Shown here piece after piece: positions 1 through 58,705 of a stretch of 58,705 nt of DNA. The DNA is from a virus. The DNA lies in the IMG/VR virus record IMGVR_UViG_3300017941_000010, positions 1 through 58,705 of that record. One strand, given 5' to 3'. The stretch's first letter is position 1, and the number at the start of each line of letters is the position of its first letter. The translations under genes and the position numbers were made by a program. The notes under the pieces are model-generated. The model had not been told where the DNA came from and searched no databases. It was given only the letters and a program-made list of their open reading frames with translations.

Positions 1-7310: not shown

Positions 7311-8391
7311 AACGGCAATGACAATTGCGAAACCTCAAGGCGCGATTACCCTCAATCAGGATTGGGAGCGCCCGGAGAATCTTGAACTGATTAAACGCAC
7401 CGTGGCCACGGGCCTCTCGGACGAAGAATTTGCGCTCTTTTGTCATGTGGCGCGGGTGCGCCATCTTGATCCACTGCAGCGGCAGATTCACGCCGTGAAG
7501 CGTTCAGCTTGGGACCTAGAAAAAAACGCCTACGTCGAGAAGATGACCATCCAGACGGGTATCGACGGCTATCGCTCGATTGCCAACCGCACGGGCGTCT
7601 ATATGCCTTCGGAAAAACTTCCCCTGGTAGAAGACAGTGGCAAGGTGGATCTGCGCGTCACTATGTGGGTGAAAAAATTCTCGCAGAATGACAGCGCGTG
7701 GCACGAATTTGGCGCAACTGCCTACTATCGCGAATTTGTGCAGACACGCAAGGATAAGCAAAGCGGCAAATTCGAACCGAATGCGATGTGGGGCAAAATG
7801 CCGGTCAATCAGCTGACAAAATGTGCCGAAGCTCTGGCATTGCGTCGGGGCTGGCCAGAAGAGCTGGGCGGCGTCTACGTGGACGAAGAAATGCCGACAC
7901 AGGAACCTGCCTTCTTGCCTCCAGAAAAGACTGTAGACCACGCTCAGGAGAAAACAAAGCGGGATCTGGGCACGCTCCATGTATCAACCGAGCCCAATCG
8001 TGGACACGGCCATGAAGGCACACAGCGGCCTCCAGAACAGGACAATCTTTGTGCGGAATGCCGCGTTTTGAATGGCCATGCGGCTGATTGCAGTTTGCGG
8101 AAAAAAAGCGGCAAAAAAAGCAAGCGGGAATCATGGGAGACACAGCCAGGCCACGATCCGAAGATTCACATCTCTTTTGACGATGCAGTCATGCTGTTTG
8201 ATGTACAGCGCAAACTGAATCTGTCGGAAGACCAGATCAAGGGGCTGCTTGATCGGGAATTTGAGATTCAGCACCGTTACCTGATTCGGCAGGACCAGTT
8301 CCAACTTGTTCTTGAAACTATCGGAAAAGAATTTGGAGAAAAGCCGCAAAAAACCAACCAGGAACCACCAGACGAAATGTTTACGGAATAG
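7303..8391 (+). CDS. bet: Bet/RecT-family single-strand annealing recombinase (362 aa)
   Basis: Phage recombination annealase that pairs with the upstream exonuclease. The N-terminal half has the Bet signature (LSDEEFALFCHVARVRHLDP, then IQTGIDGYRSIANRTG and PVNQLTKCAEALALRRGWP). The C-terminal 150 residues are a low-complexity charged tail with a small Cys/His cluster (CAECRVLNGHAADC) that could bind zinc, longer than in lambda Beta. I start at the ATG overlapping the exonuclease stop; a second Met follows five codons later. Confidence 0.9.
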   Translation: MVETAMTIAKPQGAITLNQDWERPENLELIKRTVATGLSDEEFALFCHVARVRHLDPLQRQIHAVKRSAWDLEKNAYVEKMTIQTGIDGYRSIANRTGVYMPSEKLPLVEDSGKVDLRVTMWVKKFSQNDSAWHEFGATAYYREFVQTRKDKQSGKFEPNAMWGKMPVNQLTKCAEALALRRGWPEELGGVYVDEEMPTQEPAFLPPEKTVDHAQEKTKRDLGTLHVSTEPNRGHGHEGTQRPPEQDNLCAECRVLNGHAADCSLRKKSGKKSKRESWETQPGHDPKIHISFDDAVMLFDVQRKLNLSEDQIKGLLDREFEIQHRYLIRQDQFQLVLETIGKEFGEKPQKTNQEPPDEMFTE

Positions 8392-8535
8392 CGGCAATGG
8401 GCTTTTGAAATGTAGAAAACGGTTTTTTCGCCTGCTTTACAGGAAAATTGCGGCCTTCCATGAAATAAGGCCAATCGCTGTGGTAAGTGCGATATGATTT
8501 TTCCGTATCAAAAACGGTCTGGAGGAGATAAGTCA

Positions 8536-8889
8536 ATGCGAATGATGGATCAAACTGCGGCTTTCCCGCGCAAGGTGCTGATTGATCAATACAAAACTTT
8601 GATCGATGCGGCTGTGAATGCAGCCCTTGGCCCAGATCACTTGCCGCGCGTTGTTGTGGAGGATTTCGATTCCTACAAGTTGGCCGTTCGGGCTGCCAAT
8701 GCGATTCGAAAATACAGCCAGGATAACCAGCTCACGCTGCGAGTATCGTGCCCGGAAGGCAAGAAAACCATCTATGTTTATAAGGCAGCAACACCAATGA
8801 AAAAACGGGAACGGACCAAGAAGCCAAGCGTTCCTGCAAACGAGGAGGCACCTGCTCCGGTACCTGCTTCCCCGGAAGAAGTTGCCTGA
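8536..8889 (+). CDS. Hypothetical protein (117 aa)
   Basis: Start MRMMDQTAAF has a strong ribosome site (GGAGGAGATAAG). The protein is a small alpha/beta domain with a Lys/Arg-rich stretch (MKKRERTKKPS) and a Pro/Ala/Glu tail (about 95-117). It sits between the recombination pair and an excisionase-like gene and is followed by a perfect hairpin terminator. Family not recognised; the basic stretch suggests nucleic-acid contact. Confidence 0.75.
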   Translation: MRMMDQTAAFPRKVLIDQYKTLIDAAVNAALGPDHLPRVVVEDFDSYKLAVRAANAIRKYSQDNQLTLRVSCPEGKKTIYVYKAATPMKKRERTKKPSVPANEEAPAPVPASPEEVA

Positions 8890-8907
8890 AAAAACGAACT
8901 TCATTCT

Positions 8908-8937
8908 GGCAGTCCAGATTCTGGACTGCCTTTCCTT
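8908..8937 (+). terminator. Hairpin terminator GGCAGTCCAGA/TCTGGACTGCC
   Basis: Perfect stem followed by TTTCCTT, 18 bases after the stop codon. Its core is the TCCAGA/TCTGGA palindrome also found at 347, 36088 and 40541. Confidence 0.8.
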
Positions 8938-9126
8938 CTGTGCAATTGGCCATTTCCTCGGTAATCGATTCGATATATTTTTATCGTTTTTGTCTTTTTT
9001 CCTACGATTTTTGAAATAAATTGTGATTCTCAGTCAAGAAGTGTTGCATTTCGGTTCAAAAAGGGTTAAGTTGTGGAATTTAGAAAGATCTCGATGTTTT
9101 GATCCAAACAGGGGAGGAGATTGTGT

Positions 9127-9369
9127 ATGGAATTTAGAACGAACCAGCCACTTGAGCCTCTTATCAATGCCAACGAAGCGGCTGAGTATCTTGGCTTTTC
9201 GTCGTTGACTGTGCGTCGGATGGCGCATGAAGGACGCCTGCCTTCCATTGCTTTCCCTATGGGAAGAACAGGTAAATTCACTCATCGTTTTCGTGTCTCC
9301 GAACTGCAGACATTTCTAAGCACGCTTGAACGACATGCTGTTTTGGCTGAACGCCAAGACCCCACCTAG
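9127..9369 (+). CDS. Excisionase / MerR-like DNA-binding protein (80 aa)
   Basis: The segment LINANEAAEYLGFSSLTVRRMAHEGRLP is the winged helix-turn-helix of the excisionase/HTH_17 family, followed by the wing strand FTHRFRVSELQTFL. ATG at 9127 is eight bases after GGGGAGGAGA; a TTG two codons earlier is possible. It lies about 400 bases upstream of the integrase, a typical place for a recombination directionality factor or regulator. Confidence 0.85.
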   Translation: MEFRTNQPLEPLINANEAAEYLGFSSLTVRRMAHEGRLPSIAFPMGRTGKFTHRFRVSELQTFLSTLERHAVLAERQDPT

Positions 9370-9376
9370 AGGGAAT

Positions 9377-9422
9377 AAACACGTAGGGGCCGCTGATTGC
9401 GGCCCCTACGTGTTTAGTTTTT
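9377..9422 (+). terminator. Strong bidirectional terminator
   Basis: Perfect 17-bp stem (AAACACGTAGGGGCCGC and its complement) with a five-base loop, flanked by A and T runs, so it can act on both strands. Confidence 0.9.
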
Positions 9423-9429
9423 AGGCTCC

Positions 9430-9737
9430 CTGGTATTTTTCATGGTATTTTCGTTATTTAAACTGTAAATAGTTGATAATAAAGATAAATCGGATGCACT
9501 TTCAAAAAATTTGGGCAGCTTTTCAATCACTACATTCTCGTTCATTCTCGACGTTCCTCGACGCTTCTTCCGAATATATCTCCCATAAAATCTAACGCTT
9601 ACAGAAATCTTCTGGCTCGCCTCCTGTTCAATAAGCACAGCGAAGCGTGAAGAGATTCTTTGCGAAACAGCGATTTTTTTATGGTATTTTTAGGGCTGAT
9701 CGCAAGAAATACCATGTTTTGAAAACATGGTATTTCT
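9430..9737 (+). repeat. TGGTATTT repeats and large palindrome before the integrase
   Basis: This roughly 350-base gap holds no convincing gene (a 74-residue minus-strand frame is not supported). TGGTATTT occurs near 9430, 9441, 9681 and 9729, and as its complement near 9710. The last two form a perfect inverted repeat, AAATACCATGTTTT / AAAACATGGTATTT (about 9706-9735). The spacing next to an integrase fits arm-type integrase or excisionase sites, or an operator. Confidence 0.5.
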
Positions 9738-9771
9738 AAAAAACACAAAAAGTCGAGGAAAGGCAGTAAAC

Positions 9772-11028
9772 ATGGGCACTTTGAGCGAATTGAACAACCT
9801 GAAATGCGAGAAAGCCAAGCCGAATCTCAAGCCGTATCGCCTTACCGACCAGCACGGATTGCACCTCCTGATCACCCCCCAGGGAGGCAAATTGTGGCGC
9901 TGGAAATACATGTTTGAAGGTAAGCAAAAGGAAATGGCGCTCGGGAAGTACCCAGATATATCACTGGCAAACGCTCGGGTTCTCCACTCCCAGGCTCGGG
10001 CTCTCCTGGCAACTGGCGTCGACCCAATGGCCCTTCGGAAAGAAGCCAAAAAAGAAGTCAAGGCCAAACAGGAACTGCAATCCCAAGCAGAAAAAGACAA
10101 CGGATTCACCTTTGAAGCACTCGCCCGCCAATGGCTGGCGTGGTGGCGAGAAGATAAAAATGCGCGCTATGCCCTCGCTTCTGAACGCCGGTTCGAAACC
10201 GACATCTTTCCAGTCATCGGGAAATGGCATCCCAAGAAAATTACCCGCGCCGATATTGTCCGATTGATCCAAGGAGTGGACGGGCGAGGAGTCCACAATG
10301 TTGCTCTGCGCGAACTGCAGCACATCAGCCAAGTTTATGAACACGGCATCGATTGCTGTCTTGTCGATGTGAATCCGGCTTCTGGAATCCGGCCGAAACA
10401 CATCCTGAGCAGAAAGACTGCCCAGAATTTTGCCCGTTTGGAGATAAAAGATGTGCCGGAATTGCTTGGCAAGATCAGAGACTACGGCGGCAATGTGCTA
10501 GTCCGGATGGCAATGGAACTGCTCAGCCTGACATTCGTGCGCACTGGAGAACTGATCGGAGGCCGTTGGGAGGAGATCGACTTTGAGAAAAAACAATGGC
10601 GCATCCCAGGAGAACGCATGAAGATGAAAACCGTTCATATCGTTCCCCTGGCCAAACAATCCATCCAGCTGCTGGAACAGCTCTACAGAATGACAGGGAA
10701 TACTCCCTACTTGTTTCCGAAGATCCGGACCCTTCGTTATGAAACCATGTCGCTGAATACGCTTTTGAAAATGCTGGAACGGCTTGGATACAGAAAACGG
10801 ATGACGGGCCATGGATGGAGAGGAATCGCTTCAACCTGGTTGCGCGAACATGGATACCTTCGGGAATACGTGGAAACACAACTAGCCCACTTGAACGGAA
10901 ATGCCACGGAACGCGCTTATAACTACGCCCAGTATCTGGATCAACGGGCAGAAATGATGCAAGCGTGGGCGGATGCCCTGGACGAAATGCGTAACAGCAT
11001 TTCGTCCAGGATACGCCTCGTTGCGTGA
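9772..11028 (+). CDS. int: Tyrosine recombinase / integrase, P4 type (418 aa)
   Basis: Site-specific integrase. The N-terminal DUF4102-like arm-binding domain (YRLTDQHGLHLLITPQGGKLWRW in two pieces, then KEMALGKYPDISLANAR), a core-binding domain (about 110-200) and a catalytic domain are visible. Catalytic residues: Arg in FVRTGELIGGRW, the His-x2-Arg box in MTGHGWRGIASTWL, and Tyr in RAYNYAQYLDQR. Start MGTLSEL is preceded by GAGGAAAGG. Length is normal for P4-like integrases. The phage is therefore probably temperate. Confidence 0.95.
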   Translation: MGTLSELNNLKCEKAKPNLKPYRLTDQHGLHLLITPQGGKLWRWKYMFEGKQKEMALGKYPDISLANARVLHSQARALLATGVDPMALRKEAKKEVKAKQELQSQAEKDNGFTFEALARQWLAWWREDKNARYALASERRFETDIFPVIGKWHPKKITRADIVRLIQGVDGRGVHNVALRELQHISQVYEHGIDCCLVDVNPASGIRPKHILSRKTAQNFARLEIKDVPELLGKIRDYGGNVLVRMAMELLSLTFVRTGELIGGRWEEIDFEKKQWRIPGERMKMKTVHIVPLAKQSIQLLEQLYRMTGNTPYLFPKIRTLRYETMSLNTLLKMLERLGYRKRMTGHGWRGIASTWLREHGYLREYVETQLAHLNGNATERAYNYAQYLDQRAEMMQAWADALDEMRNSISSRIRLVA

Positions 11029-11052
11029 AGGCATTTTTTCTTGCATCGTTCA

Positions 11053-11101
11053 AAAAAACAGCCGGTCCGTGAGAAGAAAATCTCTTGACCGGCTGTTTTT
11101 T
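11053..11101 (+). terminator. Rho-independent terminator of the integrase
   Basis: AACAGCCGGTC / GACCGGCTGTT stem followed by TTTTTA, 25 bases after the stop codon; the A run upstream makes it usable from either strand. Confidence 0.88.
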
Positions 11102-11221
11102 ATTCGCCGTTTTTGTTCATTTAAACCGTAGCTCTACCAATAGTTCTTGTTTCTTAAATCGCAATTGCAAACCCTTAAAAAGCGTGAATAATCGACCTAG
11201 ATTCTTTCTGGGGTTATCCCA

Positions 11222-11434
11222 ATGAAGAAAAAAATTGAGTTACACGAGCGGCCCATGATTCTGCGCAAAAAACAGGTTCTGGCCATGGTGGGCCTGAGTG
11301 CCAGCACCATCTACACCCTCCAAAAAGCAGGCTCCTTTCCCCTGCCCGTCAAATTGAGCCAGCGCGCCACCGGGTGGCTGACCAGCGATATTGAAAACTG
11401 GTTGGCGACCAAGGTGGCCGAAAGAGCGGCATAA
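11222..11434 (+). CDS. alpA: AlpA-family phage transcriptional regulator (70 aa)
   Basis: Compact helix-turn-helix protein. ILRKKQVLAMVGLSASTIYT, then FPLPVKLSQRATGWLTSDIENWL, match the AlpA/Prophage_AlpA signature (R.kqV..mvGlS.stiY..g.FP.pv.ls.r..gW). Such proteins activate int or excision genes. It starts the leftmost gene of the replication region, just after the integrase terminator. Confidence 0.92.
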   Translation: MKKKIELHERPMILRKKQVLAMVGLSASTIYTLQKAGSFPLPVKLSQRATGWLTSDIENWLATKVAERAA

Positions 11435-11499
11435 CTCACTTCTAGCAGCGTGCCTTGAGCTACAGATTTTTATTGTGGCTGATGACCCGTTACGCTCTT

Positions 11500-11536
11500 T
11501 TCGCGACGGAGTTGCAGTGCATTGAACAAATGCAAC
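11500..11536 (+). repeat. Solitary CRISPR-repeat-like unit in the methyltransferase leader
   Basis: A single degenerate copy of the CRISPR repeat, with no neighbours at the 71-base period. Its 3' end reads AGTGCATT-GAACA-AATGCAAC: relative to the canonical TGCATC/GATGCA stem both partners changed (C to T, G to A), so pairing is kept. It ends 15 bases before the methyltransferase ATG at 11552. Same orientation as the arrays. Confidence 0.65.
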
Positions 11537-11551
11537 ACTGAGGCTGAGGCT

Positions 11552-13183
11552 ATGCGGGTGGCTGCTTATTACAACGAGATCGACACGCTGAAAGCAGAGA
11601 TTCTGCGAGAAGCAATTCGGGCCAATGCAATTGCACCGGGAGATGTGGATGAACGGAGCATTGTCGATGTCGAGCCAAATGACCTTGTGGGATATACCCA
11701 ATGCCACTTCTTTGCCGGAGGCGGATTCTGGAGCCTCGCCCTGCGCCAAGCCGGATGGCACGACAACCGGGCAGTGTGGACCGGAAGTTGCCCCTGCCCG
11801 AGCTTCAGCGCAGCGGGCAAAGGCGAAGGGTTTGCAGACCCTCGTCACCTCTGGCCTGCTTGGGCACGACTCATCCGCCAGTGTCACCCTACAACAATCT
11901 TTGGAGAGCAGGTTAGTGCCGCGATTGGACATGGCTGGCTCGACCTTGTTCAAACTGACCTGGAAGCACAAGAGTACGCCGTTGGGAAGGCGGTACTTGG
12001 AGCGTGCAGCGTCGGCGCTCCGCACATCCGTCAACGCCTCTACTTCACCGCCACCTGCGCCACCTGCGGTGGGGCTAATGGCGGCTTCGCCGCTGAGTGC
12101 GTGGCCGACGCCGCAGACACACGACGACAAGCTGCGGGGCAATACAGAAGCAGACAACCATTCCTTTCCGCACGACCTGAGCAATGCGGCGACACTGACC
12201 GGCTGGCCGAGTCCGCAAGTGAGCGATATGACCGGCGGCGGACAAGCGAAACGTGCGCTCGTTTCGAAGAGACCAAGTGGGATCGCACAATCCTCGAACC
12301 TGAACGACTACGCGATGCTGGCGAGCTGGAGCACGCCACGCAGCGAGGACTCGGAATGTGCGGGAGCACATCGGGGGCAAGCGGACACGCTGCACAGTCA
12401 AGCGAATTTGGCGGCGTGGGCGACACCGACAGGACCGGCACCGCACGACACAGACCAGACAGCGGGGAAGGCGCGACTGCGCGAGGGCTATGGTCAGGAT
12501 CTGGCGATTCAGGCGTCCTTGGCGGCGTGGGCGACACCAGCGGAACGGGATTGGAAGGGCGCGAACAGCCATCTTCATGTAACGGAGACGGGTACGGGGC
12601 GAATGCACATGGATCAGTTAGCCAATCAAGCGAAACATCTGGCGGGCTGGCCGACGCCGATGGCGGGAACCCCTGCACAGAACGGGAACAACGAAGCGGG
12701 GAACAACGACAGCAGCCGCAAGACGGTGGAATTAGCGAGTTGGCCGACGCCAAGGCAGACGGACCCGAAATGCGGGAATATCCAAACGGAGAACTGCACA
12801 GGAAGCGACCTGACAAAGTTTACGCAACTGGCGGCGTGGCCGACGCCGAATTGCCCGAATGGTGGCAGGGTGCAATCGGATGCAGTGACGATGAGCCAGC
12901 GCAAGCCGGATGGAACGAAAGCACAGGCGGCGCTAGAGAACGTAGCGCAATTGAGCGGCCCGGTCCGCTTAACGGCTTCTGGAGAGGTGCTGACTGGATC
13001 GGATGCCGCGATGGAAAGTTCCGGCCAGTTGAATCCGGCACACAGCCGCTGGCTCATGGGTGTGCCGCCCGCGTGGGACGACTTCGCCTCTACGGCGATG
13101 CGATCTGTGTTCCAGCGGCGCAAGCGTTTATCGAAAGCTACCTTGAAACGGAGCGCATGAGCGATGAAGGGCACACGAAATGA
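11552..13183 (+). CDS. Phage DNA cytosine-5 methyltransferase-like protein (543 aa)
   Basis: Probably methylates phage DNA. N-terminal SAM motif region HFFAGGGFWSLALRQAGW, then the motif IV loop with Pro-Cys (GSCPCPSFSAAGKGEG), motif VI-like FGEQV and motif VIII QRLYF. The centre (about 190-430) is low-complexity, with recurring (V/L)ADA boxes and many Gly, Ser and Arg. The C-terminus WIGCRDGKFRPVESG...PLAHG...GRLRLYGDAI resembles the target-recognition/closing region of phage Dcm-like proteins. ATG chosen after GAGGCTGAGG; a TTG at 11522 would start inside the CRISPR-like unit. Nearly its whole length is overlapped by another long frame. Confidence 0.85.
   Translation: MRVAAYYNEIDTLKAEILREAIRANAIAPGDVDERSIVDVEPNDLVGYTQCHFFAGGGFWSLALRQAGWHDNRAVWTGSCPCPSFSAAGKGEGFADPRHLWPAWARLIRQCHPTTIFGEQVSAAIGHGWLDLVQTDLEAQEYAVGKAVLGACSVGAPHIRQRLYFTATCATCGGANGGFAAECVADAADTRRQAAGQYRSRQPFLSARPEQCGDTDRLAESASERYDRRRTSETCARFEETKWDRTILEPERLRDAGELEHATQRGLGMCGSTSGASGHAAQSSEFGGVGDTDRTGTARHRPDSGEGATARGLWSGSGDSGVLGGVGDTSGTGLEGREQPSSCNGDGYGANAHGSVSQSSETSGGLADADGGNPCTEREQRSGEQRQQPQDGGISELADAKADGPEMREYPNGELHRKRPDKVYATGGVADAELPEWWQGAIGCSDDEPAQAGWNESTGGARERSAIERPGPLNGFWRGADWIGCRDGKFRPVESGTQPLAHGCAARVGRLRLYGDAICVPAAQAFIESYLETERMSDEGHTK
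11679..13160 (+). CDS. Overprinted WPTP-repeat protein inside the methyltransferase (493 aa)
   Basis: A second long frame, on the same strand, reads through almost the whole methyltransferase gene. Start MTLWDIPNATSLPE has no clear ribosome site. It has an ordered N-terminal part (GSTLFKLTWKHKSTPLGRRY, then ASALRTS) followed by about eight tryptophan boxes of the form (A/G)WPTP or (A/S)W(A/S)TP at irregular spacing. Proteins with these same features are, to my recollection, annotated in other phages as hypothetical or DNA-methylase-like, so this may be a truly conserved dual-coding pair; alternatively it is a forced shadow of the repetitive methyltransferase. Confidence 0.45.
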   Translation: MTLWDIPNATSLPEADSGASPCAKPDGTTTGQCGPEVAPARASAQRAKAKGLQTLVTSGLLGHDSSASVTLQQSLESRLVPRLDMAGSTLFKLTWKHKSTPLGRRYLERAASALRTSVNASTSPPPAPPAVGLMAASPLSAWPTPQTHDDKLRGNTEADNHSFPHDLSNAATLTGWPSPQVSDMTGGGQAKRALVSKRPSGIAQSSNLNDYAMLASWSTPRSEDSECAGAHRGQADTLHSQANLAAWATPTGPAPHDTDQTAGKARLREGYGQDLAIQASLAAWATPAERDWKGANSHLHVTETGTGRMHMDQLANQAKHLAGWPTPMAGTPAQNGNNEAGNNDSSRKTVELASWPTPRQTDPKCGNIQTENCTGSDLTKFTQLAAWPTPNCPNGGRVQSDAVTMSQRKPDGTKAQAALENVAQLSGPVRLTASGEVLTGSDAAMESSGQLNPAHSRWLMGVPPAWDDFASTAMRSVFQRRKRLSKATLKRSA

Positions 13184-14109
13184 CAAAGTTGCCTGCGTTT
13201 CAATTCTATCCGGGAGACTGGCGCAAAGATGTCGGGGTGCAGTCGCTTGATTACTTTGATCGGGGAGTGTGGTGGGAAATGCTTTGCCTGATGCATGAAT
13301 CCGAACGGCGCGGCGTGCTGGTGCTAAATGGCCAAGCGATGAGCGAAGATGCTTTGGCCCGGCTACTCGGTTTGGATAAGCAAAAGCTAACCACCATCTT
13401 AACCGCACTGCTAACCTCGGGAGTTGCAAGCCGTGAAGCGGAGACTGGTGCGATCATGTGCCGGCGTATGGTGCGCGACGAAAAATTGCGCGAAATCCGC
13501 ACCGAAGCAGGGAAAAAGGGCGGAAATCCCGTTTTGCTTAACCAAAAAACAACCACTGAGGTTAAGCCTGCTCCCAAGCAAAATCCAACCCCTTCAGTTT
13601 CATCTTCAACTTCAGTTTCAACTGCAAAAACCAATGCGCCGGAAGGAGCAAAAAACGCTCCTTCCTCGTCCAATGATCTTTTTCCTGAGCTTGTTCAACC
13701 AGCAGCGGAAAGCCTCGAAACGCCTGCACTCGACGACGAGATTGCAGTAACCACCAGTGAAAATCCGCTGTGGCTGAAAGCGCTCAAGGAAGTGTTTGCC
13801 TATTACCTGGCTGTGATGAAACGCAACCCGAAGACGTACAGCTTTACCGCCTTGCGCAGGCGAAAAGGGCTGATGCGGCTAGAGGAAGCTTTGCGGATTG
13901 CAGGGGGCAACTTGGCCAACGCTGTGGAGTTGATGAAGGCGGTAATCGACGAAGTGGCTCTTTCGGACTGGCACATGGGCCGCAATCCGAAGACCGAAGG
14001 CAAGGCGTATTGCGAGTGGGAAGATCACATCTTCCGCTCCACCGAGCAATTTGAACACTGGTTACAACGCGCACAGGAACCAAGCGGGAAAGGGGTGGCA
14101 CGTGGTTGA
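13180..14109 (+). CDS. DUF1376-like replisome organiser / helicase loader (309 aa)
   Basis: The N-terminus LPAFQFYPGDWRKDVGVQSL, then FDRGVWWEMLCLMHES, is the DUF1376/Lin1244-type winged-helix domain found in phage replication initiators. A Ser/Thr/Pro-rich linker (about 125-175) leads to a C-terminal helical domain (about 195-300). It overlaps the methyltransferase stop and precedes the small genes leading to primase-helicase, consistent with origin recognition or helicase loading. Confidence 0.75.
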   Translation: MTKLPAFQFYPGDWRKDVGVQSLDYFDRGVWWEMLCLMHESERRGVLVLNGQAMSEDALARLLGLDKQKLTTILTALLTSGVASREAETGAIMCRRMVRDEKLREIRTEAGKKGGNPVLLNQKTTTEVKPAPKQNPTPSVSSSTSVSTAKTNAPEGAKNAPSSSNDLFPELVQPAAESLETPALDDEIAVTTSENPLWLKALKEVFAYYLAVMKRNPKTYSFTALRRRKGLMRLEEALRIAGGNLANAVELMKAVIDEVALSDWHMGRNPKTEGKAYCEWEDHIFRSTEQFEHWLQRAQEPSGKGVARG

Positions 14110-14428
14110 AGAGACGGGAGTGCAACGGATTGCCGCTGAACGTCGGCGGCAGATTGAAGTAAAGGGCTGGACGGCGGAGCATGACACCGAGCATGGATGC
14201 TGCCAGCTGCTTGATGCGGCGATTTGCTATGCAGGCGTTGCCGGAAGCCAAGTGTTGGACGAGGACGGCGGGAAAGAGGCCATGGAAGGCATTTTGGAAG
14301 AGTGGCCTTGGGATCGTGTGTGGTGGAAACCTTCCGCAGACCCGGTGCGCAATCTGACCAAGGCGGGAGCACTGATTGCTGCGGAAATCGATCGCATCTT
14401 GTATCAGCGGGAGAACGGCGATGAGTGA
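14102..14428 (+). CDS. Conserved phage protein, IAAERRRQI family (108 aa)
   Basis: GTG start overlaps the upstream stop; the longer frame from 14051 has no support. Conserved-looking signature RIAAERRRQIEVKGWTAEHD, a long helix, then WWKPSADPVRNLTKAGALIAAEID. This arrangement is common in phage hypotheticals. The His/Glu/Asp-rich helical core hints at a nucleotide-binding all-alpha fold (MazG-like), but this is a guess. Confidence 0.8.
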   Translation: MVEETGVQRIAAERRRQIEVKGWTAEHDTEHGCCQLLDAAICYAGVAGSQVLDEDGGKEAMEGILEEWPWDRVWWKPSADPVRNLTKAGALIAAEIDRILYQRENGDE

Positions 14429-14657
14429 AGTGAAACAAGTTTTTGTGACGGTGACGATGACGCCGCTGGAATTGAAGCTTTTCCGGCGTGCGCTGGCTAA
14501 AGCCGCTGACCAGGATATTTTGGATCGGACACTGGCTTTGCGCAGAATCTGCGAACTGGACCTGCTGCGCTGGGATGCGGAAGACCGTGCAGAGGAAGCG
14601 GCGAAGCAGATTGAAAAAGCCAACCGGCCAGTGCGCCGGGTACCGAGGGCAGCATGA
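14421..14657 (+). CDS. Hypothetical helical protein (78 aa)
   Basis: ATG overlaps the previous gene by eight bases (stop TGA at 14426). MSEVKQVFVTVTMTP begins with a strand, followed by a long Arg/Leu/Ala/Glu helix. No family recognised. Translationally coupled member of the replication operon. Confidence 0.7.
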   Translation: MSEVKQVFVTVTMTPLELKLFRRALAKAADQDILDRTLALRRICELDLLRWDAEDRAEEAAKQIEKANRPVRRVPRAA

Positions 14658-14968
14658 GTTTGCCGTGGCATTTGCGGGTTCCGGTGGCGGTTTTTCAACC
14701 GATGCAGCATCGGTTGGATGAGCCGCTAGAGTTGCCGCCTGCCATGGAATTTCAACTGCAGCGGCGGATGGTGGTGAGTTATGTGTGCGAAGCGTGTTTG
14801 GAGATGAATCTTCCGCTCGATCAGTGCCGGAGCCCGGAGTGGGAATGGAACGACGTGAATGTATCGGCTGGGGTTCCGGAAGAGGTGGTTCATTGGGCGG
14901 AGCAACATGCGTATCTGCACATGCGGCTTGAGGAGTCGGGGCGCAGAAAGGAAGCGGCAAGAAGATGA
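14654..14968 (+). CDS. Hypothetical protein (104 aa)
   Basis: ATGA overlap on both sides places it firmly in the operon. Contains one Cys-x2-Cys (YVCEACLEM) and a later Cys, and a Trp/Glu-rich C-terminal half. Function unknown; possible partial zinc knuckle. Confidence 0.7.
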   Translation: MSLPWHLRVPVAVFQPMQHRLDEPLELPPAMEFQLQRRMVVSYVCEACLEMNLPLDQCRSPEWEWNDVNVSAGVPEEVVHWAEQHAYLHMRLEESGRRKEAARR

Positions 14969-15177
14969 CGGCATTTGACCCGATGTTTATGGAGCGGGAA
15001 AGGGAGAAAGCTCTTCGTAAAAAGCATAAAAATTCCCGCTGTGCCTACTATGCGCGACGGTTTGGTTTGAGTGAATTACAACAGCACAACTTACTGCGAA
15101 CGGCTATTCAAGTAGACCAATTGGATCGATGCAGGGACGATGCGGCGCGGCGGCTGATTCTGGGTATATCGAAATGA
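14965..15177 (+). CDS. Small basic protein (70 aa)
   Basis: ATGA overlap with the previous gene. Strongly basic N-terminal half (MEREREKALRKKHKNSR) and helical C-terminal half. It lies 12 bases upstream of the primase-helicase. No family recognised. Confidence 0.7.
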   Translation: MTAFDPMFMEREREKALRKKHKNSRCAYYARRFGLSELQQHNLLRTAIQVDQLDRCRDDAARRLILGISK

Positions 15178-15189
15178 AAGAAGTGCAGC

Positions 15190-16878
15190 ATGTTTGAATT
15201 CAAACCGACGTTCGATCAGGTGTATGCCTACTTCAGCTATCGTTTGCCGATGGAGCGGCTGACGAAGCGCGATGCGCTGAGCGTGCATTGCCCCTTCCAT
15301 GAAGACAAGAATCCGTCGATGAGTTTGAACCTGGCCAAGGGGATTTGGAACTGCCATTCCTGCGGGAAGGCAGGCGGCGTGCTGGATTTTGAACGCATGA
15401 TGATGGCCACCGATTCCGAGACGGCGTGGAGCGAGATCTACCGCATCATGGGCATGGAACGGCCGAAGACAAGCCGCACGCTGGTGAAGGTGTACGACTA
15501 CACCGATGTGACTGGGAAAGTGCTTTACCAGAAGCTGCGCTACGAGCCGAAAGAATTCAGCCAGCGGCAACCGGATGGCAATGGCGGCTGGTGGTACAAC
15601 CTGCACGGCGTAAAGAAGGTGCTCTACAAATTACCCGATGTGGTGACGGCCAAAGTGGTGTTCGTGGTGGAAGGCGAGAAGGATGCGGACAACCTTAGAT
15701 TGGCTCTGACAGTGGCGGACGTGAAGGACGTAGCTGTGACGACCACCTTTGATGGCGCCGGGCACTGGAAGCCGGAATATGCGCCGTACTTTACTGGCCG
15801 CATGGTGGTGGTGTTGCGCGACAACGATGCCAAGGGCAAGGCGCATCAGCAAACGGTTTGTGCCAGCGTAAAACCGTATGCCGCAAAGGTAAAAGCGGTG
15901 GAGCTGCCGGATGTGCCAGCGAAGGAAGACATCAGCTGGTGGCTGGCATCGGGACACAGTGTCAAAGATCTGCTGGCACTGGTGAAGGCCACGCCGTTGT
16001 GGGAGCCGGAGAAGACGGAGCATGTGCTGCTTGAAGAGATGCGCGACTTTTTAGATCGCGCACCTGCGGAGATTGACTGGCTGGTAGAAGATCTGATTCC
16101 GGTGAGAACGCGCGGACTGATGGTGGCTGATCCGAAGGTGGGAAAAAGTCCGCTGGCATTGGACCTGGCATTGGCGCTGGCATCGGGCTCCAGCTGGCTT
16201 GGTCATGTGGTGCCGCAACGGCGGCGGGTGGCATTGATCAGCCGCGAAGATTCTCCGCAGGAAACCGGGCGCCGGTTGAGACTCTTCTCCGAAGGGACCG
16301 AAGCACGAAGAGCCTACAACTGGGGACAGATTTGGGTGAACACGATGGCGCACTCACCGATGCTGCATGTGGACAACCTGGAGCAGGTGGATGCGCTGAT
16401 CAAAGAGCTGAAGATGGAGCAATTCGATCTGGCCATTTTTGATGTGTTCAGCGAGCTGCACTCGGGGGACGAGAACGACAACACGGTGATGGCGGGCGTG
16501 CTGGCGGCGTTGACCCGCATTCAGGTGGAAGCGCGTTGCGGCGTGTTGCTGCTGCACCATCTTTCGAAGGCGCAATCGGGCAACGTCTTCCGCGATGCGC
16601 GGGGGGCAGGCGCGATTCATGGCTGGACGGAGTGGGGTGTGGGCTTGACGGTGGTGGATGAAACGTTGCCGCGCAGAGAGTGGGTGCGCAAGGTGGACTT
16701 TGAACTGAAATACGCCTGTCCGGCCGACGAAGTGTACTTCATGATTGTGGGCGATGAAGAGGCGCTGCGGATCGAGCTGACGGAGAGACAGGAATCCGCG
16801 AGAAAACCGCGCAAGGCCAAGGTGCAGGCGATTGTGGGCGCATACGACGGACGAAGCCGCGCTGCGGGAGATAACTAG
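15190..16878 (+). CDS. DNA primase-helicase fusion (562 aa)
   Basis: Phage replication enzyme. CHC2 zinc finger at the N-terminus (Cys34, His37 in CPFHEDKNPS; Cys55, Cys58 in WNCHSCGKAGG). TOPRIM domain with VVEGEKDADNL (about 157-167) and the DND of VVVLRDNDAKGK. C-terminal RecA/RepA-like ATPase with Walker A DPKVGKSPLAL (about 314-324) and Walker B LAIFDVFSE (about 416-424). The order is like phage primase-helicases, but the motor is the RepA/AAA_25 type rather than DnaB. Confidence 0.92.
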   Translation: MFEFKPTFDQVYAYFSYRLPMERLTKRDALSVHCPFHEDKNPSMSLNLAKGIWNCHSCGKAGGVLDFERMMMATDSETAWSEIYRIMGMERPKTSRTLVKVYDYTDVTGKVLYQKLRYEPKEFSQRQPDGNGGWWYNLHGVKKVLYKLPDVVTAKVVFVVEGEKDADNLRLALTVADVKDVAVTTTFDGAGHWKPEYAPYFTGRMVVVLRDNDAKGKAHQQTVCASVKPYAAKVKAVELPDVPAKEDISWWLASGHSVKDLLALVKATPLWEPEKTEHVLLEEMRDFLDRAPAEIDWLVEDLIPVRTRGLMVADPKVGKSPLALDLALALASGSSWLGHVVPQRRRVALISREDSPQETGRRLRLFSEGTEARRAYNWGQIWVNTMAHSPMLHVDNLEQVDALIKELKMEQFDLAIFDVFSELHSGDENDNTVMAGVLAALTRIQVEARCGVLLLHHLSKAQSGNVFRDARGAGAIHGWTEWGVGLTVVDETLPRREWVRKVDFELKYACPADEVYFMIVGDEEALRIELTERQESARKPRKAKVQAIVGAYDGRSRAAGDN

Positions 16879-16894
16879 AGAGCAGAGAGCAGAG

Positions 16895-18226
16895 ATGGGC
16901 TATCGAATTTTAGAAGGCGATGTGATGGAGCAACTGCGCACTATGACGGCGGAAAGCGTTCAGTGCGTGGTGACCTCGCCACCCTATTGGGGTTTGCGTG
17001 ACTACGGCACAGGAACGTGGAAGGGTGGCGATGCAGAATGCAAGCATGTGGCTTCTACGATTCGAACCGGATTGGGGCTGGCGGCGCTTGGGGAACGATT
17101 CCGGGGCGGTGGCCACAAGCAGGGCGATGTGACCGAACTTCAATTTAGCGACGTATGCGCACATTGCGGTGCGGTGCGTGTAGATCAACAGATTGGACTC
17201 GAAAAAACGCCTGAAGAATATGTTGCCAAGATGGTTGCGGTGTTTTGCGAAGTGCGGCGCGTGTTGCGCGGGGATGGAACCTGCTGGATGAATATGGGCG
17301 ATTGCTATTCTGGGGGGCATACAACCTATGCAGGTGATCAGGCGAAATGGCAGCACGGAGAATATCCGGGCAGACAAGAAGTCGGTCAACCCAATTATGG
17401 AATTCCTGCAAAAAATCTGGTAGGTATGCCGTGGATGCTGGCATTCGCTTTACGCACCGATGGTTGGTATCTGCGCCAAGACATTATCTGGGAAAAGCCC
17501 AACCCGATGCCAGAAAGCGTGCGGGATCGCTGCACGAAAAGCCATGAATATCTATTTCTGTTAACCAAGTCGCAGCGGTATTTCTACGACCAAGTAGCAA
17601 TCAGCGAACCGGTGACCGGGAATGCACATGTGCGCGGCAATGGCGTGAACCCGAAAGCCAGCCAGTGGAAGACGCCGGATGGATGGGATACCAGTACAGG
17701 AAACGGTAGCCACGGATCATTTCACAAAGAAGGTCGTGAAGATGGGGTTATTGGATACAAGCCTAAATTGCGGTCATTGGGCGAAAAAGGATCACAAGCA
17801 AACCCTGAAGAGGTTCGCAGTGCGCGTGGTGTAGCGTTTGGTCGCGGCGCTGGTTGGCGCAAGGCTGGCCACATCAAGCAAAACGAAAGCTTCAGTGCGG
17901 CAGTGAAGGATCTTGTAGAAATGCGGAACAAGCGCAGCGTATGGACAATTGCAACACAGCCCTTTCCTGAAGCACATTTTGCTACTTATCCAGAAAAGCT
18001 GGTGGAACCTTGCATTCTGGCTGGTAGCAGAGAAGGCGATACAGTGCTGGACCCATTTGTCGGTTCGGGAACTACGGGCGTAGTGGCGCTCCGCTATGGC
18101 AGAAATTTCATTGGCATCGAGTTGAATTCAGATTATGCGGCAATGGCACGGCGACGGATTGAGGCTGACGCGCCGCTGTTCAACAAACCGACAAGCGAAG
18201 AAGGATGGGCGGAGGAGGCGGGATGA
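16895..18226 (+). CDS. DNA N4-cytosine/N6-adenine methyltransferase (443 aa)
   Basis: Amino-methyltransferase: catalytic motif IV TSPPYWGLRDY near the N-terminus (about 28-38) and SAM motif I DPFVGSGTTGVVAL near the C-terminus, the beta-class order. The central 200 residues include the target-recognition region and two Cys pairs (CAHCG). Start MGYRILEGDVM chosen because motif IV follows at the usual distance. It could protect phage DNA from restriction; the target sequence cannot be read from the protein. Confidence 0.93.
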   Translation: MGYRILEGDVMEQLRTMTAESVQCVVTSPPYWGLRDYGTGTWKGGDAECKHVASTIRTGLGLAALGERFRGGGHKQGDVTELQFSDVCAHCGAVRVDQQIGLEKTPEEYVAKMVAVFCEVRRVLRGDGTCWMNMGDCYSGGHTTYAGDQAKWQHGEYPGRQEVGQPNYGIPAKNLVGMPWMLAFALRTDGWYLRQDIIWEKPNPMPESVRDRCTKSHEYLFLLTKSQRYFYDQVAISEPVTGNAHVRGNGVNPKASQWKTPDGWDTSTGNGSHGSFHKEGREDGVIGYKPKLRSLGEKGSQANPEEVRSARGVAFGRGAGWRKAGHIKQNESFSAAVKDLVEMRNKRSVWTIATQPFPEAHFATYPEKLVEPCILAGSREGDTVLDPFVGSGTTGVVALRYGRNFIGIELNSDYAAMARRRIEADAPLFNKPTSEEGWAEEAG

Positions 18227-18435
18227 CAGCAGAACCAGAAACACCGGAGACAATCGCCTTCCGGATTGTGGAAGAAGGTCCGCACATTGCCAAGCTGCTG
18301 GTGCTGGCGGTGCGCAAAGACGGGTCGAGCTTTTCTTTGGACAACGGATTGACGGTGGACGAGGCCAAGACTATGGCGATTCACTTCCACTCCTGGGTAG
18401 ACAAATGCATGGGACGGGAAGAGGAAAAGGAATAG
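18223..18435 (+). CDS. Hypothetical protein (70 aa)
   Basis: ATG overlaps the methyltransferase stop and has a strong ribosome site (GGAGGAGG). Alpha/beta protein with TIAFRIVEEGPHIAKLLVLA, then DNGLTVDEAKTMAIHFHSWV. No family recognised. Confidence 0.72.
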   Translation: MTAEPETPETIAFRIVEEGPHIAKLLVLAVRKDGSSFSLDNGLTVDEAKTMAIHFHSWVDKCMGREEEKE

Positions 18436-18460
18436 GCAGGCAACCGAAACAGGGAGGGGC

Positions 18461-19288
18461 ATGATGGAAACCGGAATGGTGGAAAGAAGCGAACAAAATC
18501 TGGTGGTGATGATGGGAAATGTGCTAGAGGGAGAGTTTGAAACTCCAAGTGAAATGAGCTTGGACCAACAACTACGAGAAAGTGATCGAACCCTGGTGGA
18601 CGCATGGGTGGGATTGACGAAGCGGTCGATGCTGATTGGGTGGGAAGGCGCGTTCATCAAACGCCACAACGGGTGGCAACGGCTGGGGTATGCCGATGAA
18701 AAACATTATCGCGCGACCCGTGTAGCAAACGGCATTGCGCGTTCTACGTGGTACAAGATGGTGGGTTTGGCAGAGCGGTTTTCAGAACTGAGTCGGGAGC
18801 AATTTCTCTCGATGACGATTGAAAATGCCGAGCAACTGGCGGAGGCACCGCAGAGCGTGCGGCGTGATCCGGAATTGATTGATGCCGCGGCGGAGATGAC
18901 GGTACGGGATTTTGAAAGCGAACTGGTGCGCCGGGCGGCGTTGAACGAGAACAAGCCTCCCAGCGAAGTATACGTCACGATCAAATGGCGCATTAAACAG
19001 GCGCAGCGCGAGGTGATTGAACGCGGATTGGAAGACTGGCAGCACGAACACGGCATCGACGATCCGGGATATGCGCTGGAGCTGATGATTGCCGAATATC
19101 GTGAGCGGGTTACGCTGGTGGGCTTTATTGCAGAGTCGATTCCTCGTTTAACGCAGGCCGTGGTGGCAGCGCACTCGGTGGAAGAGCTGGAAGAATTGCG
19201 CCGATTGATGGCAGCACACATTCACGAGATGGGCGAGATTTTGCGGTTGTGCTGCGGAGAGGCGGGAAGCGATGAGGAAGCAGCGTAA
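18461..19288 (+). CDS. Helical putative DNA-binding protein (275 aa)
   Basis: Strong ribosome site GGGAGGGG. Almost entirely helical, with a segment ARSTWYKMVGLAERF that looks like a helix-turn-helix recognition unit, followed by MTIENAEQLAEAP and a long coiled region. The arrangement recalls ParB/KorB-like or RepB-type partners, but no diagnostic motif is present. Function unknown. Confidence 0.7.
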   Translation: MMETGMVERSEQNLVVMMGNVLEGEFETPSEMSLDQQLRESDRTLVDAWVGLTKRSMLIGWEGAFIKRHNGWQRLGYADEKHYRATRVANGIARSTWYKMVGLAERFSELSREQFLSMTIENAEQLAEAPQSVRRDPELIDAAAEMTVRDFESELVRRAALNENKPPSEVYVTIKWRIKQAQREVIERGLEDWQHEHGIDDPGYALELMIAEYRERVTLVGFIAESIPRLTQAVVAAHSVEELEELRRLMAAHIHEMGEILRLCCGEAGSDEEAA

Positions 19289-19306
19289 AAGCAGCTGCTG
19301 GAGGAT

Positions 19307-20080
19307 ATGAGGATGAGAGAGCGCATTGTGTTTCCGGGACGACGGCTAGGCCGGAAGGCGATTAAAACCGATACGCGCACGCTACGGCTGGCGCGCTATT
19401 TGACGCCAACGTTGCCCGCGCCTCCAACGGCGCAGGACTGGACCAAGGGCATCACGGCTTGGGGGATGATGCTGAACGACCAGCTAGGCGATTGCACGAT
19501 TGCCGGGCGACAGCATGCCATTCAAGTATGGTCGGCAAACTTGGGAAATGAAGTGACGCTGCCGGATGCGGACGCTTTGACCGCTTACGAACAATGGTGC
19601 GGTTACGTGGACGGCGATGCTTCGACGGACAACGGCGGCGTGGAGCTGGATGTGTTGACGGACTGGAAACAGAAAGGCGCTGCGCTGGATGGTCACGAAC
19701 TGACGGGATTTGCCGCCGCCAATGTGACGAACCTGACGGAGATCCGGCAGGCGATTGCATTGTTTGGCGGTGTGTACATCGGAGTGAGTTTACCGCTGAG
19801 CGCACAGCAGCAGACCGTATGGGATGTGGTGCCGGACGATGGCAGCGGCGATACTGCGGCGGGGAGCTGGGGTGGCCACTGCGTGTTTGTGCCGAAGTAC
19901 GATGCCTCCAGCTTTACCTGCGTTAGCTGGGGTGAGCTGCTACCGATGACAACGGCTTTTTGGAATGCATATTGCGATGAAGCCTATGCGCTGTTCAGTC
20001 CGGATTGGCTGGCCAACGGAATGGCACCTTCCGGTTTTGATGCGGCGCAGCTGGCGGCGGATTTGAAAGCAATTGATTAG
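19307..20080 (+). CDS. Papain-fold-like cysteine hydrolase (257 aa)
   Basis: Has the order expected of a C1-like peptidase fold: QLGDCTIAGRQHA with the candidate nucleophile Cys (about 65), later GSWGGHCVFVPKYD with the His, and SWGELLPMT. Related proteins are seen in phages and bacteria as uncharacterised hydrolases. No signal peptide, so it would act in the cytoplasm. ATG chosen after GGAGGAT; a second ATG two codons later is equally possible. Confidence 0.65.
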   Translation: MRMRERIVFPGRRLGRKAIKTDTRTLRLARYLTPTLPAPPTAQDWTKGITAWGMMLNDQLGDCTIAGRQHAIQVWSANLGNEVTLPDADALTAYEQWCGYVDGDASTDNGGVELDVLTDWKQKGAALDGHELTGFAAANVTNLTEIRQAIALFGGVYIGVSLPLSAQQQTVWDVVPDDGSGDTAAGSWGGHCVFVPKYDASSFTCVSWGELLPMTTAFWNAYCDEAYALFSPDWLANGMAPSGFDAAQLAADLKAID

Positions 20081-20188
20081 AACAAGGCTCTGGAGAACCT
20101 TTATTGTCCTGCATCTCCTGCTGCCGTAGGAACGGAAGGATAAGCGATTGGTAAGGATTGCGAAGTTCTTCCGCAGGGACGATTCAAG

Positions 20189-20222
20189 CAGTTTTTAGCG
20201 TTTGCTAAAAACTGTGTTTTTT
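20189..20222 (+). terminator. Rho-independent terminator
   Basis: CAGTTTTTAGC / GCTAAAAACTG stem with loop GTTT and a T run (TGTTTTTTG). It closes the replication transcript, about 110 bases after the hydrolase stop; the gap before it holds no gene. Confidence 0.85.
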
Positions 20223-20289
20223 GAAAGAGGGGACTGAATAAGAAACCTCAGTCCCCTGCTTTTTTGATGGCTAGATGCAAGAAGGAACC

Positions 20290-20643
20290 ATGAAAGAAAA
20301 ACTGCCGTGGGGAATCCGGTATGACGATGGCCGCGAGGTTTGCAACCTATTGACCAAGGCGGGCCGGGATGAATACGCACGCCGATTGCGCATGATGTGG
20401 TTGCGGCAAAAAAAGCGGTGTTGCCTGGAAGGAAAGATCGAAGATTGTCCGGGTGCGTTGAAGCTGGCGGATGCCACCTTTGAGCATCAGGATGGGCGAG
20501 GCATGGATGCCGGGCACCGCGATGACCGGATTGAAAAGCTTAATCCATTGACCGGAAAAATGAAGCCCTATAACGGCGCCGCACACGCCTGGTGCAACTC
20601 AAAAAAAGGCAGTGTGCGGATGGATTACAACGAAGTGCCTTGA
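20290..20643 (+). CDS. HNH-like nuclease fold protein (117 aa)
   Basis: Start MKEKLPWG follows AAGAAGGA at the right distance. Pattern RQKKRCCLEG ... DCPG ... FEHQDGRGMDAGHRDDR ... NGAAHAWCNSKKGS fits a small HNH/treble-clef layout with paired cysteines and a central His/Asp-rich strand. It could be a phage homing-type or packaging-associated HNH protein, but the catalytic His is not certain. Confidence 0.6.
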   Translation: MKEKLPWGIRYDDGREVCNLLTKAGRDEYARRLRMMWLRQKKRCCLEGKIEDCPGALKLADATFEHQDGRGMDAGHRDDRIEKLNPLTGKMKPYNGAAHAWCNSKKGSVRMDYNEVP

Positions 20644-20650
20644 GGTTACG

Positions 20651-20890
20651 ATGACGCTCAAAAAGATGTATGTATGCAGCGTGTGTGGAGCGGAACGCAA
20701 AGATGCGAATCATTGGTTTGTGCTGACGGAGACCAAGGCCGGATTCCATTTGCAGAGTTGGGAATGGGCAGTGCGGGAAGAGATGTTGGACGAGGAAGGC
20801 ACCGAACATCTTTGCGGGCAAGTATGCGCACACAAACTCCTGGACCGGTTCATGAGCGGAGCTGCGACAGGAGAAAGGGACGAAGGGTGA
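20651..20890 (+). CDS. Zinc-ribbon protein (79 aa)
   Basis: Start MTLKKMYVCSVCG. Two zinc-ligand pairs are visible: C-x2-C in CSVCG and HLCGQVC near the C-terminus. Small treble-clef or ribbon protein, typical of phage accessory genes. No known function. Confidence 0.75.
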   Translation: MTLKKMYVCSVCGAERKDANHWFVLTETKAGFHLQSWEWAVREEMLDEEGTEHLCGQVCAHKLLDRFMSGAATGERDEG

Positions 20891-20898
20891 CAGAGAGG

Positions 20899-21132
20899 AT
20901 GAAGCTATATCTGCTGATTGTTGCATGTGGGACGTTGCTAGCCTTCAACTACTTCTGTGTGGATGCGATTTTTGAGGCAATGAACTATCGCAGTACCGTC
21001 AGCTTCTTTACGGGGTTGGGAGGGCTGCTCCTGTTGTTATGGACGGACACTCTGATCGCGATCCGTGTAGTAAGAAAACCTCAACCAAAAGGTGTTCCCC
21101 CGGATAAGGCGAATTCGTCGACGGGGAGTTAA
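20899..21132 (+). CDS. Small membrane protein, two transmembrane helices (77 aa)
   Basis: MKLYLLIVACGTLLAFNYF and a second hydrophobic span FFTGLGGLLLLLWTDTLIAI are clear membrane segments; the C-terminal tail is basic and polar. AGAGAGG ribosome site. Could be a holin-like or superinfection-related protein, but nothing beyond topology supports this. Confidence 0.7.
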   Translation: MKLYLLIVACGTLLAFNYFCVDAIFEAMNYRSTVSFFTGLGGLLLLLWTDTLIAIRVVRKPQPKGVPPDKANSSTGS

Positions 21133-21158
21133 ATAAGTTCCTCAAAGGAAGGGAGAAG

Positions 21159-22097
21159 ATGATGCCTAATTTTGCCAATGTATTATCGGCGGTGCGGGAT
21201 CGCACTATGAATCCGTCCAATCCTTCAACCCCTGGCGGAAACGGATTGATCACAGCGCCTTCTACGCAAGAGATTCAACGGCTGCTGCCGCAGGCAACAG
21301 TGCGGACCGAGGACGCGATGGAGACCGCCCACCTGAGCCTGCTGGAGCAGATGTATCGGACGCAGGAGCAGGCGCAGTCAAATCCGTTTTACAGCATTTC
21401 TGCCACTGCGGTAGATCCTCATGCTGTGTCTGATTATTCTTACTGGTACTACCTACCCAATTCTCCGAGTTACGGAGGCATTCAGCGTTCATCTATGGTG
21501 CAGCCAGCGCACAGCACTGTGATGGATTGGCCCGAGACGACCGGGTTACCTGCAGAGGAGCCGCCTACGCCCGTGGAGGCACCGGAACGGACGATGCTCA
21601 AGCGGGTGCCGGTGGAAGTGGAAGCGATCGACTTGAATGATCCGCGCAAGAAGCTAGCGACCGAGGCCGAAATGCTGCTTGGCTATATGCCGCTGGCGAA
21701 AGAGCTGCACACACCAGGAATGCTGAAGTGTGCGCTGGCGAAACTGGAGATTACCATTCTTGAAGAAAAGAGCGTGTTTGCTTATAAGAAGCAGATGGCG
21801 GAGCATTACCGGACAACAGACAAATTGGTGGACCCGACCTGGCGGGTTACATCTTTAAAGGAATACACAGAGCAGGTGCCGGAATTTGTGTTGCAAAAGG
21901 CGGTAGAAATCAAGCGCGAACTGCCCGAAGCGATGTTCTACGTGGAACAATTGGCGCAAGATCCGTTTTTGATTGTGACGCTGGAGCCTTTGACGGATTT
22001 TGTGTCGCATGAGCGCACCTTGGAGCGTGAATTGGACCCGGAAACGGCGGCCTATGTTGAAGTCTGGTCAGAACCGAAGTTTGAAGCTATGATGTAA
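21159..22097 (+). CDS. Hypothetical protein (312 aa)
   Basis: Good ribosome site (GGAAGGGAGAAG) before ATGATG. The N-terminal third is Ser/Pro/Thr rich and probably flexible; residues about 160-310 form an alpha/beta domain with LGYMPLAKELHTPGMLKCAL and SLKEYTEQVPEFVLQKAVEI. No catalytic motif identified. Expressed in the same direction as its neighbours and followed by an inverted repeat. Confidence 0.7.
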   Translation: MMPNFANVLSAVRDRTMNPSNPSTPGGNGLITAPSTQEIQRLLPQATVRTEDAMETAHLSLLEQMYRTQEQAQSNPFYSISATAVDPHAVSDYSYWYYLPNSPSYGGIQRSSMVQPAHSTVMDWPETTGLPAEEPPTPVEAPERTMLKRVPVEVEAIDLNDPRKKLATEAEMLLGYMPLAKELHTPGMLKCALAKLEITILEEKSVFAYKKQMAEHYRTTDKLVDPTWRVTSLKEYTEQVPEFVLQKAVEIKRELPEAMFYVEQLAQDPFLIVTLEPLTDFVSHERTLERELDPETAAYVEVWSEPKFEAMM

Positions 22098-22305
22098 GAA
22101 CCAAAGAAGTAAGGGCCAAAGACGGGGGAAGGGACAGGATTTTGTCCGGTTGATTCCTTCGTCTTTGGTTCTCCTCTTCTGCTTTAGGGTTGTTGACTAA
22201 AGAGATGCGCGTAAAATTTTTGTGGACAAATGGCGGCTTTGTTCTTAAAGTATGGGCGTTCACCCTTTTTGAACCTTTTTGGGGATGAACCAACAGGAGA
22301 TCAAT
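22096..22305 (+). promoter_or_regulatory. Inverted repeat and promoter before the 431-aa gene
   Basis: AAGAACCAAAGA (22096-22107) pairs with TCTTTGGTTCT (22162-22172), a terminator-like long hairpin. Downstream, TTGTTG (22190-22195) and TAAAAT (22212-22217), 16 bases apart, make a plausible sigma-70 promoter, with an A/T-rich leader to the ATG at 22306. Confidence 0.45.
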
Positions 22306-23601
22306 ATGCGAAATACGACCATGAGAGACAAATTGGAAACGATTTTGAGTTCTGGCGTAAGCACAGAGATCAAAGTTGAATCCGACAATCATGTGGTTTG
22401 GGGAGGGAAAGTGGCTCGACAAAAAGCCGCGAAAGAAGTGAAAAAGAAATCAGCCCCAGCCTTCATTGCTCCTTCCGTTTCTCAAAACCCTTTTAAAGAT
22501 GTGGCACTGGTTGGACCGCGTTATATAGTACCGCCGAAAAGAAAAAATCCATTTGCAGTTCATGTTTATCCGGTTGTTACTTCTGAAGAACCAAACCTTG
22601 AAACACAGCCAGAAGAGATAAAAACCGTTCTTCTTGAGTCTGAAAGTGCAGTTGTTTTAGAACCGATTTCTGTTCCGGAACCTGTGCCGACTCCTGCACC
22701 GAAAGTCTTTGTGGTGCCCGACCATACTTCTCACAAACCAGCTGCACCGAAAGTGATTAACCAAGCACCCGAAAAAGTTGTTCGCCAAGAAGAAATTGCC
22801 ATTGCGGAAGCTATAGTTGCGGAAGCTATAGTTGCGGAAGCTGTCGTTGAGGAAACTGCGGTAGAGGAAACTGCGGTTGAGGAAGCTGTAGTTGAGGAAC
22901 TTGCAGAAGAAGAGCTTGTTGTGGAAGAGCCTGTTGCGACTCTTTTGGAAATGCCTGCGCTTGAAAGCATCTCCGAAGAGAAAAAGGGAATCATCTACGA
23001 GGATGCTCCGCCGACGATTTCACTGCCTCCGAATCTTACTTGGCTCGACCAAAGCACGCCGTTTGGCGGGGAACTGACTCAGATGGTGGATAAATTGCGA
23101 TCCGCAAAGACCAACGTTGGTTTTATGCTGGAGCAGTCGATTAGACGCCAAAAGGATCTGAGAGGACAGCTTGCAGGTTTACAAGAACGGCTGGATAAAG
23201 AAGAGTATTTTGGGGAACAACAGAAAGATAGCTTGAAACAGTTGGACGAAGTGATTGCCGCCTGCGCGCTGGTGGCGGAACAGAGTGCACCGATTGAATC
23301 TATTTTGCAGCAGATGACAAATGCTGTGCACAAAAAGCATCCAGAAAAAGAAAAGAGAGGATCGCGGCGATCCTACAAAATGTCAGCCGACGACAAAACA
23401 GTATGCCACAGCGTTGATGTCGTTGAATTTTTCAAGACTCATCCTGGCCGCAACTGGAGCGTGCAAGAGATCATTTGTGAATTGCCGGCGATGAAACGGG
23501 ATAGCGCCAAACAAAACCTCTATGCGCATTTGTCTTATATGGTGCAGAAAGGAACCCTGCAACGAATAGGCTCCGGAGTGTATCGAGCGCTTGAAAGTTA
23601 A
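22306..23601 (+). CDS. Low-complexity protein with C-terminal winged-helix domain (431 aa)
   Basis: Start MRNTTMRDKLET follows CAGGAGA. The first 170 residues are Pro/Val/Glu rich; residues about 165-215 are repeated acidic (E/A)(A/E)xVAE/VEE units, mirrored by tandem GAAGCT/GAGGAA DNA repeats (22795-22920). Then comes a helical coiled region (about 245-340) and a C-terminal winged-helix-like domain (VVEFFKTHPGRNWSVQEIICEL, then LYAHLSYMVQKGTLQRIGSG). It looks like a modular DNA- or protein-tethering factor. Function unknown. Confidence 0.7.
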   Translation: MRNTTMRDKLETILSSGVSTEIKVESDNHVVWGGKVARQKAAKEVKKKSAPAFIAPSVSQNPFKDVALVGPRYIVPPKRKNPFAVHVYPVVTSEEPNLETQPEEIKTVLLESESAVVLEPISVPEPVPTPAPKVFVVPDHTSHKPAAPKVINQAPEKVVRQEEIAIAEAIVAEAIVAEAVVEETAVEETAVEEAVVEELAEEELVVEEPVATLLEMPALESISEEKKGIIYEDAPPTISLPPNLTWLDQSTPFGGELTQMVDKLRSAKTNVGFMLEQSIRRQKDLRGQLAGLQERLDKEEYFGEQQKDSLKQLDEVIAACALVAEQSAPIESILQQMTNAVHKKHPEKEKRGSRRSYKMSADDKTVCHSVDVVEFFKTHPGRNWSVQEIICELPAMKRDSAKQNLYAHLSYMVQKGTLQRIGSGVYRALES

Positions 23602-23641
23602 ACGGCGCCTTACTCCACAAGTTTAAAAAAAGGAACGGCAA

Positions 23642-24073
23642 ATGGATGAAGAAATTGATCCCGAAATGTGGGTTGGGACTTATGTCTTGGATGAACAGGG
23701 CGATCCGCAAATGGAACAAGACATTTTGACGTGGGCGCAATGGTACTCCACCGCAGACACACAAGTGGCTTTGTCGGAGTTTGCTTGGGGACGGGTGTCG
23801 ACGATCTTTCTTGGAATTGACATGAGCAACTTGCCGGTAGCCCACAGTTCAACTTATCGACCGATTTTGTGGGAGACGATGGTTTTTCTTTGCTGCGAGG
23901 AGGAAGCTCCAGCAGATTTAAAAGCTCGCAATCCTCGTCTTCAAGCTGAGAAATTCAAGCAACAGCGTTACCGATCACGGAAGGACGCGTTAGAAGGCCA
24001 TCGTCAAATGGTGGAAGAATGCCTTGCGGCAGTGGATCATGCCGTGGATCGCATCCCTATTACGTCGGCATAA
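23642..24073 (+). CDS. Hypothetical protein (143 aa)
   Basis: Acidic alpha/beta N-terminal part with WVGTYVLDEQGDPQ, a central membrane-like but short hydrophobic stretch (ILWETMVFLCCEEE) and a basic helical tail. No family recognised. Last plus-strand gene before a converging recombinase gene. Confidence 0.65.
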   Translation: MDEEIDPEMWVGTYVLDEQGDPQMEQDILTWAQWYSTADTQVALSEFAWGRVSTIFLGIDMSNLPVAHSSTYRPILWETMVFLCCEEEAPADLKARNPRLQAEKFKQQRYRSRKDALEGHRQMVEECLAAVDHAVDRIPITSA

Positions 24074-24076
24074 AAA

Positions 24077-24101
24077 GCGAAGGCGCGATGAGCGCCTTCG
24101 C
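24077..24101. terminator. Hairpin between converging genes
   Basis: Perfect stem GCGAAGGCGC / GCGCCTTCGC with a short loop, located between the plus-strand gene ending at 24073 and the minus-strand gene ending at 24115. There is no long T run, so it may be rho-assisted. Confidence 0.55.
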
Positions 24102-24114
24102 GGGGAATGGACAC

Positions 24115-24750
24115 TTATTTTTTCTTTGGGTCTTCTGCATCAAGAGATTTGAAAAAACGAAAGATGGTTGCTTTGGAAACGCCGCATTTCTCAGCGATAG
24201 ATTGATACGACATCTTTTTTTTCTGGCTGCGAAGAGAAAGCGCGAGTTTTTCATCGAAGACCACCGCAGGGCGTCCAGGGCCGAAATAGCCTTTGGAACC
24301 AGGTTTGTTGGTTTGACGCTGATCTTCAAGGCCAGCACGCGTCCGGTGGCTGATATAGAAACTGTTTTGTTGAGCCAATGTGGCAAGAAGAGAAGTAACA
24401 GTGTCTTTGAGATTGTTGCAGGTATTCAGGTGCGGCTCAGTATAGGAACAAAAACGAACCCCCCAAGAAGAGAGCCGATGCAGCAATAACACGGTTTTTG
24501 CCGTGTTTTGCTGGGATAATCCCGACAACGACCAAAAAACGAGAATATCAAAACGATGCTTGGCGGCATCGGAGAGCATCTGTTCGTAGGCAGGAAGATG
24601 CGGTTTACTGAGCTGTTCAGTATCACAATAAACACGAAACGCATGCCAGCCATTTTGAGTGATTAGAGCGTTCATCTGTTGAAGGTGTTCTTCTGCCTTC
24701 TTTGGGTTGAGACTAGGGGATTTGCGAAAATAGACTGAAGCGTTTTCCAT
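24115..24750 (-). CDS. Serine recombinase/resolvase, catalytic arginines missing (211 aa)
   Basis: Resolvase-like fold: N-terminal SVYFRKSPSL keeps the Arg-x-Ser nucleophile pattern, and DTEQLSKPHLPAYEQMLSDA corresponds to the usual D..SG...RP.L..L. The LDRLSR helix, carrying two catalytic arginines, reads WSLSGLSQQN instead, so strand exchange is doubtful. The C-terminus has a Hin-like helix-turn-helix (MSYQSIAEKCGVSKATIFRFF). Start MENASVYF has AAGGA upstream. It may now act only as a DNA-binding protein. It diverges from a zinc-ribbon gene leading into CRISPR array 2. Confidence 0.8.
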   Translation of the reverse strand: MENASVYFRKSPSLNPKKAEEHLQQMNALITQNGWHAFRVYCDTEQLSKPHLPAYEQMLSDAAKHRFDILVFWSLSGLSQQNTAKTVLLLHRLSSWGVRFCSYTEPHLNTCNNLKDTVTSLLATLAQQNSFYISHRTRAGLEDQRQTNKPGSKGYFGPGRPAVVFDEKLALSLRSQKKKMSYQSIAEKCGVSKATIFRFFKSLDAEDPKKK

Positions 24751-24820
24751 CAACATTTCCTTTTCCCAAAACGTTGCACCAAGCAGAGAGATTTGCAACG
24801 GCCGTAATAGGCACATTGTA

Positions 24821-24834
24821 CCCTATAAATAGGG
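24821..24834. promoter_or_regulatory. Palindrome CCCTATAAATAGGG between divergent genes
   Basis: A perfect 14-base palindrome in the 136-base gap between the degenerate recombinase (minus) and the zinc-ribbon gene (plus). It overlaps a TATAAAT-like -10 sequence, so it is a natural operator candidate, possibly for the recombinase itself. Confidence 0.5.
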
Positions 24835-24886
24835 CGTCTGTACCTATATATTTGGCAGATAAAGGCTGATCAGTTACATTGGTTGA

Positions 24887-25063
24887 GTGATCATCGAAGG
24901 CAAAATCCTGGTGTGCGATGTTTGTAAGGCCAAGAAGGTCTACGACGAAAGCAAAGCTTTGCCTCCGCGGTGTTGGAATCGAAAGTGCCGGAGTTGGCGA
25001 TGGAACACTGAAGGTGAAGACCGACGCACTTGGCCAAGAGTAAAGCCAACCTCACGTAATTAA
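24887..25063 (+). CDS. Zinc-ribbon microprotein running into CRISPR array 2 (58 aa)
   Basis: GTG start (VIIEGKILVCDVCKAKKVYD). Two ligand pairs, C-x2-C (CDVC) and C-x3-C (CWNRKC), followed by a Trp/Arg-rich stretch RSWRWNTEGEDRRTWP, make a small zinc-binding domain likely to touch nucleic acid. Its TAA lies inside the first degenerate repeat of array 2. No clear Shine-Dalgarno sequence; start uncertain. Confidence 0.55.
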   Translation: MIIEGKILVCDVCKAKKVYDESKALPPRCWNRKCRSWRWNTEGEDRRTWPRVKPTSRN

Positions 25064-25582
25064 AGTGCATCGGAGAGATGCAACGCAGTTGGTGGCTAGC
25101 GTTGGCAGGCCGTAGGTGTGTCTTCATGGAGTTGAAGTGCATCGGGCAGATGCAACGCAACAAGGCTCCAACAGAAGCTTGCAGGTCTATACGGTCTCAA
25201 CGCAGGTAAAGTGCATCGCGTAGATGCAACCCTTGTATGTGTTGGTAAATCGGCTAGCCTAGCCGTTTCAGCACAGGTAAAGTGCATCGGGGAGATGCAA
25301 CTGGGATTGGGGAGTTCAACCATTCCTTTATTGGGATCGCAACGGGTTTAAAGTGCATCGTGCAGATGCAACCTTGCACCACACACGCAAAACAGGGTGT
25401 CCGTCAGTAGTCACGAAGTAGAGTGCATCGAGTAGATGCAACCCTTGTATGTTGGTAAATCAACCGATCTAGCCATTTCAACGCAAGTAAAGTGCATCGG
25501 GGAGATGCAACAGCAGCGTCTCAGTGTCGTTCTTATCCTGAAGCGGTGGCGATGCAAGTAGAGTGCATCGGACAGATGCAAC
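25048..25582 (+). CRISPR. CRISPR array 2, 8 diverged repeats, 7 spacers
   Basis: Repeat ends at 25084, 25156, 25230, 25301, 25372, 25442, 25511 and 25582 (period 69-74). Only the 3' part of the repeat is well kept: (A/G)AGTGCATC, a five-base loop, GATGCAAC. Loops are GGAGA, GGGCA, GCGTA, GGGGA, GTGCA, GAGTA, GGGGA and GGACA, while the stem never changes. The 5' half is only loosely related to array 1. Two spacers (from 25231 and from 25443) are near-duplicates. There are no cas genes beside it, but orientation matches cas12, so the single effector probably serves it in trans. Confidence 0.92.
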
Positions 25583-25620
25583 TTGCTACTCTTCCACGTC
25601 TTACAAATCTTCCCCCGTTC

Positions 25621-25821
25621 GCCCAGTCAAGGCGAAGCCTTTTGGCCCCACCGCAGGGCATTGCATGCAGCAAACTTCCCCAGCCATTGCCACGATCAAT
25701 AGCCCAGTCAAGGCGAAGCCCTTTGGCCCCACCGCAGGGCATTGCATGCAGCGGACTTTCCGAGCGATTGCCACTACCAATAGCCCAGTCAAGGCGAAGC
25801 CCATTGGCCCCACCGCAGGTG
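25621..25821 (+). repeat. Tandem 81-base repeat, about 2.5 copies
   Basis: Units begin at 25621, 25702 and 25783. Each contains CCCAGTCAAGGCGAAGCC, then TTGGCCCCACCGCAGG; the first two continue with GCATTGCATGCAGC and a 30-31-base stretch that is similar, not unique, between copies. A further copy lies beside array 4 (33468-33547). It starts 38 bases after CRISPR array 2. No gene in this stretch. Confidence 0.85.
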
Positions 25822-26008
25822 GGGGGGTAAAAAAATTGCGTGCATTGGACAAAAAGCTGGATACAATGACTTTTTATGTGGTTTTTCTGGTTCAAAATGG
25901 ATACTGTTATTGGAATAAAAATTGGGGGCATGAAAAACGGTTTCCAAACCAGCAGGCTGTACGGTCGGTTTGGCTGGAAGAAAAGCCGATGAGGCGAGAG
26001 GAACGACG

Positions 26009-26266
26009 ATGAAAGAGGATGTGAAACTCCTGATGGATTTGCGCGAATTGCGGCATGAGGCTGGAGTTCAGGCTTCCCAAGTCAGCGCGAAATCGGGCAT
26101 TGCGCGGTCGAGCTATCTGGAGATAGAAAATGGTCGCAGGCCGAGTTTGGATACGGCGCTGAAGCTGGCTCGCTATTTGCAGATCCATGTGGACGAGATC
26201 TGGGGGCTGGTGGAGGACTCCGAGGAACTGGAGAAAGAGAAGAAAAATGCAGGAAGCCGAAAATAG
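26009..26266 (+). CDS. XRE-family helix-turn-helix regulator (85 aa)
   Basis: The segment ASQVSAKSGIARSSYLEIEN, then GRRPSLDTALKLARYL, is a standard XRE/Cro helix-turn-helix. Start MKEDVKLL follows GAGAGGAACG. The C-terminus is a Glu/Lys-rich helix. First gene of the accessory operon running to about 30.1 kb; likely repressor of that operon. Confidence 0.9.
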   Translation: MKEDVKLLMDLRELRHEAGVQASQVSAKSGIARSSYLEIENGRRPSLDTALKLARYLQIHVDEIWGLVEDSEELEKEKKNAGSRK

Positions 26267-26828
26267 TTGTGGTAGCCAAAGGCTGGCATTCCTTGAAGCG
26301 TATATCGCAGAGCTAGAGCAAGAGGTGAGCGAGAAAGATGCCCTGCGCACGCACTTAGAGACGATTTTAAGTGAGATGACCGATGCTTTACAAAGTGGGC
26401 CATTGAGCAATGATTCGTGGTCTTGGCTGGGGCTTGCACAACAAGCGGAAAAGTTGCGCACGCTGTTAAAAAGTGCCGTAGAAGTTCTTGGAAATTATCA
26501 AAACGGAAAAAGATCAGCAGGCCGTGCGGCAGAAGTTGCGGATCATTGCAAGGCTGTACTCCATAACGAAAATGCGGTGGTGACAGAGTTTGCAAAAGAC
26601 TATGACTGGAGATTGATTACTCGGGAAAATCTTCCCGGTTTTGATGACTTGTTGTTGCAGGATATGAACCCTCCGTATGGTGAGTGGTGTGTATCGAACA
26701 AGCATTACCGGTATCAGGTGAGTTATGAAGGATGGATGCGTTCGGGTTTTCGATGGTATGCCAAAATGCGATTGCCGGAAGACTGGACCAAACCGTCTGA
26801 CGGATTGAGTGCGGGAGCCGAAGAGTGA
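26247..26828 (+). CDS. Coiled-coil hypothetical protein (193 aa)
   Basis: Start MQEAENSC overlaps the regulator by 20 bases, after AGAGAAGA. The N-terminal 60 residues form a coiled coil (AYIAELEQEVSEKDALRTHL), the C-terminal half is aromatic-rich (PPYGEWCVSNKHYRYQVSYE). No known family. Confidence 0.7.
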   Translation: MQEAENSCGSQRLAFLEAYIAELEQEVSEKDALRTHLETILSEMTDALQSGPLSNDSWSWLGLAQQAEKLRTLLKSAVEVLGNYQNGKRSAGRAAEVADHCKAVLHNENAVVTEFAKDYDWRLITRENLPGFDDLLLQDMNPPYGEWCVSNKHYRYQVSYEGWMRSGFRWYAKMRLPEDWTKPSDGLSAGAEE

Positions 26829-27181
26829 AAACGATCATCGCCGGCAGTCGATCCATTACCGATATGCAACAGCTTCATGCTGCGATTCGGGCGTGCGGTT
26901 TTGAAATCACGGAAGTCGTTTGTGGCGAAGCACGAGGCGTAGACAAGATGGGGCGCTGGTGGGCCGAGCAGCATTCGATTCCGGTGGTCAGCTTTCCCGC
27001 CCGCTGGCAAGAGGACGGGCATAGCGCAGGCTATCAGCGGAATGTGCGCATGGCGGACTACGCCGACGCTTTGATTGCGTTGTGGAATGGGAAAAGCCCA
27101 GGAACCCGACACATGATTAAGATTGCCCAGGAAAAAGAACTGAAAGTGTACGTCCACACAGTGGGAAAGACGAATGTATGA
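26825..27181 (+). CDS. SLOG-fold protein, DUF2493/YspA type (118 aa)
   Basis: Rossmann-like nucleotide-binding protein: IIAGSRSITDM at the N-terminus, VVCGEARGVDKMGRWWAEQH, HSAGYQRNVRMADYADALIALW and GKSPGTRHMIKIA are the consecutive SLOG motifs of the DUF2493 group. Members bind or process nucleotide-derived ligands and are found in phages and beside NAD/ADP-ribose-linked genes. It overlaps the neighbours on both sides (ATGA), with an ASCH-like and a macro-like gene next. Confidence 0.9.
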   Translation: MKTIIAGSRSITDMQQLHAAIRACGFEITEVVCGEARGVDKMGRWWAEQHSIPVVSFPARWQEDGHSAGYQRNVRMADYADALIALWNGKSPGTRHMIKIAQEKELKVYVHTVGKTNV

Positions 27182-27819
27182 AGAACCTTGTTTCTATCGC
27201 CCAGCCTTCGAGCCGTCGGCCGATCAGCTTTTCCTCCAGCAGCATTGAAGGCATTGAAAATGGAACGATCACGCACACCCATCGGTTGCTTTATCCGCAA
27301 CCGGAAAACACGAAATCCTTGATACAAGACACCATGGCGCGTCTTAATTGGTACGATGCCAAAGATAAAAACCAGAACTGGCGTTGTCCTTATGGGCTTC
27401 CGGGAGACCAGTTGTGGGTACGGCAGATGTGGGCACGGGTAGAGCCCTATCCGATGGAGCTTGAAGACTACCGGATGCCACTAGACTGGCGCGTGGAAAA
27501 GACGCCAGATTTACAACCCTATTGGCGCGAACGAATCATCTTCTATTCGGATTTTCCAGGCAAAGAACCGGAAGAGTGTGGGCGGGGAGCTTCGGATAAT
27601 TTGTGGCGCACGCCGACCACGATGCCGCGGTGGGCAGCGCGCTTATGGTTGAAAGTCACCAAGATCAAGATTCTACGTTTGCAGGCGATTCGTTTGGAAG
27701 ATGTTCTTGCCGATGGTTTGAAGCAGACCGATTGGGAGGAGAACGCTTGGGCGTGGTCGGTTTCGTTCAAGAAGATCGAAGCGCAGAAAGACGGCAACCA
27801 GGATGAGTATAGTTCGTAA
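27178..27819 (+). CDS. ASCH-like phage protein (213 aa)
   Basis: The run CPYGLPGDQLWVRQMWARV and, later, TPTTMPRWAARLWLKVTKIKILRLQAI, then EDVLADGL, are characteristic of a common phage protein whose fold is ASCH/PUA-like, a potential RNA or modified-nucleotide binder. ATGA overlap upstream and 17-base overlap with the next gene indicate tight coupling with the SLOG and macro-like proteins. Confidence 0.8.
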   Translation: MKNLVSIAQPSSRRPISFSSSSIEGIENGTITHTHRLLYPQPENTKSLIQDTMARLNWYDAKDKNQNWRCPYGLPGDQLWVRQMWARVEPYPMELEDYRMPLDWRVEKTPDLQPYWRERIIFYSDFPGKEPEECGRGASDNLWRTPTTMPRWAARLWLKVTKIKILRLQAIRLEDVLADGLKQTDWEENAWAWSVSFKKIEAQKDGNQDEYSS

Positions 27820-28189
27820 ATGGATTTTCGTTTTTGGCTCGAATTGCAAAGGCATTCACGGTGCGGGTACGGCGCGGATCGCAGTAGAAAGTTACGGTGC
27901 GCAATGGGGCGTGGGTGAAGGCCGAACAGGCGATGCTTACGCCATTCCGACCAAGGAAACGCCGTATAAAGTAAGGCATCTGATGGATATTCATGTCAGC
28001 GTGGATCTGTTTCTGGAATACGCGCGGGCTCATTCGGAGTTGGATTTTAAAGTTGTGCGTGTGGGCTGCGGTTTAGCAGGATTCATCGACGAACAGATTG
28101 CTCCGTTCTTTGCTGGTGCGCCAAAAAACTGTTGGTTTGACCCACGGTGGGAGAAGTACGGACTGAAACCGTGGAGCGCGGTGGAATGA
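27803..28189 (+). CDS. Macro-domain-like phage protein, A1S_2505 type (128 aa)
   Basis: Motifs WIFVFGSNCKGIHGAGTARIA, split as FGSN and the GxHGAG loop, then GDAYAIPTK and VGCGLAGFIDEQIAPFF, match phage proteins annotated A1S_2505-like. The glycine-rich loop and the GCGLAG strand resemble ADP-ribose-binding macro domains. Suggested role: handling ADP-ribose or NAD-derived molecules, possibly against host NAD-based defence (inference). Confidence 0.8.
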   Translation: MSIVRKWIFVFGSNCKGIHGAGTARIAVESYGAQWGVGEGRTGDAYAIPTKETPYKVRHLMDIHVSVDLFLEYARAHSELDFKVVRVGCGLAGFIDEQIAPFFAGAPKNCWFDPRWEKYGLKPWSAVE

Positions 28190-28255
28190 TTCAAATAGTA
28201 CCTTTTGAATTTTTTCCATGTGTTTAGTATCCATAAGATTTGTGGAGGCGTTAAG

Positions 28256-28780
28256 ATGATTCCTAATGAAAATGCAGCTCCCGACGAGTCCAGTTCGACC
28301 AGTTTGGAGACTTTAAGAGGCGAGGAAGACACGATGGAATCAAAACCGGAAAGTTTCGTTTGTCCTGAATGCCAGAAGGCGGGGAAGAAAGTGGCTTTTG
28401 GGGACAAGCGTGGTTTGGGAGCACATCGCCACGCAAAACACGGCGTTGCCGGGGTTGCTCCTTCTACCTTGGCTTATCACCAGAAGCACAACAAGAAGGT
28501 GGAAAACAAGAAGGTGGAAAACAAGAAGGTGGAAAAACCAATTCCTGCGAAAAAGTCACATCATCCTGTGAAAGCCAAACCGGAAGTGACGGCACCGACT
28601 GCGAAGGCGCTGGTGGTGCAGAAGCGTGTGGATCAGTCTCCGATTTCAGCGGCTTTGATGGGCTATGCAATGGGACGGCTGGAAAGCCTGGCTGAACAGA
28701 TTGCCCGCGAAAACGGATTGCCGGAAAAAGAGTTTGTCCGGGTTGTTTCTTCCAACTTGGCCGATCTGGCAAAACGATAA
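28256..28780 (+). CDS. Zinc-finger protein with KKVEN repeats (174 aa)
   Basis: Start MIPNENAAP follows GTGGAGG. A C2H2-like finger (CPECQKAGKKVAFGD, then AHRHAKH) at about 36-62 is followed by KKVEN tandem repeats (about 80-95; 15-base DNA repeats) and a C-terminal helix (QIARENGLPEKEFVRVVSSN). Likely nucleic-acid binding. A possible replication-slippage site in the repeat. Confidence 0.75.
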   Translation: MIPNENAAPDESSSTSLETLRGEEDTMESKPESFVCPECQKAGKKVAFGDKRGLGAHRHAKHGVAGVAPSTLAYHQKHNKKVENKKVENKKVEKPIPAKKSHHPVKAKPEVTAPTAKALVVQKRVDQSPISAALMGYAMGRLESLAEQIARENGLPEKEFVRVVSSNLADLAKR

Positions 28781-28869
28781 AAACAGTTTTCCGCTGTTCG
28801 TTCGTCGCCTTTTGCCAGAAGCGAACAGCGGAAAGCCGTCGCACTGCGAGCGGTGCGTGGATTGAAACG

Positions 28870-29118
28870 ATGGAAAACGATTCTCCGAACCGTCCACGAA
28901 TGGAACTGTCGCAATGGGTGATCTACGCACATCCACGGGATTATCCGGACAAGTATGTGATGCGCCGTTGGGATATCTCAGGAAGCGTAATGATAGCAAC
29001 CGATGAAACAGCCTTTGCCGATACGCTTGCGGAGATCCGCGAATGTGTGCCGCAAGGGCTTTTCCGGTTGGAACGCTTTGAAAACGACGACCCCTGTATT
29101 GTCGAGGTTTGGCTGTGA
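28870..29118 (+). CDS. Small conserved phage protein (82 aa)
   Basis: ATG at 28870; no strong ribosome site is visible (GTGGATTGAAACG precedes it). WVIYAHPRDYPDKYVMRRWD followed by a helix and a C-terminal strand looks like a compact alpha/beta phage hypothetical. The next gene starts inside its stop codon. Confidence 0.7.
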   Translation: MENDSPNRPRMELSQWVIYAHPRDYPDKYVMRRWDISGSVMIATDETAFADTLAEIRECVPQGLFRLERFENDDPCIVEVWL

Positions 29119-29453
29119 AGAAAGAAGACGATAAGCGTGTTGGCATACTTGCTGTCGAGATTCTAGAGGCAAAACCCAATTCGATGTTTACCGAAGAACA
29201 GCGTGCAACTGTTCGTTTTTTACGTTTTAACCGAAGAGTGCGATGTGCGGAGTGTGGTAAACGGCTTAAAGTGATGTGGACCATGCTGTGTGAATTCTAT
29301 GCGTATGACTTCAATGCGCCAGGGCCAGTGATGCTGAAACCAGAGAAAAAACATGCGCCATTGACAGCGGTTTGCGGGGATCATCCTTTGGCGCCTGCAT
29401 GGCCTAAAGAAATTCCAGTGAAGACTTTGGCTAAAGCGGAGAGTTGCGGATGA
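29115..29453 (+). CDS. Zinc-binding hypothetical protein (112 aa)
   Basis: GTG start overlaps the previous stop (GTGA). Contains CAECGKRL and two further Cys/His-containing segments (MLCEFYAYDF; AVCGDHPLAP), consistent with a structural zinc site. Function unknown. Confidence 0.65.
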   Translation: MKKEDDKRVGILAVEILEAKPNSMFTEEQRATVRFLRFNRRVRCAECGKRLKVMWTMLCEFYAYDFNAPGPVMLKPEKKHAPLTAVCGDHPLAPAWPKEIPVKTLAKAESCG

Positions 29454-30157
29454 AATGCCTTCATTGTGGCGAAGAGATCGCAATTGGTGATCAGATCATC
29501 TCTACAAACAATGGCAAGGACGCAATGCATAAGAACTGTGGATTGCGGGGTGTGATTGGTTCAGTAGCGCACTTGGAGCGTCGGTGTTCTTGTTTTATTC
29601 CAGGAGCGATGGAAGGCGATCCGCCAGGCATGACGCGCCGCGAAGCCGCCGATGCTGCCGTGCGTGTGTGGTTGCAGCAACAGAAAGAGGAATCAACGAT
29701 GAGCGAAGTTCCTGCGGAGAAGCCACGCACAGCCGCAAAGCTATTGATCGTTTCTTGGATTCGGAACCATCCGCACCTTTTTTTTGCGAATGAATTTGCT
29801 TCGTGTCTGCTCTTGCTTACGGGAGGAGCGGTGATTGCGGCAGAGTGTTTTTTTCGGTGGTTTTGGCACGCTGCTGGATTAGGGGTTTGTATGCTGGTAT
29901 TGTGCGTGGTACGTGCGTGGCGGAATTATAACTTGCAAAATCTCTTTTTGATGCAGAAAGAAGTTGTCGAAAAGCAAAAAGAAACGATCCATCAACTGGA
30001 AGTAGAAGTAATCAAGCATCAGGATGTGATTTACTCCGCTCTGGTGCTAAAGAAGAACATCGAGGTAAAAAACGGGGTGGTTGACATGACTTCCCTGATG
30101 CAGAGTGTGGATGCCCTCTTTTCGCAGGAGAAATCCGATCTTTCGAAACTGAACTGA
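29450..30157 (+). CDS. Membrane protein with zinc ribbon and coiled coil (235 aa)
   Basis: Start MKCLHCGEE. N-terminal zinc ribbon (CLHC ... HKNCG), two adjacent hydrophobic spans (about 110-150; ASCLLLLTGGAVIAAE and AAGLGVCMLVLCVV) and a C-terminal coiled coil (LMQKEVVEKQKETIHQLEVE). Topology suggests a membrane-anchored cytoplasmic protein. No family recognised. Confidence 0.7.
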   Translation: MKCLHCGEEIAIGDQIISTNNGKDAMHKNCGLRGVIGSVAHLERRCSCFIPGAMEGDPPGMTRREAADAAVRVWLQQQKEESTMSEVPAEKPRTAAKLLIVSWIRNHPHLFFANEFASCLLLLTGGAVIAAECFFRWFWHAAGLGVCMLVLCVVRAWRNYNLQNLFLMQKEVVEKQKETIHQLEVEVIKHQDVIYSALVLKKNIEVKNGVVDMTSLMQSVDALFSQEKSDLSKLN

Positions 30158-30307
30158 ACGTAGGAAGCACTTTTAGAAGCGCTATGCCTGTTCATAAGGG
30201 ACAATTCTCTCTTTTTTGCGACGTTGGACGACGCTCCAGAAATCCTCTTTTACAATTGCGCTCACATTGCGTTGATGGCAATGACTCCTTGATGGAGGAA
30301 TGAGCGA

Positions 30308-30856
30308 ATGCTGGAGCAAAAAGAAGCATCGATTCATCTTTATCGCCAGGAACTGGTGGGCAAGCTGTGTCGGCGGGTGAGTTGGTCAGACAAGATTGAA
30401 GATTTGATAGAAGAAATGACCCAGCGGATGAAAGAGCGAGGAAGGAAAGGACTGGCTGCACCGCAGGTGGGCGCATATTTGCAGCTGGCGCTGGTGACGC
30501 TGCCCAGCGAAAAGATCGAGATTCTGGTGAATCCGGAGATTGTGAATTTGGGTGGGAAAGATCTGCTGGAGGCGGAAGGATGCGTGAGCCTGCCGCCTGC
30601 CGAACAGGCCACGGCGCGCGTCTGGCGGAGCGAGATAGCGCACGTGCGCAGCGGAACGATAGATAACCCTGAAGCGGCTCACATCGCTGTCTACAGGGGG
30701 CAGACGGCCCGCACGGTGCAACACGCGATTGACCACCTGCAAGGCATCTTTTTTGTCGACCGTTGCCAGCCGATTGCACGGGGGATCGTGCTGCGGAAGT
30801 ATGAGGATTATTTAAAAAAAAGCTTGGCAGCACATACCGCCCGGCAGGTACTATAA
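30308..30856 (+). CDS. Peptide deformylase homologue lacking the catalytic Glu (182 aa)
   Basis: All three deformylase motifs are visible: motif I GLAAPQ (48-53), motif II EGCVS with metal ligand Cys92, motif III QHAIDH, giving His139 and His143. The canonical HExxH glutamate is Ala140 (codon GCG), so the three metal ligands remain but the general base is gone. Length is normal for a full deformylase. It may bind formyl-peptides or metal without turnover, or use another residue. The stop codon overlaps the start of CRISPR array 3. Confidence 0.85.
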   Translation: MLEQKEASIHLYRQELVGKLCRRVSWSDKIEDLIEEMTQRMKERGRKGLAAPQVGAYLQLALVTLPSEKIEILVNPEIVNLGGKDLLEAEGCVSLPPAEQATARVWRSEIAHVRSGTIDNPEAAHIAVYRGQTARTVQHAIDHLQGIFFVDRCQPIARGIVLRKYEDYLKKSLAAHTARQVL

Positions 30857-31462
30857 AAGCGCCATAACAGTGCATCGTGCAGATGCAACTTGATGAACTC
30901 GAACATCTGCGCTTTCCTTCCACGTAGCAATGCAGTTTGAGTGCATCGGACAGATGCAACGTCGACCTGAAGTACATTCCTCTTCAGACTCGCGCAGCAA
31001 TGCAGTTTGAGTGTATCGGGCAGATGCAACTGCGAGGTCAGAGAGGCCGTGACCATTGCGCCCTGTAGCAATGCGGTTGAAGTGCATCGGGCAGATGCAA
31101 CTAATCACAAAGGCGGTGTTGGGAAAACTACGTTCGTGGCAACGCATTTTGAGTGCATCGGACAGATGCAACATGAGGTATTTCAGCATCTTTACTCAGT
31201 TGTCAGAGTGGCAACGCATTTTGAGTGCATCGGACAGATGCAACTTAGGGAGTGGTGAAGTTAAGCCACACAACAACGGGTAGCAACGTAGTTTAAGTGC
31301 ATCGAACAGATGCAACGGCTGGTCTTAATTTCCGGCCGCCTTATCCTCGATGGGTAGCAACGTAGTTTAAGTGCATTGAACAGATGCAACCGAAGAGCCT
31401 CGGATTGATGAACGTGATTTCTTTTGTAGCAATGGAATTGCGGTGCCTTGCGGAGATGCAAC
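30853..31462 (+). CRISPR. CRISPR array 3, 9 repeats, 8 spacers
   Basis: Repeat ends at 30889, 30960, 31030, 31101, 31172, 31244, 31316, 31390 and 31462, period 70-74. The inner repeats match array 1 closely; the first has lost its 5' half and the last is degenerate (TGCCTT-GCGGA-GATGCA). The spacer at 31102-31135 translates as NHKGGVGKTTF, the deviant Walker A of ParA. Same orientation as cas12; no adjacent cas gene. The array begins inside the deformylase stop codon. Confidence 0.95.
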
Positions 31463-31519
31463 ACCGGGGCCGTAATGCTCTCCATCAAAAATAATGTTTT
31501 GATCTTGGCAAACTGCATA

Positions 31520-31531
31520 TACAATAAGCGC
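31520..31531 (+). promoter_or_regulatory. -10 box TACAAT directly before the BrnA-like start
   Basis: TACAAT (31520-31525) is six bases from the ATG, with AAGCGC between, and no ribosome site: a leaderless-type promoter similar to those at 2165 and 6157. Confidence 0.45.
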
Positions 31532-31810
31532 ATGGCGATCACCAAAAAATTGATTGACGACGATGGCGAAGTGCGCGAATTAACGGAAGAAGATTTTGCT
31601 TTTCTCGTACCTTTTTCTGCGCTGCCAAAAGCTGAACAGAAGACGCTCCGTGTTCTTCGTCAGCGTGGCAAGCAGAAAGCTCCTCGCAAAGTGCCTATTT
31701 CGATTCGCTTGTCTCCCGATGTCATCGAGGGCCTGCGCGCTACAGGGGAAGGATGGCAGAGACGTACCAATGAGGTGTTGCGCTCCTGGCTGACTTCTTC
31801 TGCACGGTAA
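31532..31810 (+). CDS. BrnA-like antitoxin, orphan, between CRISPR arrays 3 and 4 (92 aa)
   Basis: The C-terminal half, KVPISIRLSPDVIEGLRATG then EGWQRRTNEVLRSW, is the ribbon-helix-helix signature of BrnA antitoxins, which bind their own promoter and neutralise the BrnT RNase. The N-terminal 50 residues include an acidic segment. No BrnT-like gene is found beside it: upstream is array 3 and downstream array 4. It may be a stand-alone repressor or an anti-toxin decoy. Confidence 0.85.
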   Translation: MAITKKLIDDDGEVRELTEEDFAFLVPFSALPKAEQKTLRVLRQRGKQKAPRKVPISIRLSPDVIEGLRATGEGWQRRTNEVLRSWLTSSAR

Positions 31811-31823
31811 AACCTGGGCAGAG

Positions 31824-33467
31824 ATTCCATCGAAATGTCAGTGCATCGTAGAGATGCAACTTATGACATGTTGCACACATTGGACGCAGAGTGCATCGCA
31901 GTGATGCAACACGCTGGCATTGGGAATCATGGTACCGGACGCAGATCGCAATGGAATTTAAGTGCATCGGGCAGATGCAACCTCGGACGACCGGCCTTAT
32001 GGCCGACCAAATGGTGTAGCAACGCACTTTGAGTGCATCGAGCAGATGCAACCTCACATGGTTTGTCGCATTCACCGCGTTAGAAGGGTAGCAATGCGGT
32101 ATGAGTGCATCGGGCAGATGCAACCTCAATGCTGAGACCTAAGAGACGGACGTGATAGCGTAGCAATGTGGTTAAAGTGCATCGGGAAAATGCAACCGCT
32201 CACATGGCTGTCTCACGTCGACTCATTCTTGGTTTCAACGCAGGTAAAGTGCATCGAATAAACGCAACGAACCAATGTCCTTGTTAATAACGCTGTCTAC
32301 ATACGTCTCAAAGCAAGCAGAGTGCATCGGGCAGATGCAACAACATGTGGCCATTTATGGAGGAAAAGATAATGATGCAGTAACGCGGTTTAAGTGCATC
32401 GGGTAGATGCAACATTGTCCATCAGACGAATAAAGAGGCCGCTCATGTAGCAATAGAGTTTGAGTGCATCGGACAGATGCAACAGTGGAGCACAGGTCAG
32501 ACAGTCAATCAGTCATACGTAGTAACGCAGTTTGAGTGCATCGGCCAGATGCAACATTGTCGTACTTGTTATATTGATCTCTAAGATAGGTAGCAATGTA
32601 GTCGAAGTGCATCGAGCAGATGCAACTGTAACAAGCCGACACAAACGGCCATAGGTTTTGTAGCAATGCAGTTTGAGTGCATCTGGTAGATGCAACAGAT
32701 TGGTGTAGATTTTCTTGTTGCCAAGAACCAAGTAGCAATGCAGTTTGAGTGCATCGAACAGATGCAACTGCGGCGCATAGCTCAGGTGCGCGTGGGTGAT
32801 ACATAGTAACGCAGTTTGAGTGCATCGGCCAGATGCAACTCATCGGAATATGGCATATCGGTTTGTAGATAGATAGCAACGTGGTTTGAGTGCATCGGAC
32901 AGATGCAACAATGTCGTGCCAGCATAGAGGATTGGGATGATCTTGTAGCAACATAGTTTAAGTGCGTCGGACAGATGCAACTTGCCTGACCCGCACCAGC
33001 ATGGGTCATTACGTCGTAGCAACGCAGTTTAAGTGCATCGAACAGATGCAACACTGGATAAGGTACTGGAAACGCATCGGTAGGTAGTGTAGTAATGCAG
33101 TTTGAGTGCATCGAACAGATGCAACTGTCAAACAAATAGGGTTCGCTTCCCTGTCATAGCATTGGTAGTAACGCAGTTAGAGTGCATCGGACAGATGCAA
33201 CCTTTGTTGTCAGTGCGAAGGGCCGTGCGAGCGCCGGTAGCAACGCAGTTTGAGTGCATCGAACAGATGCAACAGAAAACGGTACCCCTTGGTGAACGAT
33301 GTTCGTCGTAGCAACGCAGTTTGAGTGCATCGAACAGATGCAACAACATCGTGACTGTGGACCGCAGGGTTTCGGCAAGTAGCAACGCAGTTTGAGTGCA
33401 TCGAACAGATGCAACTTCACGATTCTGTGCGCTCGACCGGCAATCGAGCGTAGCAACACAGTTTGAG
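31824..33467 (+). CRISPR. CRISPR array 4, about 24 repeats
   Basis: Longest array: complete repeat ends at 31860, 31910, 31981, 32052, 32124, 32196, 32268, 32341, 32413, 32483, 32555, 32626, 32696, 32768, 32839, 32909, 32981, 33052, 33125, 33201, 33273, 33344 and 33415, then a truncated copy. Period is 70-73 except one 50-base unit (31861-31910) and one 76-base unit. Repeats in the first 450 bases are degenerate (some stems broken, e.g. GGGAA-AATGCA at 32196), while the last ones, with loop GAACA, are almost identical to each other. The final repeat is interrupted after CAGTTTGAG and joined to GCATTGCATGCAGC of another repeat family. No cas gene adjacent. Confidence 0.95.
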
Positions 33468-33547
33468 GCATTGCATGCAGCCACTGTCAGTTCATCCTGC
33501 CACAACGCTTTGCTCAGTCAAGCGAAGCAGTTGGCCCCACCGCAGGT
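33468..33547 (+). repeat. Single copy of the 81-base repeat fused to the end of array 4
   Basis: GCATTGCATGCAGC, 31 bases, then CTCAGTCAAGCGAAGC and TTGGCCCCACCGCAGG: the same parts, order and spacing as the tandem repeat at 25621-25821. It cuts into the last CRISPR repeat and lies 31 bases from the end of the serine recombinase gene. Confidence 0.8.
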
Positions 33548-33577
33548 GGCGCAAGGGATGGGAAAACAAGGCGCAAG

Positions 33578-34240
33578 TTATGTGGACTTTTGTTTCCGTG
33601 CCAGGATCTTGGCGATCGTTCCGCGGTTCCAAGCCCTTCCCATCCTGGTAGGAATGCCTTCTTTGTTCAGTATCTGTGCGATGGATTGCGTGCTTTCTCC
33701 TTGAAGGCCGAGGGCATGAATCCTGGTGAGGATCTGCTCTTCGCCGGGCTTTTCGCCGAAGGCATGGCGCCCATCTCCGCGCTCACCCCTCGCCTTTTTA
33801 CGCTGGCGCGCGCCACGCAGCTTCATCACGATCATGGCCCGTTCCCATTGAGCCAGGGCACCAAAGATTTGCCGCATTAAAACACGGCTGGGGTCTTGTG
33901 AGCATAGATCCGGCTCGGCTGTGGATAGAAGGGTGTAGCCGTGTTTTTGCATGTCGGCAAGGATGGTTTCTTGCACCATCAGATCGCGGGCCACACGATC
34001 CAACTTTTCGACAATCACGGTTTTGATGCCGTTCTCTTCCAGTGCGGCAAAAAGCTCGGAAAGCGCCGGCCGGTCATCGAGTTCTTTGGTGCCGGAGATG
34101 CCTTCTTCCCGAAAGACTTCAACAATTTCAATTTCATTGCTGGCTGCGTATTGTTCGCAGGCGAGCAGTTGACGGTCGAAGCCGTCGCCTTCAATCTGCC
34201 CTTTGCCGCTGACGCGGAGATAGACAAAAGCCTTGATCAT
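33578..34240 (-). CDS. Serine recombinase / resolvase (220 aa)
   Basis: Complete catalytic domain: FVYLRVSGKGQ with nucleophile Ser11, EEGISGTKELDDRPAL, VEKLDRVARDLMVQE carrying both catalytic arginines, and the long E helix (FGALAQWERAMIVMKLRGAR). The C-terminal recombinase-like DNA-binding segment has GIPTRMGRAWNRGTIAKIL. It is small, close to resolvase/invertase length with a short recombinase tail. It converges on CRISPR array 4 and a repeat copy, making it a candidate for the rearrangements seen there. Confidence 0.93.
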   Translation of the reverse strand: MIKAFVYLRVSGKGQIEGDGFDRQLLACEQYAASNEIEIVEVFREEGISGTKELDDRPALSELFAALEENGIKTVIVEKLDRVARDLMVQETILADMQKHGYTLLSTAEPDLCSQDPSRVLMRQIFGALAQWERAMIVMKLRGARQRKKARGERGDGRHAFGEKPGEEQILTRIHALGLQGESTQSIAQILNKEGIPTRMGRAWNRGTIAKILARKQKST

Positions 34241-34530
34241 TGAATCCCTTTCAACGCCATTTTTTCGGCCAGGTCATTCCATCCAGCTTGACGTGCCTTG
34301 GCCTGAGAGATGGCCATGCGTGTTCCATCCCTCATCACAATTGCGCCGGAGCGATAATCATGCTGAGGCTCGTAGGCATAAAGTTTTTCTTCTTCCAGGC
34401 AGCAGCCTTCCCCATTGCGATAAAGTCCGTAGAAAACCGGGTTCTGGCCGGAAAGATTCTCGGCGAGGTCACCGGCAAGATTCTTGTACTTTGATACCGA
34501 AATACGAACGCCTTGCGGATTTTCAGCCAT
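34237..34530 (-). CDS. Hypothetical protein (97 aa)
   Basis: Start MAENPQGVRIS (SD GAGG); stop overlaps the recombinase start by ATGA, so it is coupled to it. Alpha/beta protein with YGLYRNGEGCCLEEEKLYAY, then DYRSGAIVMRDGTRMAIS. No family recognised. Confidence 0.65.
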   Translation of the reverse strand: MAENPQGVRISVSKYKNLAGDLAENLSGQNPVFYGLYRNGEGCCLEEEKLYAYEPQHDYRSGAIVMRDGTRMAISQAKARQAGWNDLAEKMALKGIQ

Positions 34531-34747
34531 TGGGAAACCTCGTTTCATCGTCGAGCCATGCAGGCATATCGACGAGTGGTTCGATCAATCCTTTTCCATC
34601 TTCTGTCGGCAGATCGATGTGGTACTCAAAATCCGGGTCATTGCGGCCGAGCTGCAGGTAGAAGCGCTCCCGTGCGTTCTGGCAGGCGGTGAGCATCTTT
34701 AGAAAATCCTCGGTCGAAAGCATGCGAAGAATCGGTTTCATGTTCAT
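34523..34747 (-). CDS. Hypothetical protein (74 aa)
   Basis: ATG overlaps the upstream stop (ATGA), with GAGGA as ribosome site. Acidic C-terminal half with PTEDGKGLIEPLVDMPAWLD. Small coupled gene of the minus-strand block; function unknown. Confidence 0.65.
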   Translation of the reverse strand: MNMKPILRMLSTEDFLKMLTACQNARERFYLQLGRNDPDFEYHIDLPTEDGKGLIEPLVDMPAWLDDETRFPNG

Positions 34748-35175
34748 TCTTCAATCCTCTTGACCTTGCGTGGTTTGGGCAGCTTGACGACTGCGGGTTT
34801 GGACTTTTTGGCGCGCTTGATTTGACAGAGCGTGCATTTACAGCCAGGAGTGTGAGCAGCTGCGGTCTTCTTTGCCGGTGCGGCGGCGGGCGAAGGCTGG
34901 AGGGCAGCAGCGGAGCAATGCGCACAGACTTCAATGCCCTCGGCGTTCTGAATCCATTGGGTACCGCCGCAGGTGGAGCACTGCCGCACGCGCACCCATT
35001 CGTATTGTCCATCTTTGCGGCGGCGGTCTTGACCATTCCAGCCGGTGCGCTTGCACCAAGAGCAACGCTTGGGAATTTTCTCATCCTTGGAGTCCCACGG
35101 TCGGCCTTTTCCAATACAGTCGGGCAATTCACAGACGCAACGGTTAACAACTTTGGTAATTTTTTCGACGCTCAT
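34744..35175 (-). CDS. Multi-zinc-ribbon protein (143 aa)
   Basis: Start MSVEKITKVVN follows AAGGAAG. At least five Cys pairs (CVCELPDC, CSWC, CSTCGG, CAHC, CKCTLC) indicate two or three zinc ribbons, followed by a Lys/Pro-rich tail. Such proteins often touch nucleic acid or polymerase, but I cannot name a family. Preceded by the repeated minus-strand leader at 35212. Confidence 0.7.
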   Translation of the reverse strand: MSVEKITKVVNRCVCELPDCIGKGRPWDSKDEKIPKRCSWCKRTGWNGQDRRRKDGQYEWVRVRQCSTCGGTQWIQNAEGIEVCAHCSAAALQPSPAAAPAKKTAAAHTPGCKCTLCQIKRAKKSKPAVVKLPKPRKVKRIEE

Positions 35176-35211
35176 AGCGTTCTTCCTTTTCAATGGAAAA
35201 TGGGTTTAAAT

Positions 35212-35230
35212 TTTTGGTCCTCTATCAAAG
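35212..35230 (-). repeat. Minus-strand leader repeat, copy 1
   Basis: Plus-strand reading TTTTGGTCCTCTATCAAAG. First of eight copies of a conserved element found upstream of minus-strand genes; here between the diguanylate cyclase stop and the zinc-ribbon gene. Confidence 0.75.
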
Positions 35231-35929
35231 AGAGATAGAATCCTGCGGAAGATCAAAAGAAGATGATTTCTGCTTGATCGTCATGATGCAGTTGCGTCCG
35301 CTGTTTTTGGCTTGATAAAGCGCGGCATCCACAGCGTGGATCAATTCTGCTGGATCAGTAGGAAAATCAGAAACGACGCCAAAACTGGCGGTCATGGCAA
35401 TGGAAGTGCCGTTATATCGAAAGCGGGCCGACTCGATCGATTGACGCAACTGTTCCGCACGCGCAACCGCATTCAGCAGATTGACGCCAGGAAGAATCAA
35501 AAGAAACTCTTCTCCGCCATATCTGCCTGCGCCATCGTAGGAGCGCAGAGAATTTTTAAAGATTGCGCCTACCTGCCGCAGTACCTGATCACCAGCGGGA
35601 TGGCCAAAGGTATCGTTGACCCGCTTGAAGTGATCGAGATCCACCATAATTACACTGAGCGGCGTATTGTCACGGTAAGACCGTTCTACCTCTTGCTGTA
35701 GACGCTCAACAATGATGCGGCGATTCCACAGGTCGGTTAGATGATCGCATTCAGCTTGCTTGCGCAGCTTGATCGAAGTCCGCAACAATTCCGCTTTTTC
35801 CCGTTCTAATTTTCGACGTTGACGGTAAGACCAATAAAGAATGTTTCCCACATACACCAAAGCAACGATTGCCAGAAACGGCGGAATGCTGGCGAACACT
35901 TGCTGTCGGTAATTGCGATGGTTTTCCAA
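35225..35929 (-). CDS. Membrane-anchored diguanylate cyclase, GGDEF (234 aa)
   Basis: Makes the second messenger cyclic di-GMP. One N-terminal transmembrane helix (about 13-33), a short coiled linker, then a complete GGDEF domain: DHLTDLWNRR, VDLDHFKRVNDTFGH, active site GGEEF (138-142) and an intact inhibitory site RSYD (129-132) five residues before it. No ATG is available; TTG at 35929 is the annotated start, and the open frame extends about 20 codons upstream to a stop, so the sensor part is probably truncated. Expected location is the inner membrane. A c-di-GMP synthase is unusual cargo for a phage. Confidence 0.9.
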   Translation of the reverse strand: MENHRNYRQQVFASIPPFLAIVALVYVGNILYWSYRQRRKLEREKAELLRTSIKLRKQAECDHLTDLWNRRIIVERLQQEVERSYRDNTPLSVIMVDLDHFKRVNDTFGHPAGDQVLRQVGAIFKNSLRSYDGAGRYGGEEFLLILPGVNLLNAVARAEQLRQSIESARFRYNGTSIAMTASFGVVSDFPTDPAELIHAVDAALYQAKNSGRNCIMTIKQKSSSFDLPQDSISL

Positions 35930-35986
35930 AACATTCTCCGATTCTTGGAGCTGTGCTCCGGCTATGGCGTGTTCTGCCGGTTAGAA

Positions 35987-36007
35987 TTTTGGTCCTCTAT
36001 CAAATAG
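35987..36007 (-). repeat. Minus-strand leader repeat, copy 2
   Basis: TTTTGGTCCTCTATCAAATAG (plus-strand reading), 58 bases upstream of the diguanylate cyclase start; contains the small palindrome TCTAT-CAA-ATAGA. Confidence 0.75.
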
Positions 36008-36112
36008 ACCCTTTTAGAACTTTCTTCTTTCTTTACCGCAGTGTCAAGTCATAGCCGCACTGTGGTGCATTAAATTCAGAGATGCCTGTCCAGAATCTGG
36101 ACTATGCGCCTG

Positions 36113-36721
36113 CTAGTCGGCGCTTTTGGGAATCGTCGGTGGTTCAGACTGTTGCAGGGCAACGGCCGCATTGAGAGCATTCAACAGCATCAAAATGACG
36201 AGTCCGGCAAGACTGAGCCAGCGAATTTCACAAAATGTGAGCGTGCATTCCAGCAGTGCGACAAAGCCGAGGGCGCGCAGCTTCCAATGAAACATTTTGA
36301 CGGCCCACATATAGACGCTGATGGACGAATAAACAAGACCACCGGCCACCAGAAACCACATGCCAGGCCGTTGATCGACTTCCACGTGCACGACGGTATA
36401 GCTTGCCAAGGGAACGAATGCGCCTACACCAAAGCCGAGCAGGGCGCGGGCGCGCTGGCCGAGGGAGAAATAGACGCGGGGCGTAGGCGCAACGCTGGCA
36501 GGCGTAGGCGGGGGCGGTGGAGCTGGTAGAGGAAGGGGCGCGGGTTCCACGGGCACTGGTGGGGTTTTGGCTTCGCGGACGGCGCGGCGCTGGTCACGGC
36601 GAGCTTGATTGCGCGCTTGCCGGCGTGCTTCGCGTTCTTCCGGGCTGAGCGGCGGGCGTCCAGGATGGCGGGACGGCTCCAGTTCACTGAATGGGGCGGG
36701 AAGTGTGGCCAGAAGAGCCAT
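36113..36721 (-). CDS. Pro-rich membrane protein (202 aa)
   Basis: Start MALLATLPAPF with AGAAAGG upstream. Residues about 20-85 are Arg/Pro rich and cytoplasmic; residues about 95-190 contain three to four hydrophobic segments (LGFGVGAFVPLASYTVV, GMWFLVAGGLVYSSISVYMW, ALGFVALLECTLTF, LAGLVILMLLNAL). No family recognised. Confidence 0.7.
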   Translation of the reverse strand: MALLATLPAPFSELEPSRHPGRPPLSPEEREARRQARNQARRDQRRAVREAKTPPVPVEPAPLPLPAPPPPPTPASVAPTPRVYFSLGQRARALLGFGVGAFVPLASYTVVHVEVDQRPGMWFLVAGGLVYSSISVYMWAVKMFHWKLRALGFVALLECTLTFCEIRWLSLAGLVILMLLNALNAAVALQQSEPPTIPKSAD

Positions 36722-36788
36722 GGAGAAAAACCTTTCTGGTGCTGGGCACCGGCTGGGAGTTGCAGTCCGTTTTCTAAGGTGTTCGGGC

Positions 36789-37010
36789 TTATTCCCGGAC
36801 ACCTTGGTACACGTTGGCGATGATCTGAAACGGTCCATAACAGGCGATAAGGGCCGTATCCCTATGCGAGTTCATGAAAGCGTTCGACTGTTCATCGCTG
36901 GTGGTGATGGCGCGAACCTGAAAGCGCTTCCCCATGCTGTAGATCCAGAGAACTTCTTCAGTGGATGCGTGCATGAGCGCGCCCGGTTCGGCATTGTGTT
37001 TGCGTGGCAT
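36789..37010 (-). CDS. Hypothetical protein (73 aa)
   Basis: ATG with ribosome site GAGGAG. Sequence has WIYSMGKRFQVRAITTSDEQ, then a conserved-looking NAFMNSHRDTALIACYG; small beta-rich protein. Function unknown. Confidence 0.65.
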   Translation of the reverse strand: MPRKHNAEPGALMHASTEEVLWIYSMGKRFQVRAITTSDEQSNAFMNSHRDTALIACYGPFQIIANVYQGVRE

Positions 37011-37015
37011 TGTGG

Positions 37016-37264
37016 TTACTCCTCTGTCTGTTCTGCGTCGGTCAAGCGCGGGTCACCCGCACCACCTCTCAAACCTGCGTTGTAATAGGCTTGGCATTCC
37101 ATCGGTTCGATACCAGCCGCCTTGCACCGTTCAAGATAAGGCCAAAAATCGTTTTTCAGCCAGCCATACGCAGGCCAGAATCCGGAGCCGGTCGACATGA
37201 TCACCGGCTGCCGGGTTCCCTTGCGGTGGGTGCGTTGCCACTTCATGGCCTGTGTGTAGCTCAT
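37016..37264 (-). CDS. Hypothetical protein (82 aa)
   Basis: Start MSYTQAMKWQRTH with GAGGG upstream; the TTG at 37279 is less likely. Aromatic-rich middle (GFWPAYGWLKNDFWPYLERC). Small gene in the minus block. Confidence 0.6.
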   Translation of the reverse strand: MSYTQAMKWQRTHRKGTRQPVIMSTGSGFWPAYGWLKNDFWPYLERCKAAGIEPMECQAYYNAGLRGGAGDPRLTDAEQTEE

Positions 37265-37296
37265 GGGTCTATCCCTCAAAGTTTTCTCGTTTGAAA

Positions 37297-37318
37297 TTTT
37301 GGTCCCCTATCAAAAGGG
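37297..37318 (-). repeat. Minus-strand leader repeat, copy 3
   Basis: TTTTGGTCCCCTATCAAAAG (plus-strand reading), upstream of the genes at 37264 and 37010. Here the flanking arms CCCC/GGGG can pair around TATCAAAA, unlike other copies in sequence but like them in shape. Confidence 0.75.
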
Positions 37319-37342
37319 GACCGTGGGCGTGGGAGTGCTTGT

Positions 37343-38329
37343 CTAGCTGCGCTCAATCAGCAGCAGCCGCGTGCTGACGCCGGTACCGCTAGCCTTGAAA
37401 GCACCATCGGGCAGGTTTTCCCACGTGGCGTTTACCTCGTCGAGCCAAGCGCGAAACTCGGTGCTCTTGCGGTCACTGCGGAATTCAAAACTGGGACTGA
37501 GAACAGAGACCAGCACGCCGCGCGGGGCAAGAAACTTGTAGGCATGGCGGATGTGTTCAAGATCCTGCTGCCGTTCAAAAGGCGGATTCATCACAATGCG
37601 GTCATACTGGCCCAGATCGGCGCACGATAACTGCAGGAAGTCATCGCCCACCAGCTTGTACCCCTTCAGGCGCAGGAGTTCGCGCAGCTTGTACACCGGC
37701 TCAATCACTTCCAGGATGACGCCAGGAACCGCCGCACGCACGTCGTCGGCAATGTGCCCGCTTCCGGCTTCAGGCTCTAGTACCTTCATGCCGGGCTCAA
37801 TGCGCGCACGGCGCAGCATGATTTCAATCACAGGGGCTTGTGTGGGGAAGTATCCGGGAATACTGGAGAGTTTGATTTCGGCCTCTAGCTCGCCGATTTT
37901 GCGCAAGCGCTCCCGCTCGGTGCGCTCGGCGGAATTGCCCTCAATCATGGATTGCAGCAAGCGGGCAACGGGCGAGGTCTCGGCGTAGTCTTTTGACTCA
38001 ATGCAGGAGTAATAACCACCCTCACCAGAAATAGACTTGCGCACCAGCAGGCGTATTTCGTCTTTCTTTTTGAGTTCGGCCAACTCGGTGGGAACGGTTC
38101 CGCGTTCGTGGGCATCGGCCAGGGCGCGCAATGCCTTTTGTGTGCGCTCCAGGTTGCGGCAATCGTGCATACGCATCTGATACTGTTTGTTTCTCTTTGG
38201 CGTCGGGTTCTCTGTCATGGGACGGCCCAAGTGATCAATCTGGTTTTGCAGGGCATCGGCCCATGTGCGGAAACGGTTGATGAGCTTGGAGGCGTCGGGC
38301 ATTGCGGCGGTCATAGTCATGGTTGCCAT
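37343..38329 (-). CDS. N6-adenine DNA methyltransferase (328 aa)
   Basis: SAM-dependent methyltransferase: motif I VLEPEAGSGHIAD (about 195-207) and catalytic motif IV NPPFERQQD (about 255-263), the gamma-class order, with a helical N-terminal third (FRTWADALQNQIDHLGR). Start MATMTMTAAMPDAS chosen after AGAAAGCAGAG, since the frame from 38392 runs into the repeated leader. Third methyltransferase of the window; possible anti-restriction role. Confidence 0.88.
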   Translation of the reverse strand: MATMTMTAAMPDASKLINRFRTWADALQNQIDHLGRPMTENPTPKRNKQYQMRMHDCRNLERTQKALRALADAHERGTVPTELAELKKKDEIRLLVRKSISGEGGYYSCIESKDYAETSPVARLLQSMIEGNSAERTERERLRKIGELEAEIKLSSIPGYFPTQAPVIEIMLRRARIEPGMKVLEPEAGSGHIADDVRAAVPGVILEVIEPVYKLRELLRLKGYKLVGDDFLQLSCADLGQYDRIVMNPPFERQQDLEHIRHAYKFLAPRGVLVSVLSPSFEFRSDRKSTEFRAWLDEVNATWENLPDGAFKASGTGVSTRLLLIERS

Positions 38330-38375
38330 GGTGAGACTCTGCTTTCTTGGCGCTGTGCGCCGGTTAGGAATTGTT

Positions 38376-38397
38376 TTTTGGTCACCTATCAAATAGG
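38376..38397 (-). repeat. Minus-strand leader repeat, copy 4
   Basis: TTTTGGTCACCTATCAAATA (plus-strand reading) followed downstream, on the minus strand, by the GGCGCACAGCGCC hairpin (38349-38361) before the methyltransferase start. Confidence 0.8.
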
Positions 38398-38419
38398 CGA
38401 CTAGACTCCTGATTTTGAA

Positions 38420-38737
38420 CTAAGCCGCCGATTTTTTCTTGGCAGCATAGAAGACGATGGCTTCTGACTTGAGGGCTTCGATAGCATCGGGAGTAAAAAC
38501 GCTGGAGTGCTGAAGGTCGAGCGCTTTTTGTGTGGCGCGGGCTGTGGTGCGTAACAGGACTTTGCGGAAGTCGCCAAAAACTTCAAATGTAATGAGTCCA
38601 TCCCTGACAAAATAAATGTGCGCAGATGAAACCATCTGACCATTGCTGTACTTGTTTGTGGTGAGTTGAAGCTGTGCCGCGCCTTGTTCGTTGTTGAGTG
38701 CCGGAAGGGAAATTGTCTGTTCTGGTTCCTGTGCCAT
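38420..38737 (-). CDS. Hypothetical protein (105 aa)
   Basis: MAQEPEQTISLPA start; alpha/beta protein with YFVRDGLITFEVFGDFRKVL and a Lys-rich C-terminus. Preceded by a CCGCTGTGCGG-type hairpin and CGGTTAAAG, as at other leaders. No family recognised. Confidence 0.65.
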   Translation of the reverse strand: MAQEPEQTISLPALNNEQGAAQLQLTTNKYSNGQMVSSAHIYFVRDGLITFEVFGDFRKVLLRTTARATQKALDLQHSSVFTPDAIEALKSEAIVFYAAKKKSAA

Positions 38738-38815
38738 GATGTACGCTCAATTCTGCCGCTGTGCGGCGGTTAAAGGTTGTAGTTGAACTGGTAAGGAATG
38801 CTTACCAGTTGCCGG

Positions 38816-39253
38816 TTACTCGATATAATTCGCATCGGGATGATGCTTTCTCATGCCACAAACGGAGCAGAAACCCACGATATCCTTATCGTTGAACGGG
38901 TGCGGTGCTTCGGGGCTAAGAATGCCGACAGGCATAGCGGCGGGGATTGCGGCAAGCGTGGTGCGGTCCTTCGGGCTCAGCGGTGCTTGTTCGTTCTCGC
39001 TGATGCAATAGCCCTGCAAAGCGGGGTTGCTGGTGGTAACGGGGATTGCGGCAAAGATCTCGGAAAGACTCCGTCTTTCGTTGACTTCCCATTTACCAAC
39101 GGTGTTTCCATTTCGGTCCCAAAGACTGCCCGCCGTTCCATCATCCAATTTCAACTTTTCTTCATCCTTGAGGCTTTCCCGCAGAGCCTTGATTACATCG
39201 GTTCCGGTTTGCATGGCGTCGTTGTCAAGTTCAATTTCGAGCCTGAATCTCAT
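38816..39253 (-). CDS. Hypothetical protein with C-terminal Cys pair (145 aa)
   Basis: Start MRFRLEIELDND with TGAGGA upstream. N-terminal alpha/beta part (DAMQTGTDVIKALRES) and C-terminal GFCSVCGMRKHH, a half zinc site. Function unknown. Confidence 0.65.
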   Translation of the reverse strand: MRFRLEIELDNDAMQTGTDVIKALRESLKDEEKLKLDDGTAGSLWDRNGNTVGKWEVNERRSLSEIFAAIPVTTSNPALQGYCISENEQAPLSPKDRTTLAAIPAAMPVGILSPEAPHPFNDKDIVGFCSVCGMRKHHPDANYIE

Positions 39254-39296
39254 TACGTCCTCAGTTCTCCGGCTGAGCCGGGTGTGGGTTGAAATG

Positions 39297-39315
39297 TTGG
39301 TCACGCTATCAAAAG
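39297..39315 (-). repeat. Minus-strand leader repeat, copy 5
   Basis: TTGGTCACGCTATCAAAAG (plus-strand reading), upstream of the gene starting at 39253. Confidence 0.75.
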
Positions 39316-39320
39316 AGAAG

Positions 39321-39764
39321 TTAGTTTATTTCGTAAACTGCTTCTTCATAGCCGGGCAAAGATTGAATGGTTTGCAGACGCAACTGTTGCAGGAAATGTG
39401 CTGCGTCCGATGCCTTCCAGTTCTCACAGGCATCTGACTGATACTCCAGGCAGAAAATAGCCTTCAACGTCTGCACGCGCATGAGCGGTTCCACGGATAC
39501 AGGAAAGCGATAGGCGGCCGCGCGCGCTGCATCGCCTTCGGGATCTGCTTCGCTCGGATAGTGGACGCCGTAACTTTTCAGATTCTCGCCTAAAAGCATC
39601 TGGCCGATTTTATCGGCGCATTCCAAAGCCGCATGTTTCCGTTCAGGTCTGAACCATACATGCCACAAACCACGGCGGACGTGTTCCTGTGCGTCCTTTG
39701 GGCCATGAATAGCCGTTGCAATGAGCGCGTGAATGTGTGCGTCCGAAACGACAAAGCAAGACAT
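39321..39764 (-). CDS. Hypothetical protein, SDAHIHALI family (147 aa)
   Basis: Start MSCFVVSDAHIHALI follows AAAGGTGA. The N-terminal SDAHIHALI, then LENLKSYGVHYPSE-like segments, look like a small family I have seen in bacteria and phages without function. C-terminal half helical (AHFLQQLRLQTIQSLPGYE). Confidence 0.7.
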   Translation of the reverse strand: MSCFVVSDAHIHALIATAIHGPKDAQEHVRRGLWHVWFRPERKHAALECADKIGQMLLGENLKSYGVHYPSEADPEGDAARAAAYRFPVSVEPLMRVQTLKAIFCLEYQSDACENWKASDAAHFLQQLRLQTIQSLPGYEEAVYEIN

Positions 39765-39768
39765 AGAA

Positions 39769-39987
39769 TCACCTTTCCTGTACGGCGCGTTTCTGCGCAT
39801 TAGCCTGTTGCTTGTCTAGTTCCTTGTAATACTGACGATTGCAAAGAACGCGACCGTCTAACAGTTTGTTGCGCTCGACTTTCGGCCCGTGCGTTTTCTG
39901 GCAACCGTCACAGAAAAATGGAACCTCCCACCAGTTTTTTACGTGGTGAGCACCACGCCTGAAGCCGTATTTGCGATTGCCTCCCAT
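39769..39987 (-). CDS. Small zinc-type protein (72 aa)
   Basis: C-x2-C in FFCDGCQKTH plus a later Cys-Asn-Arg (VLCNRQYYKEL) suggest a zinc knuckle; basic overall. Starts four bases before the end of the upstream gene in the same block. Confidence 0.65.
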   Translation of the reverse strand: MGGNRKYGFRRGAHHVKNWWEVPFFCDGCQKTHGPKVERNKLLDGRVLCNRQYYKELDKQQANAQKRAVQER

Positions 39988-39990
39988 GGC

Positions 39991-40440
39991 CTAATCCTCA
40001 TCCGGGAGCATGATCGTAATCACGGGCTCTGCGTTGTCGCCGGGGCCGCAAACAGCCTTCAGACGAACGTCTTCATGTTTAAAGCGATTCGTGCGGTCAC
40101 CTTTGATATAAACCCAATTCCAGACGCGCACGGTAAAGAAAAGCAGGTCACCGCCCGCGCTGGTGCGGATGGCGTATTTAAGCATAGTCAGCACGTCCCA
40201 CAGCCGCCCGCTTACGTCTTGGGCAGGCGGCAAGGGCTCGCCCAGCTTTTGTACGGTACGATCAAAAGCAGCGCGCGTCATGGCAACGGGAAATTTGATT
40301 CCTGCTTCTTGCAGGATGTTCAGTCCAGGGCGGAAATTACAAGACGAGTCCGAAAGATCCACCAAAACACCATCCTTGATTGCTTCCGCACGCGTATAGC
40401 TGGAAATTACTTCGCCAAAAAAATCATCTTGTTCGGGCAT
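39991..40440 (-). CDS. DUF6573-like protein (149 aa)
   Basis: Start MPEQDDFFGEV. GEVISSYTRAEAIKDGVLVD, then DVSGRLWDVLTMLKYAIR, match a family of plasmid- and phage-borne hypotheticals I recall as DUF6573. No enzymatic motif. Typical companion of DUF932-type genes such as the one at 42451. Confidence 0.75.
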   Translation of the reverse strand: MPEQDDFFGEVISSYTRAEAIKDGVLVDLSDSSCNFRPGLNILQEAGIKFPVAMTRAAFDRTVQKLGEPLPPAQDVSGRLWDVLTMLKYAIRTSAGGDLLFFTVRVWNWVYIKGDRTNRFKHEDVRLKAVCGPGDNAEPVITIMLPDED

Positions 40441-40521
40441 TGCTTTTTGCTCCACTCTTGGCGCTATGCGCCGGTTGAAATGTACTCCTCAGTCCGACCG
40501 GGTACCCGGCCAGGTTCAAAA

Positions 40522-40541
40522 TTTTGGTCACACTATCAAAA
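40522..40541 (-). repeat. Minus-strand leader repeat, copy 6
   Basis: TTTTGGTCACACTATCAAAA (plus-strand reading) directly followed by the AGTCCAGAATCTAGACT palindrome (40541-40557); GGCGCATAGCGCC hairpin near 40459 precedes the gene start. Confidence 0.8.
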
Positions 40542-40563
40542 GTCCAGAATCTAGACTTTGCGC

Positions 40564-40800
40564 CTAATCTTCATCGCCCCGTGTGACTTGCTCGAAGTCG
40601 AATCCATCGGGGCAGCTGGGGCCAGACGCATCGCAGACAGACCACTGTGCGCCACTCGGCAAATGTTCTATCCACCATTGGCCATGCTCGAAGAAGGCGC
40701 GAAATTCCGTGTAACGGCGGGCTGGATTGACTAGCTTTCCGTTTGCGGCTTTCAAAATGCGCGCCTCTATTGCGGGAGTGTTGGTTTCAGTGTTCAGCAT
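40564..40800 (-). CDS. Hypothetical protein (78 aa)
   Basis: AAGGAAGG ribosome site. Pattern ARRYTEFRAFFEHGQWWIEHL, then SGAQWSVCDASG, fits small phage/plasmid hypotheticals. Function unknown. Confidence 0.7.
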   Translation of the reverse strand: MLNTETNTPAIEARILKAANGKLVNPARRYTEFRAFFEHGQWWIEHLPSGAQWSVCDASGPSCPDGFDFEQVTRGDED

Positions 40801-40847
40801 GTTTCCTTCCTTTGCCCACGTACCGGCCCATGGGTGGGCAACTGTTC

Positions 40848-41033
40848 TTACTCGGGCAATGCGGTAAATTCAGATCCGTCGACTAATCCGTCATAGCTCC
40901 ATTGCATTTCGCCCGCATTTTCTTGAGCCTGTGCCGGTGCTAGTTTGTTGGCGCTCGTTTCGTTTGGCGCGTTGACTTCGACGAAAGCGCTAACCCACGC
41001 TTCACAGGTGACTTTGACACGGTATATAGGCAT
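40848..41033 (-). CDS. Hypothetical protein (61 aa)
   Basis: Start MPIYRVKVTCEAW after CAGGAAAAC; the longer frame from 41210 overlaps the next gene. Beta strand, then an Ala/Gln/Asn helix and SYDGLVDGSEF. Similar in size and pattern to small plasmid proteins. Confidence 0.65.
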   Translation of the reverse strand: MPIYRVKVTCEAWVSAFVEVNAPNETSANKLAPAQAQENAGEMQWSYDGLVDGSEFTALPE

Positions 41034-41079
41034 GTTTTCCTGTTCTGCCCGCGTACCATGCCCACGGACAGGCACAAGG

Positions 41080-41274
41080 TTAGTTTCTTGTTCTGACCAC
41101 TCGCCACGGTGTGAACTCGTTCCCGTAACGTTCTTCAGACTTCCATCCGTTTTCGTGCATCCACGGGTACAGCCCTGATAGATCGTTAAAAACAGGCGAT
41201 AGTGCCTCATGGTTTGTATCTGCGATGAAACAGCCCGTTCGCCCGCTGATACGGTCTCTGCATTGGACGTTCAT
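41080..41274 (-). CDS. Hypothetical protein (64 aa)
   Basis: Start MNVQCRDRISGRTG. Compact sequence ending WKSEERYGNEFTPWRVVRTR. No family recognised; spacing and orientation fit the block. Confidence 0.55.
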   Translation of the reverse strand: MNVQCRDRISGRTGCFIADTNHEALSPVFNDLSGLYPWMHENGWKSEERYGNEFTPWRVVRTRN

Positions 41275-41286
41275 TCTGTATTCCAC

Positions 41287-41523
41287 CTAAAGCCCCTTTC
41301 CGGCAAGAATGGCCTTGCGGGCCTTGCTCTTGAATCCTTCCGTGAACCACTCCGGATTATCCCAGCCCACTTGCCCGGTACCGTAATCAATCGGGTAATC
41401 GGTGCGGAATCCGTCTTTTGTTGCGGCAACATATGAGCGCTTTCCGTTGATCGTTGCCGTTACTAACGCCTCACCGTTTGGGTGGACGTATACCGCGCGT
41501 TCATCTTCGAAAGTTGTGTACAT
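41287..41523 (-). CDS. Hypothetical protein (78 aa)
   Basis: GGAG ribosome site before ATG. Beta-rich N-terminal half (AVYVHPNGEALVTATINGKR) and a Lys/Arg helix at the C-terminus. Preceded by leader repeat copy 7. Confidence 0.65.
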   Translation of the reverse strand: MYTTFEDERAVYVHPNGEALVTATINGKRSYVAATKDGFRTDYPIDYGTGQVGWDNPEWFTEGFKSKARKAILAGKGL

Positions 41524-41562
41524 TTTTTTGCTCCGGGTCTTGGCGCCATGCGCCGGTTAAAA

Positions 41563-41584
41563 GTTGGTCACGCTATCAAATAGG
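41563..41584 (-). repeat. Minus-strand leader repeat, copy 7
   Basis: TTGGTCACGCTATCAAATAG (plus-strand reading), followed on the minus strand by GGCGCATGGCGCC (41541-41553) and the gene at 41523. Confidence 0.8.
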
Positions 41585-41591
41585 CTGTGGG

Positions 41592-42383
41592 TTATGCCAG
41601 CCGGAAGACGCGGAAGTCTGCCCGCAAATACACGCCGTTATGGGCGCGCACCTCGTCTTCGCTGAAAAACCAAACGAGGGCCGGGCGCGTTTCTTCCGTG
41701 GGCTGGAGCTGTGCAAGCGGGATTGAGTTGCCTAGACTGCCACTGTAGGAAATAGCACTGCCAAGGTAAAAGCCTTGATTCTCTTCTGCCGTGTACATGG
41801 TAGGTTGAACAGATTCCCCCCAGTCGTGTGCAATCCTGAATTGGCCTGCGGGAGTATCGATCCAATCTCCAACACGCGCCCCGCGTATCGCATCATAGGC
41901 ACGCATACGCTCGGTGAGGATGGCCGCGTTTTTCATGCTGGCGCGAACCGCCGAGTTAAACCACGGCTCAAGCTGATAGCGGTTTAAATCCCTATCAAAG
42001 TAGATGGGGCGCGGGATTGGGCGCATCGGTTCCGCGTCTGGCCAGTCTGCCCCGTATTTTTTGGCCCTCTTGGCATGCTCTACCATGTAATCGGCGTGCA
42101 TGCGGTAGCGCTCGCCCACGAATAGTGCGTAGGCTTCCGGCGTCCAGCGATAAGGGTAGCGGTCCCGGTCACCATGCACAGAACAAATTACGGCGCCGCC
42201 TTGACGGCTCAAAATGTTGCGCTCGAAAGCTGTATCGTCGCCGTTGTGGTTGAACGTTGAACGCATGTAATCAAGCGTATGCTTAGGCGCGGAATAGGTT
42301 TCAATCTGGCGTATAGTATCGTGCCCGAAAACATCAAAACAGACTTGGTCCTGATAACTTAGATGAAATTCAATCCTGAACAT
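41592..42383 (-). CDS. Hypothetical protein (263 aa)
   Basis: AAAGGATG ribosome site. N-terminal strand-rich part, a central segment YRWTPEAYALFVGERYRMHA, and a C-terminal part with VGDWIDTPAGQFRIAHDWGE that looks like a beta domain. No family recognised with confidence; reminiscent of plasmid-borne hypotheticals. Confidence 0.7.
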   Translation of the reverse strand: MFRIEFHLSYQDQVCFDVFGHDTIRQIETYSAPKHTLDYMRSTFNHNGDDTAFERNILSRQGGAVICSVHGDRDRYPYRWTPEAYALFVGERYRMHADYMVEHAKRAKKYGADWPDAEPMRPIPRPIYFDRDLNRYQLEPWFNSAVRASMKNAAILTERMRAYDAIRGARVGDWIDTPAGQFRIAHDWGESVQPTMYTAEENQGFYLGSAISYSGSLGNSIPLAQLQPTEETRPALVWFFSEDEVRAHNGVYLRADFRVFRLA

Positions 42384-42450
42384 GGGCGCATCCTTTCGGT
42401 TTTGTGGCTGAAGGAATGGGCGGGCATTGCGCCCGCCCCCGATGCGGAAG

Positions 42451-43398
42451 TTACGCCGCTACGGTCTGGCCCTTGAGTTCTGCCATACGTTCCGCCAGCA
42501 TCCACAAAGCCCGATTCAGCTTTACGTCTTGATCAATGCCCTTTACTTCGCGCGTAGTGACGCGGCGGGCAGTCTTGCGCCCTGTCTGTGCGTCAACGCC
42601 TTGAGCAAAACCGTGCAGCCCGCCGCGAATCACATTTTCCTGCACCACATTCAGAGTGTGCCAAAGATCCGGCTTTGGGTTCGTGGGTCGACGCCAGTCA
42701 ATAGCGGCCGCTGCATCGGCTTCACGGCGCGGGCGCAAAAGTTGCTCGGCGGTAATCGGCGTCTTAATTTCGCCTTCCGCATCCGCGAAACGGAGCTGGC
42801 GGGCAGCATCGGCGAATGCGCCTTGTTCGCCCGCTGTTAACTGGAGCTGATTCCACTCATCGGCGCGCGCAAGAGACTTTTCCGACTGCTGAACGATCTG
42901 GAAAGATCCCTCAATCACATCGTGCACGATATCGCCCTTGTGTTGTACGGAAAGCATCTGAACGGTTGAATCAGAGACCATAAGCCCGTTTGAGCAAACC
43001 AGCCGGAACAAGCCGGCAGAAAGCTTGTAAGCGCTTGTGCCATCGTGCGAATTGACTAAAACCACTTCAGGAACGGAATCGCCAACACGCTGAATTGCGT
43101 TAAAAGAATCGGGGTGACGAAAACGAATCAGATGCTTTGTAAAATCTTCCTTGCCTGCAATCCTGCAGCGGCTTTGAGTTGCCTTGAAAGGCTGAAAGCC
43201 TTCTTTCATAAGCCCGGCGATAATCTCGGAGGTAGGAATATAGGTATACCGGGCAGAACGGGATTCATGCGCCTCTGTGGCGAAAGCGCTAGGCGCAAAG
43301 TGGCGCAACGCGTCCAAGGTAAGTGGAGTTTGCTGGCGAAGAAGTACGCCGGGATTGATTGCAGCGCCGATATTAAAATTATGTGCAAAAGTGTTCAT
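42451..43398 (-). CDS. DUF932-family protein (315 aa)
   Basis: Matches the DUF932 pattern of plasmid and phage proteins: YTYIPTSEIIAGLMKEGFQP, QSRCRIAGKEDFTKHLIRFR, VLVNSHDGTSAYKLSAGLFR, and LVCSNGLMVSDS. Function is not known. It is the first large gene of the minus block beside the repeat-rich region. Normal length. Confidence 0.9.
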   Translation of the reverse strand: MNTFAHNFNIGAAINPGVLLRQQTPLTLDALRHFAPSAFATEAHESRSARYTYIPTSEIIAGLMKEGFQPFKATQSRCRIAGKEDFTKHLIRFRHPDSFNAIQRVGDSVPEVVLVNSHDGTSAYKLSAGLFRLVCSNGLMVSDSTVQMLSVQHKGDIVHDVIEGSFQIVQQSEKSLARADEWNQLQLTAGEQGAFADAARQLRFADAEGEIKTPITAEQLLRPRREADAAAAIDWRRPTNPKPDLWHTLNVVQENVIRGGLHGFAQGVDAQTGRKTARRVTTREVKGIDQDVKLNRALWMLAERMAELKGQTVAA

Positions 43399-43505
43399 TC
43401 TGAATCCTCTGATTCTCGGAACTATGTTCCCGTTTCGCGCTTTGGCCGCTGGCCGCGCTCATTCAGTATCGGGACCGATTACCCGATAGACGGGAAAAAC
43501 CCGTG

Positions 43506-43706
43506 TTAAAAGGTTGCCGTGTGAATGACTTCTGAACCGTCTTCATGTTCGCAAAGCGTAACAGAGATTAAATGCTGTTTCTTGGCAGGGACTTTCAACT
43601 GTTCCGCTACCTTGTTCTGTGCTGCATACAAGGAAGGCGCATAGACTTCTATCCGCTTACCTTGATAAAACGCAACGTATCCACACAAACCGTTCTCAAT
43701 ACTCAT
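43506..43706 (-). CDS. Hypothetical protein (66 aa)
   Basis: Small alpha/beta protein: GYVAFYQGKRIEVYAPSLYA, then AAQNKVAEQL and a final strand VIHTATF. Pattern common in plasmid and phage hypotheticals. First gene of the minus-strand block; its promoter should lie in the repeat-rich region to the right. Confidence 0.75.
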   Translation of the reverse strand: MSIENGLCGYVAFYQGKRIEVYAPSLYAAQNKVAEQLKVPAKKQHLISVTLCEHEDGSEVIHTATF

Positions 43707-43767
43707 TAGACCCCCTCTGTGTGTAAGGCTTGAATGACCTTACTTAATCACTCTATCCTACTTTCAC

Positions 43768-44056
43768 ACCATAGTGCAACAAAAAAATGTACTGTGGTGT
43801 GAAATTTGTAACTGTGGTGCATGCCCTATCTGATCAAACTGGACGCCGTTGTATATAGGATAACGGCACGTTGCACTGTGGTGCACGATATATATTGCAT
43901 CGTGGTGAGTTGTACGCACTGCTGCGCTAACCGCCGATGTGATGAAAAATGAAACACATCCATCCCGATATTCTGCGCAGTCTGCACTGTGGTGAGGCTA
44001 GTCTAGTGCGATGCGCCCCCGGGCGGAAACAAGAGGGCTGTAACTGCACCATGGTG
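43768..44056. repeat. ACTGTGGTG iteron-like repeats
   Basis: ACTGTGGTG is found at 43791, 43811, 43875 and 43986; related copies are TGCATCGTGGTG (43897), GCACCATGGTG (44046) and the inverse CACCATAGTGC (43768). A single stray copy lies at 36059. No gene in this stretch. Multiple close direct repeats between divergent operons suggest a replication origin or a multi-site operator. Confidence 0.65.
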
Positions 44057-44106
44057 ATAGTGCGCGGATGATTCGCAGAAAGTGAAGCCTTCAAGGATCA
44101 GGATTG

Positions 44107-44129
44107 TTTTTCGGTCACCTATCAAAATG
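44107..44129 (-). repeat. Minus-strand leader repeat, copy 8
   Basis: TTTTTCGGTCACCTATCAAA (plus-strand reading). This copy lies in the gene-free region, 400 bases upstream of the first minus-strand gene, so it may mark the main promoter of the block or a lost gene. Confidence 0.7.
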
Positions 44130-44459
44130 GGGAATCGGGCGCAATTGTTGCATTGTGAGGCGCGCGGGGCTGTTGCCAGGTGCGCATGGTGCACGTTGGG
44201 CGCGGTGATGGTCGGGCATGGGCAAGCTGTCCAAAGTCCTGTAGTCCCCCCTAAAAACGCTGTAAATGGGGATGCTGCAGCTAAATCTGTAGATTTAGCA
44301 GCGCTGGGGGGCGCCGGATGCATGGTCAACGTATGTCCGGCCCGGGATGCGGCTCGGCTTGTCTCGCAGCGGTCCGGGAGTTGTCCGGGGGAGGGGGGGT
44401 GCGCGTCGTCGTCGACGCCTTACTCGTCCATAGAAACCCACAGCAGGGAAAAAGTCGAA

Positions 44460-44669
44460 GCGCAATTTAAGCGCAAAGATAAAACATAGAAAATTTGAAA
44501 TGGGTTGAGCCGTGCGCAATTCAGGCGCAATTTATATCGAAATTATTGCGGTTATAGGGATAGAGGATAATTTGGCTAAATTCGCTATAGATCGATGAGA
44601 AGCGCAATCGTAGCGCAATGAAAAATTAGCATAGACAGGAAATTGAGTTAGGCGTAAGTTGTGCGCAAA
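44460..44669. repeat. GCGCAA(T/A) repeats
   Basis: Seven copies of GCGCAAT or GCGCAAA at about 44460, 44471, 44516, 44525, 44602, 44613 and 44663, in pairs roughly 9-11 bases apart, i.e. on one helical face. They lie directly upstream of the XRE-type gene at 44683 and may be its operators or origin binding sites. Confidence 0.6.
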
Positions 44670-44682
44670 GACGGAGAGAATT

Positions 44683-44916
44683 ATGCCAAAGCCAGCGGTC
44701 ACTGACGAGGAGTTGAAAGAGCGGGAAGTGCGCAGCCAGGAGTGGCGGGCATTTCGCAAGGATCATCTGTTCACGCAGGTGAGACTGGCTGAGGTTTTAG
44801 GGATGAGTCGGCGCGAGGTACAGCTGATTGAGAAGGGCAAGGTTTCCCCGATTCAGAACACACTGAGAAAGTTTCTGGCGTTGAAGGCAAAATACAGTCA
44901 TGACGAGGAGATGTAA
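44683..44916 (+). CDS. XRE-like helix-turn-helix regulator (77 aa)
   Basis: FTQVRLAEVLGMSRREVQLIEKG, split around LGMSRREVQ, is a helix-turn-helix of the XRE class. Start MPKPAVTDEE has GGAGAGA upstream. It opens the late operon and sits next to the GCGCAA repeats, a likely autoregulator. Confidence 0.88.
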   Translation: MPKPAVTDEELKEREVRSQEWRAFRKDHLFTQVRLAEVLGMSRREVQLIEKGKVSPIQNTLRKFLALKAKYSHDEEM

Positions 44917-45144
44917 GTGGACGAGCAAAGTGATACAAAGCGTTCGCCGAGTCAAGTGCTGATTGACTGTCTGGAAGATTTCGGTAACGATGAGCCATTG
45001 GAAGTAGTTGTGACGTATAGAACCAAGAGTGGCGATCTGGCTTGGCAAACGAACATAGATGCGAATTCGCATTTTATTGGGTTGCTGCGGTTGACAGAGA
45101 TTTGGTATCTGGAAAAAGTGAAATCTAGAAACGGTGGAGGATAA
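44917..45144 (+). CDS. Hypothetical protein (75 aa)
   Basis: GTG start immediately after the regulator stop; GAGGAGATG serves as ribosome site. Alpha/beta protein with EVVVTYRTKSGDLAWQTN and a C-terminal ETWYLEK-like segment. Pattern resembles small bacterial hypotheticals. Confidence 0.7.
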   Translation: MDEQSDTKRSPSQVLIDCLEDFGNDEPLEVVVTYRTKSGDLAWQTNIDANSHFIGLLRLTEIWYLEKVKSRNGGG

Positions 45145-45145
45145 G

Positions 45146-45556
45146 GTGGAGACAACGGAATATGTGGAAGGGCTGACGGGCGAAGAGATCATCAACGACA
45201 TTTTGGATCAGGTGGAAGCAAAGCTCCGGGCTGATTGCAATTTGCGGGAGACGGACAGTTACCAAGCGGGCTACGACGGGAACGTGCATGTGCATTTGAA
45301 TCTGCACGGGGTGGACATTGTTGAGATCAAGCAGGACATTGCTGTAAATCGCCCTGCCAATCAAGACTTGTCAGGTGCTCAGATCACAGAGAAGACCGTG
45401 GATGCGGAGATTGTGATTGCGCTGGAGCCGCGTTTGAATCTTGTGCGGGAGCGCAGCGGCCAAGAAGTGCCGACGCTGAGCAAGGATGAAAGTGGTCATG
45501 AAGTAATCAAGAAGCGGCGCTATGCAAGAAAGAATGCCGCAGACAGTTTGGAATAA
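45146..45556 (+). CDS. Hypothetical protein (136 aa)
   Basis: GTG start with a good GGAGG upstream. Contains YQAGYDGNVHVHLNLHGVDI, an alternating strand, and a Lys/Arg-rich tail (IKKRRYARKNAAD). Function unknown. Confidence 0.65.
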   Translation: METTEYVEGLTGEEIINDILDQVEAKLRADCNLRETDSYQAGYDGNVHVHLNLHGVDIVEIKQDIAVNRPANQDLSGAQITEKTVDAEIVIALEPRLNLVRERSGQEVPTLSKDESGHEVIKKRRYARKNAADSLE

Positions 45557-45577
45557 CGAGGATGAACAGGAAAAGCA

Positions 45578-45910
45578 ATGAAAAAGATTCTTGTGATTTT
45601 GGTGTTTCTTGGAATCATGTTGCTGGCGGCTTTTGCACAACAGCCGCCTGCACCAGTGCCTGATTCAAAACCTGTGCCGCAATTGAGCACTACTGTTCGG
45701 ATTGCGTTGCAAAGCTGTCAGCAAACAAAACAGAGTGCGCAGAAACAATGGCAGGATGCAAGTCAAGAGGAACAAGCGGTGCTTTCGGAATTTGCCGCAG
45801 AGCATTCCGGCTTCCACATCAATCCAACGACGTTTATTGTGGAAGCGGATCAACCGAAGCAGCCCACTCCTACTGTCAAGCCAGCACTCCCTGCATCAGA
45901 AAAAAAGTAG
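45578..45910 (+). CDS. Exported hypothetical protein with signal peptide (110 aa)
   Basis: N-terminus MKKILVILVFLGIMLLAAFAQQ is a clear signal peptide with an AFA-Q cleavage site, then Pro-rich segments and a helical middle (QQTKQSAQKQWQDASQEEQA). Probably periplasmic; could be part of a lysis or envelope-modifying function, but there is no family match. Confidence 0.7.
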   Translation: MKKILVILVFLGIMLLAAFAQQPPAPVPDSKPVPQLSTTVRIALQSCQQTKQSAQKQWQDASQEEQAVLSEFAAEHSGFHINPTTFIVEADQPKQPTPTVKPALPASEKK

Positions 45911-45919
45911 GTTTGTGGG

Positions 45920-46240
45920 ATGAAAGAGAAAAAGCAAACCTGGTTTGAAAGATTGATCGGGCTCTTCAACCTTGAAGAAGTTCATCATCGCACTTGCAGA
46001 CTCTGCCACAAGCGGATTCTGAAGACGCACAAATATCGCCATGTGAAGGTAGGGCCGTGGTGGGTGGATCAGACAGAACACAAGAACTGCAAGAACCCAA
46101 CCTTGGAAACGCCCTACCAACTGGCGCAGCGGCTGATGCCGGAATTGCCGTTCGATGATCTTGATCCGATCGATTTGCCTATTGTGGATGGCAATATTTT
46201 TCCGAGCTATGGCGAAGTTCCTCAGGAGAAGATTCAATGA
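45920..46240 (+). CDS. Zinc-finger hypothetical protein (106 aa)
   Basis: HHRTCRLCHKRIL and the later HKNCKN give a Cys/His zinc site near residues 22-60; the C-terminal half is acidic and Pro rich. Located between an exported protein and packaging genes. Function unknown. Confidence 0.65.
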   Translation: MKEKKQTWFERLIGLFNLEEVHHRTCRLCHKRILKTHKYRHVKVGPWWVDQTEHKNCKNPTLETPYQLAQRLMPELPFDDLDPIDLPIVDGNIFPSYGEVPQEKIQ

Positions 46241-46569
46241 CTGAAGAACAAGAAGAGCGACTTGTCACAGCGTTTGAACAGATTGCAGGAGCTTTGACTG
46301 GCATCCATGACACACAAGAAAAACAATTCGCCAAGCAGTGGCCCGAACGAAAAGAAGTCCGTGAAGCTGTTTACTCTCGCGTCCCCACCGAAGAAGACAT
46401 CCTCCGTGAGCAGCATGGAGCAAGCGACGAAACCACGGAAGAATGGCTCACGATTAAAGAGTACGTCGGCCCGCGCGAAAGAGAATTCCTTGAATCTACC
46501 AGTGCCAAAACTGGAAACAAGGATGACGAGAACAGCGGAAGCGTTGAAACGCCTGAAAGTGAAGCCTGA
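46237..46569 (+). CDS. Hypothetical protein (110 aa)
   Basis: ATGA overlap with the previous gene. N-terminal coiled helix, acidic throughout (EEWLTIKEYVGPREREFLES), Glu/Asn/Ser-rich tail. Overlaps the next gene by 47 bases. Confidence 0.6.
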   Translation: MTEEQEERLVTAFEQIAGALTGIHDTQEKQFAKQWPERKEVREAVYSRVPTEEDILREQHGASDETTEEWLTIKEYVGPREREFLESTSAKTGNKDDENSGSVETPESEA

Positions 46570-47137
46570 ACAACTAGCGAAGGTGCCGGCGCTCAGTTCG
46601 ATGTTCAAACATGCAGAAGGTGGATTGCGCTCGGTACTCGACGCCATGCGCTTTTGTGTTCATGACGAAGTGATTGCAGCATTTTTGAAAAAGTACGATG
46701 CCATGCCGGAAACGGATCGGCGCTGCGTTCCATGGGAAGCGATTGCGCTTTCTGCCAACCTGGATGGACGAACTTTGTGCGGCGCAATCATGAATGCGAT
46801 TACGCTTTCTTTTGGCAATACATCAAGAATTCTGGCTTTGACCGCGCATCCAAGCTTGATGAAAAAGAGAATTGAATTTGCCAAAATGCCAAGCGGCGAA
46901 AAAGATCGCACGGCAGTCGACATTATGGTGGGTGCGCTCCCGTCTCCGAAGGGGCCAACCTTCATCGGTAAAGCGGTGTTTGGAAGCTCGGCAGAAAAAT
47001 CAGAAGAATCATCTGAATCAAGTGAAGTTTTTGGCAGTGAAGATGACTTGGACGATTTGTTTCCATCGCCTAGCGCCATGCTGGAAAAGCTGGTGCCAAT
47101 CCGGCAGAAACGCTTGGGAGACGGAGACCAACAATGA
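46523..47137 (+). CDS. Putative terminase-small-subunit-like protein (204 aa)
   Basis: Start MTRTAEALKRLKVKPEQ; the longer frame from 46307 would overlap the previous gene almost fully. Helical with SMFKHAEGGLRSVLDAMRFC and CGAIMNAITLSFGNTSRILA, then an acidic Ser/Glu/Asp tail. Position before the terminase large subunit suggests a packaging partner, but no helix-turn-helix is obvious; it could also be unrelated. Confidence 0.5.
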   Translation: MTRTAEALKRLKVKPEQLAKVPALSSMFKHAEGGLRSVLDAMRFCVHDEVIAAFLKKYDAMPETDRRCVPWEAIALSANLDGRTLCGAIMNAITLSFGNTSRILALTAHPSLMKKRIEFAKMPSGEKDRTAVDIMVGALPSPKGPTFIGKAVFGSSAEKSEESSESSEVFGSEDDLDDLFPSPSAMLEKLVPIRQKRLGDGDQQ

Positions 47138-48000
47138 AACATATTGTTGGCTTTTCCGGGGGAATCGATTCGCAACGCACAGCTCTTTGGGTACGTGAGC
47201 GTTTTGCTGCTGAAGATATCATCCTGTTGAACTCCCCCGCTGGTGGCAATGAGCATCCGCTGACCACAGCTTTCATTGCGCAATATAGTCGTGAAGTATT
47301 TCCAGTGGTTACGGTTGATAATCTTGTGCGCGATATGTGGGAGACCGATGGCTTTGCAGAGCATCGAGGATTCGATGGGAATGCGCCGCTCGACTTTCCG
47401 ACCATGATTGAGATTAAGAAGCGCACTCCATCGCGCAAAGCGCAATTCTGTACTGAAAAGTTGAAGTTAGTTCCTCAGCGGCGTTGGGTGCGCGACAACG
47501 TTCAAGATGATTATGAACGATACACGGGCTTGAGACGTGAAGAATCAGAAGCACGCAAAGACACGCCATTGCGCGAGTGGGATGATTACTTTGATTGCTA
47601 TGTGAATCATCCTATTGCGGCAATGGCGAAGCAACAGTGCTTTGACGATGTGCTTGCAGCGGGCGAACTCATCAATCCGCTTTATTCCCTTGGTTTTGGT
47701 CGCGTCGGATGTGCCCCTTGCATTAACAGCGGCAAGGAGGATATGCGTCTTTGGGCCGACCGATTTCCGGAGATGATTGACAAGATCAGAAGTTGGGAAC
47801 AGCGTACAGGTTTCACGTTCTTTGCTCCCTGCGTTCCAGGCATCCTGCCACGCATAGATGCACGCGGAAAATTCACGATCCACAACTATGTGGATGAAGT
47901 GGTGGAATGGGCGCGTACAGATCGTGGCGGCAGACAGTTCAACATTTTTAACGGAATTGCGCGCCCAGCGTGTGAAAGCAAATATGGACTTTGTGAATGA
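47134..48000 (+). CDS. PAPS-reductase-like ATP pyrophosphatase (288 aa)
   Basis: The P-loop-like motif FSGGIDSQRTALWV at the N-terminus (SGGxDS) defines the PP-ATPase family. YTGLRREESEARKDTP and a Cys cluster (GRVGCAPCINSG) match phosphoadenosine-phosphosulfate-reductase-like phage proteins. Such enzymes transfer sulfur or adenylate; in phages a link to nucleotide or DNA modification is suspected. It overlaps the upstream gene by ATGA and precedes the terminase. Confidence 0.88.
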   Translation: MKHIVGFSGGIDSQRTALWVRERFAAEDIILLNSPAGGNEHPLTTAFIAQYSREVFPVVTVDNLVRDMWETDGFAEHRGFDGNAPLDFPTMIEIKKRTPSRKAQFCTEKLKLVPQRRWVRDNVQDDYERYTGLRREESEARKDTPLREWDDYFDCYVNHPIAAMAKQQCFDDVLAAGELINPLYSLGFGRVGCAPCINSGKEDMRLWADRFPEMIDKIRSWEQRTGFTFFAPCVPGILPRIDARGKFTIHNYVDEVVEWARTDRGGRQFNIFNGIARPACESKYGLCE

Positions 48001-48048
48001 CGTGATCAAAGGAATTTTTTATGGTTCATTTTGCCGCATAAGTTAGGC

Positions 48049-48201
48049 TTGACACGTACTTCGATTCGGAATACATGTAAAAAGAATTACCGAGACGCAT
48101 GCCCCCCTCTACGGGAACAAGCAATGGCTCAGGACCAGAGATGGCCTGAGCCATTTCTGTTTCCAGTCCATCGCAATAGATTCCGTTCCAAGGAGGAAGT
48201 C
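48049..48201 (+). promoter_or_regulatory. Late leader, copy 1: promoter plus hairpin
   Basis: TTGACA (48049-48054), 17 bases, TACATG; then GCATGCCCCCCTC and the hairpin AATGGCTCAGG / CCTGAGCCATT (48123-48155), and AAGGAGG as ribosome site. Two related leaders lie at 53353 and 55014. Compared with the others, stem bases change in compensating pairs. Confidence 0.75.
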
Positions 48202-48315
48202 ATGGCAAAAACGAAGCGCGTTACCAAGACCACGCTGGTGCAACTGAAAAAGATGACGCCGCGGGTGAACAAGCTCGGTAAGAGAGCTGCCAAGACGACT
48301 GCTGTCAAAGGCTAG
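48202..48315 (+). CDS. Tiny highly basic protein (37 aa)
   Basis: MAKTKRVTKTTLVQLKK... has 12 Lys/Arg and no acidic residue in 37. Strong ribosome site AAGGAGG, after the repeated late leader and directly upstream of the terminase. A similar basic microprotein lies at 53492 behind the same leader. Likely a virion or genome-condensing peptide, or a terminase cofactor; no family match. Confidence 0.7.
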   Translation: MAKTKRVTKTTLVQLKKMTPRVNKLGKRAAKTTAVKG

Positions 48316-48326
48316 CTCGGAGGGCG

Positions 48327-50474
48327 ATGTACTCCGAAAAGATTATTCTCCGTAACTTGGATGAATTTGCCGCGCGTGAGGGGTGGATGCCTACTCCTCA
48401 TACGCTTGATCAGGTTGATGAATTTAAACATTACATCGACTCTCTCGTAAAAATTGAAACAAACTCCCGCTCTTCCTATATCACGCTTGTTCGTGCGATC
48501 ACTCAGAAACGACAAAAGGAAATCTGGCGCTGGATTGAGAATGAGCAAGCTCTTTGCGCTTTAAATAGCGACTATTTTGAAAGCCGCTATGGATTTGTGT
48601 GCAATGAAGGCGGTGAGATCTTCAAATTCAGAAATCGCAAATCGCAGGAGATTTTCGATTCTGTGATTGCAGACTTTGACGAACGGCAAGTTGCTATTCG
48701 TTTGCTGATTTTGAAAGCGCGGCAGGTTGGCATCACCACAAAAACCGCTCTGAAATTCCTTCACAGAATGCTGTTTATTCCACACACGCAGGCCGTGATG
48801 GCTTCTGTGCAGGCAGATAAGTCTGAGTTGATCGGCCGCATTCTGGATATTGCCTACAATCGCTGCCCTTGGTGGCTGGTGCCACGGCGTTTGCCCAAGG
48901 GTGCCTTCGATAATGGATCGGTTCTTTCGATTCAATCGGGTATGCAGGCAACCGGCATCGCGCAAGGCTGGACGCCGACCTGCATTCATGTATCGGAACT
49001 TGCTGACATTCCGAAGCCCAAAAAAGTGATTGAAGAGGGACTGCTGCGTGCAACGCACAGCACGAAAAACCTCTTCATGGTGTTTGAAGGCACGGGTGGC
49101 GGCAATACCGGATGGTTGGCTGAAACATGGCGTGCGGCCAAAGAAGACTTTCCGAAAGGGTTGCATGATCTTTGTCCGGTGTTCATTCCTTGGCCGATGG
49201 CAACGGATCTGTATCCGGAAAAGGATTGGATCAGTCAATTTCCGGTGCCAGAACGTTTTTATGAAAAGCGTCTTGAAGCGACACGGAAACATGTAGCTCG
49301 CGCAGAATTGTTTGTTCGCAATACGCCGTTTTTATCTCGCGTAGTTGGCACCAACTGGCGAATGCCGCTCGAACAGCAATGGTTTTGGCAGTTCAACTAC
49401 GACAAATCCTGCAAGAACCATAGTCAAAAAATCTGGCTGGCACAGATGCCAGCGGATGATTTTGAAGCCTTGACGGGCTTGTATGACAGCGTGTTTGAAC
49501 CTGATGTGATCCAGGAGATTGAAGATCACATTTATGAAGTGCGCAGCGATTCTAAAGAAAGAAAAAAGCCGGTGCAGGCTTATGCGATTACGGGCGATTC
49601 CATCGATGAAGGTTTTGAACCCAATGAAACGATTGTCGATTATGACAAACCGCATATTCGCGTGAACTGGAAATCGGATAGAGGCCAATATTTTGACTGG
49701 ATTCTGGTTCCGCTTTTGCCTGTAGACGAAGACGTGGAATCTGAAACTTTTGATAAGTTGCTGGTTTATGAAGAACCAAAACAGGGTTACACGTATAGCT
49801 GCGGTATTGATACTGCGGATGGTTTGGGCAAAGAGGATGAAGACCGTACTTGCGTATCGATGACGCGCAATCGGTTTGGGGATGAATACGACTATCAAGT
49901 GGCCGAGCTGGTATCGAACCGCATCAACTCTGCGCAAGTAGTGGGCTTTGCAGCTTGCATGGCCGCGTGGTATGGCCAGCATGCGCACGATGCGCGAGGC
50001 GTGAAATTTTGTGTGGAGCAGATTACGCGACCTGGCGATACATGCCAGCACCAGCTGAAGCTGATGGGCTTTCATTGGCATCACATTCCACGCCGCTACG
50101 ACAGCAAAAAGATCAAGGATGAATCCGGGAAAAAGCAGGGATGGTACTCGAATGTGTGGAGCGTGCCGATTTTGATGACGCGTTTTACAGAAGCTGTGAA
50201 TGGCGGCTGGTATCGACCGGCATCGAAGTGGCTGATTGAAGAACTGAAAACTTTGGAACGACATGAAGCGGCTGGCAAAAGCAAGATGACGCATCGCAGC
50301 GGTCAGCACGATGATCGCGTGCGAGCGGCGGCGCAATCCTTCTTTACCGCGCACGACTTTGACATTCTTGCTGAACGGTCACAAAAACGTTATGCATTGC
50401 CGCAAGAAAAGATGCCTCCGTTGAGCAAAGCAGTTTGCTCACTCAACATGGTTTCAGTAGGAGTATTCGATTGA
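48327..50474 (+). CDS. terL: Terminase large subunit (715 aa)
   Basis: DNA packaging motor. Large ATPase domain with Walker A-like LILKARQVGITT (about 130-141) and Walker B-like CIHVSELADIP (about 219-229); the nuclease domain has DTADGLGKEDEDRT (about 497-510) and a final HDDRVRAAAQS. It is on the long side because of N-terminal and nuclease-domain insertions. Followed by portal and head genes in the expected order. Confidence 0.95.
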   Translation: MYSEKIILRNLDEFAAREGWMPTPHTLDQVDEFKHYIDSLVKIETNSRSSYITLVRAITQKRQKEIWRWIENEQALCALNSDYFESRYGFVCNEGGEIFKFRNRKSQEIFDSVIADFDERQVAIRLLILKARQVGITTKTALKFLHRMLFIPHTQAVMASVQADKSELIGRILDIAYNRCPWWLVPRRLPKGAFDNGSVLSIQSGMQATGIAQGWTPTCIHVSELADIPKPKKVIEEGLLRATHSTKNLFMVFEGTGGGNTGWLAETWRAAKEDFPKGLHDLCPVFIPWPMATDLYPEKDWISQFPVPERFYEKRLEATRKHVARAELFVRNTPFLSRVVGTNWRMPLEQQWFWQFNYDKSCKNHSQKIWLAQMPADDFEALTGLYDSVFEPDVIQEIEDHIYEVRSDSKERKKPVQAYAITGDSIDEGFEPNETIVDYDKPHIRVNWKSDRGQYFDWILVPLLPVDEDVESETFDKLLVYEEPKQGYTYSCGIDTADGLGKEDEDRTCVSMTRNRFGDEYDYQVAELVSNRINSAQVVGFAACMAAWYGQHAHDARGVKFCVEQITRPGDTCQHQLKLMGFHWHHIPRRYDSKKIKDESGKKQGWYSNVWSVPILMTRFTEAVNGGWYRPASKWLIEELKTLERHEAAGKSKMTHRSGQHDDRVRAAAQSFFTAHDFDILAERSQKRYALPQEKMPPLSKAVCSLNMVSVGVFD

Positions 50475-50860
50475 ACGCGCAATTGAGTCGCAAAATTGTT
50501 TTTTGGCTGAATACCACGAATGGTCAGCTTGTGATGGGATTGCCTGAAGAATATCCGGCACCAACTTTCTACGAAAAGATTGTGTGCAATACCGCGCACG
50601 ATGCCGAGCGGCTTTCACAACGCATGCGCGAACAGGAAGCCGAGCGCGAAGCGATGGAAGACGAAAATCGCGAATATATCGAAGCTGAATTAGTGCGCAA
50701 CTTGCGTGGCCACATCCATGCGCAGATTGCTAAAGCGCGTGACTGGAAGAATCGCGAGTTTTTGCAGCGCCATCTTGAACTTTATGATCAGCGGCAAGCT
50801 AAGTGGAAATGGAAGCGCGAAAGTTATCTTCATGCGGAGGGCTATGAGCATGGACATTGA
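50471..50860 (+). CDS. Hypothetical protein after terminase (129 aa)
   Basis: TTG start overlaps the terminase stop (TTGA), with TAGGAG upstream. Rich in Arg/Glu, with a long helix (REYIEAELVRNLRGHIHAQI) and basic C-terminus. Function unknown. Confidence 0.6.
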   Translation: MNAQLSRKIVFWLNTTNGQLVMGLPEEYPAPTFYEKIVCNTAHDAERLSQRMREQEAEREAMEDENREYIEAELVRNLRGHIHAQIAKARDWKNREFLQRHLELYDQRQAKWKWKRESYLHAEGYEHGH

Positions 50861-51014
50861 TGTATGTAATCGTTCAATGGACACGTTTATGTTCTAACTG
50901 AACTTATTGGATTTATGGAATGAGATGAAAAGAAATTGGCATAGACGGTAAAACAAGTTTCGCCTACTATGCGCTCATAGTTCAGGATTTCAATGAAAAA
51001 GAAATAGGTACCAC

Positions 51015-53087
51015 GTGGAACTGGAAACTATTGCGTGGCAAGTACCGAAATTTGAAAGTACGCCGAGTGCACGAATCGGTTGGATTGAAGAGCAGATCGA
51101 GGAAGGAGAAGGCTTCCTTGAAGGGCAGTCTTGTTACAAAAATCTAGGCACAAATTTGCGTGTTTTTGATGCGATTTTCCGGGATAAATCGCGTTCGAAT
51201 CTGGTTACCAACGAGCTGAAATACGACATCAGAAAATTCTGCGAAACGTTGGCGGAAGTGCGTGAAATTGCTGGTTTTGGATCGGATATTTCGGCTTATA
51301 AACAAATGGCGGAGATGCTGACGAAAGTATCAAAGGCCGTTTATCTGGAATCTGATTTTCCGTTCCAAATTTTAAAAGTTTTGCAGTATGCCGCAGTGAT
51401 GGGCATTGGCTATTTATGGCCGAAAGTGCGCGCGGATGAATACGGCTATGGCGAACGCAAGATGGTGTTTGATGCGCTTGGACTTTTGGATGTAATTCCT
51501 GTGCAGATGCCAAGAAGCAACGATGTGCAGGATGCCTATGCCGTAACTGTATACGACTACATGCCGATTGCAGAAGCGCATGGGCGTTTTCCGCTTTTCC
51601 AGGGTCACTTGCAGACTGTGGGGCCGCGAAGTTATAAGACACGCGTGCAAGCCCGGCGTATGGATTATGCCGAGCGCTATCGCTATGGAGAAGAGGGAAG
51701 AAACTTCGGCAATCTCTATACGGAAATCCGTTATACCTTTGTGCGCGATCTGCGCATCAATAATACGGGCTACGAATTGCCGATGGGCGATCCGAACACA
51801 AGCTGGTTTTATAAAGTGCCTACGGTTGGCCAAGATATCTTTGGCGGAATGCGCAATGGACTTCCGTATATGCGTCCGGCGACTGTGGAAGATTGCCGCG
51901 TGTATCCGAACTTGCGGCTCATTATTACCTCAACAGGGTTGGATCGACCGATGTATGACGGGCCAACCTTTGATTGGGACGGAAAGATTCCGGTGATTCA
52001 GTACACCGTAGACGATTGGGCCTGGGAACCGCTGGGACGGTCTTTGGTAGGTGATGTTTCTTCGATTGAAACTACAACGCGGAAGATTGAACGCAAGATT
52101 GATGACGTAATTACGATTACCTTGAATCCGCCGATTGGCTATGACCACACAGCTACGGGTGGCGCAAAGATTGAGCATTTTGACATTTTTGAACAAGATG
52201 TTCGCTATGGTGTGGATGGAAAACCGAAAGACATTTTGCAATCGCTTTTGCCGGAAGGCGTAAACGTTCGATCAGAGCATTTTACGTTTTTGAAGTATTT
52301 GAAGGAAGCCAAACAGGCCCAGCTTGGACTGACAGACCTTGGCAATTTGCAAAACGTGAAGATGAATATTGCCAATGATACAGCGGACAAGATGCTGGAA
52401 TCGATTGGTCCGATTGCGAAGGGAATTGCCGCCCGCATTGAAAAAGCGAACAAGGCAGTTGGATACCGGATGAAGTTTCTGATTCTGCAATGGTTCAATG
52501 TGAAACGAATCATGGAGTATGTAGGACCAGATAACATTGCGCGTGAAGTTTTTGACTACAATCCGGACGATTTGGTGCCGAGCCATATGCCGGATGAAAT
52601 GGTGGGTGGTAATTTTCCGTCGGGTCCGTCTCGCTATGATCAATTAACCCGTGCACGGTGGTTTGCGAAGCAAATTCGACTTACTTCAGTGCCAAGCACA
52701 TTGCTGAAGGTGACACAGATGCAGCGTCAATTAATGATGTTGCAGTTGAAGCGTGGGGGAGCGCCGATTTCCTGGTGCACCGTAATGAAAAATCTGGATA
52801 TTCCAAATTACGGCGAAATTGCAGGAAATACGGAACACGAGAAATGGTTTAACGAAGAGTTGGAAACGCAGAAATTGAAGATTCTGGCTGCAGCCGCAGC
52901 GCAACAGTTGATGCAGCAACTGGGATTGCAACCACCAGGAGGCGAAGGCGGTGGAGGCGGTGGTAAAGGAAAAGGCGGCGGAAAAGGTGGTGGCGGCGGA
53001 CGGCCATCTTCAGGAGCAAAAGCGCCACGCATTAAACAAAAAGGCGCACAAGGTGGAGAACCGCGGACCGTGGTAACAGAATCGTAG
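51015..53087 (+). CDS. Portal protein (690 aa)
   Basis: Large portal of podovirus-like size: mixed alpha/beta clip region, conserved-looking VYDYMPIAEAHGRFPLFQ, SIETTTRKIERKIDDVITIT, then a long helix. It forms the dodecameric head vertex through which DNA enters. The C-terminus is an unusual Gly/Lys-rich tail. It starts GTG 154 bases after the previous gene, follows the terminase and precedes the scaffold-like protein. Confidence 0.75.
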   Translation: MELETIAWQVPKFESTPSARIGWIEEQIEEGEGFLEGQSCYKNLGTNLRVFDAIFRDKSRSNLVTNELKYDIRKFCETLAEVREIAGFGSDISAYKQMAEMLTKVSKAVYLESDFPFQILKVLQYAAVMGIGYLWPKVRADEYGYGERKMVFDALGLLDVIPVQMPRSNDVQDAYAVTVYDYMPIAEAHGRFPLFQGHLQTVGPRSYKTRVQARRMDYAERYRYGEEGRNFGNLYTEIRYTFVRDLRINNTGYELPMGDPNTSWFYKVPTVGQDIFGGMRNGLPYMRPATVEDCRVYPNLRLIITSTGLDRPMYDGPTFDWDGKIPVIQYTVDDWAWEPLGRSLVGDVSSIETTTRKIERKIDDVITITLNPPIGYDHTATGGAKIEHFDIFEQDVRYGVDGKPKDILQSLLPEGVNVRSEHFTFLKYLKEAKQAQLGLTDLGNLQNVKMNIANDTADKMLESIGPIAKGIAARIEKANKAVGYRMKFLILQWFNVKRIMEYVGPDNIAREVFDYNPDDLVPSHMPDEMVGGNFPSGPSRYDQLTRARWFAKQIRLTSVPSTLLKVTQMQRQLMMLQLKRGGAPISWCTVMKNLDIPNYGEIAGNTEHEKWFNEELETQKLKILAAAAAQQLMQQLGLQPPGGEGGGGGGKGKGGGKGGGGGRPSSGAKAPRIKQKGAQGGEPRTVVTES

Positions 53088-53103
53088 AAAAAGGGAGAAG
53101 AGC

Positions 53104-53343
53104 ATGGAGCCAAAGATCAAGATTCAGAAAGACTATTACTTGACGGAAGCAAGCATTGAATTGCCTGTGGATGTGGAACAACTGAATGAAATTCTGAAAG
53201 TGACAAAAACAACAGGAAAAATGGTGATTCAATACAACCAAGGCTCTGTGCAAGGCGTCAATATTGAGCAACGCACCAAGATTTCTGATGCGCAAGCGGC
53301 AGAAATTCGACCTGCACTTGATATCGGCGAAAAAGTTTTGTAA
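53104..53343 (+). CDS. Hypothetical protein (79 aa)
   Basis: Small alpha/beta protein: IKIQKDYYLTEASIELPVDV and MVIQYNQGSVQGVNIEQRTK. Common small gene between portal and head genes. Function unknown. Confidence 0.75.
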   Translation: MEPKIKIQKDYYLTEASIELPVDVEQLNEILKVTKTTGKMVIQYNQGSVQGVNIEQRTKISDAQAAEIRPALDIGEKVL

Positions 53344-53352
53344 AAATAACTC

Positions 53353-53491
53353 TTGACTCGAAAAAAGATTCGGCCTATAGCTCTAAAAGAATCACTGAGC
53401 GGCATGCCCCCCCTCCTTGGGGAATCAGCAATGGCTCAAGACCAGAAATGGCTCTTGAGCCATTTCTATTTCAATCCCAAGGAGAAACGTC
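53353..53491 (+). promoter_or_regulatory. Late leader, copy 2: promoter plus hairpin
   Basis: TTGACT (53353-53358), 17 bases, TATAGC; then GCATGCCCCCCCTC, hairpin AATGGCTCAAGA / TCTTGAGCCATT and a longer outer stem CTCCTTGGG / CCCAAGGAG that covers the ribosome site AAGGAG. The second microprotein gene begins right after it. Confidence 0.8.
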
Positions 53492-53596
53492 ATGGCAAAG
53501 CGTCATCGTGTTAGCGCAATGAAGACCAGCCACCTGAAGAAGGGTCGCAAGGGACATCGCAAGGCCCGCAGCAAGAAGAGCAGCATCAAGGCGTAG
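53492..53596 (+). CDS. Second tiny highly basic protein (34 aa)
   Basis: MAKRHRVSAMKTSHLKKGRK... has 14 Lys/Arg plus 3 His in 34 residues and no acidic residue. It shares the MAK(T/R) start, leader and ribosome site with the 37-residue protein at 48202, but not its sequence. Probably a nucleoid- or virion-associated peptide. Confidence 0.65.
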   Translation: MAKRHRVSAMKTSHLKKGRKGHRKARSKKSSIKA

Positions 53597-53602
53597 CTAT
53601 CT

Positions 53603-53635
53603 GTTCCCAACGGTAGCTATGCTGCCGTTGGGAAC
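53603..53635 (+). terminator. Strong hairpin after the basic microprotein
   Basis: GTTCCCAACGG / CCGTTGGGAAC with an inner AGC/GCT pair; no T run follows, so it is more likely an mRNA-stabilising or processing hairpin than a classical terminator. Confidence 0.55.
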
Positions 53636-53653
53636 CTAACTTAGGGAGACCCA

Positions 53654-53968
53654 ATGGCTACAACTCCACAACCTATGCCGGACCAGCAAGACCAAGGTGC
53701 AGCACCTCCACAGGGTGGAGCACCGCCTCAGGGTGCGCCGCCGCCCGATCAAGGCGCAGCACCCCAGCAGGGTGCACCTTCGCAGGCTCCTGCCAATCCT
53801 TTGCAAATGCTGCTTGCACGTTGGTTTCAGACAGCCAAACAGATGGCTGCCGCAGATCCGCGTTTGGCTTCAGGTGCAGAAAAAGTATCGCAAGGCATTC
53901 AAGAGATGCAAACAGCTTTGGTGACACCTGCACAGCCGACGCCTATGGGACAGCAACCGCAATATTAA
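53654..53968 (+). CDS. Pro/Gln-rich head-region protein (104 aa)
   Basis: The first half is low complexity (GAAPPQGGAPPQGAPPPDQG), the rest a helix with ARWFQTAKQMAAADPRLASG. Such proteins lie between portal and scaffold genes in many phages and may act in scaffolding. Function not established. Confidence 0.7.
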   Translation: MATTPQPMPDQQDQGAAPPQGGAPPQGAPPPDQGAAPQQGAPSQAPANPLQMLLARWFQTAKQMAAADPRLASGAEKVSQGIQEMQTALVTPAQPTPMGQQPQY

Positions 53969-53989
53969 TGCTTCGGGAGAACATGTAAA

Positions 53990-54985
53990 ATGCCGACGGT
54001 TCATGAAATTTTGAAGCAATCCGGTTTGACTGATGAGCAGATTGCAACGCTTGATGCGAAGGCGATTACTGCGTTTACTGGTGTTTTGACGACTGCGGAA
54101 CAGGAACGCCAAGCGGCACAGGAAGCAGTAGCAAAAGCTGAACAAGAACGACAGACTGTTCAAAAGACGCAGGGAGAAATTGAACAGGAACGCCAAGCGA
54201 TTGCAGCGGCCAAAGAAGCTGCTGAACTGGCAAAACGCTCAAATGAACAGTTCTATGCAAACGAGATTGCGCCTGCACTGAATAACTGGGGCAACGAAAA
54301 AGTGCAGAAGGATGCCGAACTGGCTTTTTACAGAACGCAGTTGGAAGGTGCGAAAGCGGCTGGATTTATTCCGTCTGAAGCTCCTGCATTTCAGCCTCAA
54401 GCAAGTGGCGTACAGCCAAGAGACCAGCAAGGGCGCTATGTAGCGGCTGCACCAGGCAGTACACCAGGGAGTCCTACTTTTACGATGGAAGATATTCGCA
54501 ATGGACTGGGCGGCACGCTTGGCACACTGACCGATATTCAGTGGAAGTATCAGCGACTGTTCAATGAACCATTGCCGATTTCGCCGACTCAGCTGGTGAA
54601 AGAAGCCGAAGCTCAGCGGCTTGATCCGGCCGCTTATGCAGAGAAGCGCTTCAACTTCCAAGCGCGCGAACAGGAATTGGTTCGCAAGACGCAGGAAGAG
54701 CATGACGCGAAGATTCGCGCTGAAGCCGCTGCACCGTATGAGCAGAAACTTGCTGAAGCGGAAACAGCGCGGCAGAAAGCTATTGAAGAAACGGATCGGA
54801 AGTGGGCTGAAAAGATTGGTTCGAATCCAGATGTCCGGATTGCACAGCCATCGCGATTTGCAGATGTGGCGCGTGCAGTAAAAGCCAATGAACGGCCCGA
54901 TCCGTTGAATTTGAACGAGCAGCAACGCCGCCAAGCAACTTCGGTGGCGATTAAGCATGAAATTTCGGAACAGGCAGTCGCTTAA
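53990..54985 (+). CDS. Scaffold-like coiled-coil protein (331 aa)
   Basis: Long charged coiled coils (EQERQAAQEAVAKAEQERQT and EEHDAKIRAEAAAPYEQKLA), low-complexity middle and a basic C-terminal helix, placed directly before the major capsid gene: the hallmarks of a head scaffolding protein. Assembly role inferred from position and composition. Confidence 0.75.
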   Translation: MPTVHEILKQSGLTDEQIATLDAKAITAFTGVLTTAEQERQAAQEAVAKAEQERQTVQKTQGEIEQERQAIAAAKEAAELAKRSNEQFYANEIAPALNNWGNEKVQKDAELAFYRTQLEGAKAAGFIPSEAPAFQPQASGVQPRDQQGRYVAAAPGSTPGSPTFTMEDIRNGLGGTLGTLTDIQWKYQRLFNEPLPISPTQLVKEAEAQRLDPAAYAEKRFNFQAREQELVRKTQEEHDAKIRAEAAAPYEQKLAEAETARQKAIEETDRKWAEKIGSNPDVRIAQPSRFADVARAVKANERPDPLNLNEQQRRQATSVAIKHEISEQAVA

Positions 54986-55013
54986 CTTCCGAAATTGCCC
55001 ATATCGAGTTTCG

Positions 55014-55105
55014 TCGAGACGCATGCCCCCCTCTTGGGAATCAGCAATGGCTCAAGACCAGAAATGGCTTGAGCCATTTCTATTTCAATCCCAAGAAGGT
55101 GACAA
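55014..55105 (+). promoter_or_regulatory. Late leader, copy 3, before the capsid gene
   Basis: GCATGCCCCCCTC, hairpin AATGGCTCAAG / CTTGAGCCATT, and outer stem CTTGGGA / TCCCAAG next to the ribosome site. Unlike copies 1 and 2 no TTGAC-type promoter is obvious upstream, so it may act on the incoming transcript. Confidence 0.7.
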
Positions 55106-56338
55106 GTGCCAACCGATCCGCTCTATAACGAAATCGACGCGTCGAACTTGGAAAGTGTCCGGAAGAACGTCGTGTTTAACAATCTTTTTGTTGACACGCC
55201 CTTCCAGGCAAAGCTCCGCAGGGCCGGTGTATGGGATGAATTCCTTGGTGGCGCAGGCATGATGGAAGGCATCCTTTACGGACGCACGCAGGGAGCCGCG
55301 GTGAATCCCGGCCAGACTGTCACCGTGACCCGTCAGCAGATTAACACCGGCATCAAGTTCCTGCCGAAGGCGTATGCCACTTGGTATCCGCTGGATGACT
55401 GGGAGATGGATGACGGTTCCGGCACCGGTGGTGTGATCAACTCCGGTCCGTCGAAGATTGTGGACGAGTACCAGCTCTACATGGAATGCATGGTGATGAC
55501 CATGAACACCATGCAGGAGATGGATTCATTCCGTCATGGACAGCCCTCGTCAAGCACGGTGACCGATAACCGCATCAAGGCGATCAATGGCCTGGATGAG
55601 GCGCTGAACAACGGTATTGATCCGTCCGTCTACGGCAATATCTACACCAACTATGGTGGACAGGCCCGCAATGGCAACATTGGCACGGCGCTGAATACTA
55701 CACCGCTTTATCTGGGCACGCCTGCGGGCGGTACTGGCCAGATTGATTTTGCCTCTTTGATGCAGCTTTGGTCGCAGTGCAAAGTAGCCGGTGGCAATCC
55801 GACACTGGGCATTACCAATGTGTTCGGCTTCAAGGCCGTGGCGGTGGCTCTGGATGCGCAGCGCCGCGATATTTCAAACACGAAGCATGACATCAAATGG
55901 GATGGCCTGAACTTTAACGGTGTGGATATTTACGCCGATCCTCTGGCGCCTTCTGCCCAGGCACAGAACTACATTGAACTGGCACCGGCCAACGGCGCTG
56001 CGGGTAATACGAACTTGGCGGACGGCGTAGGTTCGAGCACGGCAACCATCTCGTTTACAACTCCGCAGTTCTACAAGAACGGTGTGGCAGTAAGTACGTC
56101 GCCGACTGGCTCTGGATTGCCTTCGACCACAACGATTCAGCCATCGGAAGTTCTGTACTTCCTGGAGCCGGAGAGCTTTAAGATCCGACCGACCAACAAG
56201 AAGGGTTGGAACTTTGGTCTGCGCCGTGCGCCGATGCCGAACAACGTATCGATCGATGCGCTGTTCATGCGGTTGGGAACCAACCTTTACAACGTGCAGC
56301 CGCGCCATAACGATTACGCATTTGGATTCTCGGCATAA
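55106..56338 (+). CDS. Major capsid protein (410 aa)
   Basis: Sits after scaffold and before decoration genes. The N-terminal helix FVDTPFQAKLRRAGVWDEF and the P22/HK97-like strand-rich body (LPKAYATWYPLDDWEMDDG, TLGITNVFGFKAVAVALDAQ) fit a major head protein. GTG start with AGAAGG upstream inside the repeated late leader. Length is normal. Confidence 0.85.
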   Translation: MPTDPLYNEIDASNLESVRKNVVFNNLFVDTPFQAKLRRAGVWDEFLGGAGMMEGILYGRTQGAAVNPGQTVTVTRQQINTGIKFLPKAYATWYPLDDWEMDDGSGTGGVINSGPSKIVDEYQLYMECMVMTMNTMQEMDSFRHGQPSSSTVTDNRIKAINGLDEALNNGIDPSVYGNIYTNYGGQARNGNIGTALNTTPLYLGTPAGGTGQIDFASLMQLWSQCKVAGGNPTLGITNVFGFKAVAVALDAQRRDISNTKHDIKWDGLNFNGVDIYADPLAPSAQAQNYIELAPANGAAGNTNLADGVGSSTATISFTTPQFYKNGVAVSTSPTGSGLPSTTTIQPSEVLYFLEPESFKIRPTNKKGWNFGLRRAPMPNNVSIDALFMRLGTNLYNVQPRHNDYAFGFSA

Positions 56339-56343
56339 CGCCA

Positions 56344-56371
56344 CCCTGGAGGCAGGAAACTGCCTTCAGGG
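56344..56371 (+). terminator. Hairpin with GAAA tetraloop after the capsid gene
   Basis: CCCTG(g)AGGCAG-GAAA-CTGCCT(t)CAGGG stem; no T run. A likely RNA-stabilising or attenuating hairpin between capsid and decoration genes. Confidence 0.55.
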
Positions 56372-56420
56372 ATTCGCCCTGAAATCGACGAGGGCCAGTA
56401 CAACTTGAAGGAGAAGCAAG

Positions 56421-57032
56421 ATGCCGCTTCAGCAAATTCTACCCACTTGGTTGTCGCTCAACTCAGCGAATTTTACTTCGCCGACGGCGCTCACCGATGT
56501 TCGTACTGGCCTGCCGTTCGCTGCTGGCGGACTCAACATCGGTGATTATTTCGATCTGACAGGGGAAGAAGCAAAGTCGCTTTCGAACACGTCTGTCGGT
56601 ACCTTGCTTTCTGGGCGCTATCGCTTTGTGCAGGTTGACTCGGGTGCAACTCCTGGCAATGTGGCTACTGGCACAATCGCGATGTTCAAGAGTTTGACGA
56701 GTTCGAACTATGCTGGCCCGATCAACAATGTGACGAGCTACGACAAAGCTTTGACTCTGAATTCACCGCGCAAAGCTGTCTTTTTGAACACCGTGACACC
56801 TGGCAATTTTGGTTTTGTGCAGGAATTGGGCGATGCAACTGTGCTCTTGAAGACGCCTCTGCAAAATTCGGGCACGATCCAAATTGGCGACATTTTGACG
56901 ATCACCAGTTCGGGTCTTGATGATCTCACCGCACAGACTGAAACGCCCGCAATGGTTGGTGTGGCTGTACAAACACCAGTAGCAGCAACTCTGGTTGTTT
57001 GCCAACTGACGGCTCCGGCATTCCAGGAGTAA
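56421..57032 (+). CDS. Head decoration-like protein (203 aa)
   Basis: Strand-rich protein (LSGRYRFVQVDSGATPG, NSGTIQIGDILTITSSG, TPAMVGVAVQTPVAATLVV) of the kind often annotated as head decoration or minor structural protein. It directly follows the capsid gene. Confidence 0.65.
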   Translation: MPLQQILPTWLSLNSANFTSPTALTDVRTGLPFAAGGLNIGDYFDLTGEEAKSLSNTSVGTLLSGRYRFVQVDSGATPGNVATGTIAMFKSLTSSNYAGPINNVTSYDKALTLNSPRKAVFLNTVTPGNFGFVQELGDATVLLKTPLQNSGTIQIGDILTITSSGLDDLTAQTETPAMVGVAVQTPVAATLVVCQLTAPAFQE

Positions 57033-57063
57033 GACAACCGCGGTAACACGCGGAGGAGTGATC

Positions 57064-57405
57064 ATGATTCTCACAGCACTTGGAAAAGGCACGGGAGCTG
57101 GTCCGCTCTATCCGGAATTTGTTGGACGGCGCGGGCTGTTTGTAGGCATTGGCACGGGACCAACAGCCTATGTTGCTGGTGCCGCTGATTCGGTAACGCT
57201 TGCGCTGCCGAACTACTACATTGATGCATTGTGTGGTGGTGTGATGTCGACGGATGGCAGTACGTATGCAATCGTTGGCCCTTCTGGATCTGGAACGCGG
57301 CAAACATGGAATCTCTACTATTACGTTGCGTCAACTGGCGCTCGGGCTAGTGGGAATCTTTCAACAATGACTTTCCAGATCGCTGCTTTTGTAGGACAGT
57401 TCTAA
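57064..57405 (+). CDS. Small structural protein (113 aa)
   Basis: Start MILTALGKGTGAG after GGAGGAGTG. Gly/Ser/Thr-rich beta sequence (GGVMSTDGSTYAIVGPSGSG), with a C-terminal MTFQIAAFVGQF. Likely head decoration or minor virion protein. Name not certain. Confidence 0.6.
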   Translation: MILTALGKGTGAGPLYPEFVGRRGLFVGIGTGPTAYVAGAADSVTLALPNYYIDALCGGVMSTDGSTYAIVGPSGSGTRQTWNLYYYVASTGARASGNLSTMTFQIAAFVGQF

Positions 57406-57430
57406 CGGAGTCTTCTCCCGAAGGCACATC

Positions 57431-57467
57431 AGCGGCTCTTGCGGAGCAATCTGCAGGGGCCGCTTTT
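57431..57467 (+). terminator. Hairpin with T run
   Basis: AGCGGC / GCCGCT arms around an imperfect loop and TTTT, between the structural protein and the connector gene. Confidence 0.45.
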
Positions 57468-57481
57468 GGTAAGGAGCGAAT

Positions 57482-58495
57482 GTGGCGTTCACCAACATGA
57501 TTCAGGAGCTGCTTGGCATTCCGGGGTGCAACCTTGGCCTTGTGAAAACAAAGCTCAATGAATCCTTGCAAGCGATCCAAAACGAAAATGTTTGGAGTTT
57601 TCAACTTCAAACAAATGGATGGCTGACGCCTGGCTTGTTGGGTGGCCCTACGATTGAATTCCTGAGTCCTGGCACAATTACAGTAACGCCTTTTACCAAT
57701 ACTGTAACGGGCGATGCAACTGCTTCCGCAGCCTGGATTGCCACGATCACAAACCCACCGCTCATCACGCAATATCAGATCCGCGTTCCTTATTACTCGC
57801 TCTACAATATCGTCTCACTGAATTCGACCAATCCATCGGCTGCGGTGTTGACGCTAGATCGACCTTGGATGGAACCTGCGCAGGTAAATGGCGGTTACAT
57901 GGCCTATCAGGCTTATTATCCCGCACCGGCAGGATTCAAGCGTTGGTACAACATCCGCGACACCACCAATAACAACCAGCTGGATTGGTGGAGCAAGACG
58001 CAGATTGATCTTTCGAACGAAGATGCGGAACGCACCGATTTTGATGAACCACTTTACGTAGTTCCTTATGGGCCAGATACACGCACTGGTTCGGCAACGT
58101 ATGGCCAGATGCTCTTTGAACTGTGGCCGCATCCGATTACGCAACTGCCTTATACCTTTGGTTGCGAAGTTAACTGGCCAGCGCTCACGAATCCTTCTGA
58201 CACGTTGCCTTTTCCGCTGACGGAAGAGTTGGTGAAGTTGCGTGCTTACGAAATGCTTTACCTGTGGAAGGAATCGCAGAAGGGTGATGAGATGGAGCGC
58301 GGAGCTGGAGCTAACTGGCAATTTTTGGTACAAGCTGCGCGCGGTGAATATGTGAACCGTTTACAGATGATTCGCAATATGGACAAAAATCTGGTTGATC
58401 TTTACTTCACGAAGATGCAGCGGTTCCCGTCAGCATTTGGCGAACCGTATTCGACTGTGGAGGGGCAACTCAACGTGGGCGGATGGGGAGATTAA
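57482..58495 (+). CDS. Head-tail connector/neck protein (337 aa)
   Basis: GTG start after AAGGAGCG. The sequence (ELLGIPGCNLGLVKTKLNES, YNIVSLNSTNP, QPHPITQLPYTFGCEVNWPA-like strands) resembles neck or adaptor proteins downstream of capsid in podovirus-like phages. Family assignment is by position and pattern. Confidence 0.6.
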   Translation: MAFTNMIQELLGIPGCNLGLVKTKLNESLQAIQNENVWSFQLQTNGWLTPGLLGGPTIEFLSPGTITVTPFTNTVTGDATASAAWIATITNPPLITQYQIRVPYYSLYNIVSLNSTNPSAAVLTLDRPWMEPAQVNGGYMAYQAYYPAPAGFKRWYNIRDTTNNNQLDWWSKTQIDLSNEDAERTDFDEPLYVVPYGPDTRTGSATYGQMLFELWPHPITQLPYTFGCEVNWPALTNPSDTLPFPLTEELVKLRAYEMLYLWKESQKGDEMERGAGANWQFLVQAARGEYVNRLQMIRNMDKNLVDLYFTKMQRFPSAFGEPYSTVEGQLNVGGWGD

Positions 58496-58496
58496 C

Positions 58497-58705
58497 ATGC
58501 CGAGTTATGCAGGAACAGGACAAGCGCAACTGCTTTATGAGAACACGCAGAAGTATTTCTGGCAAAATGAAACCGTGGCGACAAGCACTTTAAGCGTTGC
58601 CTATGAACTGCGCCGTGTTCTGGGTGCGTATTATCCCTGGGGATTGTCAGTCGAAGTTATCTTTTCCGGGAATCCTGGTGCATTTGAAATTGACATCATG
58701 GGCGC
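58497..58705 (+). CDS. Partial structural protein, cut by the window end
   Basis: Begins MPSYAGTGQAQLLYENTQKY immediately after the connector gene (GGGGAG upstream) and stays open to the last base (69 codons). A short strand-rich neck or tail protein is likely; the 3' end is outside the window. Confidence 0.65.
   Translation, partial: MPSYAGTGQAQLLYENTQKYFWQNETVATSTLSVAYELRRVLGAYYPWGLSVEVIFSGNPGAFEIDIMG

Follow-up and report, generated by a model that had tools for sequence, protein, structure and literature searches.

Cas12 gene and arrays of the phage

The stretch of DNA considered here, called the window throughout its length, is a 58.7-kb virus record coding for an integrase, RecT, a large terminase, a portal-like protein and a major head protein, and therefore probably belongs to a temperate tailed phage. 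A second contig, of 68 kb, contains the entire window at 99.99% identity together with the spacer that is the main subject of this work; the CRISPR system is thus not an assembly accident. On the plus strand, positions 2907–5144 code for a Cas12m-like effector of 745 amino acids, with RuvC residues E447 (at a position usually held by D), E630 and D718, and zinc-finger cysteines C691, C694, C708 and C711. In a profile search the best match was a Cas12m chain (E 3.5e-10), and PADLOC called the protein Cas12u1 (2e-26). With Foldseek, the top four matches of an AlphaFold model were Cas12m proteins (E 1.8e-12), a result of supporting value only, the model having a pLDDT of just 58. The best similarity among Cas12 proteins is thus to Cas12m, both in sequence and, within the limits of a model of that pLDDT, in structure.

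Four arrays, all on the plus strand, bring together about 50 repeats and about 45 spacers. Array 1 (5202–5879, 10 repeats) is directly downstream of the Cas12 gene; array 2 (25048–25582) has 8 strongly diverged repeats; array 3 (30853–31462) has 9 repeats of 37 nt and 8 spacers; array 4 (31824–33415), with 23 repeats and about 21 full spacers, resumes array 3 past an interrupting open reading frame and is followed by a degenerate half repeat near 33450. The interrupting frame (31448–31810, plus strand) is of the BrnA antitoxin type and is assigned no CRISPR role; homologous DNA is present in several Acidobacteriaceae genomes, and no adjoining toxin partner was seen. A peptide deformylase gene (30308–30856) immediately precedes array 3, and a solitary repeat (11500–11536) stands just before a DNA methyltransferase frame. 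Two spacers of array 2 (25231–25264 and 25443–25474) look alike (CCTTGTATGT..TGGTAAATC..CTAGCC), perhaps as a diverged duplication. Further along, the phage carries a phosphoadenosine phosphosulfate reductase-like gene (47134–48000).

The repeats have drifted, 41 of the 50 being distinct, and the share of non-consensus bases is 0.26 over positions 1–16 but 0.016 over stem and tail. G at position 18 and A at position 36 are invariant, and C at position 37 is found in 103 of 105 distinct repeats. In a related phage (G003), 15 repeats swap two base pairs on both sides, double compensatory changes that keep the 6-bp stem. The crRNA of Cas12m2 has six base pairs, a G.A pair and a final C (PMC10442227), all of which recur in the present handle, with a loop shorter by 3 nt. 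To judge from this pattern of substitutions, the handle is under selection, which is the residue to be expected if selection acts on a trimmed crRNA.

Related phage contigs carry similar arrays, with a Cas12 70% identical in G002 (78.6 kb) and 60% identical in G003 (55.3 kb). The RuvC residues are E-E-D in the present phage and in G002, and D-E-D in G003 (relative P0003). In G002, genes for Cas4, Cas1 and Cas2 come directly after the Cas12m-like gene (L003:12263–14207), an unusual arrangement for V-M-like loci, and the array has 11 identical repeats. No Cas1 was detected in the 68-kb contig, nor in that of G003. A contig of an Acidobacteriaceae metagenome-assembled genome, PLGM01000217 (L005), has a frameshifted Cas12 relative (155–2373) with a D to N change in RuvC-III, and a mini-array of three repeats (2560–2740) beside genes that we take, from reading the sequences by eye, to be of the TolC/RND efflux type. 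From this relative and from the target matches described below, we infer that the hosts are Acidobacteriaceae.

A spacer reading as a ParA motif

Within array 3, the 34 bases of spacer 31102–31135 on the plus strand (TAATCACAAAGGCGGTGTTGGGAAAACTACGTTC) lie exactly between the 37-base repeats 31065–31101 and 31136–31172. The original prediction was that this spacer belongs to a phage-borne CRISPR, that it encodes NHKGGVGKTTF, the deviant Walker A motif of ParA/MinD ATPases, and that it derives from a gene of that type. The first point is supported by the flanking repeats and by the Cas12 gene on the same phage. The second is confirmed for the frame starting at 31103, that starting at 31102 giving a stop followed by SQRRCWENYV. 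In 45 spacers, read in any of the six frames, KGGVGKTT would be expected by chance about 6e-8 times, and NHKGGVGKTT 3e-11 times. As for the origin of the spacer, the best 20 matches listed in a low-stringency blastn search of plasmids were all genes of the ParA family (the first with E 6e-3, 87.9% identity over 33 nt), so that the ParA reading holds at the DNA level too. Plasmid matches in Borreliella (87.9%) were rejected as targets, being read as convergence on the motif, and matches in INPHARED were weak, none being better than E 0.1. The spacer has no match in the phage itself: a second copy is absent from the window, whose nearest other stretch agrees over 15 nt with one mismatch, and a search of the contig containing the window detected no ParA gene. 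Taken together, the in-frame motif and the plasmid matches make a ParA-type gene a well-supported target of the spacer.

The protospacer itself was not found when 2.9 million viral contigs were scanned with exact and wobble patterns, 84,980 prokaryote genomes with the exact sequence, and 398 Acidobacteriaceae genomes with up to three mismatches allowed, the scans of the collections being exact and the 398 genomes sampling a single family. The spacer encodes the NHKGGVGKTT of ParA/MinD ATPases, and the collections searched yielded no gene with exactly its sequence. When exact, wobble-degenerate and seed-plus-PAM patterns were run on the viral contigs, the sole copy was the phage's own, in the near-identical contig; a single 18-nt match to the pattern was an unrelated coincidence. 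ParA genes with NHKGGVGKTT are present in 49 other viral contigs, at 7–12 mismatches from the spacer. The closest chromosomal parA of Acidobacteriaceae reads NQKGGVGKTTT, differs at 6 of the 34 bases, and is preceded by TGC or CGC, not by TTC.

Targets of the sibling spacers

The native stretch of arrays 3 and 4 was compared, as one contiguous piece, with the 398 Acidobacteriaceae genomes, and near matches outside arrays were retained. Spacer 32125–32159 (all spacers discussed here are on the plus strand) has a protospacer with one mismatch, after TTC, on contig C336 of the metagenome-assembled genome G004. The gene concerned (453–1337 of that contig, 294 amino acids) had no match in Pfam, NCBIfam, PADLOC, PHROG, PDB, phages or plasmids. 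It is also matched, 54 bases away and with two mismatches, by a spacer of the related phage G003, so that spacers of two different phages fall in one gene. Spacer 32697–32731 matches, after TTC and with 4 and 5 mismatches, a PDC-M19B candidate defence gene in genomes G225 and G364 (the assignment was tested on the G225 protein, that of G364 being a close homologue by eye). A PDC-M19A partner adjoins it in both genomes, a type IIG restriction-modification gene is nearby in one, and a PDC-M19B match sits on a 2.9-Mb contig. Spacer 32982–33015 matches a SEC-C motif gene of G145 (three mismatches, TTC), its complement encoding RNDPCWCGSGK, and has a weaker match in G215, with five mismatches and preceded by TTT. 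Spacer 33274–33307 corresponds, again with three mismatches and TTC, to a gene for 270 amino acids in G012, where a phage-type integrase gene lies about 2 kb away. In array 1, spacer 5666–5700 carries, in antisense, a methyltransferase motif (EADELPGLVVDKY) of genes which we presume to be RlmI-like from that conserved motif; the matches have 4–5 mismatches. Comparison of the spacers with related phages gave no convincing cross-targeting.

A shared protospacer-adjacent motif was thus recovered: TTC precedes the best match of five spacers, four of arrays 3 and 4 and one of G003, at 1–5 mismatches, an agreement expected by chance at about 1e-9. Shuffled spacers did no better than 8 mismatches at the same loci. 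These five independent spacers agree with a 5' PAM of the TTN type, which is that of Cas12m2; spacer 5666, whose matches lack TTC, is the exception. In all five TTC-flanked targets the guide runs antisense to the gene, and three of the five sites, a small number, fall in the first 11% of the gene's length, where guides meant to block expression would be expected. Invariant motifs (ParA Walker A, SEC-C) seem to be preferred, but this may reflect ascertainment, matches with mismatches being biased to conserved motifs.

These targets bear on the rest of the original prediction, which had a partition gene of a plasmid or plasmid-like phage, that is a competitor rather than the host chromosome, as the object of targeting. 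The ParA-type gene stands, and a plasmid or plasmid-like phage as its carrier is a possibility, no protospacer having been found; as far as the ParA spacer goes, its poor fit to acidobacterial chromosomal parA speaks against that gene as the target. As a general statement about the arrays, the opposition of competitor and host is too narrow, because one sibling spacer matches, on a 2.9-Mb contig, a gene that is a candidate for anti-phage defence, and others match genes in Acidobacteriaceae assemblies. The ParA gene of an accessory element, be it plasmid, phage-plasmid or host island, would fit best.

Predicted silencing and its alternatives

The CRISPR system of the phage is a minimal one of type V, which combines a Cas12m-like effector with about 45 guides and has a TTC PAM deduced from five other spacers; we judge it rather probable that one of its crRNAs silences the ParA gene of an accessory element. 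The crRNA, keeping its Cas12m-like hairpin handle, would guide Cas12 to a gene of the ParA family with the sequence ...TTC|TAATCAC... (protein SNHKGGVGKTTF), probably near the start of the gene. In Acidobacteriaceae, the carrier of that gene would be an accessory replicon, such as a rival plasmid or phage-plasmid, or a genomic island. Binding of Cas12 would block transcription; without the ATPase, the element would not be stably kept. With a motif of fixed amino acids as target, escape would be limited to changes in the PAM and at wobble positions. When Cas12m proteins carrying D-E-D, H-D-D or N-D-D were tested, each of them bound its target and none cut (PMC11013384). Because published Cas12m proteins bind without cutting, silencing by RNA-guided DNA binding is the most likely mechanism predicted here, cleavage being also possible; we infer the choice of silencing from homology and one D-to-E change. 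Against this explanation, the ParA protospacer is absent from every collection searched, spacer 5666 matches its RlmI-like genes without TTC, and the ParA spacer has the sense orientation relative to its gene, whereas the other six spacers with an assigned gene are all antisense. In addition, with degenerate repeats and an apparent lack of adaptation genes, the array may be ageing. Were ParA silenced rather than cut, rival replicons would be evicted without breaking host DNA. More generally, once a phage-borne Cas12m-like effector can be linked to actual genomic targets and to a PAM, its function becomes open to direct testing.

A different ATPase could be at stake. The target might be a ParA-like protein of a host defence or island locus rather than a plasmid partition gene, as in phage CRISPRs directed against anti-phage islands of the host, a counter-defence role to which we give a modest chance. 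The PDC-M19B matches, with PDC-M19A alongside and the type IIG gene near one of them, speak for it, their 4 and 5 mismatches against it. Likewise, only two of the 398 Acidobacteriaceae genomes have the NHKGGVGKTT plus TT pattern, each on a short contig (3.2 and 5.5 kb), both genes adjoining an uncharacterised gene; the two proteins have a weak local similarity to PDC-M28B, but this covers the Walker A region only, and they match PHROG 164, ParA-like partition. That the arrays are relics, with guides which no longer act in the absence of adaptation genes and with a substituted RuvC, seems to us unlikely. In favour of this reading are the degenerate repeats, the apparent lack of Cas1 and other adaptation genes in the contig containing the window, and the frameshifted chromosomal relative. 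Yet the drift is limited to the 5' part of the repeat that is trimmed, with the handle conserved, the Cas12 protein is full-length and 60–70% identical to its relatives, and the second contig carries the same spacer. Finally, targeting of the host's chromosomal parA/soj is disfavoured and very improbable: the best acidobacterial matches are indeed chromosomal-type parA genes, but one of their six mismatches is PAM-proximal and changes H to Q, TTC is missing, none comes within three mismatches among the 398 genomes, and targeting would harm the own host of a temperate phage.

Returning to silencing of an accessory ParA gene, its closest known counterparts are the type V-M systems (MmCas12m2, GoCas12m, UnCas12m4a), through the best sequence and structure match, the 6-bp stem, G.A pair and terminal C of the repeat handle, and a 5' T-rich PAM. 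Cas12m has been found on plasmids and some prophages (PMC11656645). By contrast with those systems, the phage proteins have 745–770 amino acids against about 600, RuvC reads E-E-D in this phage and D-E-D in the relative G003, and G002 has Cas4-Cas1-Cas2, which typical V-U loci lack. A broader and distinctly speculative view would have a family of temperate acidobacterial phages using V-M-like CRISPRs, each with several dispersed arrays, to silence accessory genes in the host population, whether partition genes of rival elements or defence genes of the host, with invariant motifs chosen so that escape is hard, one lineage acquiring spacers through its own Cas4-Cas1-Cas2 and the present phage having frozen guides. 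Two phages independently aimed at one gene of one acidobacterial assembly would point to a specific arms race.

Vibrio phage ICP1 directs a type I-F CRISPR against PLE. The phage described here may be alike in aiming its CRISPR at accessory loci with which the host resists phages, one spacer matching a PDC-M19B candidate with 4–5 mismatches, and it differs by a single-effector type V system, a temperate lifestyle and the lack of adaptation genes. In huge phages, the spacers of CRISPR-Cas systems (including dCas14-like and Cas-Phi) are directed both at genes of the host and at other phages, and repression by a dead effector has been proposed (PMC7162821). These systems likewise have a phage effector without Cas1 and Cas2, whereas the contigs studied here are of 55–79 kb, with putative Acidobacteriaceae hosts, a Cas12m-like effector and several dispersed arrays.
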